Virus record (IMG/VR): IMGVR_UViG_3300021142_001757
Location: 1-50,325 of that record
Origin: a virus
Length of the DNA stretch: 50,325 bases
Reading direction: 5' to 3' (one strand)
Part shown: positions 1-50,325 of the stretch, in pieces
Numbering within the stretch: the first letter of the stretch is position 1
How the letters are laid out: each line of letters opens with the position of its first letter
Notes under the pieces: model-generated
Told to the model about the DNA's origin: nothing
Database searches by the model: none
Seen by the model: only the letters and a program-made list of their open reading frames with translations
Position numbers and translations under genes: made by a program

Positions 1-1
1 T

Positions 2-529
2 AAAACTTTCGATTATGCTACAGATTTAAGACAGTATGATTATTTGGTAGTAAGCTGTGGAGTTGATCCACATGGCAATACGCCACATCTTGAACAATCA
101 TGGGACGATATTGAAACTACACTACAAACTAATTTGCTTGGTCAAATTAAAGTTGCTCACAGTTACCTTAACCAACGTAAAGACAAGTGGAGCAAGATTA
201 TCTTTGTGGGCAGTGCTCATAATGGCGATCATATTATGCAAAATCGTCTTGCTTACGGTTTATCAAGATTTGCACAACGTGCTTATATAAATGCACTTCG
301 TCACGAATTACAAGATTCTAAACATGGAATTCTTTTGTTTAGACCAGGCAAGTCACGAACCAATCTACTTAAAAATAGATTACTTGATGAGTGGACGCAA
401 GAAAAAGATGATGAATATTATAGTGATTCTCATCTTACAATGTATGATATTCAAGAAAGATTGCCATTTGTTCTGTTTGATGATGAACATTATATACAAG
501 AAATTGTGATAGCTACCAAACCAATTTAA
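2..529 (+). CDS. SDR-family NAD(P)-dependent oxidoreductase, 5' partial
   Basis: The frame is open from the first complete codon at base 2, so the N-terminal Rossmann nucleotide-binding part lies outside the window. What remains resembles the C-terminal two thirds of a short-chain dehydrogenase/reductase: an NLLG stretch after a helix, a beta strand ending in VGS (usual catalytic Ser position), then YGLSR followed by an amphipathic helix, and a late FRPG segment. The classical catalytic motif is YxxxK; here the lysine position is Arg, so activity is uncertain. It ends 10 bases before the next gene and probably belongs to the same accessory operon. The substrate cannot be told from sequence. 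It could be a degenerate SDR with a binding role instead of an enzyme. Confidence 0.7.
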   Translation, partial: KTFDYATDLRQYDYLVVSCGVDPHGNTPHLEQSWDDIETTLQTNLLGQIKVAHSYLNQRKDKWSKIIFVGSAHNGDHIMQNRLAYGLSRFAQRAYINALRHELQDSKHGILLFRPGKSRTNLLKNRLLDEWTQEKDDEYYSDSHLTMYDIQERLPFVLFDDEHYIQEIVIATKPI

Positions 530-539
530 GGATTATAAG

Positions 540-1121
540 ATGCATGAATGGTGTTATAAATTTGTTGATTTGCCACAAGTTCCGCAAGAAATCATTGATA
601 AAAGTTTAAAAACAATTTCTGATAATAATCTTCATGAAGATTGGTGGTGGTGGCCTAAATCAGCAAGTGAAGTCGATATGGTAGATAACAACCCAAAACA
701 AAGTGTCGCATTTGTTCAATATAAATTGTCAGAAGATGTTAAAGATTGGTTTCGTGAAAACATTGTCTTAAGTGGATACAACGCAATTAATATATCAAAA
801 ACTACTGATGGAGAACATAAAGGCGCACATACAGACAAAACACGCGATTATGTTTTATTATATTTGCTTTCACTTGGCGGTGAAAAACCGCATACAGTTT
901 GGTATCAAGAAAAAAATCACTCAATTATAAGAGAAAAGAAAGCAAGAGTGCATGACTACAATCTATTGACAGAAATAGATCGTGTTCATGTTCCATTACA
1001 CAGATGGTGTGTTCTTAATAGTAGAATTATACATGGTGTAGATTCACTCACTAGCAACAGAATTGGTTATCATATTGGATTAGATGAATCGTTTGAACTT
1101 CGTGGAAAATTTATAGATTAA
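540..1121 (+). CDS. 2OG-Fe(II) oxygenase-like protein (copy 1)
   Basis: A 193-aa protein starting at ATG 540 after an AAGGA ribosome-binding site. It carries the pattern of a double-stranded beta-helix 2-oxoglutarate/Fe(II) dioxygenase: HTD (His97, Asp99), a distal His165 in IIHGV, and Arg174 about nine residues later for 2OG binding. The spacing (HxD, about 66 residues, H, 9 residues, R) suits the fold. Many phages encode short oxygenases of this general type, and their substrates are mostly unknown. It is clearly paralogous to the gene at 3607-4200: both share an N-terminal DLP-VPQ-II segment, the YQEKN segment and the LLTE-D-V--PL-W segment. The two copies flank an ABC importer. The family assignment rests on motifs only. 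Confidence 0.7.
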   Translation: MHEWCYKFVDLPQVPQEIIDKSLKTISDNNLHEDWWWWPKSASEVDMVDNNPKQSVAFVQYKLSEDVKDWFRENIVLSGYNAINISKTTDGEHKGAHTDKTRDYVLLYLLSLGGEKPHTVWYQEKNHSIIREKKARVHDYNLLTEIDRVHVPLHRWCVLNSRIIHGVDSLTSNRIGYHIGLDESFELRGKFID

Positions 1122-1132
1122 AAAATTTAAAA

Positions 1133-1140
1133 TATAAATA
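1133..1140 (+). promoter_or_regulatory. T4-type late promoter box TATAAATA
   Basis: Exact match to the T4 late (gp55/gp33-type) promoter octamer. With the usual spacing, transcription would start near 1146. It drives the structured leader and ABC importer genes downstream. Confidence 0.65.
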
Positions 1141-1260
1141 TTATTGAAGCAAGGCCCAAAAGACCTCGGATTCCCACACTGACGCCAAGGGTATAACCCT
1201 TTTACTAGCGTAGCCGCCTAGAACGCCAGCCGTAGCAGAAATGCAAGCTTCTTTATCATA
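1141..1260 (+). ncRNA. Structured leader or small RNA ahead of the ABC operon
   Basis: About 120 noncoding bases, more GC-rich than the surroundings. GAAGC (1146-1150) can pair with GCTTC (1247-1251) to close the whole element. Inside are a 6-bp hairpin AAGGGT/ACCCTT (1187-1192 with 1196-1201) extended by ACGC/GCGT (1182-1185 with 1208-1211), and further GC-rich strands. The position between a perfect late promoter and the substrate-binding-protein gene fits a cis-regulatory leader or a separate small RNA. I compared it mentally with TPP, cobalamin, SAM and glutamine riboswitch consensus elements and recognise none. Confidence 0.45.
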
Positions 1261-1263
1261 AAA

Positions 1264-1292
1264 TTGACTATTCTAATAATATTTGTTAATAT
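1264..1292 (+). promoter_or_regulatory. Sigma70-like promoter before ABC operon
   Basis: TTGACT at 1264-1269, a 17-base spacer and TAATAT at 1287-1292 form a near-consensus host-type promoter immediately upstream of the AAGGAG site of the binding-protein gene. The predicted mRNA would have a very short leader. AT-rich DNA gives chance matches, so confidence is moderate. Confidence 0.4.
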
Positions 1293-1309
1293 ATGCTAAA
1301 GGAGAAATT

Positions 1310-2284
1310 ATGTTTAACAAAACAATAGCTATTGCATTTGCTACTATTGCACTTATCACGGCGGCGCATGCAGATACCACAGTTCGTGTAAATCGCATGT
1401 TAAAATATGCTAGCACAGAACCACTACTATACAGAGTTACTGAATTACTTCCAGAATATGCCAAGAAAGAAGGCATCAACGATGTTAAAGTAGAATTTGT
1501 AGATATTCTTGAGTCTACAAAAGCTAATGAAGCTATGCTTCTTGGTCAAATTGATATTATTTGGGGTGGAATAAATGGTTTTGGTATCTTATATGATAAG
1601 AAACCAGAAGATACTAAAATTTTAGCTGGCGGTGAAGAATTTGATAATTGGTTAGTTTGTGGCAATCCAAAGATAAAGACTCTTCACGATATTGGTCCAA
1701 CAACAAAAATTGCTATGAAAGGACTAAACAGCGGAGAACAAATGTTGCTACGTGAATTTACTGCAGCAGAATTTGGTGATGAACAGTTTGATAAATTTGC
1801 AAGTAATATTGTAGTGATGCCTCGTGACCAAGCACTTGCTCAAATAATTTCTGATAAACCAGAAATAGAGTGTGGCGTTATTGGAACTCCATGGCAAAAT
1901 ATTGCTGTTCAAAAAGGTGCTCATATCGTAGCACAATCTATTCCTAACAAAACATACGGAACACTTAATTTGGTTTATAGCACCAAACATTGGTTAGATG
2001 CTAATCCTAAATTGGCTCGTGCATGGATTGCTGCACAACATCAGGCAGTTCAAGAATTTGAACACGATCCTATTCCTATGTTAAAAACTTATATCGAGCG
2101 TGACCAAGTAACTGAACCTACCATTGAAGAACTGATTAAGCAAAAGCGCGAAAATAAAGATGTATATGAAGTTAGTCCACAAAAAGATTTAGCTTTTATT
2201 GATTTCATGTACCGTGTTGGCATCTTAACTGGCGCTGGTAAAGGTCATAAAGATATGGTTTGGGACGAAAAATTAGTTAAATGA
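1310..2284 (+). CDS. ABC importer substrate-binding protein, NitT/TauT (SsuA/NMT1-like) family
   Basis: The start at ATG 1310 is chosen because AAGGAG precedes it and because it opens a clean signal peptide (K4, hydrophobic core, cleavage after AHA near residue 21); an upstream in-frame codon would spoil this. The mature protein looks like a type-2 periplasmic binding protein of the nitrate/sulfonate/taurine/thiamine-precursor class, with KVEFVDI, a LLGQIDI-WGG segment, a mid-domain LV-STKHWLDANP typical of the class, and a C-terminal helix region. It would deliver a small solute to the permease in the host inner membrane. Its stop overlaps the ATPase start (ATGA). The substrate is unknown; sulfonate, taurine, nitrate and pyrimidine-precursor binders are all in this fold. 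A complete transporter is rare on phage genomes. Confidence 0.8.
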   Translation: MFNKTIAIAFATIALITAAHADTTVRVNRMLKYASTEPLLYRVTELLPEYAKKEGINDVKVEFVDILESTKANEAMLLGQIDIIWGGINGFGILYDKKPEDTKILAGGEEFDNWLVCGNPKIKTLHDIGPTTKIAMKGLNSGEQMLLREFTAAEFGDEQFDKFASNIVVMPRDQALAQIISDKPEIECGVIGTPWQNIAVQKGAHIVAQSIPNKTYGTLNLVYSTKHWLDANPKLARAWIAAQHQAVQEFEHDPIPMLKTYIERDQVTEPTIEELIKQKRENKDVYEVSPQKDLAFIDFMYRVGILTGAGKGHKDMVWDEKLVK

Positions 2285-2886
2285 TTGAACTTCGTAACCA
2301 TACAGTTACAGTTTGTGATACTATTCCCTTGTTTGCACCGATAGATTTGTCGGTGCAAGCAGGAGAAATTGCTGTTATCATGGGAACAAGTGGAGTAGGC
2401 AAAACAAGTTTGCTTGCTTCTATTGCAACTAGATCAGATATCATATTCAAGAATCAATTTCGTGTTTTTCAAGAAAGTCATCAACTGTTTCCATGGATGA
2501 CCGTGCGAAAGAATTTAGAATTAGTTTGCCAAAAACCATATATTGATCTGGTAAAGCGATGGAATTTAGAACAATATCTAGATCATAGTCCAACAAATTT
2601 AAGTGGCGGACAACGCCAACGATTTACGCTTATTCGCAGTTTATGCAGTGGATTACGCACATTGTTATGCGACGAGCCTCTAAGCGCCTTAGACGGTCTT
2701 ACAGGGGCAACTGTTGCAAAAGATTTCCGTGAGATTGTTCACGAAGAAAACCTAACCGTAGTATGGGTTACGCACAATGTAACCGAAGCACGAATTGTAG
2801 GCGATAGCATTTATTTGCTTAGTAAAGATGGCTTAAAAGACGTAACCCGTGAGGATAATTTAATTGTTTCGATCCTTTCTTTATAA
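2281..2886 (+). CDS. ABC importer ATP-binding subunit, NitT/TauT family
   Basis: A 201-aa ATPase with every core motif intact: Walker A GTSGVGKT (35-42), Q-loop VFQE (Gln64) followed by LFPWMTV as in nitrate/taurine/sulfonate importers, signature LSGGQ (107-111), Walker B LLCDE (128-132), D-loop SALD, and switch His165 in VTHN. It is slightly shorter than the usual 230-260 aa because the regulatory C-terminal tail is minimal. ATG overlaps the previous stop by four bases, and the end overlaps the permease start by 23 bases, so the three subunits are translationally coupled. Intact motifs argue that it is functional and under selection. It would energise import at the cytoplasmic face of the host membrane during infection. 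Confidence 0.88.
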   Translation: MIELRNHTVTVCDTIPLFAPIDLSVQAGEIAVIMGTSGVGKTSLLASIATRSDIIFKNQFRVFQESHQLFPWMTVRKNLELVCQKPYIDLVKRWNLEQYLDHSPTNLSGGQRQRFTLIRSLCSGLRTLLCDEPLSALDGLTGATVAKDFREIVHEENLTVVWVTHNVTEARIVGDSIYLLSKDGLKDVTREDNLIVSILSL

Positions 2887-3610
2887 TATTTTAGCCCTTT
2901 CACTTATATTAGTAGGATGGCATATTTTATATCTCGCTGTTCAAGAACCACTTATATTTCCAGATAGTACCAGTATTATTGCTGCTCTATACAATATGGT
3001 GCAAACAGCAAAGTTTTGGAATAGCTTTGCGTTGACAATGAAAACACTTATTATAAGTTATATTATTGGCTTATCATTGACATTGGCTATCATATTGTTA
3101 TGTTTTAGATATCAATTAGTAAAAAATTTGTTTGAGAAATATTGTTCTTATTTCAATCCGCTGCCTAGCTTTGTGCTAGTTCCATTCATGAGTTTGTTTA
3201 TGGGTTTAGGGGCTAGCCTGGTTTATAGCATTATCATATGGAATATTGTATGGACTAGTGGATTGCAAATGCTGCGAGCCATAGAATCAGTGCATGAACA
3301 ATGGCATAAGCATGTTGTTAACCTTCGTTGGAAACCGTTAAAAGCATTGTATCATGTGTATATTCCAGCTTCTATAAGCAATATTATAGGCATTGCTAGC
3401 ATAAGTTGGGCAAACAGTTGGCGAATATTGATTAGTTTAGAAGTTGTATTTGGCAGCATCGGCGGTTACTTTGGATTAGGTTCATATATTATTGATGTTA
3501 AAAGTAAATTGGATATTGACCAAATGTATGCTATTCTTTTTGTAATTGCTTTAACAGGCGTTATAATCAATAGCGCACTTAATAATTTAAGCAAGAGGTA
3601 TAAAGTATGA
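2864..3610 (+). CDS. ABC importer permease subunit (BPD_transp_1 type)
   Basis: A 248-aa hydrophobic protein with about six membrane segments. An EAA-like cytoplasmic loop (NLRWKPLKALYHVYIPAS) followed by a membrane helix marks a binding-protein-dependent transport inner-membrane component. The start codon is TTG at 2864, supported by a GAGGA site about seven bases upstream inside the ATPase gene; no ATG gives a full first helix. The stop overlaps the next gene's ATG (3607). It completes a three-gene importer with the two genes upstream. The family is the one used by TauC/SsuC/ThiX-like permeases; the transported compound cannot be read from sequence. Confidence 0.82.
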   Translation: MFRSFLYNILALSLILVGWHILYLAVQEPLIFPDSTSIIAALYNMVQTAKFWNSFALTMKTLIISYIIGLSLTLAIILLCFRYQLVKNLFEKYCSYFNPLPSFVLVPFMSLFMGLGASLVYSIIIWNIVWTSGLQMLRAIESVHEQWHKHVVNLRWKPLKALYHVYIPASISNIIGIASISWANSWRILISLEVVFGSIGGYFGLGSYIIDVKSKLDIDQMYAILFVIALTGVIINSALNNLSKRYKV

Positions 3611-4200
3611 TATGGTTGTATAAAATTCTTGATTTACCGCATGTTCCACAAGATATTATAGAACAAGCATATAAACAAATTGATGTTGAGTTAGATCAAA
3701 CTCCATCAAATAAACCTAAAATTGATTGGGATAAGATTAAAAATGATGTTATTATTGTCAATGGTATAAAGAAAGTTAATGCTCCCAATATGGGTTATAA
3801 TTTAGATGATAGCATTAAATCATGGGCTTACACACATATTACAGATAAAGATGTAGCAAATGTTCGCATATCCGTTACCGATACTGGAAATGGCAAGGAT
3901 ACTAACGGTGCTCACTGCGATTTAAGTAGAAACTATTCAATGATATATCTATTAGAAAGTGGTGGCGAAAACCATAGAACTGTATTTTATCAAGAAAAAA
4001 ATAAACCGTTGTTGAGGAATAATGGTGATCGTTGCAGTGATTATAGCCTATTAACAGAAGTGGATTCCGTTCAAATACCGCTACGAACATGGACTATTAT
4101 CAAAACTCGTGTATTGCATGGTGTAATTAATATTCCAAATCCTAGAATTAGTTTTCAAGTTGGATTAAATTCTCTTGTTGGTTTAGGATTAAATGATTAA
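3607..4200 (+). CDS. 2OG-Fe(II) oxygenase-like protein (copy 2)
   Basis: A 197-aa paralogue of the gene at 540-1121, with the same order of motifs: HCD (His103, Asp105), distal His171 in LHGV, and Arg180. The N-terminal half has diverged more than the catalytic half, and a short insertion (NGIKK region) replaces the Trp-rich stretch of copy 1. It overlaps the permease stop by four bases and the next gene by eight, so it is in the same polycistron as the importer. The E. coli tauABCD and ssuEADCB systems also couple NitT/TauT-type importers with an oxygenase, but these proteins are much shorter than TauD, so any functional link is inference. Confidence 0.7.
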   Translation: MIWLYKILDLPHVPQDIIEQAYKQIDVELDQTPSNKPKIDWDKIKNDVIIVNGIKKVNAPNMGYNLDDSIKSWAYTHITDKDVANVRISVTDTGNGKDTNGAHCDLSRNYSMIYLLESGGENHRTVFYQEKNKPLLRNNGDRCSDYSLLTEVDSVQIPLRTWTIIKTRVLHGVINIPNPRISFQVGLNSLVGLGLND

Positions 4201-5320
4201 TTTTAATGTAAATTTTAACCAAGATACCTTTTATCTGGTAGATAATAAAAAAGTTTACAGTAAAATTAAAGCTATTGAATTAGCTAATGGTGACATGTCT
4301 CGCATCCATTTTAGTTGGATGGAAGATACTTGGAAATCTATTGATTGGTCAGAAGAACCATTAGAATCATGGCAGTCTTTGTTAAAGACACGGTGCCAAC
4401 AAATTCGTGACAAATATGATTATCTTGCTCTTTGGTATAGCAGTGGATATGATAGCCATACTATATTGCGAAGTTTTGTAGATAATAATATATTACTAGA
4501 TGAATTGTTAATATATGACCGCAGAGATTTTTTTCCTGATCCAGAAGTTCCAGTAGCAATTTCTCATGCAGAACATATAAAAAATACCTATTATCCAAAT
4601 TTAAAAATTAATGTGGTTAGAGTAAGTTATGAATCGTTAAGTAACTTTTACAAAAAATCTGGCACTGATTGGATTTATCATGCAGGTTGTTCATTAAAAG
4701 TTGGAAAAACAACCAGATATTTTAGCACAACTATCATGCCAGAATTTATTTCTACTACCGAACAACCCAATCGTGGCGATATCATGGGAGTAGATAAAGC
4801 AAAAGTTTTATTAAGGGACAATCAATGGCATGCATTTTGTCCCGATGGTTCTGCAGTTGATTTTATTGGCAGTAAACAAGAAAATTTCTTTTTTAGTAGT
4901 GATTTGCCACAACTTCATATCAAACAATGCCATATGGCAATAAATTGGTTTGAATCTCTTCCAAATCTATCACAGGATTTGGTTCATGATGTTCAAGGCC
5001 GAGACCGCAGCATAAATGGTCCACATACTCGTTATTATGAAGCATGGAATACGGGTATGGGTAGATTTCCATTGACTCGCAGTCATGATTTTAGTAGAAC
5101 AGGTAACCACAAATTTTTTCATAAAAGCAATAGCGAAACATCTCCTGATAATATTTCATATTATGAACATATAAAAAATAATGACAAACAGGTTTTTAAG
5201 ATATATACTAGTGGCTTAATACAGGCAAGAAGATTCGATTCAGGCTCCCTCGGCTCATTGGCAGATCAAACAGTAATCTCAAAACAATATTATATCAAAG
5301 ATAAATCACAGGCATATTAG
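4193..5320 (+). CDS. PP-loop ATPase, asparagine-synthase-like
   Basis: A 375-aa protein whose best motif is the pyrophosphatase-loop SSGYDS (residues 83-88) after a hydrophobic strand (YLALWY), as in the synthetase half of asparagine synthase, QueC and related N-type ATP pyrophosphatases, which activate a carboxylate or carbonyl by adenylation. There is no N-terminal glutaminase (Cys2) domain, so any ammonia or amine donor must come from elsewhere. The remaining sequence (conserved-looking Trp, His and Arg residues in the C-terminal half) is not recognised. It starts inside the end of the upstream oxygenase gene, and no promoter is seen between them. Possible jobs include nucleotide, peptide or small-molecule modification; I cannot choose. 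Confidence 0.6.
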   Translation: MINFNVNFNQDTFYLVDNKKVYSKIKAIELANGDMSRIHFSWMEDTWKSIDWSEEPLESWQSLLKTRCQQIRDKYDYLALWYSSGYDSHTILRSFVDNNILLDELLIYDRRDFFPDPEVPVAISHAEHIKNTYYPNLKINVVRVSYESLSNFYKKSGTDWIYHAGCSLKVGKTTRYFSTTIMPEFISTTEQPNRGDIMGVDKAKVLLRDNQWHAFCPDGSAVDFIGSKQENFFFSSDLPQLHIKQCHMAINWFESLPNLSQDLVHDVQGRDRSINGPHTRYYEAWNTGMGRFPLTRSHDFSRTGNHKFFHKSNSETSPDNISYYEHIKNNDKQVFKIYTSGLIQARRFDSGSLGSLADQTVISKQYYIKDKSQAY

Positions 5321-5339
5321 GCACAAATCCACTATAGGA

Positions 5340-5640
5340 ATAAACTGAAGGTTGTCAGCACCCCGACATTGCTGTTAATGGAAACGTTTGGCCAAACGAT
5401 AGGCTAAATGAAGAGGCTCTGAGAAAAAGCAACCTCACCTCACTATGCTTTGTTAGCAAAGGGTATAGTGGGTTCCGTTGGTATAATCTACTGGATGTGA
5501 AGGGGTATAGGCTAACCGCCCCACTTGGTAAAGACAAGTTCCGTTTGCTAATGTCTATTTGATGGCTCAAATGAAGCATCACGGACATAGGTTTCCTGCT
5601 TAAGGAAATCTATGTCTAAAATCAGGTCTAAATGAAACAT
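5340..5640. ncRNA. Candidate large structured RNA (about 300 nt)
   Basis: No ORF fits here, and the stretch has more G+C than its flanks. Nested complementary segments include AGGTTG/CAACCT (5349-5354 with 5430-5435) closing a domain; a 14-base palindrome (5385-5398); CACTAT/ATAGTG (5441-5446 with 5465-5470) with an inner CTTTG/CAAAG stem; GTG..GGGG with CCCCAC (5497-5505 with 5519-5524); ACTTG/CAAGT (5523-5527 with 5535-5539); TCCGT/ACGGA (5540-5544 with 5581-5585); and a 13-bp stem (5584-5596 with 5604-5616). A degenerate GGCTMAAATGAAG-like motif recurs at 5402, 5564 and 5625. No match to tRNA, tmRNA, RNase P or group I/II core elements was recognised. The strand is undetermined. Confidence 0.5.
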
Positions 5641-5669
5641 TAAAGATTGATCATAAAGAAAAATTAAAA

Positions 5670-5702
5670 GAGCGATAGCGATAGGTGAGTGAGCGATAGC
5701 GA
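5670..5702. repeat. Direct repeat GAGCGATAGCGA (x2)
   Basis: The 12-mer occurs at 5670-5681 and 5691-5702, a 21-base period, in the noncoding gap between convergent transcription units. Function unknown. Confidence 0.6.
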
Positions 5703-5709
5703 ACGAACT

Positions 5710-5726
5710 GATGTGCGAAGCACATC
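5710..5726. terminator. Hairpin between convergent genes
   Basis: GATGTGC, three-base loop, GCACATC: a perfect 7-bp stem just past the 3' end of the minus-strand gp26 unit. There is no long U-run directly after it on either strand, so it may be an mRNA 3'-end stabiliser or a weak terminator. Confidence 0.4.
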
Positions 5727-5736
5727 ATATAATACC

Positions 5737-5934
5737 TTAGAAGAATGCCATACCTGACTTCTTAGTGGTTTCTAAGTTTTCTTCAATAATCTTTGTAATA
5801 ATATTGCGTTCTTGAACACACATGTCCATGAGTTCAGAATAGGTAACACCACCACGCATATACCAGCACATTTTAAGTATATTTTGTTTTATTTTTCGCA
5901 CATCACTTTCATATTCAGCCACTAACTCAACCAA
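5737..5934 (-). CDS. Small C-terminal extension ORF of gp26-like protein (probable -1 frameshift product)
   Basis: The ORF is 65 aa if begun at TTG 5934, but no ATG or GTG exists in this frame between its upstream stop (just before the slippery site) and that TTG, and no proper ribosome-binding site precedes the TTG. The frame is open back through the heptamer A AAT TTT in the end of the gp26-like gene, exactly one base behind it. The likely product is therefore a gp26 fusion through -1 frameshifting, with FRATILTLTHEEL-- at the junction. The segment is helical, with a WYMRGG turn and a C-terminal ETTKKSGMAFF. In long-tailed phages, G/GT-type chaperones use the same trick beside the tape-measure gene, which lies next door here. 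The alternative is a stand-alone small assembly protein. Confidence 0.6.
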   Translation of the reverse strand: MVELVAEYESDVRKIKQNILKMCWYMRGGVTYSELMDMCVQERNIITKIIEENLETTKKSGMAFF

Positions 5935-5951
5935 TTCTTCATGTGTTAAAG

Positions 5952-6794
5952 TTAAGATAGTGGCTCGAAAAAATTTGCATAATCAAATGTTACATTAACA
6001 TTATATTGGTGTTCACAAGCTTCACATTGAACTCTAGATGGTGGCAATGCTGCTTGTTCAGCATATTGACGTAACTTTTCTTGAACTGTCTTAATAATTT
6101 GATTATTGGTATTTTCGTAAAATTGTGCAATAAATTCAGGATTGGTAACTACTGTTCCATCTTCTGTAGTAATACTTTCTGTTGCAGAACTTATAAGTGT
6201 GACATTGCTTTTAATAATATTCTGCAAATGAACATCAAATTGTGCTTTGCGTGTTTCTGCATCAATGTTTTCATTGTTTAACAATTGAATAATCTTTTGT
6301 TCTTCAAATGCAGAAATATTATTTTTAGTGCTTTGTACATAGTTAAGTGGTTTAAATTTAAAGATTAAATTATCTATCGATAAGGTATCACTATAATTGG
6401 GTGATTTTAAATATAGTAAAGTTTGACTTAAATTTAAACCATGACGACTTTCGGTTTCACAATTAGGACATTTACTATCCATTTCCATAGTTTCACCATA
6501 GGTAGCAATACGAATAGCGATCAAAATAGCGTCAACATCAATAGTTGGCATTGCCCAAGCGTTTGTAATAGCAGGAATACAACTTTGAATAACATTCACT
6601 ACACCTTGACCATTCATTAGCGCATCGGGTGTGCGCAGCATGATTTCATCTTTGGCGGTCATAGGCATAACACCAATTTCACCATTGGCTGGTAGGTTTA
6701 TTGAATTAGGTGCCCAGTATCTTCCACCACTTGGAAGTTTAAGATAAATCGCAGGCTGACGAAAATGCTTGGCAAGTGGATTTGGATTTTGCAT
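5952..6794 (-). CDS. 26: T4 gp26-like baseplate hub/assembly protein
   Basis: The N-terminus (NPLAKHFRQP-IYLKLPSGGRYW) and the following ALMNGQG segment match the T4_baseplate family (T4 gp26/gp51 type), which acts in baseplate hub assembly. The protein is 280 aa from the chosen start; T4 gp26 is 208. Two CxxC pairs (CPNC in the middle, CEAC near the C-terminus) suggest a zinc-binding knob. I prefer the second ATG (6794) because GGAAG lies eight bases upstream; an ATG at 6809 is in frame but has no such site. It is transcribed leftward from a late promoter at 6829-6836. A slippery heptamer near the 3' end leads into the downstream small ORF. Confidence 0.8.
   Translation of the reverse strand: MQNPNPLAKHFRQPAIYLKLPSGGRYWAPNSINLPANGEIGVMPMTAKDEIMLRTPDALMNGQGVVNVIQSCIPAITNAWAMPTIDVDAILIAIRIATYGETMEMDSKCPNCETESRHGLNLSQTLLYLKSPNYSDTLSIDNLIFKFKPLNYVQSTKNNISAFEEQKIIQLLNNENIDAETRKAQFDVHLQNIIKSNVTLISSATESITTEDGTVVTNPEFIAQFYENTNNQIIKTVQEKLRQYAEQAALPPSRVQCEACEHQYNVNVTFDYANFFEPLS
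5970..5976 (-). promoter_or_regulatory. Predicted -1 ribosomal frameshift site A AAT TTT
   Basis: On the minus strand the gp26-like frame reads GCA AAT TTT TTC GAG, containing the X XXY YYZ heptamer A AAT TTT six codons before the stop. Slipping one base back enters the open frame of the 5737-5934 ORF with no intervening stop. A stimulatory downstream structure is not obvious. Confidence 0.55.
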
Positions 6795-6806
6795 GTTTTT
6801 TACTTC

Positions 6807-6814
6807 CATAAATA
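6807..6814 (+). promoter_or_regulatory. Late promoter box CATAAATA for tape-measure gene
   Basis: One mismatch from TATAAATA. The expected start near 6820 gives a leader of about 40 bases to ATG 6861. It faces the minus-strand box at 6829-6836. Confidence 0.55.
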
Positions 6815-6828
6815 ATAATTGACACCTT

Positions 6829-6836
6829 TATTTACA
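6829..6836 (-). promoter_or_regulatory. Late promoter box TGTAAATA for gp26 unit
   Basis: The reverse strand reads TGTAAATA. The predicted start near 6823 leaves about 29 bases, including GGAAG, before ATG 6794, in agreement with the chosen gp26 start. Confidence 0.5.
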
Positions 6837-6860
6837 GTTTAGGATTTTAGGTAAAATTAA

Positions 6861-9200
6861 ATGGCAGCAGACCCAAGTGACATTGCTCAAGCAGTAGCCG
6901 AATCTTTTGAAGAACTTAATAAAAAATTAGGTGATGCAAATTTGCGTTGGGGCGGTTTAGAAAAAGCTACTCAATCATTGCAAATTCGTATGAATGCTAC
7001 TGCAAAAGATTATAAAGATGATGGTGAAGCTTACAAACGTTTAATGAGAGAACGTAGCAAACGAGAAAACGAAATTATAGATGCTACACGAAAGGGAACT
7101 CTTACTGCACGTGAAGCAAGGGCAGAATTAGAAAAACTTAATAAAGAAGTATCTGGAGTTATACCACCACAATTTGCTCAACAATTTAACAAGCTTCAAG
7201 AAGCAAATAAATTTGCAACTGATTTTCAAATAAACAATGCAAAATCATTAAAAAATCTAGGAATTGCTGCACAATTAGGTTATTCAGGATTAATGCAATT
7301 TGGATCAGCCGCAACAACACTGATCAAAGCCTACCAAGGTGGTGAAACTGATATTAGAATGGCAGGCACTACTACAGCAACATTTGCCAAACTTCTAACT
7401 TCAGCGGGCAGCGCAGCAGGAAAAGGATTAAATGCTATCGGAGATGCTGCTTTAACTGCTGCACCACTATTAGCTGAAACTGGAATAGGAGCTTTGGCTG
7501 TTGCTAGTGCTGGTATTGCAGCTAAAGGACTTGGTATTGCACTTGATTATACATCTAAAGCTGCTGATCAATTAGCACAAACAGCTATTCCTATTTTAAC
7601 AACCGAATTAGACAAACTTTATACTAACTTTAATGCAATTAGTAGTGCAGGTCTTGTTTTTTCTGGTGGTATTCGTGAAATGGCAAATGCTGGTTTGGCA
7701 TTTAAACTAACTTTACCAGAATTTGCAGATGTAGTAAAAGCAAGCAGTGAAAATCTAGCAAGCTTAGGTATAAGCACAACAGAAGCTGCAAAGCGTATGG
7801 GTGAAATTGGCAACGTAATGCGCAAAGATAAAACCAGTTTAGAATTACAAAAACTTGGTTTTACCTTTAAAGAACAAGCTGCACTAGTTGCAGATACAAT
7901 GAGTTTAATGCGTCAAAGCGGCGGCAGATTAACTGCAAGCGATCAAGATGTTGCTGAACAAACAAAAAAATATGCAGAAAATTTACGTATTATTAGTTCT
8001 ATTACTGGTGAAGATGCAAAGAAAAAAGAACAACAAGTTCGTGATCAATCAAATGAATTAGCATTTCAGCAAAAACTAGCTGGTATGGATGAAAAACAAA
8101 GACAAAATACTATTGCTGCAATGGAAAATATGAGTGATGCGCAGCGCAAAGCATTTATGGAAACTGTTGTATTTGGTCAAGCCATAACACCAGCAAGTGC
8201 ATATGCTGTTGCTAATATTGCAGGATTTGGAGATAGCGTGGCTCGTGCTGCACAAGAATTTCAAAATGGAACTCTTGATGCAGAGTCAATGCGCAAAAAC
8301 AATGCAGATTATGGAAATATTATAAAGCAATCATTGATTGATGCAACTGACCTTGCTCGTGCTGGTATGGTAGAAGGAATAAGCGGGTTTGTTAAAGATT
8401 TAAAAGGTCTGTATCAAAATGAATTGCAATTTAGAAATGTCTTTACAAAAGAAGCAGTGGATGCAGCAGAGGAAGCAGTAAAAAAACAAATAACAGCTAC
8501 AAACGAAATAGATGTTAACATGATTAAAGCAGCTAATGCTGGTCGCGATATGGCGCTAACAATTCAAAAAGAAATGTTAGACAGTCATGTTTTAGAACAC
8601 ACTGCTGATGGTTTTGCTAAAGTAACTGATTCTATATTAGATTTATTAGCAAAATTTACTGGAGTTGATGTAAGAGGACCACGGCTATCAGAAGGAGAAA
8701 ACCTTGGTGAACAACGTAGACTTCGTTCAAGATTAGCCGCTATGCAAGAAAGAAATCTTGAACAAGCTGCAAATATTAATACTGAAACAGCAAAGGCATT
8801 TGCAGGCACATCGGCTATATTACCTCCTTCACCTGCAGATTTAGCTACTAATAAAACAAATCGCATCGATCTTCCTAATATTGGAAATTTGCCAACAGAT
8901 ATACTATTGGTTCCAAAACAATTTGCTAATGGTGGTTTATCAAGCGGACCACAAAGTGGTTATCTTGCAACATTACATGGGACAGAGGCAGTTTTGCCTG
9001 AAAATTTAACAAGTATGTTAATGGAATTAGCTAACAAACCTTCTCAAGTTGAAGATTTTACAAAAGCAGTTAATAATGCATCACTTCAAAATAAATCCGA
9101 AGATTTGCTTGCAATGCTTAATAAGAAATTTGATACTATGATTGATATCATGGATGATGTTGCTGGTCATACACAAAAGACTGCTATACGTGTTGCATAA
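6861..9200 (+). CDS. Putative tail tape-measure protein
   Basis: A 779-aa protein with the layout of a tape measure: a charged helical N-terminus (residues 1-130, coiled-coil-like with many K/E/R), an Ala/Gly-rich hydrophobic stretch (about 185-228) that could insert in the membrane at DNA ejection, long helical regions, and a C-terminal GGLSSGP..YLATLHGTEAVLPENL segment (about 693-718) that recurs near the C-terminus of many tape-measure proteins. In T4 this job is done by gp29 (590 aa). The gene is divergent from the gp26-like unit, as chaperone and tape-measure genes are usually neighbours, and lies directly before the portal gene. It would set tail length inside the tube and may be ejected at infection. 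Assignment is by pattern, not alignment. Confidence 0.72.
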   Translation: MAADPSDIAQAVAESFEELNKKLGDANLRWGGLEKATQSLQIRMNATAKDYKDDGEAYKRLMRERSKRENEIIDATRKGTLTAREARAELEKLNKEVSGVIPPQFAQQFNKLQEANKFATDFQINNAKSLKNLGIAAQLGYSGLMQFGSAATTLIKAYQGGETDIRMAGTTTATFAKLLTSAGSAAGKGLNAIGDAALTAAPLLAETGIGALAVASAGIAAKGLGIALDYTSKAADQLAQTAIPILTTELDKLYTNFNAISSAGLVFSGGIREMANAGLAFKLTLPEFADVVKASSENLASLGISTTEAAKRMGEIGNVMRKDKTSLELQKLGFTFKEQAALVADTMSLMRQSGGRLTASDQDVAEQTKKYAENLRIISSITGEDAKKKEQQVRDQSNELAFQQKLAGMDEKQRQNTIAAMENMSDAQRKAFMETVVFGQAITPASAYAVANIAGFGDSVARAAQEFQNGTLDAESMRKNNADYGNIIKQSLIDATDLARAGMVEGISGFVKDLKGLYQNELQFRNVFTKEAVDAAEEAVKKQITATNEIDVNMIKAANAGRDMALTIQKEMLDSHVLEHTADGFAKVTDSILDLLAKFTGVDVRGPRLSEGENLGEQRRLRSRLAAMQERNLEQAANINTETAKAFAGTSAILPPSPADLATNKTNRIDLPNIGNLPTDILLVPKQFANGGLSSGPQSGYLATLHGTEAVLPENLTSMLMELANKPSQVEDFTKAVNNASLQNKSEDLLAMLNKKFDTMIDIMDDVAGHTQKTAIRVA

Positions 9201-9224
9201 TAATTAGAAAACGCCAGATATAAC

Positions 9225-9232
9225 TATAAATA
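9225..9232 (+). promoter_or_regulatory. T4-type late promoter box TATAAATA (portal operon)
   Basis: Exact octamer; the predicted start near 9238 retains the GAGGA site of the portal gene in a leader of about 16 bases. Confidence 0.65.
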
Positions 9233-9253
9233 TCCTACGAGGATTAGAAATAT

Positions 9254-11044
9254 ATGGCTACGTGGAAAAAACATTGGCGCATTGTAAGTGATGGAGCATA
9301 CTCACCAGTAAATGGTAGTGTAACCGATTATAGCAGTTATAATTATCTTGGTTCACAAGCAAATGCTGCATATCGTAACTATCAATCTATGTTACCAGAT
9401 GTTTACAGCGGACATCCTAATCGTATTGACCGATATACTCAATATGAAAATATGGATTTGGATAGTGAAGCTAATAGCGCACTTGATATTATTGCTGAAT
9501 TTTGTACACAAGTTAGTGATGATACTAAGACTCCTTTTAATATTCATTTTCATGAAGACCCAACTGATAACGAAACCATGATTCTTAAAGAACAACTTAA
9601 GGCATGGACAAAGTTAAATGATTTTGACCAACGCATCTTTAAGATGTTTCGTAATGTGTTAAAATATGGTGACCAAGTATTCGTTCGTGACCCAGAAACT
9701 TATAAATGGTACTGGACTGAAATGAACCGTGTTTCCAAAGTCATTGTTAATGAATCACAGGGAAAAGTTCCAGAAATTTATTATATCCGTGATTTAAATC
9801 CTAACCTACAAAATGGAACTATTACTCGTCCACCAGGTCCAAATGACAGTTATGCATTTGCTCCTTATATGGGTGGTTCTCGTGCTTATACCGCTGGCGG
9901 TGAATTATTCTCACCAAATACACGTTTTGGTGCAGGTAATAATGAGTTTCCAGTAGGTGCAGAACACGTTGTTCACTTAAGTTTAACCGAGGGACTTGAT
10001 GTTAGCTGGCCTTTTGGCGTTTCACTATTTGAAGCAATGTTTAAAGTATTCAAGCAAAAAGAATTGCTTGAAGATGCTATCTTAATTTACCGTATCTCAC
10101 GTGCGCCAGAACGCCGTATGTTTAAGATTGATGTTGGTAATATGCCAGCGCATCTTGCAATGCAGTTTGTTGAGCGTGTTAAAAACGAAATTAATCAGCG
10201 CCGTATTCCAACACAAAGTGGCGGCGGTTCAAACTTAATGGATGCAAGTTATAATCCAATGAGTATGAACGAAGATTTCTTCTTTCCACAGAGCGCAGAA
10301 GGACGTGGTTCATCAGTAGAAGTGTTACCAGGTGGTCAAAATCTTGGAGAAATTGATGATTTGCGTTACTTCCAAAATAAAATGTTCCGTAGTTTGCGTA
10401 TTCCAAGTAGTTATTTGCCACAAGGTCCAGAGGAAAGTGACCGTTCATTTACAGATGGTAAGGTAACAACTGCTCTTATTCAAGAATATCGTTTCAATGA
10501 ATATTGCAAACGACTACAAAAGTATGTTTCTCCTAAGTTTGATGATGAGTTCAAGCTATTTCTCAAATGGCGTGGATTTAATTTAGATAATAGTCTTTTT
10601 GAAGTACGTTTTACTGAACCACAAAATTTTGCATCTTATCGTGAAATTGAACTTAATGCTGGTCGTATTACTGCATTTACACAAATGCAACAAACTGAAT
10701 ATCTGTCAAAACGTTTTATGCTCAAGAAATATCTTGGTCTTACTGAAATAGAAATGGCTGAAAACGACAAGATGTGGCATGAAGAACGTGGCACAGAAGA
10801 ACCAAAGAGTAATATACAAGGCAGTGATTTGAGAGCAGTTGGTGTCACGCCAGGTGCCATTGGAACCGATCTAGAAACAGTAAGTGATATCGAAGCTGCT
10901 AACCAATCTGGAGTACCTGGTGGTCCTCCACCAACTGCGGTACCAGGTGAAATTGGTGCTGCTGGTGTTCCAAGTCCAACGGGCGGCGCAGGCGGCGGTG
11001 CTGCAGGCGGATCAACTGCAGGTTCGCAGTTTGCTGGTGGATAA
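9254..11044 (+). CDS. 20: Portal vertex protein (T4 gp20 family)
   Basis: A 596-aa protein recognised as T4-type gp20: near the N-terminus RIDRYTQYENMD-D-EANSALDIIAEFCTQ, then FNIHFHEDPT, a central MNRVSKVI/IYYIRDLNPN region, EHVVHLSLTEGLDVSWPFGVS, APERRMFKIDVGNMP, and SYLPQGPEESDRSFTDGK. These are hallmarks of T4-like portals. Twelve copies form the DNA gate at one head vertex and nucleate prohead assembly. The Pro/Gly/Ala-rich C-terminal tail (about the last 60 residues) is low-complexity and unlike the compact core. T4 gp20 is 524 aa. The gene begins the head operon that continues to gp23. Confidence 0.95.
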   Translation: MATWKKHWRIVSDGAYSPVNGSVTDYSSYNYLGSQANAAYRNYQSMLPDVYSGHPNRIDRYTQYENMDLDSEANSALDIIAEFCTQVSDDTKTPFNIHFHEDPTDNETMILKEQLKAWTKLNDFDQRIFKMFRNVLKYGDQVFVRDPETYKWYWTEMNRVSKVIVNESQGKVPEIYYIRDLNPNLQNGTITRPPGPNDSYAFAPYMGGSRAYTAGGELFSPNTRFGAGNNEFPVGAEHVVHLSLTEGLDVSWPFGVSLFEAMFKVFKQKELLEDAILIYRISRAPERRMFKIDVGNMPAHLAMQFVERVKNEINQRRIPTQSGGGSNLMDASYNPMSMNEDFFFPQSAEGRGSSVEVLPGGQNLGEIDDLRYFQNKMFRSLRIPSSYLPQGPEESDRSFTDGKVTTALIQEYRFNEYCKRLQKYVSPKFDDEFKLFLKWRGFNLDNSLFEVRFTEPQNFASYREIELNAGRITAFTQMQQTEYLSKRFMLKKYLGLTEIEMAENDKMWHEERGTEEPKSNIQGSDLRAVGVTPGAIGTDLETVSDIEAANQSGVPGGPPPTAVPGEIGAAGVPSPTGGAGGGAAGGSTAGSQFAGG

Positions 11045-11045
11045 T

Positions 11046-11053
11046 CCTAAATA
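11046..11053 (+). promoter_or_regulatory. Weak late promoter box CCTAAATA
   Basis: Retains the TAAATA core right after the portal stop; start near 11059 would coincide with the GGAG site of the next gene. Low specificity. Confidence 0.3.
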
Positions 11054-11067
11054 ACTTTGGAGTGCCT

Positions 11068-11289
11068 ATGTTTTTAAGTGAAATGTTTAATTCAAATAAT
11101 GGAGCCTATCAAGACCTCTCACATGATGATAGTGTAGAGAAGCCAAAAGATTTGCGTAAAACTCGCTTAACACTTGCACAGATTAATCAACTTCGTAAAA
11201 TGAATGACCAACGAACAGTTGAATATGTTGATAAAATGAAACTTGTTCGTCAACAATATGGTGCACCACCGCAACAGCCTGGTCTATAA
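11068..11289 (+). CDS. Small conserved-looking protein between portal and core genes
   Basis: A 73-aa protein. ATG 11068 is chosen over an in-frame GTG at 11062 because GGAG (11059-11062) stands five bases ahead of the ATG. The centre, DLRKTRLTLAQINQLRKMND, followed by VEYVDKMKLVRQQYG, is basic and helical. It sits where T4 has prohead-core genes between 20 and 21, so a head-assembly role is likely, but the composition is not that of acidic gp67 or of gp68, and I cannot name it. The C-terminus ends in a Pro/Gln stretch. Confidence 0.6.
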   Translation: MFLSEMFNSNNGAYQDLSHDDSVEKPKDLRKTRLTLAQINQLRKMNDQRTVEYVDKMKLVRQQYGAPPQQPGL

Positions 11290-11340
11290 TTCACAAAATC
11301 GTCAAAATTAGGCTATTTGAGGCACTATTTAAACCCATAC

Positions 11341-11348
11341 ATTAAATA
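11341..11348 (+). promoter_or_regulatory. Possible late promoter box ATTAAATA
   Basis: The TAAATA core is retained with two mismatches upstream, 36 bases before ATG 11384. It lies in the only sizeable gap within the head operon and could boost expression of the core, protease, scaffold and capsid genes. Confidence 0.35.
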
Positions 11349-11383
11349 TAATCACAGGATATAATTCCACAGGAGTTTTTTAT

Positions 11384-12214
11384 ATGCGTAGTCAGTACGA
11401 ACAACTTATTGAATTCATTATTAATGATGAAACCGACAAGGCTAAAGAATTATTTCATAACCTTGTAGTAGCCAAGAGCCGTGATATCTACAACCAAATC
11501 GTTGCAGAAGAAATGGACGAAGAAGTAGAAGAAAATTATGATCATGACATGGAAGAAGCTGATTCAATGGATCAGACTGATGACATGATGCATGATATCG
11601 AAGCTGACCATGAAGGCATGGATGGCGAAGAAGAAGGTTCAGATATGGACATGGACCATGATGACATGGACATGGGCGACGAAGAACATAGCGAAGATGA
11701 TGAAGAAGATCGTATTGACGATCTTGCAGACCAACTTGAAAAGCTTCAAGCTGATTTTGCTGCGTTGATGGCTGATGAAAAAGATGAGCCAGAGCATCAC
11801 GATGGTGAACACGATCCAGATTTCGCAGAAGAAGGTGTTGTTCGTGAATACGTAGAAAAAGTTGCAAACCCAGGCAATAGCGAAGGTTCACCAGTTGGTG
11901 CAGTTAATAGTTACAAATCTTCAACTCAGAAGAAGAGCGTAGTTGCTAGCAAGAATGACATGGGCGGCACTGCAAAGAACATCGCACAGAAGTCTTCAAA
12001 CGAAGACCCAAACGGCAAGCAATATAAAGGTCCAAGCAATGAATATAGCAAGGGCGAAGGCAAACTAAAGGGTGCAGGCAATTTTGAAAACGTTCCAGGT
12101 GCAAATGCTGGTAAGGCTTTCTCAAATGCCAAGAAGCCAGTAACTAGTGGCGACGGTCGTTTTGCAACTGGTGGTGGTGTAAACGTTAATAAGCGTGACA
12201 ACCTACCTCGCTAA
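11384..12214 (+). CDS. 67: Acidic prohead core protein (T4 gp67-like, extended)
   Basis: The first about 45 residues (YEQLIEFIINDETDKAKELF followed by a VAKSRDIYNQIVAEEM helix) match the layout of T4 gp67, a short helix pair before a very acidic tail. A long Asp/Glu/His/Met-rich segment follows (about residues 45-150). T4 gp67 is only 80 aa; this one is 276 aa because of an added hydrophilic, Lys/Gly/Asn-rich C-terminal half (about 150-276) with KGPSNEY, GKLKGAGNFENVPGANAGKAF and similar stretches, probably disordered. It would be an internal scaffold-core component degraded or trimmed by gp21 during maturation. Position between portal and protease supports the call. Confidence 0.7.
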   Translation: MRSQYEQLIEFIINDETDKAKELFHNLVVAKSRDIYNQIVAEEMDEEVEENYDHDMEEADSMDQTDDMMHDIEADHEGMDGEEEGSDMDMDHDDMDMGDEEHSEDDEEDRIDDLADQLEKLQADFAALMADEKDEPEHHDGEHDPDFAEEGVVREYVEKVANPGNSEGSPVGAVNSYKSSTQKKSVVASKNDMGGTAKNIAQKSSNEDPNGKQYKGPSNEYSKGEGKLKGAGNFENVPGANAGKAFSNAKKPVTSGDGRFATGGGVNVNKRDNLPR

Positions 12215-12225
12215 TAGGAATTAAA

Positions 12226-12852
12226 ATGAATAACTTGCTTATCGAGAATCTTAGTTACGATCAGGCTAAAATGGAAATGACCCATGATGGTGAAGGCAAA
12301 AACCTTTACCTCAAGGGAATTTGCATCCAAGGTGGTGTGAAGAACGCTAATCAACGTGTCTATCCTATCACTGAAATTAATCGTGCTATTGAAACTCTCA
12401 ATAAGCAAATTAAGACAGGTTATAGTGTGTTGGGTGAAGTAGATCACCCAACAAACCTACGCATCAATCTCGACCGTGTAAGTCATATGATTACAGAAAT
12501 GTGGTTAGATGGACCAAACGGTTATGGAAAGATGAAGATTTTGCCTACACCAATGGGCAATTTAGTTCGCACCATGTTAGAAAGTGGTGTTAAACTAGGA
12601 GTAAGCAGTCGTGGATCAGGTAATGTTAATGAACACGACGGCGCAGTAAGCGATTTTGATATCGTTACTGTTGATATAGTAGCACAACCCAGTGCACCTA
12701 ATGCCTACCCAACTGCAGTCTATGAAGGACTGATGAACATGAATGGTGGACATCGTATACTGGAAATGGCTAAAGATTTAAATCAAGATCAACGAGTTCA
12801 GAAATACTTGCAAAAAGAAGTTGCAAAGTTTATTGCTGAATTAAAGATATAA
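12226..12852 (+). CDS. 21: Prohead core protease (T4 gp21 family)
   Basis: A 208-aa protein matching T4 gp21 (212 aa): GGVKNANQRVYP near the N-terminus, EVDHP with the presumed catalytic His74, and GVSSRGSG with the presumed nucleophile Ser at 127-128, then DIVTVDIVAQPSAPNA. This serine protease family has a herpesvirus-assemblin-like fold. It sits in the prohead core, activates itself, and cleaves scaffold, core and capsid proteins, typically after (L/I)xE. Its start is 11 bases after the preceding stop with a TAGGAAT site, and it is followed closely by gp22 and gp23, the substrates. Confidence 0.94.
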   Translation: MNNLLIENLSYDQAKMEMTHDGEGKNLYLKGICIQGGVKNANQRVYPITEINRAIETLNKQIKTGYSVLGEVDHPTNLRINLDRVSHMITEMWLDGPNGYGKMKILPTPMGNLVRTMLESGVKLGVSSRGSGNVNEHDGAVSDFDIVTVDIVAQPSAPNAYPTAVYEGLMNMNGGHRILEMAKDLNQDQRVQKYLQKEVAKFIAELKI

Positions 12853-12867
12853 GTTCAGGAGAAATTA

Positions 12868-13971
12868 ATGTTCGAAGCTCTAAAACCATTACTAGAAAGC
12901 GGACTTCTGAACGAAGACACTCGTAAGACTCTAGAAGAAGCATGGAATGCTAAGCTAGAAGAAGCACGTGGTGAAATTCGTAATGAAATCCGTGAAGAAA
13001 TGGCTAGTCGTTATCAACACGACCGTGCTAATATGGTTGAGGCTCTGGACAAGATGGTTAACGAATCACTTAATGCTGAAATCGGTAAGATTGCAGCAGA
13101 ACGTGCTATGGTTAGCGAAGACCGTGTAAAGTTCACACAGCAAATGATGCAAAAGGCTAAGAATTTCGATTCTTATCTTAGCGAATCACTAGCTAGTGAA
13201 GTTGCTGAACTTCGTAGTGATCGTGCTAATATGCATAAGACAATCTCAAAGTTAGAAGCATTTGTTGCTGAAAACTTGCAGAATGAAATTGCAGAATTCG
13301 CACAAGACAAGGCTGACCTTGCTCGCACTAAAGTTGCAGTAGTAAGCGAAGGCCGCAAGAAGCTTGAATCACTTCGTGACAGTTTTGTCAAGAAGGCAAG
13401 CAGTCTTGTAGAAAGCACTGTTACAAATCATCTACGTACAGAATTAACCCAACTCAAAACAGATATTCAGGAAGCAAAGGAAAACAACTTCGGTCGCAAG
13501 ATTTTTGAAGCTTTTGCAACTGAGTTTGGCGCAAGCTACCTTAATGAACGTGCAGACATCAAGAAACTTACTGGTAAGATCGAGTTAATGGCTCGTCAGA
13601 TCAGCGAATCTCGTGATGCTCAAGAACGTGCGTTGACTGAAGTTAAGGCAAAAGAAGTAGAAATCCGTAAAATCAATGAATCTATTGCAAGAAACGGAAA
13701 ACTCAATGAATTGCTAGGTCCGCTTAGCAAGGACAAAGCCGCTGTGATGTCACAACTGCTGGAATCAGTCCCAACAGATAAACTAGACGCAGCATACAAA
13801 AAGTACTTAAACCCAGTGATGGAAGGTCATGCCGCAAAGGTAGAAACTGCTAAGCAGACTATCATTGAAAGCAAGAAAGAAGTCACAGGTGATCGTGCTG
13901 TAAAAACAGAACCAAAAGAAGCTTCAAACATTATTGAAATGAAGCGTCTTGCAGGTTTAATTAAAAACTAA
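12868..13971 (+). CDS. 22: Major prohead scaffold protein (T4 gp22-like)
   Basis: A 367-aa, almost wholly helical, charged protein with long heptad-like stretches, in the gp22 slot between protease and capsid. The opening (FEALKPLLESGLLNEDTRKT) and the closing (EASNIIEMKRLAGL) resemble scaffold proteins of marine T4-like phages. T4 gp22 is 269 aa, so this version has a longer central coiled coil. Several L-x-E and I-x-E triplets give sites for gp21 cleavage. It forms the inner core that guides gp23 assembly and is removed as peptides before DNA packaging. ATG follows CAGGAGAAATTA. Confidence 0.88.
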   Translation: MFEALKPLLESGLLNEDTRKTLEEAWNAKLEEARGEIRNEIREEMASRYQHDRANMVEALDKMVNESLNAEIGKIAAERAMVSEDRVKFTQQMMQKAKNFDSYLSESLASEVAELRSDRANMHKTISKLEAFVAENLQNEIAEFAQDKADLARTKVAVVSEGRKKLESLRDSFVKKASSLVESTVTNHLRTELTQLKTDIQEAKENNFGRKIFEAFATEFGASYLNERADIKKLTGKIELMARQISESRDAQERALTEVKAKEVEIRKINESIARNGKLNELLGPLSKDKAAVMSQLLESVPTDKLDAAYKKYLNPVMEGHAAKVETAKQTIIESKKEVTGDRAVKTEPKEASNIIEMKRLAGLIKN

Positions 13972-13989
13972 TAAATTGGAGAAGACCCT

Positions 13990-15189
13990 ATGTCACAAGA
14001 ACTATTAGAAGGCCGTTGGGACGAAACCAAGTCAGCCCTGTTGGAAGGTCTAAGCGGTAATCGTCGTACAACAATGAGCATGGTGCTCGAAAATACTCGT
14101 AAGTATTTGGCAGAAAACGCAACAGCAGGTGGTACTGCTGCTGGTAACGTAGCAACACTTAACCGTGTTATCCTACCTGTTATCCGTCGTGTTATGCCAA
14201 CAGTTATCGCCAACGAAATCGTTGGTGTTCAACCAATGACTGGTCCAGTCGCACAAATTCACACTCTACGTGTTCGTTATGCAGACCAGTTCACAAGCAA
14301 TGGTACAGGTCAATTCGGAACTGGTGCAAACATCAATGACGAAGCACTTTCACCATTTAAGATTGCTTCTGGTTATTCAGGTGCTCCTTCTGGCGTTAAC
14401 AGCCCAGACGGTCGTGCTGGTCTAACTGCTGCACTCGAAGGTACACCAGGTCGTCGTTTGAACGTCCAGATTCTAAAGCAACCAGTTGAAGCTAAGACCC
14501 GTAAGCTTAGCGCACGTTGGACTTTTGAAGCTGCTCAAGACGCTCAAGCAATGCATGGTCTTGACATTGAAGCAGAAATTATGGCTGCTCTTGCTCAAGA
14601 AATCACTGCTGAAATCGATCAAGAAATCCTTTACAGCCTACGTTCATTAGCTGCAAGTGAATTTACTTTCAACCAAGCTACTGTAAGTGGTACTGCAACA
14701 TTCGTTGGTGACGAACATGCTGCTCTAGCAGTTCTAATCAATCGTGCTGCTAACCTAATTGCACAACGTACTCGTCGTGGTGCAGGTAACTGGGCAGTTG
14801 TTTCAAGTGCTGCATTGACTGTTCTACAGTCTGCAACTACTTCAGCATTTGCTCGTACTACTGAAGGCGCTTTCGAAGCACCAACTAACACTAAGTTCGT
14901 TGGTACTCTAAACGGCGCAATGCGTATCTATGTTGACAGCTATGCAACTGACACTATTCCAGTTCTAGTTGGTTACAAAGGTACAAGTGAAGCAGACGCC
15001 GCAGCGTTCTATTGCCCATACATCCCTCTAATGTCATCTGGTGTGATCCTTGATCCATCAACATTCGAACCAGTTGTTGGCTTTATGACTCGTTATGGTT
15101 ACATCGAACTTACTAACGTAGCATCCAGCTTCGGTAACGCCGCTGACTACCTAAGTGAAATCGCTGTAAGCAACCTTTCATTCCAGTAA
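13990..15189 (+). CDS. 23: Major capsid protein (T4 gp23 family)
   Basis: A 399-aa protein with typical marine T4-like gp23 sequence: TRKYLAEN near the N-terminus, then NRVILPVIRRVMPTVIANE, VGVQPMTGPVAQIHTLRVRY, KLSARWTFEAAQDAQAMHG, and late FYCPYIPLMSSGVILDP-TFEP and GFMTRYG. HK97 fold expected. LAE at residues 40-42 is a good gp21 cleavage site, giving a propeptide of about 42 residues against 65 in T4. The codon choice (many CGT, AAC, GGT) fits high expression. GGAG precedes the ATG; a strong terminator follows. T4 gp23 is 521 aa, so the shorter form lacks part of the insertion domain. Confidence 0.96.
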   Translation: MSQELLEGRWDETKSALLEGLSGNRRTTMSMVLENTRKYLAENATAGGTAAGNVATLNRVILPVIRRVMPTVIANEIVGVQPMTGPVAQIHTLRVRYADQFTSNGTGQFGTGANINDEALSPFKIASGYSGAPSGVNSPDGRAGLTAALEGTPGRRLNVQILKQPVEAKTRKLSARWTFEAAQDAQAMHGLDIEAEIMAALAQEITAEIDQEILYSLRSLAASEFTFNQATVSGTATFVGDEHAALAVLINRAANLIAQRTRRGAGNWAVVSSAALTVLQSATTSAFARTTEGAFEAPTNTKFVGTLNGAMRIYVDSYATDTIPVLVGYKGTSEADAAAFYCPYIPLMSSGVILDPSTFEPVVGFMTRYGYIELTNVASSFGNAADYLSEIAVSNLSFQ

Positions 15190-15212
15190 TACTGAGTTTG
15201 ATTCTAACAAAG

Positions 15213-15239
15213 AAAAAGCCCCTGAAAAGGGGCTTTTTT
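15213..15239 (+). terminator. Intrinsic terminator after gp23
   Basis: AAAAAGCCCC, loop TGAA, AGGGGCTTTTTT: a GC-rich stem with A-tract before and U-tract after, so it can act in both directions, ending the head operon and also the antisense DUF1127 gene. Confidence 0.9.
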
Positions 15240-15268
15240 ATTGCTTAATTTTTTTTTAATAAAAAAAA

Positions 15269-15430
15269 TTAGCGAATTACTTGCATTGCTGCAACATGTG
15301 GAATATCACATCGTGAAATTCCAATATCAGCAAGATCACGATTAGTTAGATTGCTTAGTTCAATAACAGTACGACGATAACGGTTATATTTTGCTATCTT
15401 TGTTGCTATGCTTTTTACAAGGGTCTTCAT
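15269..15430 (-). CDS. DUF1127 (YjiS-like) small protein
   Basis: A 53-aa gene read on the minus strand from ATG 15430 to TAA 15269, with GGAG seven bases before the start. The protein is basic in the N-terminal half (KSIATKIAKYNRYRR) and then carries the DUF1127 signature ELSNLTNRDLADIGISRCDI, as in E. coli YjiS and many alphaproteobacterial proteins, ending with a short HVAAM helix. In alphaproteobacteria, Arg-rich DUF1127 proteins have been linked to RNA turnover and nutrient stress. The gene lies alone, opposite to the head and fibre operons, and shares the bidirectional-looking terminator after gp23. Its presence in a phage suggests capture from a proteobacterial host and a role in host RNA or stress control, which is inference. 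Confidence 0.85.
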   Translation of the reverse strand: MKTLVKSIATKIAKYNRYRRTVIELSNLTNRDLADIGISRCDIPHVAAMQVIR

Positions 15431-15555
15431 TATATTTCTCCATGAGGTATGTTCTTTTATATCACCTATTTATATGCACTGCAACATAAATCTAACTGCG
15501 TTATAAACTACCCTGATATGCATCATTGGCATGGGTAAACAATCATTCATTTTAT

Positions 15556-15563
15556 GGTAAATA
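15556..15563 (+). promoter_or_regulatory. Possible late promoter box GGTAAATA
   Basis: TAAATA core 21 bases before ATG 15584, in the 150-base gap between the DUF1127 start and the fibre gene; nothing else was recognised in that gap. Confidence 0.35.
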
Positions 15564-15583
15564 TAAGATAATAGGATATAAGC

Positions 15584-18500
15584 ATGGCACTGCGTCGTTA
15601 TTTTGGTAAAATCAGCCCATTATTAATTAACCAATTAGTTGGACATGAGGGTGAGTTCGTCATTGACGAAAGCACAAATAATCTGTATATCATGGATGGC
15701 AACACGGCTGGTGGTCATCAAGTAAACCTTGCCAATCTTAACATTGTTAAAGGAAATGTTTATAACAATGTTATTCCTATATCCACCGATTACTATAGTT
15801 TAGGTAATGTAAATTATGCTTGGAATAGTTTATATCTTAATGATTCTCTTTATTTTAACAATACTGGTTATATAAATCAAACTGAAAATACGCTTAGTAT
15901 TATTGCAAATAATAGCACACAATATAGTAGTTTAGTTTTACAAGATGATATTGATTCTTTATTATTTGGCAATAACAGTGTTTGGCTAGTATCTGGCAAT
16001 GGTCCAGAATACTTAAGTGTATATTGGCAATTTAATCCATATGGAGTGCTTGTATTTCCTGATGGAACAGAGCAACCTACTGCATTTAGCAATGCTAATG
16101 TTTCAACACTTAACAATCTTGCATCTAATACTGCGCTCATACCAGGTTTAGTTACTAACGCTGCTTATCAAGCAACACAATTGAATAATTTAAATGCAGA
16201 AGTTGTAAATCTTGCTAATGAAGTAAACAGTATTGTTGTCGGGACTGCGTTTGCAAATGCAGCACAAATTAATGCTGCAAATAGTAACATTAACACACTA
16301 ACTATCAATGCTTCTATTCAAGCAAGTTATATCAATACACTTAATAGTGAAATGTCAGCTACTCAATCACAGATTGCTGTGCTACAAAGTAACGCATCGA
16401 CACAAGAAACTGAAATTTCTCTTTTAAATGCTAACTTGCTTGCTGCAAATGGCGAAATATCAATTCTTCAAGCAAATGTCAACACATTAAATGAAGAAGT
16501 AATTGCTATTTTGGGTGGTGGCGGTGCAAGCACATTTCCTAATTTAACAGTTACCAATAACATTTATACTAGTAATCTATCTGCAAACAATAATGTTATA
16601 GTTAGTAATACTATTGTATTTTCAAATACATTAACTGCTTTAAATGCTAGAAATAACACATTATTTGTTAATAATTCTAATCTATCAGTAGATGGAAATA
16701 TTATTTCTGGAAATCATGAAACTTCAGGTTCTTACTATGTTAACAGTGTACCAGGAAATGGAACTGGTTATCTTTTTACTAACGGATTTTATGGGGTATC
16801 TGGTTTAACTTCTGTTAATCTTGGCAATAGTGTAAATGGTTTAAGTTTGGTTGCAAATGGTAATCCAATATTAACTGGCTACTCTAATGGTATTAGTTAT
16901 ATTGGTGGAACATTGACCACAATGTATAGCAATTTATTTGTTAGTGGTAGCACCGTCACTCTGCCAAATTATACTGAAATTGGTTTGTTGCCATCTTTCT
17001 CTCCATCAAATGCAAAATTAACCTATGTTGACAATGTAAACAATTATACACAATTCTTATTACAAAACAAAAACAGCGGAAGCAATGCTAGTGGTGACGT
17101 AGTTATCACCGCTGATGATGGCTCTGATAGCACTCATTATATTGATATGGGTATCAATAGCAGCACATTCAGCGGCGGCGGTGGACTTGATGGACCAAAT
17201 GATGGTTATTTACTGGTAGAAGGTGGCAAACTTGTCATTATGACAATTGACCAACCAAACGATATTGTGTTTGCTATTGGTGGCGATGCTACGAGCAATG
17301 AAATTGGTCGTTGGAAGGCAAGCAATGGTCTTGTTGTAACTGGAAATATTACTACAAGCGGCAATGTTACTATCGGTGGCAGTCTAAATGTAGTTGGGAA
17401 TATTACTACATCACATTATGAAACTATATCACTAACTGAATATGCTAACAATATTACCGCAAGTGGTAATATTACTACTGCTGGTAATGTTAGTGCGACC
17501 TATTATACAGGTAATGGTTATTATCTTACTGGGTTGCCTGCAACTTATGGAAATACTCAAGTTGCTGCCTATCTTAATAATGGTATTGCAACTGATATCA
17601 ATATAACTGGTAATATCTCACCAACCGCAAATGCTGTTTATAGTTTAGGAACTCTTACAAATCAATGGAAGAGTTTGTATGTAAGCAATAATACAATTTA
17701 CATTGCTGGAACTGCGGTGCAAGTTGCAAATGGATCACTCATAGTTGGTGGAAATGCAGTTAGCAGTGGTTCAACATATAGTAATTCTAATGTTTCTGCA
17801 TACTATGTTGCTAACACTGTTACCGCAAGTAATATTCAAATCTTAAACAATGGTAATATTAGATTGCCAACTGGTGCAACTATAAACGATAGTTATGGTG
17901 CTGGTTATCTTGTTCTTTCTCCTAACACTGCTGCAAATGCTCTTGCTGGTGTTATGATTGGTGGTAGCGGATATCTAATATCACCAAATGGATCAAGAAA
18001 TGCTGTTCTAAACTATAACTCTATTAGTGGACAATTTGGTATCTACCAAGTTGCTGTTTATGGCAATCAGCAAAACGCAATAGTTAATTCTGGTTCAAAC
18101 AATTTTGGTAATATTGGTGGAATTAGTTCATTCTTTGGTAATCTATTTGTAGCTAATATCTATTCACAAGGATATCTGTATCCAAATGGAACATCAATCC
18201 TTTCTGGTATTGGTGGAACATACAGCAACAGTAACGTTGCAGCATATCTTCCAACATACAACGGAAACATTGGTAATATTACAACTGGAAATCATACTCC
18301 ACTTGCTAATATTGCATATAATCTTGGTAATAGCACACTTTATTGGGCAAATGTCTATGCCAACAACTTTAATGCTGCCACCCAAATTGCTACGCCAAAG
18401 ATTCAGTTTACTGTTGGTGGCTCGCAAATTCTTGAAGATAACCCACTTGATTTAGCAATTATTGGACCATATCAAGTAAGCATTAAAGGCAATGGAACAC

Positions 18501-20278
18501 AACAATATACATTCGGCAATGACGGTAGTTTTGCTGGTCCTGGTGGATATATTGCTTGGGCAAACGGTGCAATTGGCGGCAATGTTATTGCAACTGGTAT
18601 CTATTGGTCAAACGGTGTAGCATTTAGTAGCGGTGGTGGTGGAAATTATGGCAATACACAAGTTGCTGCATACTTACCAACTTATGCTGGTAACGTTAAT
18701 GCTAATTTCTATTTTGGTAATGGTTATTATCTATCAGGTATTACAAGTGGTGGTTCTTCATATAGTAACACCAACGTTGCTGCTTATTTGGTAACTTATA
18801 ACGGTAATATTTCTGCTGGTAATCTTTCACTGACAAGTGGAGCAAGCGGCAATATAACTGGAACTGGTTATGTAGTTGCTGGTAATATGGTAGCAAATAC
18901 AGGCGTGTATGGCAATAGTTACTATTGGTTCAACAACAACGCACCATTGGCAACCACTATTACTGGAACATTTGCTAATGCTAACGTGGCAGGTTATCTA
19001 CCAACTTATACGGGCAACGTTGGTGCTGGTAATATTATTCTAACGAATCTTGGAAATATTATAGCAGCTACTAATTCTAATCTATCAATACGCACTTACG
19101 GTGTATATAACATCCTTACACTGACTAATATTGCTGGCGGATATAACAGTCCTCCTTATACTAACCAGTCCCTAACAGGTGGTAGCGGCACTGGAATGCT
19201 CGCATCGTATAGTTCAGTTGGCGGTTATATCTCAACTATTACGGTAACTAATGCTGGAACTGGTTATAAAAATGGTGATGTTCTAACGGTACCAGGTGGT
19301 CTTGGTTCTACTGTTACTTTAAGTAATTATAATCCCAACGTTCTTGCAAGTAAAGCATACTACTGGCAATTTAGCCAATATGATGGTAACGTAACTGTTC
19401 CAGGCAATATCATTATGCCAAGTAATAGTTATGTGTTGGGTGACTTTACTAATTCTAACGTTGCTTATAGAACATTCTTCCAAACTACAACAGCTAATGC
19501 TACTACTGGTATCTATGCTGTGCCGAGTGGCACTGGAACTGGTGCAAGTTGGCAAGCAGTTGCTAATAGTAACCCAAATAATGCAAGCAAAATTTTTATG
19601 GCTACTAACAGCAACGTTGATGTTCAGTTAGGTAGTGGTATCAATGGAAGCGGAACTTATCTGCCATTAAGTTTCTATAATAACAATGCTGCACAGATGG
19701 TAATCTATCCAAATGGCAACGTTTATATGAGCAATGCTAACCCAATTACAACAAGTGGCAATGTCAATGTTGGCAACCTTGTTTCAACGGGCAATGTTAC
19801 TGCAAGTTATTTGATAACAACTGGTTCTTATGGAAATATCAGCGGTGCTAATGTTATTACTGCTAATACATTTATTGGAACAAATGCTACAATCAGTGGT
19901 AATCTTTATAGTCCAAGTCAAACTGGTAAGAGTGCTGCACTTGTTGCACAAAATACATCAGTTACTATGGACAACATTAAAGTTCAATGGCTAAACAATG
20001 GTAGTAGTAACGCCAACCAACTACAACTTGGTAGTTTAAGTGGCACACCGAGTGCTCTTTACACTTATATGTTCCAAAGTGGTTTAGGCGGCGGCACAAC
20101 TGGATATAGTGGCAGTTTATCATTAAGCACAACTTATTCTAATATAGGTAGCACAAGTGGAACTGCTGGTGATATGTATATGGTCACTACAACCGTTGGA
20201 ACTAATGCTTATCGTATTAGTGCAATAACTGGTTCTGGTTATAGTAATAACTTAATTAGTATTGAGAGATTGATTTAA
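15584..20278 (+). CDS. Giant tail-fibre protein with coiled coil and NVAAYLPTY repeats
   Basis: A 1564-aa protein rich in Asn, Gly, Ser, Thr and Tyr. The N-terminus (ALRRYFGKISPLLINQLVGH..GEFVIDESTNNLYIMDG) looks like a virion-attachment domain found in phage fibres. Residues about 170-305 form a predicted trimeric coiled coil with regular L/N/A heptads, followed by GGG. Then come beta-rich repeats: a GINSS..NDGYLLVEGG module (about 486-590), and at least six variants of the motif (S/G)N(S/T)NVAAYLPTYxGN separated by TGN/AGN strands, suggesting a triple beta-helix shaft. The stop overlaps the next ATG (TAATG). It is probably a long or side tail fibre. It ends in GSGYSNNLISIERLI without a recognised chaperone domain. 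Confidence 0.75.
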   Translation: MALRRYFGKISPLLINQLVGHEGEFVIDESTNNLYIMDGNTAGGHQVNLANLNIVKGNVYNNVIPISTDYYSLGNVNYAWNSLYLNDSLYFNNTGYINQTENTLSIIANNSTQYSSLVLQDDIDSLLFGNNSVWLVSGNGPEYLSVYWQFNPYGVLVFPDGTEQPTAFSNANVSTLNNLASNTALIPGLVTNAAYQATQLNNLNAEVVNLANEVNSIVVGTAFANAAQINAANSNINTLTINASIQASYINTLNSEMSATQSQIAVLQSNASTQETEISLLNANLLAANGEISILQANVNTLNEEVIAILGGGGASTFPNLTVTNNIYTSNLSANNNVIVSNTIVFSNTLTALNARNNTLFVNNSNLSVDGNIISGNHETSGSYYVNSVPGNGTGYLFTNGFYGVSGLTSVNLGNSVNGLSLVANGNPILTGYSNGISYIGGTLTTMYSNLFVSGSTVTLPNYTEIGLLPSFSPSNAKLTYVDNVNNYTQFLLQNKNSGSNASGDVVITADDGSDSTHYIDMGINSSTFSGGGGLDGPNDGYLLVEGGKLVIMTIDQPNDIVFAIGGDATSNEIGRWKASNGLVVTGNITTSGNVTIGGSLNVVGNITTSHYETISLTEYANNITASGNITTAGNVSATYYTGNGYYLTGLPATYGNTQVAAYLNNGIATDINITGNISPTANAVYSLGTLTNQWKSLYVSNNTIYIAGTAVQVANGSLIVGGNAVSSGSTYSNSNVSAYYVANTVTASNIQILNNGNIRLPTGATINDSYGAGYLVLSPNTAANALAGVMIGGSGYLISPNGSRNAVLNYNSISGQFGIYQVAVYGNQQNAIVNSGSNNFGNIGGISSFFGNLFVANIYSQGYLYPNGTSILSGIGGTYSNSNVAAYLPTYNGNIGNITTGNHTPLANIAYNLGNSTLYWANVYANNFNAATQIATPKIQFTVGGSQILEDNPLDLAIIGPYQVSIKGNGTQQYTFGNDGSFAGPGGYIAWANGAIGGNVIATGIYWSNGVAFSSGGGGNYGNTQVAAYLPTYAGNVNANFYFGNGYYLSGITSGGSSYSNTNVAAYLVTYNGNISAGNLSLTSGASGNITGTGYVVAGNMVANTGVYGNSYYWFNNNAPLATTITGTFANANVAGYLPTYTGNVGAGNIILTNLGNIIAATNSNLSIRTYGVYNILTLTNIAGGYNSPPYTNQSLTGGSGTGMLASYSSVGGYISTITVTNAGTGYKNGDVLTVPGGLGSTVTLSNYNPNVLASKAYYWQFSQYDGNVTVPGNIIMPSNSYVLGDFTNSNVAYRTFFQTTTANATTGIYAVPSGTGTGASWQAVANSNPNNASKIFMATNSNVDVQLGSGINGSGTYLPLSFYNNNAAQMVIYPNGNVYMSNANPITTSGNVNVGNLVSTGNVTASYLITTGSYGNISGANVITANTFIGTNATISGNLYSPSQTGKSAALVAQNTSVTMDNIKVQWLNNGSSNANQLQLGSLSGTPSALYTYMFQSGLGGGTTGYSGSLSLSTTYSNIGSTSGTAGDMYMVTTTVGTNAYRISAITGSGYSNNLISIERLI

Positions 20279-21009
20279 TGTCACTTATAGTTGGACCTGG
20301 TATTACGATTGAGGGTGGTATATCCGTTGCCCCAAGTCTTCCATTCACGGGTATAGTTGGCAGTTTACTATTTGCTGGTGGCAGCACAAGTCACGGTGGT
20401 TCTTATTTAAGTTTGGTGCCAGGTATTACTATTGGTGGCGGTGCGTATTGTATAGAAGGTTGGTTTAGATTACCTAACTTTACAAGTGCATATGGTATAA
20501 TGGGTGCTAATGCTGATTATGGTTTGAGTTTATTCGTTACCAATTCAACAAATATTTCAACAGATAGCTATGGTGGACGAGGAGCATATTCTTATACTGT
20601 GCCTACCATGAGTATCAATACTTGGTATTATTTTGCTCTTACCAGAAATAGTAGTAACAAAGAAACACTATTTTTAGGAAGCACACCTGGCGGAACTGCT
20701 ACAAGAAGCAGCACTGGTTTGAATACAAATAACTTAAATTATAATGCTTCTGGTAATACTACTAACGATATAGCAACATATTATGGTCAAGAATGGCCAG
20801 GTTATCTTACTAATATTCGTGTTGTAAATGGTTCAACACCATATGATCCTAATTTAACAAGTATAACTGTTCCTAATTCAGCACTTACTGCTATTACAAA
20901 TACACAATACTTGATGCTTGGTGATACTATTACTGGTGATGCAAGCGGTGTTCAAACTGTTACATCTCACGGAACTGTATCACAAAGTTCATCACAAAAA
21001 CCGTTTTAA
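20278..21009 (+). CDS. LamG/concanavalin-A-like adhesin (1)
   Basis: A 243-aa protein starting in the stop of the giant fibre gene. The middle shows a LamG_3-type jelly roll: YCIEGWFRLPNF, NTWYYFALTRNSSNKE, and GYLTNIRVVNGSTPYDP, the usual order in phage LamG domains that bind glycans. The N-terminus has a short SLIVGPGITIEGG segment of a type shared with the next two genes. It is probably a carbohydrate-binding decoration or tip of the fibre encoded upstream. No enzymatic residues were seen. Confidence 0.72.
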   Translation: MSLIVGPGITIEGGISVAPSLPFTGIVGSLLFAGGSTSHGGSYLSLVPGITIGGGAYCIEGWFRLPNFTSAYGIMGANADYGLSLFVTNSTNISTDSYGGRGAYSYTVPTMSINTWYYFALTRNSSNKETLFLGSTPGGTATRSSTGLNTNNLNYNASGNTTNDIATYYGQEWPGYLTNIRVVNGSTPYDPNLTSITVPNSALTAITNTQYLMLGDTITGDASGVQTVTSHGTVSQSSSQKPF

Positions 21010-21018
21010 GGATTACTA

Positions 21019-21768
21019 ATGGCATTTACTATACCAAGTGGATTTAATGTTAGCGGCAATTGGAATATTAATAGTTATGATGCTATCATAAACGATAGTT
21101 TGCTGTATAACCTTGATATGCAAAACTATTCAGCATCGGCAAATACTTGGGTTGACAGCAAAAATAGTTATACATTTACTTTTTATAATGGTGTTGGTAC
21201 TGCCAATGTTGCTATACCAAGTGTAACTGGTGTAGGAACTAACCAATCATATTTTACAACTGCTGGCAATGTTTGGGCAAAAGCACCGAGTGCTATAATG
21301 AATGGCTCCGTTAGTTATAGTAAAGGCGCAGTTATTCGTGGTCATAATACTATTGCTGCTCCATTTGGAGCAGGTTATCTACAATGTAGTCAAGAAGCGA
21401 GAGACACAACTTGGTTTAACAATGGTCAAAATATTTTCTGTGCTGGTAACCATACCTCTTCTGGTTATACTGATGTGGCTCAAAATGTTGGAACAGTAGC
21501 ATTAAACACTTGGTATTATGTAAGTACAACATTTGATACAGGACTTGGATGGAAAATATATGTAAATGGTGTGCTAGTTGGTGCAAGTGCTACACTTAAT
21601 GTTGGGCAAAATCCTACTACTCCTGTCATTGCTGCTACACAAACATCACCAGGTTTTATAGGTGATATAGCAGCAGCGCATTGTTATACAAGAGCACTTA
21701 CACAATTAGAACATTATCAAAACGCAAGTTATTGGCTAACCAGATATAACGGCTCTACACCAGCATAA
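21019..21768 (+). CDS. LamG-like adhesin (2)
   Basis: A 249-aa protein with the N-terminal pattern FTIPSGFNVSGNWNINSYD, then LLYNLDMQNYSAS.NTWVDS, and a LamG-type second half: LNTWYYVSTTFDTGLGWKIY, VNGVLVG, GFIGDIAAAHCYTRALTQLE. It is a paralogue of the next gene (same LDMQNY, NTWYY, YTRAL landmarks and RYNGSTP end). It follows the first LamG gene after a TTTTAAGGATTACTA spacer, in one transcription unit with the giant fibre. The probable role is glycan binding on the host surface or virion decoration. Confidence 0.72.
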   Translation: MAFTIPSGFNVSGNWNINSYDAIINDSLLYNLDMQNYSASANTWVDSKNSYTFTFYNGVGTANVAIPSVTGVGTNQSYFTTAGNVWAKAPSAIMNGSVSYSKGAVIRGHNTIAAPFGAGYLQCSQEARDTTWFNNGQNIFCAGNHTSSGYTDVAQNVGTVALNTWYYVSTTFDTGLGWKIYVNGVLVGASATLNVGQNPTTPVIAATQTSPGFIGDIAAAHCYTRALTQLEHYQNASYWLTRYNGSTPA

Positions 21769-21777
21769 GGAATTATA

Positions 21778-22488
21778 GTGGTAGCATTTGTCATAGGCAG
21801 CGGTTATACTATTGGAAGTGGATGGTCAATAACATCTTATGGTTTAATAACCAATGGATTATTGTTTAATCTTGATATGCAAAATTATACAAGTGGCACT
21901 ACTTGGCTTGATACCAGCGGAAACAATAATAATTTTACATTTTCTTCAACGCCTACTGTGACTAACTTAGGAACTACAAATTCTTATTTTACTTCTGGTA
22001 GTGTGTATGCTACGGCAACTGGTGGTGCAATATTTGGTGCTGTTGCAAATTATAGTAAAGGCATTGTTGTTCGTGGCAATGGATCAAGTTTTGGAACAGG
22101 CAATCTTATAAGCAGTACTGGCAACGAAGCGTGGTATTTTAATGGTGGCAATGCTTTATATGGCGGAAATAACAATGGTGACGGTGTTAATACATCATAT
22201 CAAACCAGTGGAACCGAAGCATATAATGTGTGGTATTATCTTAGTATGACATTTATTACTGGAACAGGATGGCAATTTTATGTCAATGGTAGTCCTGTTA
22301 CTACATTTAGTGCTTCAACTGTTGGAAAATTAGCAAGCACTCCGCAAATTGGAGCATTTGCTAGTGGTTATAACTTTGCAGGTAGCATAGCAGTAGCACA
22401 CGTTTATACTCGTGCACTGAGTGCAGCAGAACATTTGTCAAATTATAACTATTATGTCACAAGATATAGTGGTTCTACGCCTACTTAA
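21778..22488 (+). CDS. LamG-like adhesin (3), GTG start
   Basis: A 236-aa protein that begins with GTG at 21778 after AAGGAATTATA; no ATG fits the N-terminus conserved with the previous gene. It has the same plan as the previous gene: GSGYTIGSGWSITSYG, LLFNLDMQNYTSG, VWYYLSMTFITGTGWQFY, VNGSPV, and GSIAVAHVYTRALSAAEH, ending RYSGSTPT. It is the third tandem LamG-like gene, so the cluster looks like local duplication with divergence of the loops. The weaker start codon may lower its dose relative to its sister. Confidence 0.7.
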   Translation: MVAFVIGSGYTIGSGWSITSYGLITNGLLFNLDMQNYTSGTTWLDTSGNNNNFTFSSTPTVTNLGTTNSYFTSGSVYATATGGAIFGAVANYSKGIVVRGNGSSFGTGNLISSTGNEAWYFNGGNALYGGNNNGDGVNTSYQTSGTEAYNVWYYLSMTFITGTGWQFYVNGSPVTTFSASTVGKLASTPQIGAFASGYNFAGSIAVAHVYTRALSAAEHLSNYNYYVTRYSGSTPT

Positions 22489-22496
22489 CATAAATA
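22489..22496 (+). promoter_or_regulatory. Late promoter box CATAAATA
   Basis: One mismatch from TATAAATA, overlapping the end of the third LamG-like gene. Start near 22502 gives an unusually long leader of about 64 bases before ATG 22566. Confidence 0.6.
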
Positions 22497-22565
22497 TCTG
22501 TGTCGTTTAAAGAATGCGGTTATAGCCAGCCGACTGACCTAGAACGTCATTACAGGAGAATAAAA

Positions 22566-23396
22566 ATGGCTAAGTTTAAAATTGAAAAAACAAATACAGT
22601 TAACGAATATTTTGATGCAACTAATGTGATTGGCGGAACTGGTGGTCTAGCTAGTTCACTTACCCCAACTGTTGTTGCTCCAAATGTTTATGTTCCATAC
22701 GGAACAGCAGGTGCTACGGGCAGCATCATTCGTCAAAAAGGTCGTCATAAGTTCCTGGTTGCAGATTCTACTGCAATTCAAGACGAAAACATTCGTGCAG
22801 GCAATGGTAATGCTTATATTATCACTAGTCCTGGCAATACAAATTGGGCAGCTTTTGGTGGTCCAGCATCAGCACCTACTGCTGGCGATGTCTTTACTCC
22901 ACTTGTTAGCCTTCCAAATATTACAACTAATGGCGTAGTAAATCTATTGGGCGTCTGCTTATTTCAAAATGTTCCAGCAGCAAATCTTGCAGCATATGGT
23001 TCAGGTGCAATGAGTCTTCCATTCAATACTGCAAACTTAAAGTATGCTAACCTAACTGCAACAGTTAACAATTCTACTCCAACTACTTTTGCTTATCTAA
23101 CATTTGCTGCTGCAAACGTTTCTGGTGTTACAACACCTACAACTGGTAGCTTCATTACTGGAACTGGTTTAAGTGGTAACGTAACTATTGCAACTATTTC
23201 AACCGCTGGTGGTTTATCAAATGCTAACGTATCATTCGGTAGCCAAACTGTAAGCAATGTAACAAATACTAGCATGAATACTACTCTATTTGCTCGTAGA
23301 CTTTCAAACAAGTTTGTGTTTGATTTCAGTCTAAACAAGTATACATGGTCATTCAATGCTCCAACTGCTACTACTGTTCAGCTTCAAGGCGCATAA
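22566..23396 (+). CDS. Virion structural protein, monocistronic unit
   Basis: A 276-aa protein. ATG 22566 is chosen because ACAGGAGAATAAAA precedes it; an upstream in-frame ATG at 22500 coincides with the predicted transcription start and has no ribosome site. The N-terminal AKFKIEKTNTVNEYFDATN and the IRQKGRHKFLVADST stretch resemble uncharacterised structural proteins of marine phages; the middle has TGTGLSGN-type beta repeats; the C-terminus ends RRLSNKFVFDFSLNKYTWSF. The gene has its own late promoter and a strong terminator, and capsid-like codon choice, so it is probably abundant in the virion. Head decoration or a fibre shaft are possible; I cannot decide. Confidence 0.6.
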   Translation: MAKFKIEKTNTVNEYFDATNVIGGTGGLASSLTPTVVAPNVYVPYGTAGATGSIIRQKGRHKFLVADSTAIQDENIRAGNGNAYIITSPGNTNWAAFGGPASAPTAGDVFTPLVSLPNITTNGVVNLLGVCLFQNVPAANLAAYGSGAMSLPFNTANLKYANLTATVNNSTPTTFAYLTFAAANVSGVTTPTTGSFITGTGLSGNVTIATISTAGGLSNANVSFGSQTVSNVTNTSMNTTLFARRLSNKFVFDFSLNKYTWSFNAPTATTVQLQGA

Positions 23397-23418
23397 GTTA
23401 ATAAAGATACTGACTACA

Positions 23419-23447
23419 ATAGCAGCCTTCGGGCTGCTATTTTTTTA
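23419..23447 (+). terminator. Intrinsic terminator with UUCG loop
   Basis: ATAGCAGCC, TTCG tetraloop region, GGCTGCTAT then TTTTTTT: a textbook rho-independent terminator closing the 22566-23396 unit. Confidence 0.92.
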
Positions 23448-23461
23448 TATAATGCCCTTCG

Positions 23462-23469
23462 CATAAATA
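23462..23469 (+). promoter_or_regulatory. Late promoter box CATAAATA
   Basis: Located 18 bases before ATG 23488; the predicted start near 23475 keeps the TAGGAA ribosome site in a very short leader. Confidence 0.6.
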
Positions 23470-23487
23470 TTTGGTAGGAAATTTTAA

Positions 23488-24186
23488 ATGACTAGTATTA
23501 AGCGTGTTACAAATACAAGTGGTGGTGTAGGTGGTTATTCAATCATCGCAGACCCAGTTTATATCTATGGTAATTTATATGTTACTGGTAACACGAACAC
23601 TACTTCAACCAATGATCTTGCGATTACCAATAACTCTATTATTCTTAATGCTGGATTAAGTGGTGCAAATGCTCCTAATCCACAAGGTGCAAATATTACA
23701 GTTGATCGTGGAACTTCTCCAAATGTTACTATTCAATGGAGCGAAACTCTTGGATATTGGCAATTAACTAACGATGGTTCAACTTTTTCAAAAATTGCAA
23801 CTAATAGTGGCGGTTCAACGCCTGCTGCTGGTTATAACGCAAGCGTTCAATTTAACAGTGCAAATCTTCTTGCAGCAAGCAACAGTTTTACATTTGGTAG
23901 CGGAAATTTAAGTGTATTTGGAACTAATATTGGTAATGGCAATGTTTATGCAACTGGGGTTGGACAAGATTTAACACTAGTTGCACCAAATGGTAAAGTT
24001 TATGTTAATAGCGTATTGAAATTATCATATCAAACTGCTCCAACAAACGTAGCGAGCACTACACAAATTTACGCAAATACTGTAGGAAGTGGAAACACTG
24101 GTTTGTTCGTGGTAAATAGTAATACAACAGATGAATTGATAAGCAAAAATAGAGCATTTGGTTTGAGTATGCTTCTATCATATTAA
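23488..24186 (+). CDS. Tail-fibre-like structural protein
   Basis: A 232-aa protein with the fibre module TSTNDLAITNNSIILNAG, then NITVDRGTSPNVTIQWSET, GYWQLTNDGSTF, an arrangement recurrent in T4-like marine phage fibres. The second half is beta-rich (GSGNLSVFGTNIGNGNVYA) and the C-terminus (TDELISKNRAFGLSMLL) resembles a small trimer-interface cap. It heads a short operon with the two following genes (spacings of 9 and -1 bases). It is probably a short fibre or fibre connector; the partner is unknown. Confidence 0.6.
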   Translation: MTSIKRVTNTSGGVGGYSIIADPVYIYGNLYVTGNTNTTSTNDLAITNNSIILNAGLSGANAPNPQGANITVDRGTSPNVTIQWSETLGYWQLTNDGSTFSKIATNSGGSTPAAGYNASVQFNSANLLAASNSFTFGSGNLSVFGTNIGNGNVYATGVGQDLTLVAPNGKVYVNSVLKLSYQTAPTNVASTTQIYANTVGSGNTGLFVVNSNTTDELISKNRAFGLSMLLSY

Positions 24187-24195
24187 GGAATAAAA

Positions 24196-24513
24196 ATGGC
24201 AATCGTAAATGCAAATCTAGGAACATCAGCAACTGCAATATATACAAGCACAGGCAATACTGTTGTTAGTTTGCTTTATTTCTGTAATTTTAGTGGTAGC
24301 ACAAAAACTGTAAATCTTTATATGGTTCCAGCAGCACAAAGCGGTGTTGGTGCACAAACATATAACCAAATTTACAACAATTATTCAATTACTTCAAGTG
24401 ATACATTAGTTGTAAACCAAGAAAAAGTAGTCTTAGGCAACGGCGATGCTCTTTATGCAAATGCTAATGCTTCTGCTGCAATAACTGCAACTGTAGGATA
24501 TTTTGCACTCTAA
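24196..24513 (+). CDS. Small beta-sandwich structural protein
   Basis: A 105-aa protein with TSATAIYTSTGNTVVSLLYF, CNFSGSTKTVNLYMVPA, and a C-terminal DALYANANASAAITATVGYF: alternating strands of a compact beta sandwich of a kind seen beside fibre genes of marine phages. No catalytic motif. An AAGGAAT site precedes the ATG, and the stop overlaps the next gene's ATG (TAATG). It probably forms a small oligomeric piece of a fibre or a virion decoration. Confidence 0.55.
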   Translation: MAIVNANLGTSATAIYTSTGNTVVSLLYFCNFSGSTKTVNLYMVPAAQSGVGAQTYNQIYNNYSITSSDTLVVNQEKVVLGNGDALYANANASAAITATVGYFAL

Positions 24514-24932
24514 TGGCTAAGTTACTTAAAAATGCAAGTTTGCAAACAGGTAGCACTGCAATTCAATTGCCTCTTGGAGCAACAGCAGATCGCCCTCTAA
24601 ATCCAGTCAATGGACAAATTCGTTACAATACTGATTTGCAACGTTTTGAAATTTATTATAATGCTTGGCAAAGCATTGCTATTCTTGGCAATGTTACCAT
24701 TTATAAAGATTCATTTACTGGTGATGGTGTTCAAACACAATTTACATTGAGTTATACTCCGCCAGATCAAAACAGTATTCTTGTGTTTGTTGGCAACGTT
24801 CAACAAAATCCAGGTGATGCATTTACGTTAAGTGGTGCGGTTATTACCTTTGCTAACCCTCCTCCTGCAACTTATAGTGTTGTTGTTTTCCATAAATTTT
24901 CATCTACGGATGCAAATCTACCAGGTACTTGA
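24513..24932 (+). CDS. Short fibre protein with TGDG-type domain
   Basis: A 139-aa protein with two recognisable fibre modules: GATADRPLNPVNGQIRYNTD followed by FEIYYNAWQSI (residues about 23-55), and SFTGDGVQTQFTLSYTPPDQ then SILVFVGNVQQNPG (about 70-105), a beta domain common in phage fibres and repeated at the ends of the proteins at 27684-29966 and 34623-38435. It ends abruptly after FHKFSSTDANLPGT; its last 15 bases overlap the 3' end of the antisense endonuclease gene. A longer ancestral protein may have been truncated when the endonuclease arrived. Confidence 0.6.
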   Translation: MAKLLKNASLQTGSTAIQLPLGATADRPLNPVNGQIRYNTDLQRFEIYYNAWQSIAILGNVTIYKDSFTGDGVQTQFTLSYTPPDQNSILVFVGNVQQNPGDAFTLSGAVITFANPPPATYSVVVFHKFSSTDANLPGT

Positions 24933-25574
24933 TAACCTACCCTTAACGCAATTTATTGGACAATCTTTTGTAAAATAAGATTTTTTTCCGTCATTCCACC
25001 AATGTTTACCTTTTTGTGCAATTGATCTTTTTAATTTGTGTTCATTGGATTGTTTAATTCCTCGTTTTGCTAATGCAGCATTTTTAATATGTTCGGATGT
25101 ATGTTTTTTTCCTGTATGCGCCTTTGATCTTTTTTCATTAGATTCTTTTGATTGTTTACATCCTCTGCGAGAATCTGCTGCTTTTTTAATATGTTCGGGA
25201 GATTGTTTTTTACCTTTTAATAAACTTGGCTTTCCAATCATTGATTTTCTTCTTTTTTCAATAGTTGTTTCAGATTGAATAGCCCCACTTGTTCCATCAC
25301 CGCCATCCGTTTTATTTCTTAATATACCAGTTTTCATATCTTTTCTGCCATACCAAAGAATCATTCGTCTTTCAATTGCTAATACACCTATTTCTGTTAA
25401 ATTGTGTTCTAAAATAATAATGTTATTTTTATTTTTTGGTAAAGATATCAAATGGTTTTTAGACCATGCTCTATTTTTGTAACCTTTTCCAATATAGTAG
25501 GGAGTCAAATCCGATGCTCTTATATAAGCATATACATAATATCCGCTTGGCGGATTAGTGCTGGTAAATACCAT
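24918..25574 (-). CDS. GIY-YIG homing endonuclease (Seg-like) with NUMOD3 repeats
   Basis: A 218-aa protein. The N-terminal catalytic module has YYVYAYI (12-18), PYYIGKG (25-31) and Arg35 in KNRAW, as in GIY-YIG nucleases, with a downstream Glu region (AIERRMI). From about residue 100 there are four tandem NUMOD3-like DNA-binding units of the form GK..S-EHI-KAA-SRRG-KQS. The family includes T4 SegA-G, free-standing nucleases that spread by cutting phages lacking them. It lies antisense within the fibre locus and has its own late promoter and leader hairpin. An N-terminal Pro/Ser stretch precedes the motif. Confidence 0.88.
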   Translation of the reverse strand: MVFTSTNPPSGYYVYAYIRASDLTPYYIGKGYKNRAWSKNHLISLPKNKNNIIILEHNLTEIGVLAIERRMILWYGRKDMKTGILRNKTDGGDGTSGAIQSETTIEKRRKSMIGKPSLLKGKKQSPEHIKKAADSRRGCKQSKESNEKRSKAHTGKKHTSEHIKNAALAKRGIKQSNEHKLKRSIAQKGKHWWNDGKKSYFTKDCPINCVKGRLSSTW

Positions 25575-25600
25575 TGCGCTGTGTTCCTCTTAAACATAGA

Positions 25601-25628
25601 GTAGGTGGGGCTGCAACCCGTGACCTAC
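25601..25628 (-). promoter_or_regulatory. Leader hairpin of homing endonuclease gene
   Basis: GTAGGT pairs with ACCTAC, with an inner GGG/CCC stem, in the 5' leader between the minus-strand late promoter and the start codon. Leader hairpins that limit translation of endonuclease messages are known for T4 seg and intron genes. Confidence 0.55.
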
Positions 25629-25633
25629 ACTAT

Positions 25634-25641
25634 TATTTATA
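25634..25641 (-). promoter_or_regulatory. T4-type late promoter box TATAAATA (endonuclease)
   Basis: Exact octamer on the minus strand, about 60 bases upstream of the endonuclease start. Confidence 0.6.
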
Positions 25642-25662
25642 AAAAGTTAAAAATTATTTTTC

Positions 25663-25670
25663 CATAAATA
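25663..25670 (+). promoter_or_regulatory. Late promoter box CATAAATA
   Basis: Plus-strand box 20 bases before ATG 25690; the leader then carries AGGGA. It is divergent from the endonuclease promoter 22 bases away. Confidence 0.6.
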
Positions 25671-25689
25671 TAAAAATAGGGAAAAAAAG

Positions 25690-27684
25690 ATGGCAGTAAT
25701 CGGTAAAATCGGCGGAAATATGTTGAAGGACAACCTTCTCCGATTTAATGTTGACCTTATTATCGATGGCAATTTAATGTATTATGATACTAACAATCGT
25801 CGTGTCGGCATTAATAACAATTTACCTGGTAATTCTTTAACAGTTAATGGCACAACGACTTTAAGTAATATTTTTATAAGTGGTAACGCAATTGCTGCTA
25901 CTGGCGGAAATCTTTTTCTTTATAGCTATGCTGGTAACATTGATGTTGGTAATTTAAGAATTGGAAATCTAGCAGCACCAGTATATGCTTCAGATGCAGC
26001 AACAAAATCATATGTTGATAATATTTCTTCGGAATTATTTGGTAATCTGATACCATTGGGTCCAAACACTGCAGGTCAATTGGTTAGTAATGCCGTTGCA
26101 CTAACAACTACAACAACTGTTACTAATGGTATTGCAGAATTAAACCAAGTCTTGGGTAAATTGGTTCCACCCGCACCAGGTAATTTTCCAAATAATGGTG
26201 CATTGAGTTTAAGTGGATTATCTACACTTGGTCGCATGACTAATTTTACTCAAACTGATAATAGCGGTTGGGGCAATTTAAGTGTCGCCGCTGGTACAAG
26301 CGTGACAAATGGTATTCGTTCTGCAAGTATGACTACTAATACTTTTTCACGTCAAGGTCCAGGCGATAGCGGAAACGTTCAAGTTATAGTTAATGGTGTT
26401 GCAACTGGCTATCACAATATGACGCCAGGTAATAATAATAACGGAACATATGGTCAACTTATTATTACCTTAAACCAAGATTATAGTGTATTAAGTGGAA
26501 GTGCTGGTGGATTCTGGAGTAGTTTTAGTGCACAAGGAAGTGGTGCTAATGCTTCTGCGGGATGGAACCAAGTATATCTAACTGATAGTGCTGGTGCAAA
26601 TACCAATGCTGTAAGTTGGTATTATGATAACAACAATCCTGGTGCACCTACTTGGAGCAATAGCAATATTGCATTAACAACCAATAGTGCAACATTTAGT
26701 TCTACTGTTCCACATCTTAACAGCAGTTCAGTGTGGAGACTTGTTGGTAACGTAGCAAAGTTAAGTGGTGATACCTATTATAGTAGTGATACATTTATTG
26801 TCGGTTCTTCTGGTGGAGCAATTTCTACACCAAGTAGTGTTACATATACACAAGCAGGAGTTACAACTCCACTAACACGTAATGCTTATGTAAGCAGTGG
26901 TAGTGCATATTTCACAACAACTGCAAGTGGAGTTGCTGGATTTGGTAGTAGCAGTAGCGGACCTAGCTTAACAGCATATAACAGTTATAGTAGTGCTGCA
27001 CAATCATTTTCACCTGGTGTTACAGTTCTTTATAAAACTGGAACATCGACTCAAATTGAAGAAACAAGTTTAACAAATGCACTAAGTGGTGCGCCTAGCA
27101 CATTCCGCATCGTAAATCCAGATGGTGGAAGCGCAAGCGACACACCATCATTTACTGGTAGTGAATCGGCATTTAATAGTCAGACTGGTCCATTTTATAC
27201 AACTGATGCAACTGTTGTTGCAACTTTATTAAAGTTTGACCAAACAAACTATAGTAGTGGATATCAACCAGTTGGTCCTAACTTAAGTGGTCAAGGAAGT
27301 GCACAATACTTTACATTTAAATTTGCTAAAAGTGCACTTGCTAAATTTAACATTCAATATAGTGGAACGATTGCAGGACTTTGGGTAGCATTGCCTGGTA
27401 TTTCTCCAACTTATAGCACATTAAATGGTTGGTATAGTATGAGCACTGCTTATGCTGGTAGTGGTATTCCAGGTGCTGGACCTGGCGGTAATGGAAGCAA
27501 TGGTTGCGCTGTTGGTGGTAATGCTGTTCTTGGGTCGTTAGTATCTAATGGCAGCTATACTTGCACATTTGGTACTGTAAATACAAGTAGTGCTGGTAAC
27601 ATAGGCAATGAAGTTTATGTGCGTGTAAAATTAACCAGTGGTCAAAGTTTGACTGCGTTGAGCATACAGGTGGCAACTAACTAA
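25690..27684 (+). CDS. Tail-fibre protein with phage attachment domain
   Basis: A 664-aa protein. The N-terminus (GKIGGNMLKDNLLRFNVDLI, then YYDTNNRRVGINNNLPGNSL) is the virion-proximal module of many T4-like marine fibres. An AATKSYVDN segment near residue 105 is another common fibre landmark. The rest is Ser/Gly/Asn-rich beta structure with WYYDNNNPGAPTW, VWRLVGNVAKLSGDTYY and a final NEVYVRVKLTSGQSL domain that looks globular and may contact the receptor. Its stop overlaps the next gene's ATG (TAATG). No chaperone domain was recognised. Confidence 0.68.
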   Translation: MAVIGKIGGNMLKDNLLRFNVDLIIDGNLMYYDTNNRRVGINNNLPGNSLTVNGTTTLSNIFISGNAIAATGGNLFLYSYAGNIDVGNLRIGNLAAPVYASDAATKSYVDNISSELFGNLIPLGPNTAGQLVSNAVALTTTTTVTNGIAELNQVLGKLVPPAPGNFPNNGALSLSGLSTLGRMTNFTQTDNSGWGNLSVAAGTSVTNGIRSASMTTNTFSRQGPGDSGNVQVIVNGVATGYHNMTPGNNNNGTYGQLIITLNQDYSVLSGSAGGFWSSFSAQGSGANASAGWNQVYLTDSAGANTNAVSWYYDNNNPGAPTWSNSNIALTTNSATFSSTVPHLNSSSVWRLVGNVAKLSGDTYYSSDTFIVGSSGGAISTPSSVTYTQAGVTTPLTRNAYVSSGSAYFTTTASGVAGFGSSSSGPSLTAYNSYSSAAQSFSPGVTVLYKTGTSTQIEETSLTNALSGAPSTFRIVNPDGGSASDTPSFTGSESAFNSQTGPFYTTDATVVATLLKFDQTNYSSGYQPVGPNLSGQGSAQYFTFKFAKSALAKFNIQYSGTIAGLWVALPGISPTYSTLNGWYSMSTAYAGSGIPGAGPGGNGSNGCAVGGNAVLGSLVSNGSYTCTFGTVNTSSAGNIGNEVYVRVKLTSGQSLTALSIQVATN

Positions 27685-29966
27685 TGGCTATTTCACAAGC
27701 ACAAATTGTTGATTATTTGCTTAAAAAAGTTGGTTATGGCGTTGCCAAGACCGATACAAGCACAGCAAAAGGTCCAAGTAACGAAAGCAATGCTAGTCCA
27801 TTCTTAAGTCCTGGTTCTACAATTTGGCAACAAGATTTCTTAATTCCTAGCGTAACTACTTTGCCAAGTGCAAATAGTGCTGTTGTTACTGTTTATCGTG
27901 ATAGTTTGTCTACCACTGTTCAAAGTGTAAATCTTGCAGAAAGCACAACTAACCAAACGTGGGCAACTAATTTAACTAACTGGATTCCAACACAGTATGG
28001 TGCTGGTTATCAATTGCAAGTTTATGCAGCACCGAGTGGCAATAGTGCTCCACAAACTTATGGTGTATCGCTTCCACAAGCAGGCAGCGGCAATAACGAT
28101 AGTTGGTATTTTGATTATCAAGCTGGTATACTAAACTTTGCTGATACAAACGTGCCAAGTGCAGTAACTTGGAATGGTTCTACTGGCAATGTTGTTTATA
28201 TGGTTGGTGCACGATATACGGGACAAAGCGGTATCACAACCTTTGCATCTCCTATTACATTCAACAACGTTGTTACACATAATGGAAATTTGTATGCTAA
28301 TAATTTCCAAGCCAATGGCAATGTTCAAGTTGGTGGTAACCTAACTGTCACTGGAAATATCAATAATATTCTTGCTAATGTCTATACACAAGGTGGTATC
28401 TTCTATGGTGCGCCAGTTACTGGCATGAACGCGCTGTATGCAGGTCAATCTAGTTTTACACCACTTGCAAATACAGTTGTTCAAATTAGTGGAAATGTTA
28501 ATAACTTTGCACAAGTTAACAATCAAAATAGTAATAGTGGTGTTCAAGCTTCAACGGATTATGTAGCAACTGCAAATAACGGAAACCAAAACGATACCTA
28601 CATTGACATGGGTATCAATAGCAGTGGTTACAATCAACCCGCTTATGGATTACAATCAGCAAATGATGGTTATCTATATGTTGCTGGTAACACAACAACT
28701 GGTGGTGGAAATCTTGTTTTAAGCACAACTACACTTAACGATATTATATTCTCACTTGGCGGAATTGCCGCTGCAAATGAATTTGTTCGTATGAGAGCAA
28801 ATACAAATAGTTTTGTAATAAGCAGCACAACAAATGCAAGCAATACAACAAGTGGTTCGTTCTATACATTAGGCGGCGCTGGCATTGTTGGTAATCTTTA
28901 TGCTGGTAATATATCTACTCTTGGAAATGTTACAGCCAATTATCACTATGGCAACGGTTATACTTTAACTGGTGTAAACTTATATGGAAACGCACAGGTT
29001 GCAGCTTATCTTCCAATTTATGGCGGAAATATAAGCGCATACAACATTAATGCCAATCTTATAACAAATAACATTTATGCCACAAGTTATAATCCAAATA
29101 TCAATATTGATCCTTCATATCAAGGAATTGTAGCAGTAAACAGCAATACCGCTGTTCTTATGCCAGTTGGAAACTCTTCTACATATCCAACATATTCACT
29201 AGCTGGTATGATGCGTTGGAACACTGATCTTGGTTATATGGAAGTTTATACTGGAACTCAATGGACTGGTATTGAAACTGGTAGTGGCGGTCTTGTTACC
29301 AGTGATGTTTTTACTGGAAATGGTTCACAAACAAATTTTACATTAAGTCAAAATAATACTACACAAGGTACACTTGTTAGTATTAACGGTGTTTTGCAAA
29401 TTCCAACAATTTCCTATAGTGTAACTGGCAATGTATTAACTCTTAATGAAGCACCACTAACAACTGATGTTGTTGAAGCTAGAAGCGTTTCCGCAATTTC
29501 TCAAGTTGCAGCTATTAAAAACGGTAACGCAGAATTATTGGCAACTAGTATTAACGGTGTTCCAACAGTTCAAACACTAATTAATGCTTTGCCAGAATTT
29601 TCTGTTGATAATGCTAATACCAATGTTTACAATACATTACAGTTAAACAATGCTATTGTTGCTAATGTTAGTCCAATAACAGTTAATTCTACTACATTGC
29701 CACTTGATAGTTTTAATCCAAGTTTATATAGAACAGTAAAATATTTAATAAGCGCAACAGATACTACTGATAGTTATTATCAAGCAGCAGAAAGTTTGGT
29801 TATTCAAAATGGATCAACCGCAAATATTGTAACTTATGGTGTAATTGCAACAAATTCTCAATTTTTTACATTAAGTGCCAATGTTTATAGTGGTAATGTT
29901 ACTCTATGGGCAACTACAACTACATCTGCTAACTTTAAAATTATTCAAACTTACATCCCAGTTTAA
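27684..29966 (+). CDS. Tail-fibre protein with shared GINSS and TGNG modules
   Basis: A 760-aa protein. It begins AISQAQIVDYLLKKVGYGVA, an attachment-type domain also found in marine phage fibres. Residues about 270-400 hold the GINSSGYNQPAYGLQSANDG and YLYVAGNTTTGGGNLV module, also present twice in the 34623-38435 protein; 58 bases of DNA are identical. An NAQVAAYLPIYGGN motif follows, then MRWNTDLGYMEVYTGTQW, FTGNGSQTNFTLSQNN, and a C-terminal domain resembling that of the 1270-aa protein (YLISATDTTDSYYQAAESLV; end QTYIPV). It is thus a shorter paralogue of that fibre, in an operon with the gene before it. Confidence 0.7.
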   Translation: MAISQAQIVDYLLKKVGYGVAKTDTSTAKGPSNESNASPFLSPGSTIWQQDFLIPSVTTLPSANSAVVTVYRDSLSTTVQSVNLAESTTNQTWATNLTNWIPTQYGAGYQLQVYAAPSGNSAPQTYGVSLPQAGSGNNDSWYFDYQAGILNFADTNVPSAVTWNGSTGNVVYMVGARYTGQSGITTFASPITFNNVVTHNGNLYANNFQANGNVQVGGNLTVTGNINNILANVYTQGGIFYGAPVTGMNALYAGQSSFTPLANTVVQISGNVNNFAQVNNQNSNSGVQASTDYVATANNGNQNDTYIDMGINSSGYNQPAYGLQSANDGYLYVAGNTTTGGGNLVLSTTTLNDIIFSLGGIAAANEFVRMRANTNSFVISSTTNASNTTSGSFYTLGGAGIVGNLYAGNISTLGNVTANYHYGNGYTLTGVNLYGNAQVAAYLPIYGGNISAYNINANLITNNIYATSYNPNINIDPSYQGIVAVNSNTAVLMPVGNSSTYPTYSLAGMMRWNTDLGYMEVYTGTQWTGIETGSGGLVTSDVFTGNGSQTNFTLSQNNTTQGTLVSINGVLQIPTISYSVTGNVLTLNEAPLTTDVVEARSVSAISQVAAIKNGNAELLATSINGVPTVQTLINALPEFSVDNANTNVYNTLQLNNAIVANVSPITVNSTTLPLDSFNPSLYRTVKYLISATDTTDSYYQAAESLVIQNGSTANIVTYGVIATNSQFFTLSANVYSGNVTLWATTTTSANFKIIQTYIPV
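28660..28717 (+). repeat. 58-bp identical repeat, copy 1 (fibre module)
   Basis: Identical to 37096-37153. It encodes the NDGYLYVAGNTTTGGGNL core of the GINSS module; a diverged copy is at about 36598-36655 and a distant one near 17197. Confidence 0.9.
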
Positions 29967-29982
29967 TATCTGGTTAATACTG

Positions 29983-29990
29983 CATAAATA
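29983..29990 (+). promoter_or_regulatory. Late promoter box CATAAATA
   Basis: Box 20 bases before ATG 30011; the leader carries ACGGAG. Confidence 0.6.
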
Positions 29991-30010
29991 TTCCTAACGG
30001 AGCCGCATTT

Positions 30011-31864
30011 ATGTCATATACCATTACACACGCAAATGGTGCTAATTCTATCGTTATTGCCGATGGAACAGTCGATACAAGCACAAGCATAGCACTTGTT
30101 GGTAAGAATACCGCAAACTATGGTCAATACCTTGACCAAAACTTCCTTAATATGTTGGAAAATTTTGCAAACGGTGCACAACCAGTAAATCCAATTGTTG
30201 GGCAAATTTGGTATAACACCACAAAAGGTGCTTTACAAGTTTATAATGGTTCAGTTTTTAAAAATATTGCAAGTGCTACTAGCAGTGCAACTCCACCAAG
30301 TAATGCAGTTCAAGGCGATTTATGGTGGGATACTGCAAATCAACAACTAGATGTTTATAGTGGTGTTGGTTGGGTTGTTATTGGTCCACTTGGTGGCGCA
30401 GGACAAGTTGTAAGTGAAGTTATTGCAGATAACGGCAGCACTAATCATAGCGTTATCTCTATGAAAATTAACAATACTCGTTATGCTATTTTGAGTAAAG
30501 ATGCAACTTTTACACCTGCATCTACAATCAGTGGATTTAGTACAATTAATCCTGGTTTTAATATTGCATCAACAGCGTTTGTAAGCAATAACAAGTTCTG
30601 GGGACAATCAAGTGACAGTGCTGCACTTAATGGTGTTAGTGGCAGTTCATTTATGCGCAGTGATCAAAATACTGCAACAAGTGGTACTTTAAGTGTTACA
30701 AACAATAGTGGTATCAATGTTGGTACTACTGGTCAAGGTGCAGTTACAATTTATAGTAATGAATTGCATATCGACAACACACTTAATAACGGTATTATTC
30801 GGTTGGCTACAAGAACAAGCAGCGGCGCTTATGCTGATGCATTAGATATTCTTGCTAATGCTGACGTTCAAATTAATGGTAATTTATTTGTTCTTGGTAA
30901 TCTCGATGTTACAACAAGCAATGAAACCAGTATTATAAGTGGCACACAAGCTTCTTATAGCACAACCAGTGGTGCCCTTCAAGTAGTAGGTGGCGTTGGT
31001 GTAGGTGGTAATCTCATTGTTGGTGGCACAAATAGTGTGCATACAGGCAATGTTTATGTTGGTAATTTAATTGCCAACGGTAGTGCTAATAACGGTAACG
31101 TATATGCAAATTATGTAAATGCTGGAACTATTGGTAATGCTGGTGCAGTATTAACTGGTACTATTAGCACAGCAAGTCAAACAAATATTACAACAGTTGG
31201 CACATTAACTGCACTTGCTGTTAGTGGTGCTGCTGGATTTACGGGTGGAACTGTTACATTTAACCCAACAAGTACATATAAAGTTATTATGGGCAATGTT
31301 GGCAATGTTCAAATTAGTGGCGGTACAACTGGTCAAGTGCTTTCAACTGATGGAAGCAGTAATCTAAGTTGGTACACTATTCCAACACCAGTGGCTGGTG
31401 GCGCAACTGCTGGACAGCTTGCAATCTATACAAGTGCAACTAACCTTGCTGGCAATAGCGGTGTCACTTATAATAGTGCTAACCTTGCAGTCACTGGTGG
31501 TATTACAGCCACACAAGATATCGTTGCTTTCTATTCTGACCAAAGACTTAAAACAGATATTGCTCCTATTCCTAATGCACTACAAAAAGTTAATGCAATT
31601 AACGGTGTAACTTATCATACTAATGAAGTTGCTGCTGCGTTGGGTATTGGTGATGATAACGAACATGTTGGTGTTCTTGCTCAAGAAATTCAAGCTGTTC
31701 TGCCACAAGTTATTAAAGCTGCTCCATTTGACTTGGATGAAAATGGTCAAAGCAAGAGTGGTGAAAATTACTTAACAGTTCAGTATGACAAAATTATTCC
31801 TCTATTGATTCAGGCAATTAAGGAATTGAGTGCAGAAGTGGAAGCATTAAAAGCAAAGGGATAA
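30011..31864 (+). CDS. Long tail fibre with S74-type intramolecular chaperone C-terminus
   Basis: A 617-aa protein. The N-terminus (ADGTVDTSTSIALVGKNTAN, then YLDQNFLNMLENFANG and PIVGQIWYNTTKG) is a typical T4-like fibre domain; a second LWWDTANQQLDVYSG unit follows. The centre has STTSGALQVVGGVGVGGNL beta-helix repeats. From residue 506 the protein has FYSDQRLKTDI, GVLAQEIQAVLP, and YDKIIPLLIQAIKEL: a Peptidase_S74 trimerisation chaperone, with Ser509-Asp510 at the usual autocleavage point. That domain is expected to be shed after the trimer folds. Two adhesin genes follow directly, as gp38 follows gp37 in T-even phages. Confidence 0.85.
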   Translation: MSYTITHANGANSIVIADGTVDTSTSIALVGKNTANYGQYLDQNFLNMLENFANGAQPVNPIVGQIWYNTTKGALQVYNGSVFKNIASATSSATPPSNAVQGDLWWDTANQQLDVYSGVGWVVIGPLGGAGQVVSEVIADNGSTNHSVISMKINNTRYAILSKDATFTPASTISGFSTINPGFNIASTAFVSNNKFWGQSSDSAALNGVSGSSFMRSDQNTATSGTLSVTNNSGINVGTTGQGAVTIYSNELHIDNTLNNGIIRLATRTSSGAYADALDILANADVQINGNLFVLGNLDVTTSNETSIISGTQASYSTTSGALQVVGGVGVGGNLIVGGTNSVHTGNVYVGNLIANGSANNGNVYANYVNAGTIGNAGAVLTGTISTASQTNITTVGTLTALAVSGAAGFTGGTVTFNPTSTYKVIMGNVGNVQISGGTTGQVLSTDGSSNLSWYTIPTPVAGGATAGQLAIYTSATNLAGNSGVTYNSANLAVTGGITATQDIVAFYSDQRLKTDIAPIPNALQKVNAINGVTYHTNEVAAALGIGDDNEHVGVLAQEIQAVLPQVIKAAPFDLDENGQSKSGENYLTVQYDKIIPLLIQAIKELSAEVEALKAKG

Positions 31865-31868
31865 TTAA

Positions 31869-32489
31869 ATGACCTTTGTTCCAAATAGTGGACCAATCAA
31901 TACTACTATGATCAATGCAGCTTTTGGTCTTGGTGAAGATATTAATCTTTACAAAGGCGTTCGTTGGTATTATCCCGCTAATTTAACCACTGGACTGTTT
32001 AGCACATCTACTATAAAAATGAGTGATTTCTTTGGTAAACAAGGAACTGATCCTGCAACTGCAGGCACATATTTTGCTAACGTTGCTGGCAGCGGCAGTT
32101 TTACTATTCCACTTTATCGCAACTATATTAAGATAGAAATATGGGGCGGCGGCGGTAGTGGTGGCAGTGGAAATGGCGGTAGCGGTGGCAACGGTGGTGA
32201 TAGTAATGTATTGGGTGTAACTGCTGGTGGCGGTAGCGGTGGTGGTGCTGGTTCTATCCCTGTTCCTCCTCCTCCGCCAGTTGTAAATGCAAATGATCGT
32301 GGACCAAATCAAACTGGCGGAGGATTTTACTCATTTACTACCCAAGAAGGAATTAATGCTGGTGGAAGTAATTATAGCAGCCCATCTATAAATGTTAACC
32401 AATCATCGTCTGTCCAAGCAGCGGTTGGAACACCAACAGGAAATTTTGGATTTGCTGGTGGTTTTAGTGTTGGTGGATTTAGTATATAA
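31869..32489 (+). CDS. Gly-rich tip adhesin, N-terminal part of split gene
   Basis: A 206-aa protein starting five bases after the fibre stop. The N-terminal module (TMINAAFGLGEDINLYKGVR, FSTSTIKMSDFFGKQG) is shared with the gene at 32881 and is usual for phage Gly-rich adhesins. It continues IKIEIWGGGGSGGSG and poly-Gly blocks that form loops in a polyglycine sandwich, then PVPPPPP. It stops at TAA 32487; the next gene starts 12 bases on in the same frame and supplies the matching second half of this domain (GYGGGG..GAYVEIIY..GGIKITWA). The two halves probably assemble together or derive from one gene broken by an insertion carrying a ribosome site. Confidence 0.65.
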   Translation: MTFVPNSGPINTTMINAAFGLGEDINLYKGVRWYYPANLTTGLFSTSTIKMSDFFGKQGTDPATAGTYFANVAGSGSFTIPLYRNYIKIEIWGGGGSGGSGNGGSGGNGGDSNVLGVTAGGGSGGGAGSIPVPPPPPVVNANDRGPNQTGGGFYSFTTQEGINAGGSNYSSPSINVNQSSSVQAAVGTPTGNFGFAGGFSVGGFSI

Positions 32490-32501
32490 AAGGAATTAAA
32501 A

Positions 32502-32855
32502 ATGTCAGATGGTGGCGGCGGAAGTGGCGGAACAATAAATGCAAATCCTATTCCTAGCATTGCAAACCCTGTTGCATTTATAAATTTAAATGGTAATAGT
32601 GGTGTAACTGGTTCTACTGCACAAAACAATAGTGCAACTAATGCCAATGTTGGTTATGGCGGCGGCGGAGCCTCTGCTAGCACTTCTTATGGCAGTGCAA
32701 CTGGTGGAAGCGGCGGCAGTGGTGCATATGTAGAAATTATCTACAACGGTGGACAAATTCCCAATGGTTATTCGCTAAATTATACACTAGGTGCTGCTGG
32801 CATTGGCGGAGCAACTTCTGGTGCCAGTGGCGGTATTAAAATTACATGGGCATAA
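32502..32855 (+). CDS. Gly-rich tip adhesin, C-terminal part of split gene
   Basis: A 117-aa protein in the same reading frame as the preceding ORF, with its own AAGGAATTAAAA site, so it is expressed as a separate polypeptide. It consists of a Gly/Ser opening, ANVGYGGGGASASTSYGSAT, GGSGGSGAYVEIIYNGG, a strand pair (NGYSLNYTLGAAGIGG), and a C-terminal SGGIKITWA strand. In the intact Gly-rich protein at 42608-43684 the equivalent elements are on one chain (VECVGGGG..., ending GVIRIWEY). This suggests that this small protein completes the fold begun by its neighbour. Confidence 0.6.
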   Translation: MSDGGGGSGGTINANPIPSIANPVAFINLNGNSGVTGSTAQNNSATNANVGYGGGGASASTSYGSATGGSGGSGAYVEIIYNGGQIPNGYSLNYTLGAAGIGGATSGASGGIKITWA

Positions 32856-32858
32856 ATA
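32851..32858 (+). promoter_or_regulatory. Late promoter box CATAAATA
   Basis: Overlaps the stop of the split adhesin gene; 22 bases before ATG 32881. Confidence 0.6.
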
Positions 32859-32880
32859 TTTTACAATCAGGTAAAGTATA

Positions 32881-33714
32881 ATGACCCTTCAAACCACTGG
32901 ACATATAAGTTTAAACAATATCAATGGTGAATTTAGTAAAGGTCGTGACTTTGCGCCTTATCATGGTGTTAAATTTTATAAACCAAGCACTTCTACTCTA
33001 GGTAATTTTAGTACCAATACACTACACATGAGTGATTTTTATGGCACTCAAAATGGTATTATCATTAATATAACCATTAGTAGCGACACGCAAAACTATG
33101 TTCTAAGTCCTTCGAATGGCAGTGTTAGCCCAACTTATGTTGCTGGTTTTACTACGATTAATTTAACTATTAACAGTGGAATATATGTAGGTAGCACATC
33201 TACTGGAACGTATTCTCTTACTGTAACTGGTTTTACAACTGGCGATACTATTAATATTATCAACAATGGTATAATTATTGGTTGCGGTGGAAATGGTGGA
33301 AATGGAACTGGTGGAGCAGGCAATGCAGGCGCTGCTGGCGGAAATGCATTAACTTTAACATATGCTAGTAATATAACAAACAATGGAACTATTGCTGGCG
33401 GCGGTGGCGGCGGTGGTGCCAGCGATGGTGGTTCAACATATGGAAGTTGTCTTGGCGGCGGACACAGTTATAACGGTAACGGCGGAGGCGGTGGTGCTGG
33501 TTATAATCCAGGCAGCGGCGGTAGTGGTGACAGCAGTGGTAGCAGTGGAACAAGAACTGCTGGTGGTGCTGGTGCAGCAACTGGCGGTGGTCCTGGTTTG
33601 GCTGGCGGCACCAGTAATAATGGTAGAGCAGGCGGCGCAGCAGGTAACTATATAGTAGGTTCAAGTTATGCTAACTGGATAGTGACTGGAACCCGATTAG
33701 GCGGAAGTTTATAA
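32881..33714 (+). CDS. Gp38-like Gly-rich receptor-binding adhesin
   Basis: A 277-aa protein. The N-terminal module (GHISLNNINGEFSKGRDFAP, then FSTNTLHMSDFYGTQNG) is shared with the gene at 31869. Residues about 60-130 form a beta domain (NITISSDTQNYVLSPSNGSV, TTINLTINSGIYVGS, GDTINIINNGIIIG) seen in Gly-rich phage adhesins. The rest is Gly-rich blocks separated by variable loops (GGGGGGGASDGG, GGGHSYNGNGGGGGAGYNPG), ending YANWIVTGTRLGGSL. The layout is that of T-even gp38-type proteins, where loop variation sets host range. It has its own promoter, so it could be expressed independently of the split adhesin before it. Confidence 0.75.
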   Translation: MTLQTTGHISLNNINGEFSKGRDFAPYHGVKFYKPSTSTLGNFSTNTLHMSDFYGTQNGIIINITISSDTQNYVLSPSNGSVSPTYVAGFTTINLTINSGIYVGSTSTGTYSLTVTGFTTGDTINIINNGIIIGCGGNGGNGTGGAGNAGAAGGNALTLTYASNITNNGTIAGGGGGGGASDGGSTYGSCLGGGHSYNGNGGGGGAGYNPGSGGSGDSSGSSGTRTAGGAGAATGGGPGLAGGTSNNGRAGGAAGNYIVGSSYANWIVTGTRLGGSL

Positions 33715-33723
33715 GGAATTAAA

Positions 33724-34044
33724 ATGGATACATTAACTGTAAAAGTTCATGAATATGATGAAGATACACATAGTTTAATCGTTAGTTTTGCAACTGACGC
33801 AAGCGAGATGAGTGTTGATGAAAGTGAAAGATATAGCTTTGAGATTGCTAACTACAATCCAAGCGATATGGAAGATACATTGATGCAAATTACTAAACAA
33901 GGCGCACAAATTGCGCATAAGAAATGGTTAGCGGAACAAAGCAAAAGCAACGATATAGTAGTAGGTGCAGCAAAAGATGTGGTAGGTAAAGTTTATAATT
34001 ATCAAATTGCTGATCTATTGCCAAAGGATATTGTTATAACATGA
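33724..34044 (+). CDS. Hypothetical small protein, fibre-associated
   Basis: A 106-aa soluble, mildly acidic protein: DTLTVKVHEYDEDTHSLIVS, then DESERYSFEIANYNPSD, a helix MEDTLMQITKQGAQIAHKKW, and a final NYQIADLLPKDIVIT. It has none of the Gly/Asn/Ser richness of the fibres, so it is more likely an assembly factor or chaperone than a structural piece. It has an AAGGAATTAAA site nine bases after the adhesin stop, and its stop overlaps the next start (ATGA). The family is not recognised. Confidence 0.5.
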   Translation: MDTLTVKVHEYDEDTHSLIVSFATDASEMSVDESERYSFEIANYNPSDMEDTLMQITKQGAQIAHKKWLAEQSKSNDIVVGAAKDVVGKVYNYQIADLLPKDIVIT

Positions 34045-34583
34045 TAAACATGTCCGAAAAAGTTTTTATAAAAGAAATTAAATTACAATATGCAAAAGCA
34101 ACCTATACAGAAGTTGGTGATGATTTAGTTCATGCTATCACTAATGGTGGATTCAGTCCACATCTTTATAATCGTCGCCATATTGTAACCAATGGTTCTT
34201 TTAAAATTGATTGGATGGCTGGTGGAAGTGTGTTAGGTTTATATAATCTACATACAGAAGATGATATTTTAACTGATTTAATGGTTTATCCATTCAAACA
34301 TCAACCAAGTGATGCTATTAAATTGACTGCATTGGTAGAGAATAGTGCATATTATTGTATTCTTCCATTAAATGAAAATATAAACACAATTAATGATGAG
34401 CAATTTGATTTAGTTGCAAATCAACCTTTTACTCTACAAAGAGGCAGATTGTATGTGAGTAATATTGATTTAAGTGTAAATGGAAAAGATAATACAGCAC
34501 TTAAACCTTTTGCCTGTGTTTATAATGAAGTAACTATTACTCCATCAACAGATTGTAAACTAGCAAGTTTTTACGCAATATAA
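34041..34583 (+). CDS. Hypothetical protein, fibre-associated
   Basis: A 180-aa protein that begins in the preceding stop (ATGATAAACATG; a second in-frame ATG lies three codons later). It has a beta-rich central part (FKIDWMAGGSVLGLYNLHTE, ILTDLMVYPFKHQPSDAIKL, NSAYYCILPLNENINTI) and ends with TLQRGRLYVSNIDLSVNGKD, which could be a cupin-like or jelly-roll fold, though no metal-binding motif is complete. It is transcribed with the previous gene downstream of the Gly-rich adhesin. It may be a fibre assembly factor or a virion component. I do not recognise a family. Confidence 0.5.
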   Translation: MINMSEKVFIKEIKLQYAKATYTEVGDDLVHAITNGGFSPHLYNRRHIVTNGSFKIDWMAGGSVLGLYNLHTEDDILTDLMVYPFKHQPSDAIKLTALVENSAYYCILPLNENINTINDEQFDLVANQPFTLQRGRLYVSNIDLSVNGKDNTALKPFACVYNEVTITPSTDCKLASFYAI

Positions 34584-34596
34584 AAAGCAAAATTTC

Positions 34597-34604
34597 CATA
34601 AATA
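34597..34604 (+). promoter_or_regulatory. Late promoter box CATAAATA
   Basis: Box 18 bases before ATG 34623, with GGGAG in the short leader. Confidence 0.6.
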
Positions 34605-34622
34605 ATTCGTGGGAGTTTTAAG

Positions 34623-37600
34623 ATGGCAACGAATGCGTTAACAAGAATTCGTAATAATCAGGTTTACAATAATGATATTAATGCGCAATATAAATTGCAG
34701 CCTTATAGTGTAACGGGTGGATTACTTTCTAATAATTTTACTTACACTGGTAATATGACTATTGGTAACTTGACCGTTAATGGACAAACTACCACAATTG
34801 ATACTACAAACCTTGTTGTTGCTGACCCACTATTAGCCATTAACAGAAACCAAAGTGGTACTCCCTCATATGACCTTGGTTTTGTTATGGGTCGTGGTAA
34901 CCAAACAAACGTAGCTATGATTTGGGAAGAAGGCGCACAGCAATTCCAATTACAATATACCACTGAATCTACTGCTGCTACTACATTTGGTACAATTAAT
35001 AACAGTGGTTATGCTAATTTACAGGCATATGGTATTAAAGTTAACAATGCAACTATTGGAACAAGCAATGTAACTAACTTTGTTGCAAGTAACGTTGCTA
35101 TTACTGGCGGAACTATTGATAATACAACAATTGGCGCTACAACTCCTAATAGCGGTGTATTCACTAGCGTAACAACCTCATCTGGCGGTCAATTAACTGG
35201 TTATCATACTGGTGCTATTGGTGCAAATACTGCTAATAGTGGCGCATTTACAACAATTACTACAACGAGCACATTGGTTTCACAAGGAACTATAACTGGT
35301 GCTGGTCAAATAATTGGTTACTTTAATGGTGCAGTTGGTGCTAATGCGCCCAATACTGTCGTTGCAACAAGTGTTACAACTACAAATGGTGGACAATTAA
35401 CTGGTTATCATACTGGTGCTATAGGTGCAAACGCAGCAAACACGGGTGCATTTACTACAGTTACTACAACTGGGACATTAGTTTCTCAGTCAACTATTTC
35501 TGCACCAACTATTAATGCTGGTACAATTGGTAACACTGGTGCCACATTTACTGGTGCTAGCGGAACATTGACAGGAAATCTTTCACTCAATGCTGTAAGT
35601 GCTGGTCAAATTGGCAATGTTGGAACCGTTCTTGAAGGTGTTATTGGCAGTGCTACACCAAGTCAACCTAACATTACAAGCGTTGGAACATTAACATCAC
35701 TTACTGTAAGTGGTGCAGTAAATGCAAACACGTTTAATGGTGTTGCTGTTTATGCTGGTACAATTGGTAATACTGGTGCAGCATTGACTGCATCAACTGC
35801 TACAATTACTGGAACAGCAAATTCTTATTCTGCTGGTCAAGGTGCCCTACAAATTAGTGGTGGTTTTTATGCTGCTGGTGATAGTTATATCGCAGGTAAC
35901 CTGATTGTTGCAAATCTTCAAGCAACACAACAACAAATATTAGTTGTTCAAGAACCATTACTATATTTGCAAAGTTATGGTATTGGCACTTATAACTATG
36001 ATATTGGTTTCTATGGTCACTTTATTGGCGGTAATAATAACAGTTATCAACATACTGGTCTTGTAAGAAATTATATTGATAATGACTGGTATCTATTTAG
36101 TAACGTTGGCGAACCAAGCGGAAACGTTGTTACCTTTAACAGCAATACAGTGTATGATACACTAAAACTTGGTGCATTGCTAGTTCAAAATACGACTCCA
36201 TCAACTAGTAGCACAACTGGTGCTCTTCAAGTTGCTGGCGGTGCAGGAATTGTAGGTAATCTAAACGTTGGTGGCAATGTTAATATTACTGGCAATATAA
36301 ATGCAGTTCTTTCAAATGTTATTACACAAAGCGGTGTGTTCTATGGCGCACCAACTACTGGATTTAATGCACTTTATGCTGGTCAAACTGGTTATACTCC
36401 ACTTGCACAAACTCTCGTTCAAGTCAGTGGAAACTATAACGGATTTGTGCAAGTAAACGAACAAAATACAAACAGTGGCGCAAGTGCAAGTACTGACTTT
36501 ATTGCTACAGCAAATAATGGTAATGATAATGATACCTATATTGATTTGGGTATCAACAGTAGTGGTTATGTAAATGCTACCTATGCTTTACAGGCAGCAA
36601 ACGACGGTTATCTATATGTTGCTGGCAATACAACAACTGGTGGCGGTAACCTTGTAATTTCTACTACTACTGCAAACGATATTATCTATTCACTTGGTGG
36701 CATTGCAACTGCAAACGAATTTGCTCGTATGAGAGCAAACACAAATAGTTTTGTGATCAGTAGTACTACAAATTCAACTTCTACTACAACGGGTGCACTA
36801 CAAGTTCGTGGTGGCGTTGGTGTAAGTGGAAATGTTAATGTTGGCAGCAATCTTTATGTAACTGGCGCTACATTTAGTGGCACCATATTAAATTATGTTC
36901 CACAGTATTCATATTTCCAACACGGCGGAAACATTAACAACTATGTTCAAATAGTTAATCAAAACCTAAACGGCGGAAATCAGGCAACAACTGATTATGT
37001 TGCTGTTGCAAATAATGGTAGCGATAGCGATACATTTATTGATTTTGGTATCAATAGCAGTGGTTATAATCAAACTGCTTATAATTTAACAGGTCCAAAT
37101 GATGGTTATCTATATGTTGCTGGTAACACAACAACTGGTGGTGGAAATCTTGTAATAAGCACATATACACTAAATGATATCGTATTCTCACTTGCTGGTT
37201 CTGCAACTGGCAATGAAATTGCTCGTTATCGTGCTAATACAAACAGTTATGTTATTAGTAGCACTACTAATTCAACTTCTACTACAACAGGCGCACTACA
37301 AGTTCGTGGTGGCGCTGGTGTAAGTGGAAACATTTACAGTGGTGCAAATATCTATGCTACTACTGCAATTTCTGCGCCAACAATGTTGAATAGCAACATT
37401 TATCCACTAAGTGGTAGCGATCTTTATAAGAATACTGGTGCAAATGGTAATCTTTGGATTAACTATAACGGTGTTGTTGCTAATGTTATTGTCAATGGCA
37501 ACACTGCTGCAAACTATGGTAATCTATTCATTGTTAATGGTGCAACTGGTCAAGTCGGTATTAAACAACCAATTGGTTCATTTATTGGCAATGCAAGTTT

Positions 37601-38435
37601 CCAAGTTAATAGCACAGATAGTATTATAATTCCAGTTGGAACAACCTCACAACGTCCAGGCAATGCTACAATTGGTATGATGCGTTATAATACACAAGTT
37701 GGACAGATTGAGTTTTGGAATGGAAGTCAATGGAATACAACTGCTGGTTCATTCACTGTAATCAGTGAAAATACATATACTGGCGATGGTACAACCACTG
37801 CATATACTTTAAGTCAAAGTGCAACTACTAATGCTACACTGGTAATGATTAATGGTGTGGTTCAAATACCAATTACCGCTTATAGCGTAAGTGGAACTAC
37901 ATTAACATTTACCGAAGCACCACTATCTACTGATATTATTGATGCTCGTGTTATTACTACTACTAGTCAAGTAAGTGCTATTACCGCGGGTACTAGTGCA
38001 ATCAATATAACTGATACTGGCGCAGGCACTGGCAACGCATCTACAATTGTTAACAGCACTGTAAGATATATTGCTAACACTGGAACAACTGGTAGTAATT
38101 ATTTCAATGGTGGTCAAGCACCAACTATGGGCAATATTGCTCTTACTCAAAATACTCCTACCGCAATTGATAGTTTCTCAGCTAGTGCTTTCCGCGGTGC
38201 CAAATATGTAATCAAGGTAACTGATGGCACAAATAACCGTTATAGTATGGCAGAATTAATTGTTGTTCACGATGGAACAACGCCAACTAGTCAAATTTAT
38301 GGCGTAGTAAACACAGGTGCCAATGCACTTGCAAACTTCTCTACTTCATTAAGCGGTGGAATTGTTTATATGAACGCAAACACTTGGAGCAGCACGGCAT
38401 CTGCTACAATGTTCCCAACTTATATGCCAGTATAA
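34623..38435 (+). CDS. Giant modular tail-fibre protein
   Basis: A 1270-aa protein built from shared fibre modules. Near the N-terminus: TTIDTTNLVVADPLLAINRN and MIWEEGAQQFQLQY. Next come GYHTGAIGANTANSGAFTT units (about 190-300), repeated AGTIGNTGA turns, and a YDIGFYGHF..HTGLVRNYIDNDWYLFSN module (about 445-520) shared with the 39968 gene. Two tandem GINSSGY..NDGYLYVAGNTTTGGGN modules follow (about 600-720 and 775-885), then RPGNATIGMMRYNTQVGQIE, YTGDGTTTAYTLSQ (about 1050), and a C-terminal domain (GAKYVIKVTDGTNNRYSMAE; end FPTYMPV) shared with the 27684 gene. The C-terminal domain is probably the receptor-binding end. Confidence 0.75.
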   Translation: MATNALTRIRNNQVYNNDINAQYKLQPYSVTGGLLSNNFTYTGNMTIGNLTVNGQTTTIDTTNLVVADPLLAINRNQSGTPSYDLGFVMGRGNQTNVAMIWEEGAQQFQLQYTTESTAATTFGTINNSGYANLQAYGIKVNNATIGTSNVTNFVASNVAITGGTIDNTTIGATTPNSGVFTSVTTSSGGQLTGYHTGAIGANTANSGAFTTITTTSTLVSQGTITGAGQIIGYFNGAVGANAPNTVVATSVTTTNGGQLTGYHTGAIGANAANTGAFTTVTTTGTLVSQSTISAPTINAGTIGNTGATFTGASGTLTGNLSLNAVSAGQIGNVGTVLEGVIGSATPSQPNITSVGTLTSLTVSGAVNANTFNGVAVYAGTIGNTGAALTASTATITGTANSYSAGQGALQISGGFYAAGDSYIAGNLIVANLQATQQQILVVQEPLLYLQSYGIGTYNYDIGFYGHFIGGNNNSYQHTGLVRNYIDNDWYLFSNVGEPSGNVVTFNSNTVYDTLKLGALLVQNTTPSTSSTTGALQVAGGAGIVGNLNVGGNVNITGNINAVLSNVITQSGVFYGAPTTGFNALYAGQTGYTPLAQTLVQVSGNYNGFVQVNEQNTNSGASASTDFIATANNGNDNDTYIDLGINSSGYVNATYALQAANDGYLYVAGNTTTGGGNLVISTTTANDIIYSLGGIATANEFARMRANTNSFVISSTTNSTSTTTGALQVRGGVGVSGNVNVGSNLYVTGATFSGTILNYVPQYSYFQHGGNINNYVQIVNQNLNGGNQATTDYVAVANNGSDSDTFIDFGINSSGYNQTAYNLTGPNDGYLYVAGNTTTGGGNLVISTYTLNDIVFSLAGSATGNEIARYRANTNSYVISSTTNSTSTTTGALQVRGGAGVSGNIYSGANIYATTAISAPTMLNSNIYPLSGSDLYKNTGANGNLWINYNGVVANVIVNGNTAANYGNLFIVNGATGQVGIKQPIGSFIGNASFQVNSTDSIIIPVGTTSQRPGNATIGMMRYNTQVGQIEFWNGSQWNTTAGSFTVISENTYTGDGTTTAYTLSQSATTNATLVMINGVVQIPITAYSVSGTTLTFTEAPLSTDIIDARVITTTSQVSAITAGTSAINITDTGAGTGNASTIVNSTVRYIANTGTTGSNYFNGGQAPTMGNIALTQNTPTAIDSFSASAFRGAKYVIKVTDGTNNRYSMAELIVVHDGTTPTSQIYGVVNTGANALANFSTSLSGGIVYMNANTWSSTASATMFPTYMPV
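36771..36832 (+). repeat. 62-bp near-identical tandem module boundary
   Basis: Matches 37269-37330 with three mismatches. It encodes NSTSTTTGALQVRGG at the end of each of the two tandem GINSS modules, marking a roughly 500-base internal duplication. Confidence 0.85.
37096..37153 (+). repeat. 58-bp identical repeat, copy 2 (fibre module)
   Basis: Second copy of the 28660-28717 sequence, in the giant modular fibre gene 8.4 kb away, same orientation and frame. Confidence 0.9.
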
Positions 38436-38459
38436 TAGCCAGCAGGGAGATATGGAACT

Positions 38460-39938
38460 ATGGCAAATACAAATTTTACGGTACATAACGGTCTCACCGT
38501 AGGACCACTTTCTATTGATGCATCAACTGGTAGTATTTCTACTAGTGGTACTATTACGTCTACAAACGCAAGCCCAATGGCATTTTCTACTATTAATGCT
38601 GGCACCATAGGTAATAGTGGTGCTGCATTTACAGGTGCTACATTAGTTACTACTGGTAATATATATGGTGGTGGCAATATAATTGCAGCAAGTGGAACAG
38701 CAAGCACAAGTTTAACAACTGGTGCACTAGTTGTAAGTGGATCAGGTGGCGTTGGTGTTGGTGGTACTGTAACCGCTGCAAATGTCGCATCTGTTAGTGG
38801 AACAAATGTTGGATATCTTACTGCCGATGCAAACTATGTTCATATTGGTGCAGCATCTGCTACCCAATTAAACTGGAAAGTTGCAGGTCAAACTCCTGCA
38901 TTCGTTGCTGCAAACGGCAGTGTTGTAATTACTGGTAACTCATCTCTAAACAGTAGTGGCGCTGGTAACCTGTTTGTTCGTAACAATACTGGTGCCGCTG
39001 TTGGTATGGCAATTACTGATGCTGTTAGTTTTCACGTTGGAACAGTAACCAATAGTCAATTTAACTTAAAACAAAACAACACAACACAAGCATATATCGA
39101 TACAAGCGGTAACGTAAATGTTGTTAATAGTTTATATGTTACTGGTAACTTAGTTGTTAGTGGTGCAATTACTACTACTGGCAGTAATAATATTACTACC
39201 ACTAATAAAAATTTAGTGTTAGCAAATAATCAAACAACTGGTGCTGGCATTGATGGTGCTGGTATATATCTTGGTTCACCAACTGTTGCAAGTTGGGTTT
39301 ATAATAATGCTACAACTAGTTGGCAAAGCAATGAAAACGTATTGCCATCAACAAATAACACATTAAATCTTGGTGGCAGCAGCAATTATTGGAATACAAT
39401 TTATGTTGGAACTGTCACGGCAAGTGGTGGTATTAGTGGAACTACTGGAACATTTAGTGGAACTGTAAGACCTACTGCAAACGCAAGTGTAACTCTTGGT
39501 TCATCAAGTTTTTACTGGTCAACAGTCTATGGTGTATCTTTTGTTGGTACATCAACTACTGCACAATACGCCGACGTTGCAGAAAAATATACAAGCGATG
39601 CGCAATATGAACCAGGCACTGTTTTAGATTTTGGTGGCGAATATGAAGTTACCATCAGTAATATTAATGGCAGTCAATATGTTGCTGGCGTAGTTTCAAC
39701 TAATCCTGCTTATCTTATGAATAGTGGTTTAGAAGAAGGTTCTGTTGCTGTTGCGTTAACTGGTCGTGTTCCTTGTAAGGTTACTGGACCTGTTCGCAAA
39801 GGTCAAATGATGGTGTCGAATGGTGATGGAACTGCTCGTGCAGAAAACAATCCAACTATGGGTAGCGTTATTGGTAAAGCACTAGAAAACTTTGGCGATG
39901 GAGTAGGCGTTATAGAGGTTGTTGTTGGTCGTCTCTAA
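38460..39938 (+). CDS. Tail-fibre protein with Peptidase_G2-like C-terminal domain
   Basis: A 492-aa protein. The N-terminus NTNFTVHNGLTVGPLSIDAS is a common fibre opening; next come STSLTTGALVVSGSGGVGVG and TTTNKNLVLANNQTTGAGID units, then NTLNLGGSSNYWNTIYVGTV before the C-terminal domain. That domain (from about residue 370) has YADVAEKYTSDAQYEPGTVL, VAGVVSTNPAYLMNSG, VALTGRVPCKVTGPV, and GSVIGKALENF, resembling Peptidase_G2-type intramolecular chaperones that trim themselves after trimerisation. The same domain ends the 48779 gene. ATG lies ten bases after an AGGGAG site. Confidence 0.75.
   Translation: MANTNFTVHNGLTVGPLSIDASTGSISTSGTITSTNASPMAFSTINAGTIGNSGAAFTGATLVTTGNIYGGGNIIAASGTASTSLTTGALVVSGSGGVGVGGTVTAANVASVSGTNVGYLTADANYVHIGAASATQLNWKVAGQTPAFVAANGSVVITGNSSLNSSGAGNLFVRNNTGAAVGMAITDAVSFHVGTVTNSQFNLKQNNTTQAYIDTSGNVNVVNSLYVTGNLVVSGAITTTGSNNITTTNKNLVLANNQTTGAGIDGAGIYLGSPTVASWVYNNATTSWQSNENVLPSTNNTLNLGGSSNYWNTIYVGTVTASGGISGTTGTFSGTVRPTANASVTLGSSSFYWSTVYGVSFVGTSTTAQYADVAEKYTSDAQYEPGTVLDFGGEYEVTISNINGSQYVAGVVSTNPAYLMNSGLEEGSVAVALTGRVPCKVTGPVRKGQMMVSNGDGTARAENNPTMGSVIGKALENFGDGVGVIEVVVGRL
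39693..39722 (+). repeat. 30-bp identical repeat in Peptidase_G2-like domains, copy 1
   Basis: Identical to 49901-49930; encodes VSTNPAYLMN in the C-terminal chaperone-like domains of two fibre genes 10.2 kb apart. Confidence 0.9.
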
Positions 39939-39941
39939 TAG

Positions 39942-39949
39942 GGTAAATA
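39942..39949 (+). promoter_or_regulatory. Possible late promoter box GGTAAATA
   Basis: TAAATA core 18 bases before ATG 39968, same spacing as the stronger boxes in this locus. Confidence 0.45.
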
Positions 39950-39967
39950 CTATATTAGAGAACCGCA

Positions 39968-42577
39968 ATGGCAATTACTCGTCAAGTTTCAGACTATAAA
40001 GATAGCGTCAAGGCAGCAACAACTGGTGCAAATATCAACCTTGCGGCAGCACCAAATACCCTTGACGGTGTTTCGCTTGTTGTAGGTGATCGTGTTCTTG
40101 TAAAAGATCAGACTCCAAATACATTGAATGGTATCTATCGTGTTGCAACATTAGGCACGGGTTCAAATGGCGTTTGGACAAGAACAGGTGATTTTAATGA
40201 TTGGCGCACCATTACAAGTGGCGCACTTACCTTTGTTGAACAAGGTGCAATAAGTGGAAATATATTTTATTATATTCCTGGTGGTGAACCTAATGTTACT
40301 GTTGGTTCAACTGCTATCACTTTTGCTAATCTTTATACTTTAATTGATACTACTGCTCCATTACAAGTTGTTACTAATTATGGCAATATAACAACCAATC
40401 CTATAACTGCTGCAAGTTTTACAACTAGCAGTGGCGGACAAATAAGTGGTTATTTAAACGGCGCAATAGGTGCAAACACAGCCAACAGCGGCACTTTTAC
40501 AAGTATTACAACTACTGGAACAAGTGGAAATATTGTAGGAAGTGGCACTAGTTACATAGTTGCTGGTTATCTAGTAGCAAATAACAATGTATACGGCAAC
40601 GCTTATCTTTGGTATAACAACAATGCGCCACTTGCAACAACTATTACAGGAACTTATAGCAATAGTAACGTTGCTTCGTATCTACCAAGTTATAGTGGAA
40701 ATTTAACTGCTGGCAATATAACAACAGTTAGTGGTGGGCAGTTAGCTGGTTACTTCACAGGTACGATTGGTGCTAATGCTGCCAATAGTGCAACATTCAC
40801 AACAGCAACAATTACCAATTCGCTTAATACAACTGGTCTTGGAACTGGCGCATTAGTTCTTACACAAGGCGGCGCATCGATCCAACAAGATTTGTATGTT
40901 GGTGGTAACATTTATGCTGCAAATCTAATTAGTGAGACATCACAGACGCTTGTTGTAAGCGATCCGCTTATATATCTAAGTGCTAATTCTGGTTCTTACA
41001 ACTATGATATTGGTTTTTATAGTCACTTTACAGGTGGCAACATTGGACAATATGCACATACTGGACTTACTAGAAATTATCTTGATAATGCTTGGTATTT
41101 GTTTAGCAATGTTGCACCAGAACCAAGCGGTGGTGTAATAAATCTAGGCTATTCAGGAATTGTTTATGACACCCTAAAACTGGGCGCAGCCCTCATACAA
41201 AATACAACTACTGCAAGCAGCACTACAAGCGGTGCGCTACAAGTTAGTGGTGGTGTTGGTATAGTTGGAAATGCATATGTTGGTGGTAATGTTTATACTG
41301 CTGGTTTATACAATCTAAGTGGTGCTGCATTTAGTTTGCCTACAAAGGTTACAAATAGTAATACTGCACCATCATCACCAAGCAAAGGTGACCAATGGTA
41401 TCAAGCAAATACAGATATTCTTTATGAATATATTACAGATGCGTTAAGCAATTCTTATTGGTTTGATATTTCAACTCGTGGTGCTACTACAAATGCACAA
41501 GTAAGTTATAGCGCAGTTTATAGCAACGTATATTATTATGGTAATGGCAGCATACTTGGTGTTAATTTTACAAGCAGTGCAAGCGCACCAATTTCTCCAA
41601 ATCTTGGTGATCGTTGGTATCGCACAAGCAATGACGTGTTGTATGAATATGTTCAAGATAGTGCAAATAATAAACTATGGTTAGATGTTAGCAGCAAGAG
41701 TTTACCAAGTGCTACTGCAACTTTTGCAAATTTAACTGTTACAGGTAATGCTAGTGTTGGAAATATAACAAGTAGCGGACAAGTTGTTGGATATTTCAAT
41801 GGAGCAATTGGTGCAAATGGTGCTAACAGTGGCACATTTACTACTTTAACTGCAAATAGCAACACTTCATTGAATAATTATGCAAATCTTTATATTGCAA
41901 ATGGTAGTACATCATCAACAAGTGCACTAACAATTGTTGGCAATGTTTATGGTCAAGGTGGTAATGGTTATCTTGATTTTCTTAAATTACAAAACACTTA
42001 TAGTGCCGCAACCAATCCTAACAAATTTTTTCGTGTAAATTCTACGGGTGGCGTTGAAATTATCAACAGTGCATATTCAAATACCATAATTCAAATACAA
42101 GATAGTGGCGACACAACAATTGCTGGTAACTTGACGGTCAGTGGTTCGGCTGGTATTACAATGCCAAATCGTCCTGCATTTCGTGTATACGGCTCTGGTG
42201 GAACAGGTATCAGTGCGACAACAACATTGACCAGCAGTAATTTTACGCTTGACTATCAACAAGGGTCAGGTTTAAATACATCAACTGGTATATTCACTGC
42301 TCCTGTGGCTGGATTATACATGATAACATTAATTATTAGAACTAACAGTAATAGTAACAGTAGTATTGGTCAAGCACTAGTTAGAAAAACTGCTGCTATC
42401 GGTGGCGCAACATCAACTCAAATTATGGTTGAGTTCGGTCCAAATACGACTATGAATCACGCAGGTGGTAGCACGATTGCTAAAATGGCACTAAATGATA
42501 CTCTTCAAACTATTGTTACTAGTGGAACATTAAATTTTGATGGCAATGACAATTGGAGCGTGGCTTATATTGGTTAA
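39968..42577 (+). CDS. Tail-fibre protein with C1q/TNF-like tip
   Basis: An 869-aa protein. The N-terminal domain (SVKAATTGANINLAAAPNTL, VVGDRVLVKDQTPNTLNGIY, GVWTRTGDFNDWRTITSG) is a well-known phage fibre attachment/shaft module. The middle has GYLNGAIGANTANSGTFTS and NSNVASYLPSYSGN motifs, the YDIGFYSHF..HTGLTRNYLDNAWYLFSN module, and two GDQWYQANTDILYEYITDA-like units. The C-terminus (about 730-869) reads PAFRVYGSGGTGISATTTL, TGIFTAPVAGLYMITLII, and NDNWSVAYIG, the pattern of a C1q/TNF-type trimeric jelly roll. Such tips bind receptors and stabilise trimers. No autocleavage domain is seen, consistent with a self-trimerising tip. Confidence 0.8.
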   Translation: MAITRQVSDYKDSVKAATTGANINLAAAPNTLDGVSLVVGDRVLVKDQTPNTLNGIYRVATLGTGSNGVWTRTGDFNDWRTITSGALTFVEQGAISGNIFYYIPGGEPNVTVGSTAITFANLYTLIDTTAPLQVVTNYGNITTNPITAASFTTSSGGQISGYLNGAIGANTANSGTFTSITTTGTSGNIVGSGTSYIVAGYLVANNNVYGNAYLWYNNNAPLATTITGTYSNSNVASYLPSYSGNLTAGNITTVSGGQLAGYFTGTIGANAANSATFTTATITNSLNTTGLGTGALVLTQGGASIQQDLYVGGNIYAANLISETSQTLVVSDPLIYLSANSGSYNYDIGFYSHFTGGNIGQYAHTGLTRNYLDNAWYLFSNVAPEPSGGVINLGYSGIVYDTLKLGAALIQNTTTASSTTSGALQVSGGVGIVGNAYVGGNVYTAGLYNLSGAAFSLPTKVTNSNTAPSSPSKGDQWYQANTDILYEYITDALSNSYWFDISTRGATTNAQVSYSAVYSNVYYYGNGSILGVNFTSSASAPISPNLGDRWYRTSNDVLYEYVQDSANNKLWLDVSSKSLPSATATFANLTVTGNASVGNITSSGQVVGYFNGAIGANGANSGTFTTLTANSNTSLNNYANLYIANGSTSSTSALTIVGNVYGQGGNGYLDFLKLQNTYSAATNPNKFFRVNSTGGVEIINSAYSNTIIQIQDSGDTTIAGNLTVSGSAGITMPNRPAFRVYGSGGTGISATTTLTSSNFTLDYQQGSGLNTSTGIFTAPVAGLYMITLIIRTNSNSNSSIGQALVRKTAAIGGATSTQIMVEFGPNTTMNHAGGSTIAKMALNDTLQTIVTSGTLNFDGNDNWSVAYIG

Positions 42578-42594
42578 TTGCCAGTATAATATTC

Positions 42595-42602
42595 ACTAAA
42601 TA
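42595..42602 (+). promoter_or_regulatory. Possible late promoter box ACTAAATA
   Basis: TAAATA core ending five bases before ATG 42608, so the predicted start coincides with the start codon and the mRNA would be leaderless. Confidence 0.4.
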
Positions 42603-42607
42603 TCCTT

Positions 42608-43684
42608 ATGAGTTTTCCAGTATCACCTACAAATGGTCAAACCGCAGTTGTTAATAATACTACCTATGTTTATGATAGTATGGCTGGCACGTGGACTGTT
42701 AGCCCAAGCACAACAATAAACAATCTCACACTAAGTGGCAGCACTATTTCTACAAGTGCATCTACTGGTACGCTAGTTGTTGGTGGTGGTATGGGTGTAA
42801 GTGGAAACATTTACTTAACTGGCAATCTTGTAACAAATACTGGTATTACCGCACAATCTAACATATCAGCACAAACCGCTAACGTATACGCTAACTACAT
42901 AGTAGCAAATAGTGGTTTGAGTGGAACGTTAATAACTAATTTACAAACAAATATTACAACTGTTGGAACCTTATCTGGTTTAACTTCTAGTGGTAATATC
43001 ACTGCGCAAACAGCAAATATGTATGCTGCTAATCATATTGCTAACACTGCTACATATAGTGCTGCTTATTACTGGGCAAATGGTGTTGCTTTTAGTAGCG
43101 GCGGTGCTGCAACTGGTACACTTATCCGCGCACCGCAAATCCTGACCAGCGGAACATCTTATACGACGCCATCCAACTGCAACAGCATTTATGTTGAATG
43201 CGTGGGCGGTGGTGGGTCTGGTGGTACTGCACCTGCTTCTGGTTCTGGACCTACTTACGCAGGTGGCGGTGGTGGTGGTGGATATACGGCAAAATATTTT
43301 TCTGTTTCGCCATCGACTTCGTACACATATGCGATTGGTTCAAGTAACGGTAATACAACATTTACAGTTGGGGGAACCACAATTACGGGCGGTGCGGGAG
43401 GAAGTGGCGGTGGTGGCGCGGGAGGAAGTGGCAGCGGTGGAGATTTGAATATTGGTGGGTCAGCAGGAATGCAACCCACGTCAAGTCTTTCAGGATATGG
43501 GGGCGCTTCATTCTTTGGTGGGAGTGTTGTTGGTGTAGCCGCAGGTGCCGGAGCTTTTCTAACTGGAACCACGGGCAGATTATACGGAGGAGGCGGAAGC
43601 GGCGGATCAAGTCAAAATAATTCTAATAATGGTCCAGGCGGAAGTGGCGCACAAGGTGTAATACGCATTTGGGAGTACACATAA
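42608..43684 (+). CDS. Fibre/adhesin with Gly-rich C-terminal domain
   Basis: A 358-aa protein. The N-terminus SFPVSPTNGQTAVVNNTTYV, YDSMAGTWTV is shared with the gene at 43997. The middle has STGTLVVGGGMGVSGNIYLT and NITTVGTLSGLTSSGNITA repeats. From about residue 180 there is a Gly-rich tip: SYTTPSNCNSIYVECVGGGG, AGGGGGGGYTAKYFSVSPST, GGTTITGGAGGSGGG, then a final GVIRIWEY strand. This is the intact form of the domain that is split in the genes at 31869 and 32502. There is no ribosome-binding site before the ATG, which follows directly after a late-promoter-like box. The stop overlaps the next ATG (TAATG). Confidence 0.7.
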   Translation: MSFPVSPTNGQTAVVNNTTYVYDSMAGTWTVSPSTTINNLTLSGSTISTSASTGTLVVGGGMGVSGNIYLTGNLVTNTGITAQSNISAQTANVYANYIVANSGLSGTLITNLQTNITTVGTLSGLTSSGNITAQTANMYAANHIANTATYSAAYYWANGVAFSSGGAATGTLIRAPQILTSGTSYTTPSNCNSIYVECVGGGGSGGTAPASGSGPTYAGGGGGGGYTAKYFSVSPSTSYTYAIGSSNGNTTFTVGGTTITGGAGGSGGGGAGGSGSGGDLNIGGSAGMQPTSSLSGYGGASFFGGSVVGVAAGAGAFLTGTTGRLYGGGGSGGSSQNNSNNGPGGSGAQGVIRIWEYT

Positions 43685-43995
43685 TGACAATTTCAATTAC
43701 TGGTAAAAAAGCAGCCCTAGTAAACAGTGATGGAATTGTTGAAAACATTATTGTTTGGCAAGAAGGCGATTCTATACCAACTGATCATACTATTGCGGTT
43801 CTAGATGCTGAACATCCTGTAAACATAGGTGACCGTTATAGATATGATTTATGGCGTAATTTACACGAGTTTTTCCCTACAAATCCGCAACCAGAATCAA
43901 TAACACAAACAGAACCAGAACCAACTCTTGCTGAATTACAAGCACAATTAGCTGAATTAACAGCAAAAATTAATAAACTAGCAGGTATAACATAA
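43684..43995 (+). CDS. Putative tail-fibre assembly protein
   Basis: A 103-aa protein. ATG 43684, inside the preceding stop, is chosen over an upstream in-frame codon at 43669. The first part (SITGKKAALVNSDGIVENII, VWQEGDSIPTDHTIAVLD) and IGDRYRYDLWRNLHEFF look like the small fibre-assembly/chaperone proteins often encoded after fibre genes; the C-terminus (PTLAELQAQLAELTAKINKL) is a short coiled coil, usual for such proteins. It probably helps the Gly-rich fibre encoded upstream to fold or attach. Assignment is by pattern and position only. Confidence 0.6.
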   Translation: MTISITGKKAALVNSDGIVENIIVWQEGDSIPTDHTIAVLDAEHPVNIGDRYRYDLWRNLHEFFPTNPQPESITQTEPEPTLAELQAQLAELTAKINKLAGIT

Positions 43996-43996
43996 A

Positions 43997-44563
43997 ATGA
44001 GTTTTCCAGCAGGACCAACAAACGGTCAAACCACAGTTATTAACAACACAACTTATGTGTATAATTCTTCACAGAATACTTGGACTGTGCAGCAAGTTGG
44101 AACGTTGCCTGTTGCAAATGTCAATGCAAGTGGCGGTGTATTTGCAAACAATTACTATTATACAAATGCTACTCCAATCATTTCATCCATTTATGATTTA
44201 GATGATATTTCATACTACACCGATAGTTTTAAAAACACATTTAGCTTAACTTATAATCAAGCTACTCAAACAGTTCTATCACCTTGGCAATTAACTGTTA
44301 CAGTCAATGGTCAATTACAACCAGCTTGGTCTTATAATAGCGATAAAGTTTGGCAAAGTTTGGTTAATACTGGTAACAAAGGTTATACAGTTGTTAATAA
44401 TTTTTATCCAAATGGCAATGTTCAAAGCGGACCATTTATAAAATTTGCTGATCCTTTGCCTACTGGAACACAAGTTTTGGTGAGAACAGTTACTGGAAGT
44501 TATAGCGCACCAACAAAAGTATATCCGTTCAAACCTGTGGAAATAGTATTAGGCGCAGATTAA
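43997..44563 (+). CDS. Fibre-associated structural protein with SFP-NGQT N-terminus
   Basis: A 188-aa protein. Residues 1-32 (SFPAGPTNGQTTVINNTTYV, YNSSQNTWTV) are close to the N-terminus of the 42608 gene in protein and DNA, indicating duplication of an attachment module. The rest differs: PIISSIYDLDDISYYTDSFK, NTFSLTYNQ, PWQLTVTVNGQLQPAW, and FIKFADPLPTGTQVLVRTVT, a beta domain seen in other phage structural proteins. It starts one base after the stop of the putative assembly protein. Probably a short fibre or a fibre adaptor that occupies the same attachment site as the 42608 product. Confidence 0.6.
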   Translation: MSFPAGPTNGQTTVINNTTYVYNSSQNTWTVQQVGTLPVANVNASGGVFANNYYYTNATPIISSIYDLDDISYYTDSFKNTFSLTYNQATQTVLSPWQLTVTVNGQLQPAWSYNSDKVWQSLVNTGNKGYTVVNNFYPNGNVQSGPFIKFADPLPTGTQVLVRTVTGSYSAPTKVYPFKPVEIVLGAD

Positions 44564-44571
44564 CATAAATA
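44564..44571 (+). promoter_or_regulatory. Late promoter box CATAAATA
   Basis: Box 28 bases before ATG 44600 with AGGGA in the leader; it drives the largest protein of this end of the window. Confidence 0.6.
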
Positions 44572-44599
44572 TCTGTAACCGCAACGCACAGGGACTGAT

Positions 44600-47500
44600 A
44601 TGTCAAGAACCGTTCTTTTAGACCAATATTACCAATTTACGCCAGCATCACGCACTATTATCATTAATAAAGCGATTCCGCGTGAGCGTCTTATCCTTAT
44701 TACAGATGTTACTGATAACATTGTGCTGTATAATTTTAGTGATAGCAGCCTTACTGCTACAAGTTATACTATCGCAACTGACCCAAGTGGTGTATATACG
44801 ACTACTACTATTGTTCTAAACTATAACACAACTGCCATTTCATCAAGCGCAAAATTACAGATCATCGTTGATGAAAACGACCAGAAATTTACACCAAGTG
44901 AAACTTATCTTGATGCTGTTAATAAATTACGTGTTTCACAGCCACAAAGTTTGATTGATACTGACTTTGAATATAGTCTGCAACAAACAAAGTGGGAACA
45001 GTTAGCAATGATTAACAATCGTCCATATGCTAACTTTAACTTTAACACACCATATAACTTCACTGATATTCAGGCAACTAATGGTAGCCGTTCTTATACA
45101 GTTAGCACAACTACTCCACCAGCAGTTGGTTCACCAATTGCTATTCTTGATTCACTTTATGCAGGTGCTGACGGTATCTATATTGTTGATTCAGTGGTTG
45201 CTGGCACAAGTTTCTCATATACTGGTAAGTTCTATTATACTGGAACTAGCGGCAGTATTAATAATAGTGGTGTTACTGCTGTTTATCAGGCATATACATT
45301 CAGCAATGCTAATATTGCAGTCAGCAGCATTTCTTATAATTCTACAAACGTAACAGTAATGACAGCCAATGCACACAATCTTGTTATTGGTAATGAAATT
45401 GCTCTATCAGGTTTAAGTGCACAAACATTCCCACCAAATGGTAGTTGGACTGTTGGAACTGTTGTTAATAGCACTGCATTTTCTACACAGGTTACGAACG
45501 CACCAACTGGCACTATAACTGTTGCAAATAGTGCAACCACGGTCCAAGCAATGACTGGTACAAAGTATCTTGGTGTTTCTAACAATCTAGTTGCAAACGT
45601 TGGTCAAACACTTGTTGCGCCTACTATTTTGCCATATAATACTTTTGTTACTGGTTTTAATAGCGTAACTGGTATTACTAGCACCACAGGTACTGCTATT
45701 ATAAGCACTACTGGAACTGTTGGAACTATTTTAGGTAGCGGTACTTCGGCACAACCTTGGACTGCTACTATTGCAGGTATGACTGCAACCGCAGGCTTCG
45801 TTGTTGGACAACCAGTGACTGCTACTAACGGCACTGGTAGTTTATTTGGTGGTGCACCAGTATCTGTCACTGTTGCTGCAATTCTTAGCCCATCAGTGAT
45901 TCAAATTGCAGTTGTTGGTGGAACCACGCCTACTGCTGGTACAGTAACAAACGTTGGTATTCCTTATCTATCAACTACTGCTCAGACAGGTAATCTTAAC
46001 TACTATCCAATGAGCACAACAGGTTTAACACCAAGTTATTCTTATATTCAACAACAGTTGAGTGCAAACGGAACGGTTGCAAGTAATGTTGGTGTTATTA
46101 ATTCAACTATCGTAACAGGTAACGTTGGCACCAGTGTTATCAACATTGCAAGTGTAGCAAACATTGCAGTTGGTTATATGGTAAGCGGAACTGGCGTAAG
46201 TCTTGGAACAACCGTTGGTGCTATCAACGGAACTCAGGTTACTCTACAAGGCTATCTTGGTCAAGCAAATCCACTAACAGCACAGGCTGCTGGTTTCTAT
46301 AACTTCTATCCACCAGGCGGCATTGGTCTATATCAGTTAAGCACGGTTGCAACAGGTGGTACAGCTAGCGGTGCAAATAGTATGACTGTTAACAATCCTG
46401 CTATCTTAACAAGTAACGTAAGCATTACTCCTACTGGTGTTCTTTATGTAAAACCAAGCGGCGTAACTGTTCATCGTGCATTTGATGGTGGTGTTCGTTT
46501 CTCTACAAACGCAAGCAGCCATAACCATCAAATGATTCGTCAAACTCGCCGTTATTTCCGCTATCAGAGTGGTAAAGCAATCCAGATGTCTACTGGTGTT
46601 ACATTAAAGCCACAAATGAATATTGATCAGCTAACAAGTAGCGGTACTACTGTAACTGTTACAACAAAAGACCCACATAATATTAATGCTGGTGTTGTTA
46701 TTCAAATTAGTGGAGCAAACGAGCCACAGTATAATGGTCAGTTTACTATTACAAACGTTATAAGCCCATATCAATTTACATATACAGCTACGAGCACACC
46801 AGTACAATCGCCTGCAAGTGGTAACTTTACAGGCAGTGCAATTTCTTGGTATGGAAATAGTAATCGTGCTGGTATTTTTGATAGTCAGAATGGTATGTAT
46901 TGGGATTATGATGGACAGCTTCTTTGGGCAGTTATACGTACTTCTGTTTATCAGTTAGGTGGTAGTGTTGCAGTAGCTGCTGGTAGTAATATCGTGACTG
47001 GTACAAATACTGTATTTCATAAGCAATTAACGCCAGGCGATTTTGTTGTCATTAAGGGTATGACTTATCGTGTGCAGAGCATTGATAGTGCTACACAGAT
47101 TCAAATTAGTCCAAACTTCCGTGGTAGTACTGCAATTACTAATGCTCAGATGAGTAAAACAAATGAGCGTCGTATTCCACAGTATGCGTTTAACGTAGAT
47201 CGTATGGATGGTACAGGACCAAGTGGCTATAACATTGATCTATCACGTATGCAAATGTTCTATATTGATTATAGTTGGTATGGCAGTGGCTTTGTTCGTT
47301 TCGGCGTTCGTGGTCCAGATGGTAATATCATTTACTGCCACCGCTTTATTAACAATAACGTAAACTATCTATCATTTTTGCGCAGTGGTAACTTACCAGG
47401 TCGTTATGAAAGCAATACATTTAGCAAGTTTGCGATTGCGCTACCGAACAATGGTCAAACATTCCAAACTAGTGGATTAAGCACAGGTAGCGTAGCAAGC

Positions 47501-48769
47501 ACAGATACTTCAATCTATGTAAGCAACACATATGGTTGGCCAACAAGTGGTTCTATATTGATCCGCAATGGCAATGGTATCGGTAGCAACGTAGGTCAAA
47601 GCGAATATGCAAACTATACTGGTATCAGTGCAGTTGCGTCACTAAGTGGAACAACTACTGCTGGCAGTAATACTATTGCAATGGCAAGCACGAGCGGTGT
47701 TGTAGCAGGTCAATTTATTAGTGGTCCAAATATTCCTTATGGTGCAATTGTTGAAAGTGTCACTACAAATACAAGTATTGTTATTAGCCAAACTGCTTTC
47801 CTAAGTGGAACTGCAACGTTCTTGTTTAATCCACAGCTAACAGGTTTAACTCGTGGTCAAGCTGGCGCTAGCGTAAGTGTAACTACTGCAACTGGTAGTA
47901 ATACACTAACTGGTATATCAAACACAAGTGGTATTCAAATTGGTCAGTATGTATATGGCACTGGTATTCCAAACCAAGCCTATGTAGTAAGCATTGTTGC
48001 AAATACAAGCGTTACTCTTTCGCAAGCTGCAATAGCGAGCGGAACAGTAACAGCAACATTTGCTGCAATGGGTCAAACTGCACAAACATTTACTATAACA
48101 CCAACTGCTATTACTAGCGTAGAATTACACAGTCCGCAGTTTGGAAGTGAAATCAATCACTGGGGAACTAGTGCGATTATGGATGGTCAGTTCACTGCTG
48201 ATAAACAATTCTTGTTTACAAAAGGTATGACTGGTCTTACAAGCGTTCTGCCAGGCGTTAATGCTGCTATTATGAGTTTCCGTGTTGCACCAAGTGCAAG
48301 TGGCGGTGTTGCTGGTGCTTATCCAGGCATTCGTGAAGTTATTACTCGTATGCAAATGATTATGTTTGAGTTAGACGTGTTAACCAATGGTAACTATCTT
48401 ATCACTTTACAACTAAACGGACAGCTTGTTGATCCAACCCAAGCAGGTGCAAGTACTTGGTTAAGCGTTGGTGGCAGTAGTATGAGTCAATATATCATTC
48501 ACAATCCAAACAGCATTGTAACAGGCGGTGAAGCAATATTCGGATTCTATCTTAACACTGGTGCTGGCGGTACTTCTTATCAGTCAACTCAACAAGATTT
48601 GACAGCTATTCGTGATCTTGGAACAAGTATTCTTGGCGGTGGTGGTCCACAACCAGGCACTGGTATCTATCCAGATGGTCCAGATGTTATTACTATTTTA
48701 GCACAAAACTTGGGTAGTACTGCAAGTAATATTCAATCACGTTTGAGTTGGATTGAGGCTCAGGCATAA
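44600..48769 (+). CDS. Large virion structural protein (baseplate/fibre-associated)
   Basis: A 1389-aa protein, the second largest here. The N-terminal 130 residues (VLLDQYYQFTPASRTIIINK, IPRERLILITDVTDNIVLYN, LRVSQPQSLIDTDFEYSLQQ, TKWEQLAMINNRP) match a family of large structural proteins in marine T4-like phages, often listed near baseplate wedge genes. Later HRAFDGGVRFSTNASSHNHQ, RRYFRYQSGKAIQMSTG, NVDRMDGTGPSGYNIDLSRM and FRVAPSASGG are also family landmarks; between them are inserted TGTG-rich beta repeats (STTGTAI, TGSNTLTG). Codon use resembles that of the capsid gene. It is probably a baseplate-peripheral or fibre-anchoring protein. Exact T4 counterpart not identified. Confidence 0.65.
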   Translation: MSRTVLLDQYYQFTPASRTIIINKAIPRERLILITDVTDNIVLYNFSDSSLTATSYTIATDPSGVYTTTTIVLNYNTTAISSSAKLQIIVDENDQKFTPSETYLDAVNKLRVSQPQSLIDTDFEYSLQQTKWEQLAMINNRPYANFNFNTPYNFTDIQATNGSRSYTVSTTTPPAVGSPIAILDSLYAGADGIYIVDSVVAGTSFSYTGKFYYTGTSGSINNSGVTAVYQAYTFSNANIAVSSISYNSTNVTVMTANAHNLVIGNEIALSGLSAQTFPPNGSWTVGTVVNSTAFSTQVTNAPTGTITVANSATTVQAMTGTKYLGVSNNLVANVGQTLVAPTILPYNTFVTGFNSVTGITSTTGTAIISTTGTVGTILGSGTSAQPWTATIAGMTATAGFVVGQPVTATNGTGSLFGGAPVSVTVAAILSPSVIQIAVVGGTTPTAGTVTNVGIPYLSTTAQTGNLNYYPMSTTGLTPSYSYIQQQLSANGTVASNVGVINSTIVTGNVGTSVINIASVANIAVGYMVSGTGVSLGTTVGAINGTQVTLQGYLGQANPLTAQAAGFYNFYPPGGIGLYQLSTVATGGTASGANSMTVNNPAILTSNVSITPTGVLYVKPSGVTVHRAFDGGVRFSTNASSHNHQMIRQTRRYFRYQSGKAIQMSTGVTLKPQMNIDQLTSSGTTVTVTTKDPHNINAGVVIQISGANEPQYNGQFTITNVISPYQFTYTATSTPVQSPASGNFTGSAISWYGNSNRAGIFDSQNGMYWDYDGQLLWAVIRTSVYQLGGSVAVAAGSNIVTGTNTVFHKQLTPGDFVVIKGMTYRVQSIDSATQIQISPNFRGSTAITNAQMSKTNERRIPQYAFNVDRMDGTGPSGYNIDLSRMQMFYIDYSWYGSGFVRFGVRGPDGNIIYCHRFINNNVNYLSFLRSGNLPGRYESNTFSKFAIALPNNGQTFQTSGLSTGSVASTDTSIYVSNTYGWPTSGSILIRNGNGIGSNVGQSEYANYTGISAVASLSGTTTAGSNTIAMASTSGVVAGQFISGPNIPYGAIVESVTTNTSIVISQTAFLSGTATFLFNPQLTGLTRGQAGASVSVTTATGSNTLTGISNTSGIQIGQYVYGTGIPNQAYVVSIVANTSVTLSQAAIASGTVTATFAAMGQTAQTFTITPTAITSVELHSPQFGSEINHWGTSAIMDGQFTADKQFLFTKGMTGLTSVLPGVNAAIMSFRVAPSASGGVAGAYPGIREVITRMQMIMFELDVLTNGNYLITLQLNGQLVDPTQAGASTWLSVGGSSMSQYIIHNPNSIVTGGEAIFGFYLNTGAGGTSYQSTQQDLTAIRDLGTSILGGGGPQPGTGIYPDGPDVITILAQNLGSTASNIQSRLSWIEAQA

Positions 48770-48778
48770 GGAGCCAAA

Positions 48779-50161
48779 ATGCTTACTGGCAGCGGCAGAC
48801 AAATACTACCTGTTACCAGTGATAGTTCAGCATTTTATGTTGCACTACAACCGAAGAACAGTGGTACAACAAGTTATGACTATGTTGGAACTGGTTTAAC
48901 CTATACTGCTAGTACTGGTGTACTAGCAGTTGCTGGCACCGTAAGTGCAACTACATTTACATATGCTAACGGAACTGTATTCAGTGGTGGCGGTGGTGGC
49001 AGTTCAGCACAAGGTGCTACTGGTCAAATACAGTATAATAATGGCGGTGTACTAGGTGCTTCTACCTTGTACTATTATAGCGGCAATACAAATCTTGTTG
49101 CAACAGGCAATATATCAGTTGTTGGCAATATTATAATCAGTAATACTAATACTAGCACATCGACTACTAGTGGTGCACTACAAGTAAGTGGTGGTGTAGG
49201 TATTGGGGGTAATCTATATGTTGGTGGTAATCTAAGTATCGCAGGCAATACTACCTTTGTCAATACACAGACTATTACCACAACTGACACTATTGCTGCA
49301 CCTGCTATTAACGCTGGTACAATTGGTAATAGCGGTGCTAATTTTGCTGGTTCAAGTGCGACATTTACTGGTTTTACTCAATTAGGTGGTCCATCAAATA
49401 TTTTAAGTGCCAATACTCAAATAACAGGAAATCTTATAGTTGGTGGAAATGGCAGCAACGCTGATCCACAATTTAGTGGAACTGTTGGTGCAAGAATGGC
49501 AATTGTTGGAAATAGTGCACAGGGAACTGGAACAGCACTTGCTATTGCATATGCAAATGCTACTTCAACAGTTTTAGCATTTGCAATTAATCCTCAACCA
49601 AATCAAAGTTGGATTATGTATGATCGTGTTGGCAACGTTTGGAATGCAGGACTAACACAATCAAGCGGTAATGTTCTGCCAGCAAGTAATGCTACAATTA
49701 ATTTGGGTAGCGTTGGCGCTTATTGGAACAACGTTTATGGAGTAACATTTACTGGAACATCAACTACAGCAAAATACGCCGACTTGGCCGAAATGTATCA
49801 TGCAGATGATTATTATACGCCTGGAACCGTCATGGTATTTGGTGGTGTTCTTGATGTTACTGTATCAACTCAATCACACGATACTTCTGTTGCTGGTGTG
49901 GTTTCAACTAATCCTGCTTATCTTATGAATGATAATTTTGAACAAGATAACTGGGTTCCAGTAGCACTTACTGGTCGTGTTCCTTGTATGGTGCGTGGTC
50001 CTGTTGCAAAAGGAACATTACTTGTAAGCAGTGAAATCAAGGGTGTTGCTTGTGCAATGGATAAATCCTTATATGAACCAGGTTGTATAATCGGTAAGAG
50101 TATGGATATCATTAGCGATAACAGCATAAGAAAAATTGAAATAGCGGTAGGTAGATTTTAA
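48779..50161 (+). CDS. Tail-fibre protein with Peptidase_G2-like C-terminal domain (2)
   Basis: A 460-aa protein with AAGGAG before ATG. It starts LTGSGRQILPVTSDSSAFYV and then TSYDYVGTGLTYTASTGVLA, followed by QGATGQIQYNNGGVLGASTL and STSTTSGALQVSGGVGIGGN repeats. NATINLGSVGAYWNNVYGVT leads into a C-terminal domain (YADLAEMYHADDYYTPGTVM, VAGVVSTNPAYLMNDN, VALTGRVPCMVRGPVAKGTL) homologous to that of the 38460 gene, with a 30-base identical DNA run. It is expected to be a trimeric fibre whose C-terminal chaperone domain is released. Co-transcribed with the large structural gene upstream. Confidence 0.75.
   Translation: MLTGSGRQILPVTSDSSAFYVALQPKNSGTTSYDYVGTGLTYTASTGVLAVAGTVSATTFTYANGTVFSGGGGGSSAQGATGQIQYNNGGVLGASTLYYYSGNTNLVATGNISVVGNIIISNTNTSTSTTSGALQVSGGVGIGGNLYVGGNLSIAGNTTFVNTQTITTTDTIAAPAINAGTIGNSGANFAGSSATFTGFTQLGGPSNILSANTQITGNLIVGGNGSNADPQFSGTVGARMAIVGNSAQGTGTALAIAYANATSTVLAFAINPQPNQSWIMYDRVGNVWNAGLTQSSGNVLPASNATINLGSVGAYWNNVYGVTFTGTSTTAKYADLAEMYHADDYYTPGTVMVFGGVLDVTVSTQSHDTSVAGVVSTNPAYLMNDNFEQDNWVPVALTGRVPCMVRGPVAKGTLLVSSEIKGVACAMDKSLYEPGCIIGKSMDIISDNSIRKIEIAVGRF
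49901..49930 (+). repeat. 30-bp identical repeat in Peptidase_G2-like domains, copy 2
   Basis: Second copy of 39693-39722, in the fibre gene at 48779-50161. Confidence 0.9.
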
Positions 50162-50185
50162 GTTCTTTAAAACCAATTTTTTTAC

Positions 50186-50193
50186 TATAAATA
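50186..50193 (+). promoter_or_regulatory. T4-type late promoter box TATAAATA
   Basis: Exact octamer 17 bases before ATG 50211; the AAGGAAA site lies within the expected leader. Confidence 0.65.
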
Positions 50194-50210
50194 TTGTTAA
50201 GGAAATTAGC

Positions 50211-50325
50211 ATGCCACAGTTAAACGCACCCATTTATCGTAGAGACTATACAGGTGAAACCATTACACATGTTGAGAATGGTCAGCTAAAATCTTTATTT
50301 GTTACTCCTCGTGAATTTCCAAGTG
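50211..50325 (+). CDS. Unknown protein, 3' partial (runs off window)
   Basis: The first 38 codons are visible from ATG 50211, preceded by AAGGAAA and an exact late promoter. The protein begins PQLNAPIYRRDYTGETITH and continues NGQLKSLFVTPREFPS. There is too little to assign a family. The late promoter and position suggest another late structural or fibre gene. Confidence 0.55.
   Translation, partial: MPQLNAPIYRRDYTGETITHVENGQLKSLFVTPREFPS

Follow-up and report, generated by a model that had tools for sequence, protein, structure and literature searches.

The question raised by this locus is whether a gp26-like gene of a virus related to T4 is decoded as one protein or, through a programmed −1 ribosomal frameshift, as a short and a long form. 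The gene lies in a 50-kb virus fragment, the whole of which (50,325 nucleotides) is referred to below as the window; the direct DNA similarity of the window to known phages was almost nil. The gene product belongs to the gp26/gp51 family T4_baseplate (PF12322; 75.1 bits against the curated cut-off of 24.5, model positions 9–219 of 219), and an in-frame ATG is also present at position 6809. The 3′ end of the gene reads GCA AAT TTT TTC GAG CCA CTA TCT TAA. As an earlier note on this DNA had stated, the downstream ORF lies exactly in the −1 frame: it is open from behind a TGA (5985–5983), through the heptamer, to its stop at 5739–5737 (KFFRATILTLTHEEL...GMAFF). The absence of an ATG or GTG start from this frame was likewise borne out, the earliest start-like codon being an internal TTG at 5934. 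Taken alone, the −1 ORF had no convincing family match in Pfam, PHROG, or NCBIfam; its structural model was all-helical (pLDDT 90.6).

According to the mechanism proposed here, two proteins would be made from one start. Most ribosomes would end at the TAA (5954–5952) and release the short gp26-like protein, whereas a fraction would slip back one base at AAATTTTTTC (T_TTT_TTC, 5973–5967, overlapping A_AAT_TTT), helped by a stem just downstream, pass the stop, add approximately 75 residues (FFRATIL...GMAFF), and end at 5737. The short and long forms would be the counterparts of T4 gp26 and gp51 and are most likely tail assembly chaperones of the G/GT type. It is very probable that the window gene makes short and long chaperone forms by such a −1 slip; the slip itself is inferred, as is the ratio of the two forms. 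The features of the locus are given in Table 1.

Table 1. Predicted features of the gp26-like locus and its surroundings in the window.
Feature	Position	Strand	Evidence
gp26-like protein, short form (TAC-N-like), 280 aa	5952–6794	−	PF12322 E 8e-21; PHROG 150 E 3e-24; AlphaFold2 mean pLDDT 86.8
0-frame stop TAA of the short form	5952–5954	−	Sequence
Putative slippery heptamer T_TTT_TTC	5967–5973	−	162/166 distinct loci, 114/118 clusters; 6 in 144,159 control codons
Heptamer A_AAT_TTT of the earlier note, overlapping T_TTT_TTC	5970–5976	−	~73/166 distinct loci; sequence
Stop TGA that closes the −1 frame shortly before the putative slip site	5983–5985	−	Sequence
Predicted −1 extension (T-like/gp51 C-terminus-like), 79 codons from AAA plus stop	5737–5976	−	Open frame; 150 distinct sequences; dN/dS; model
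5′ arm of the predicted downstream RNA stem	5950–5965	−	MFE −19.8 kcal/mol, z −5.0; covariation
3′ arm of the predicted downstream RNA stem	5917–5932	−	MFE; covariation; synonymous-codon resampling
Divergent 779-aa virion-protein candidate adjoining gp26, possible tape measure	6861–9200	+	No family match; CBB homolog CBB_251 in virions
Portal protein (context)	9254–11044	+	PF07230 E 8e-108

An initial scan yielded 36 relatives (81 to 30% identical), and the layout of the window was common to all 35 complete ones; it was also found in 15 cultured jumbo phages, including 121Q, RaK2, Phosso, PA5oct, Atu_ph07, GAP32, CBB, Munch, XaC1, and Vibrio 2.275.O. Two further profile scans added at least 160 loci. 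Among the matches listed, the second frame was at −1 in 209 of the 210 loci having both parts, the lone exception (L176) having a gp26 that is itself broken upstream, and an in-frame X_XXY_YYZ heptamer occurred within the overlap in all 166 distinct loci. Thus, the heptamer and frame relation that the earlier note had proposed to look for in homologous loci was recovered, and the layout characteristic of frameshift-made chaperones of the G/GT type, an overlapping second frame open through a conserved heptamer, is present. The choice of A_AAT_TTT as the slip site fared less well: this heptamer is in frame at 5976–5970, and a slip at it or at T_TTT_TTC would give an identical product (...YANFFRATIL); however, the conserved heptamer is T_TTT_TTC, one codon further on (162 loci versus about 73). 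A_AAT_TTT alone was found in three loci (L021, L027, and L028, with five T), and T_TTT_TTT alone in one. The break in the frame sits on a T6 run, as would be expected of a homopolymer sequencing or assembly error in a single gene; nevertheless, the same break recurs across 166 distinct loci and also in the genomes of isolates that come from many laboratories, by which this explanation is refuted for practical purposes and its probability made negligible. It should be noted that the extension is not annotated as such in the records of RaK2, PA5oct, and Atu_ph07, and that the entries for 121Q, CBB, GAP32, and others list it as a hypothetical protein of its own, frequently in shortened form.

The loci were grouped into 118 clusters below 70% gp26 identity, in 114 of which NNT TTT TTC was kept. 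The residue encoded by the codon before TTT TTC varied (Asn, Ser, His, Thr, Asp, Arg, Phe, Ala, or Tyr), whereas its third base was always T. In the controls, in-frame T_TTT_TTC occurred 6 times in 144,159 codons, and 6 of the 152 other Phe-Phe pairs were written NNT TTT TTC. The resulting enrichment (P ~1e-153) is overstated because the clusters are not fully independent lineages, although the contrast is still extreme. Consequently, heptamer conservation is beyond chance and does not come from protein constraint alone. In 137 close pairs, dN/dS was 0.05 in the −1 frame versus 1.2 in the 0-frame continuation; strong purifying selection acts on the former. An upstream Shine–Dalgarno-like stimulator was sought in the 118 clusters and was absent (1/118).

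The same frame could belong to a separate gene having its own start, reached by termination-coupled restart at the gp26 stop or from a TTG or ATG just inside, with no frameshift. An ATG within 10 codons of the putative slip site in 18 of the 118 clusters and the TTG at 5934 of the window are consistent with this, as are the ORFs of Pseudomonas phage Cygsa01 and cyanophage Sf-FS3, each of which carries an ATG at the stop and is recorded as a protein in its own right, a "baseplate hub assembly catalyst". Yet ATG, GTG, and TTG are all absent within 10 codons in 60 of the 118 clusters, the conserved residues FFR..LL start at the heptamer, ahead of any start, the heptamer is invariant at the nucleotide level, and T4 gp51 presents the fusion in covalent form, so that a separate gene is distinctly improbable. 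Cygsa01 carries C_ATT_TTC in place of the canonical heptamer, with its ATG overlapping the stop, whereas Sf-FS3 has both the heptamer and the ATG. Independent initiation may contribute in these two phages and in the 18 clusters with a nearby ATG. Relatives with a separate, ATG-started gene or with a single fused frame lacking a slippery sequence had been named in the earlier note as evidence against frameshifting; the heptamer is present in 166 of 166 loci, but Cygsa01 and the 18 clusters depart from the expected picture.

In the relatives, the sequence downstream of the heptamer folded better than its dinucleotide shuffles, mainly at +8 to +30. The pairing in most loci joins approximately +13..+24 with +80..+69, six bases past the heptamer (for example, GGCTCTTGA/TCAAGAGCC and GGCTTTTGTCTC/GAGACAAAAGCC). 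In this register (i + j = 93), at least 8 of 9 pairs were formed in 49 loci, and 13 more were shifted by three with a one-codon insertion, whereas competing registers mostly had 0–4 loci and one had 9. Among 68 ungapped sequences, 9 of 13 pairs changed on both sides, most clearly UA31/CG23 and GC37/AU21, with 79 double-changed cells versus 34.8 ± 4.2 in shuffled data. When the −1 frame was resampled with synonymous codons, the protein being kept, the median z over 118 loci was −2.72, versus −0.15 in the next stretch, and that of the window was −2.64. A covarying stem under selection, a feature missed in the earlier note, thus lies downstream in most loci. RNAalifold run with defaults on the mixed alignment gave no consensus structure, and Rfam gave no meaningful match. 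The window clade uses another register (5965–5950 with 5932–5917), the covariation of which is modest (equalled in 1 of 500 shuffles). This stem starts one base past the heptamer, closer than usual, its first pairs being near the ribosome, and once these are removed its z is only −1.0, most of the significance being lost. The stem also bears on transcriptional slippage, in which a U added to some mRNAs on the T6 run would lead into the −1 frame. Most loci have six T, and a few (L029 and L035) have eight or nine; six T is, however, short for slippage by a bacterial polymerase, the three loci keeping only A_AAT_TTT have five, and selection on the downstream stem does not fit this explanation, which is very improbable.

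The programmed frameshift, the preferred reading, was compared with the two-gene arrangement of T4. T4 gp26 (E 9e-64) and gp51 (E 4e-52) are paralogs within PF12322; PHROG 150 reaches position 280 of 282 in gp51 and only 235 in gp26. Search of single gp51 proteins with the HMM profile of the −1 ORFs gave weak matches (best E 0.018), and profile–profile comparison was therefore needed. By hhalign, the extra C-terminus of gp51 matched the −1 ORFs of Sf-FS3, phiAS5, Cygsa01, and IC12 (98%, E 2e-13) and those of the window group (71–84%), whereas T4 gp26 had no match to −1 ORFs (0.3%). Two PF12322 genes per genome were found in six Straboviridae with separate gp26 and gp51, and one in each of 17 genomes of the frameshift type, the score of SCTP-2 in the whole-genome search being below the Pfam cut-off; Cygsa01 was the sole one of the 17 without the canonical heptamer. 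Because the gp51 C-terminus matches the −1 product and two PF12322 genes stand against one, a single gene would yield by frameshift what T4 makes as two proteins. The short form is homologous to gp26, and the short form plus the −1 extension to gp51; in T4, by contrast, these are two separate genes on opposite strands. The gene in the window is not itself a gp51 gene, since its gp26-like part and extension are split over two frames rather than joined in one continuous frame. The terminal Phe-Phe of T4 gp26 is coded TTC TTT, which is not slippery, and a slippery run is likewise missing from that place in other gp26 genes belonging to two-gene arrangements. Aeromonas phage phiAS5 (Chrysonvirus), assigned to Straboviridae, is of the frameshift type: T_TTT_TTC and a −1 extension accompany its one PF12322 gene, and separate gp26 and gp51 are lacking. 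The chances are evenly balanced that the U_UUU_UUC-plus-stem cassette is ancestral for the whole T4 superfamily, the T4 branch having later duplicated the gene and fused it in frame (gp26 + gp51), and the stem having been kept with its register shifting between lineages. The two arrangements offer a natural comparison between frameshifting and gene duplication as ways to set how much of each of two protein forms is made.

In the G/GT scheme, the tape measure is bound by the short part and the tail tube protein is brought in by the extension; the predicted proteins would likewise chaperone the tape measure. The earlier note had taken the adjacent gene for the tape-measure gene; this drew no support from the comparisons: the 779-aa neighbour is divergent, had no family match in the libraries and no match to T4 gp29, and its sequence does not mark it as a tape measure. 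Hence, the location usual, although not strictly required, for G/GT genes, just upstream of a tape-measure gene in the same direction, is not seen here. The neighbour and its homologs in further loci (L039–L044) form a conserved virion protein family (14–18% identity among phages) and are a candidate tape measure. In the published virion list of CBB, the neighbour (CBB_251) is abundant, with 29 peptides, while CBB_250 (the gp26 homolog) and CBB_249 are not listed, such absence in mass spectrometry being weak proof (PMC5259590). The structural comparison with chaperones suggested earlier did not bring out a relationship: a Foldseek search of the PDB found no solved chaperone-like fold for the short form or the extension, and the weak matches of the extension to viral models, including a "tape measure chaperone" (E 3.4) and a gp51 (E 5.9), were not taken as evidence.

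Frameshifting could also be real with both forms serving as baseplate hub components or hub-assembly factors, having no tape-measure role. Classical T4 work puts gp26 and gp51 in hub assembly, where they are listed as hub assembly chaperones (PMC3004832), the family names say baseplate hub, and the gene points away from that of the putative tape measure. Against this, a pair of short and long products arising at a slip site is the hallmark of tail chaperones, the gp26 homolog is absent from the CBB virion list, and later literature, together with the Stupor annotation, calls gp26 and gp51 tail or tape-measure chaperones; a purely hub-related role is accordingly unlikely. Elsewhere in the window, an apparently complete ABC transporter set, unusual for a phage, was observed at 1283–3610 (+), comprising an NMT1/THI5-like binding protein, an ATPase, and an inner-membrane permease; the flanking 193- and 197-aa ORFs, both unassigned, resemble each other by eye. 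Repetitive fibre-like ORFs rich in Asn, Gly, and Thr follow one another over most of the contig (15584–50161), and within the fibre gene cluster an ORF with a GIY-YIG-like start (YVYAYIRASDLTPYYIGKGYKNRAW; 24918–25574, −) probably encodes, judging by eye, a homing endonuclease.

A programmed −1 frameshift of the G/GT kind, the logic of which the earlier note had rightly invoked, is strongly supported by the comparative evidence, since the heptamer, the −1 relation, the lack, in most loci, of a usable start, the purifying selection, the covarying stem, and the homology with gp51 all argue for it. Ribosomal frameshifting is thus most likely the source of the tail chaperone pair in a very large T4-related group of environmental and jumbo phages. 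This would account for the small ORF behind gp26 that is unannotated or mis-annotated in RaK2, 121Q, PA5oct, and others, as well as for the cyanophage "gp51" annotated as a scrap of approximately 60 aa; in Sf-FS3, a 63-aa ORF directly behind gp26 bears the gp51 product name.

The general frameshift-chaperone trick is already known from other phages. Vladimirov, Gautam and Davidson 2022 is cited in one paper (PRFect, PMC10274946) for the use by T4-like phages of two chaperone genes, one short and one long and fused, in place of frameshifting, and in another (the Adele paper, PMC12846349) for T4-like phages whose TAC-N genes carry poly-T slip signals. It therefore appears that T4-like gp26 and gp51 as tail assembly chaperones, with poly-T slip sites in some, have already been reported, and the mechanism is taken as one of a known kind because these signals are credited to that study. 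An incomplete literature search found no earlier report of the downstream stem or of such a survey. For phage Adele (Vandenendeviridae/Andersonviridae), a −1 frameshift was proposed on the grounds that TAC-N has an invariant GTTTTT at its end and that the −1 frame is always open (PMC12846349); the present locus is similar in its predicted −1 frameshift at the end of TAC-N and differs in the phage families concerned and in the stem, which is not mentioned in the available part of that paper. In lambda, G and GT are a short and a long form produced by slipping close to where the first gene ends, an arrangement conserved in long-tailed phages except T4 (PMC5009743). The window locus differs from G/GT in that no similarity to solved chaperones was found, no same-direction tape-measure gene follows, the slippery sequence is T_TTT_TTC, and most members have a long-range 3′ stem; it resembles G/GT in having products unlisted among virion proteins where looked at, one start, a predicted slip near the end of the first gene, and a −1 extension.

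What the first reader, a model, noticed from the sequence alone, without database searches (positions are those of the whole stretch)
15269..15430. DUF1127 gene carried by the phage, antisense behind the capsid gene
A clean 53-aa DUF1127/YjiS-like ORF with a ribosome site. The family is typical of proteobacterial chromosomes and in alphaproteobacteria is tied to RNA metabolism and nutrient stress. A lone phage copy beside the most highly expressed gene suggests host-derived regulation or a moron.
Basis: partly seen in the sequence, partly recalled or inferred. Interest (0 to 1): 0.7.

Follow-up and report, generated by a model that had tools for sequence, protein, structure and literature searches.

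The report
Late-expressed phage DUF1127 gene
A T4-like giant-phage fragment carries a tiny gene of the bacterial DUF1127 regulator family in its own late-transcribed slot behind the capsid gene; it is real, conserved in sister phages and recurs in many phages of alphaproteobacteria, so it is an uncharacterised but not unique host-type accessory gene.

Summary
The ORF at 15269-15430 (-) is real and is a DUF1127 protein (Pfam 54.8 bits, cut-off 23.3). It is not a lone copy: eighteen more IMG/VR contigs carry a DUF1127 gene in the same antisense place between gp23 and a fibre-like gene. The close copies (66-100% identical) show purifying selection (pooled pN/pS 0.32) with an invariant NRYRRTV...ELSNLTNRDLADIG core. 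The gene has its own phage late promoter (TATAAATA, 15474-15467, minus strand) and shares a bidirectional terminator with gp23. ATAAATA occurs 13 times in the window; 12 lie just upstream of a same-strand gene (P about 2e-16). It is therefore probably a late gene in a moron-like cassette, not an antisense regulator of gp23. Among characterised jumbo relatives, both alphaproteobacterial phages have DUF1127 and all 11 gammaproteobacterial ones tested lack it, so the unknown host is probably an alphaproteobacterium. Elsewhere in phages, DUF1127 often sits directly behind an hsp20 gene, and in other cases beside MazG-RNR or RNA-repair genes. Molecular function (RNA binding as in CcaF1, or sensor-kinase binding as with PhoR) is untested. 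Verdict: a well-supported new member of a known family, of moderate interest.

The parts
15269..15430 (-). DUF1127 gene, 53 aa, pI 10.3
   Evidence: Pfam 54.8 bits; conserved in 18 other contigs; pN/pS 0.32; 29 of 53 residues invariant among 11 close copies
15438..15441 (-). GGAG ribosome-binding site, 7 nt before the ATG
   Evidence: read in the sequence; conserved CTCC on the + strand in the alignment of the clade
15467..15474 (-). T4-type late promoter TATAAATA of the DUF1127 gene
   Evidence: ATAAATA core conserved in nearly all clade contigs, GTAAATA in L004; same motif proposed as late promoter in the relative CBB (PMC5259590)
15213..15238 (.). bidirectional intrinsic terminator shared by gp23 (+) and DUF1127 (-)
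   Evidence: pattern scan; folds on both strands with z -4.3 and -5.2; position conserved in the clade
13990..15189 (+). gp23 major capsid gene, left flank of the slot
   Evidence: 58-68% identity to gp23 of the closest characterised jumbo phages
15584..20278 (+). fibre-like gene, right flank of the slot, with TAAATA at 15558 upstream
   Evidence: homologue starts at the same place in the clade contigs that reach it; motif

Best explanation
A single-gene accessory (moron-like) cassette in an exchangeable slot between gp23 and a fibre-like gene of a T4-like jumbo phage that probably infects an alphaproteobacterium. Supported by sequence: the gene is DUF1127, is under purifying selection, has its own late promoter and ribosome site, and ends at a bidirectional terminator, so gp23 and DUF1127 are separate convergent late units. 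Inferred: the small basic three-helix protein imitates a host DUF1127 adaptor late in infection. The mechanism I hold most likely, by a small margin, is RNA binding through its Arg cluster (invariant R17, R19, R20, with R31 and R40), as reported for CcaF1, to alter turnover or processing of transcripts. That last step is untested.
For: Family. Clade-wide conservation and synteny. Selection. Late promoter: and PMC5259590. Terminator. Variable slot: HNH/NUMOD3 gene inserted beside DUF1127 in L004, homing endonucleases or other genes there in relatives. Alphaproteobacterial host. RNA: CcaF1 binds RNA and changes mRNA stability (PMC10253847); neighbours in other phages include RNA-repair genes and RegA; protein is basic, pI 10.3.
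Against: No experiment. Salmonella YjiS showed no RNA association (PMC11707872) and DUF1127 proteins of several species act through PhoR (PMC12501420). Neighbours in other phages are as often hsp20 or MazG-RNR as RNA genes. The window copy has no informative neighbour of its own. Origin from a host gene is not resolved by the tree.
Confidence: 0.5

Rival explanations
1. Same cassette, but the protein works by protein contact: it binds a host sensor kinase such as PhoR and resets phosphate or stress signalling late in infection.
For: Agrobacterium and E. coli DUF1127 proteins bind PhoR, and DUF1127 proteins from Sinorhizobium, Rhodobacter and E. coli complement an Agrobacterium mutant (PMC12501420), so a generic DUF1127 fold may suffice; YjiS partners are mainly inner-membrane proteins (PMC11707872).
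Against: In bacteria these proteins restrain phosphate uptake, which has no obvious benefit to a phage in its late phase; no phosphate gene was seen next to it. Untested here.
Confidence: 0.25
2. It serves a stress or proteostasis role tied to small heat-shock proteins; the stand-alone copy here is a split-off from an hsp20-DUF1127 pair.
For: 37 of 62 non-clade viral DUF1127 loci hold hsp20, mostly directly upstream, in at least two unlike phage groups, against 0 of 67 bacterial loci (not dereplicated). Phosso and Atu_ph07 have an hsp20 elsewhere in the genome.
Against: No hsp20 in the window or in six clade contigs of 27-56 kb, all fragments; none in phiM12, OC or RHph_I1_18 although these have DUF1127.
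Confidence: 0.12
3. It is a late, basic internal protein packaged in the head and injected with the DNA, like T4 internal proteins.
For: Late promoter, small basic protein, next to head genes.
Against: No conserved gp21-type cleavage site or capsid-targeting sequence by eye; in other phages DUF1127 sits in non-structural clusters.
Confidence: 0.05
4. Convergent transcription from the DUF1127 promoter regulates gp23 as an antisense RNA.
For: The genes are tail to tail with 79 nt between the stop codons.
Against: A strong bidirectional terminator, kept in the clade, lies between them; the coding sequence itself is under purifying selection.
Confidence: 0.03

Closest known systems
Bacterial DUF1127 proteins (PF06568): CcaF1 of Rhodobacter, small DUF1127 proteins of Agrobacterium, YjiS of enterics
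   Same: Small, basic, Arg-containing, with the (L)xD(I)G motif region; Pfam score far above the cut-off; helical in the predicted model
   Different: Phage-borne, under a phage late promoter, in a capsid-gene slot; function not tested
DUF1127 genes of alphaproteobacterial phages (phiM12, Phosso, Atu_ph07, RHph_I1_18, OC, cobaviruses such as P12053L and SIO1)
   Same: Same family in phages with alphaproteobacterial hosts; phiM12 and OC also have a TAAATA-type element upstream
   Different: Only 39-63% identical over the matched part; elsewhere in the genome, with tRNA, RNA-repair, MazG-RNR or unknown neighbours; none seen directly behind gp23
Morons of tailed phages
   Same: Single gene with own promoter and terminator, opposite orientation, in a variable slot between conserved genes
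   Different: Phage late promoter rather than a host sigma-70 promoter; GC close to the rest (35% against 38%)

Membership tests
DUF1127 (PF06568) | Profile score above the curated cut-off | tested here: met
   54.8 bits against 23.3, profile positions 2-36 of 37
DUF1127 (PF06568) | Arginine-rich, basic small protein | tested here: met
   6 Arg and 4 Lys in 53 residues, pI 10.3; family mean is about 14% Arg (PMC12501420), here 11%
DUF1127 (PF06568) | Conserved DIG(I/L) motif | tested here: met
   ADIGI in the window copy, D35-I36-G37 invariant among the 11 close copies
DUF1127 (PF06568) | RNA binding (CcaF1) or PhoR binding (Agrobacterium, E. coli) | not testable with these tools
   needs bench work; the literature disagrees
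Moron | Autonomous unit with its own promoter and terminator | tested here: met
   TATAAATA on the coding strand and a bidirectional terminator, by sequence only
Moron | Present or absent between genes that are conserved in relatives | tested here: met
   absent in the gp23 relatives at 84% identity or less; other genes fill the place behind gp23 there
Moron | Composition unlike the phage genome | tested here: not met
   GC 35.2% against 37.8% for the window
Moron | Expressed from a host-type promoter in the lysogen | tested here: not met
   no sigma-70-like site found on that strand of the intergenic region; late-type promoter instead
T4-type late gene | TATAAATA/ATAAATA promoter upstream on the coding strand | tested here: met
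   12 of 13 ATAAATA in the window lie within 100 nt upstream of a same-strand gene, DUF1127 included
T4 internal (packaged) protein | Capsid-targeting sequence with a gp21-type cleavage site | tested here: inconclusive
   none seen by eye in the alignment; no dedicated test run

The most novel reading that the evidence does not exclude
Phages of alphaproteobacteria use DUF1127 as a recurrent infection factor, often as an hsp20-DUF1127 gene pair, and this jumbo clade has put it under late control as a stand-alone gene: a general phage-encoded adaptor that reprograms host RNA turnover or stress signalling.
Probability: 0.25. Interest if true: 0.7.

Novelty: new member of a known kind. Interest (0 to 1): 0.42.

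Why it matters
DUF1127 is a widespread bacterial small-protein family whose function is disputed (RNA binder or sensor-kinase partner). Phages that keep it under selection and time its expression offer an independent way to find out what it does, and its presence hints at an alphaproteobacterial host for uncultured jumbo phages. No paper in the held library combines DUF1127 with Hsp20, and of the four that hold both DUF1127 and 'phage' none is, by title and abstract, about a phage-borne DUF1127 gene.

Tried and rejected
Donor phylogeny: 119 sequences but only 45 usable columns and an unsettled bootstrap; most of the clade groups with L097 and L002 at 85/89 while L003 and L004 fall elsewhere without firm support, so no donor is named. 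Structure search: the AlphaFold model is confident (pLDDT 91) but has no PDB match at E <= 0.001; the best is lambda CII at E 4.5. NCBIfam: no hit. RNA structure in the 5' leader: nothing (z +0.97). Antisense regulation of gp23 rejected because of the bidirectional terminator. Packaged internal protein considered; no targeting signal seen by eye. The original CcaF1 paper (PMC8034643) is not held. A query from a Pseudomonas DUF1127 found no phage recorded with a gammaproteobacterial host.

Full report
Observation. The ORF is at 15269-15430 on the minus strand, 53 aa, ATG start, with GGAG 7 nt upstream. It matches DUF1127 (PF06568) at 54.8 bits, E 7.7e-15, far above the curated cut-off of 23.3. 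PHROG 26566 (function unknown) also matches. The window is a 50,325-bp IMG/VR fragment of a T4-like phage related to jumbo phages: its gp23 is 58-68% identical to those of PA5oct, Phosso, GAP32, CBB, 121Q, Atu_ph07 and RaK2.

It is not a lone copy. A search with the protein in viral contigs found 15 contigs (L082-L096) with 66-100% identical copies, every one antisense behind gp23 and, where the contig reaches that far, followed by a homologous fibre-like gene. The gp23 search added L002, L003 and L004, with more divergent DUF1127 genes in the same slot. No DUF1127 was found in the records of the 76 gp23 relatives with gp23 identity of about 84% or less, many of which are fragments; L005 (97% gp23) ends at gp23 and is uninformative. 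Among the 11 distinct close sequences pooled pN/pS is 0.32, pairwise dN/dS 0.08-0.43, against pooled 0.17 for gp23 and 0.11 for gp21 in the same contigs. 29 of 53 residues are invariant, including NRYRRTV, ELSNLTNRDLADIG and RCDI. Selection keeps the protein.

Transcription. On the minus strand, 44 nt before the ATG, stands TATAAATA (15474-15467), the T4 late promoter sequence. The window holds 13 ATAAATA motifs on both strands; 12 lie within 100 nt upstream of a same-strand gene, in a territory covering 4% of strand positions (binomial P about 2e-16; the gene list was drawn up by me). The ATAAATA core recurs upstream of DUF1127 across the clade; L004 has GTAAATA and L003 has a CTAAATA next to an ATAAATA further up. 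In the related phage CBB an ATAAATA consensus before structural genes was proposed as the late promoter (PMC5259590). No sigma-70-like site was found on that strand of the intergenic region. Between gp23 and DUF1127 there is a strong hairpin with T-runs on both strands (z -4.3 and -5.2), kept in the clade even where its stem sequence differs. The genes are thus predicted to be separate, convergent late units, and antisense regulation of gp23 is unlikely.

The slot. The place behind gp23 is variable across relatives. L004 has an HNH/NUMOD3 homing endonuclease between the terminator and DUF1127. Pattern matching suggests HNH (8, L004 included), GIY-YIG (13) or SGNH-type (5) genes near gp23 in other relatives; this is a rough regex count. 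PA5oct has a Hef-like homing endonuclease directly behind gp23, RaK2 an annotated endonuclease, and GAP32, CBB and BF a T5orf172 gene two or three genes further on. A moron-like cassette in an endonuclease-visited slot is plausible; the order of events is not shown.

Host. Every matching named phage with a recorded host in 50,697 phage records infects an alphaproteobacterium: Sinorhizobium, Agrobacterium, Rhizobium, Ochrobactrum and roseobacters. A query from a Pseudomonas DUF1127 added none with a gammaproteobacterial host. A profile search of whole records of jumbo relatives found DUF1127 in both alpha-host phages (Phosso; Atu_ph07 with two places) and in none of 11 gamma-host ones. The nearest cellular relatives are almost all Alphaproteobacteria. 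This supports an alphaproteobacterial host by association only; alphaproteobacteria carry most DUF1127 genes anyway.

Function. AlphaFold predicts a long N-terminal helix and two shorter ones (pLDDT 91), with no PDB match. The protein is basic (pI 10.3). The literature is divided: CcaF1 binds RNA and affects RNA stability (PMC10253847); Agrobacterium and E. coli proteins bind PhoR, and DUF1127 proteins from several species complement an Agrobacterium mutant (PMC12501420); Salmonella YjiS showed no RNA association (PMC11707872); a Sinorhizobium DUF1127 gene is controlled by attenuation (PMC12218461). Neighbours in other phages vary: CCA-adding enzyme, tRNA-His guanylyltransferase, RNA ligase and polynucleotide kinase in RHph_I1_18, MazG and ribonucleotide reductase in cobaviruses, RegA close by in some T4-like contigs, and most often hsp20 just upstream: 37 of 62 non-clade viral loci contain it, against none of 67 bacterial loci (not dereplicated). 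I favour an RNA-directed adaptor by a small margin, with sensor-kinase binding and an hsp20-linked stress role as real rivals. None of this is shown for the window gene.

Verdict. The interpretation needs three corrections: it is a conserved clade gene, it is a predicted late gene with its own promoter, and it belongs to a wider set of DUF1127 genes in phages of alphaproteobacteria. It is a new member of a known kind, of moderate interest because the family's function is disputed and phage copies under selection are a fresh way to test it.

Noticed in passing
window 1310-3610 (+): A complete ABC importer in a phage: NMT1/THI5-like binding protein, ATPase and permease, with TATAAATA at 1133 upstream. 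Candidate auxiliary metabolic genes.
   Followed up: no
L098, L099, L103, L105, L111, L126, L127, L130, L136-L150, L155, L158, L160: hsp20 lies directly upstream of, or overlapping, a DUF1127 ORF in many viral contigs of at least two unlike phage groups (37 of 62 loci hold hsp20), but in none of 67 bacterial loci.
   Followed up: partly
L168:995-4900: In Rhizobium phage RHph_I1_18 the DUF1127 gene sits between a CCA-adding enzyme and a tRNA-His guanylyltransferase, followed by RNA ligase and polynucleotide kinase.
   Followed up: no
window 24918-25574 (-): Reverse-strand gene with a weak NUMOD3 match, just under the Pfam cut-off, probably a homing endonuclease, also with a TATAAATA on its own strand (25641).
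   Followed up: no
L003:1987-2178 and L091:441-599: The two DUF1127 proteins share their first residues (MNTILEKIAK.IEQ) and near-identical upstream DNA but differ in the core, as if alleles had been exchanged by recombination.
   Followed up: no
window 15584-50161: A long run of same-strand genes, many with repetitive G/N/T/S-rich fibre-like sequence, most of this half of the window.
   Followed up: no
window 44-1121 and 3607-5320 (+): A short-chain dehydrogenase fragment (44-529) and three proteins without Pfam match; 540-1121 and 3607-4200 look alike in sequence by eye.
   Followed up: no
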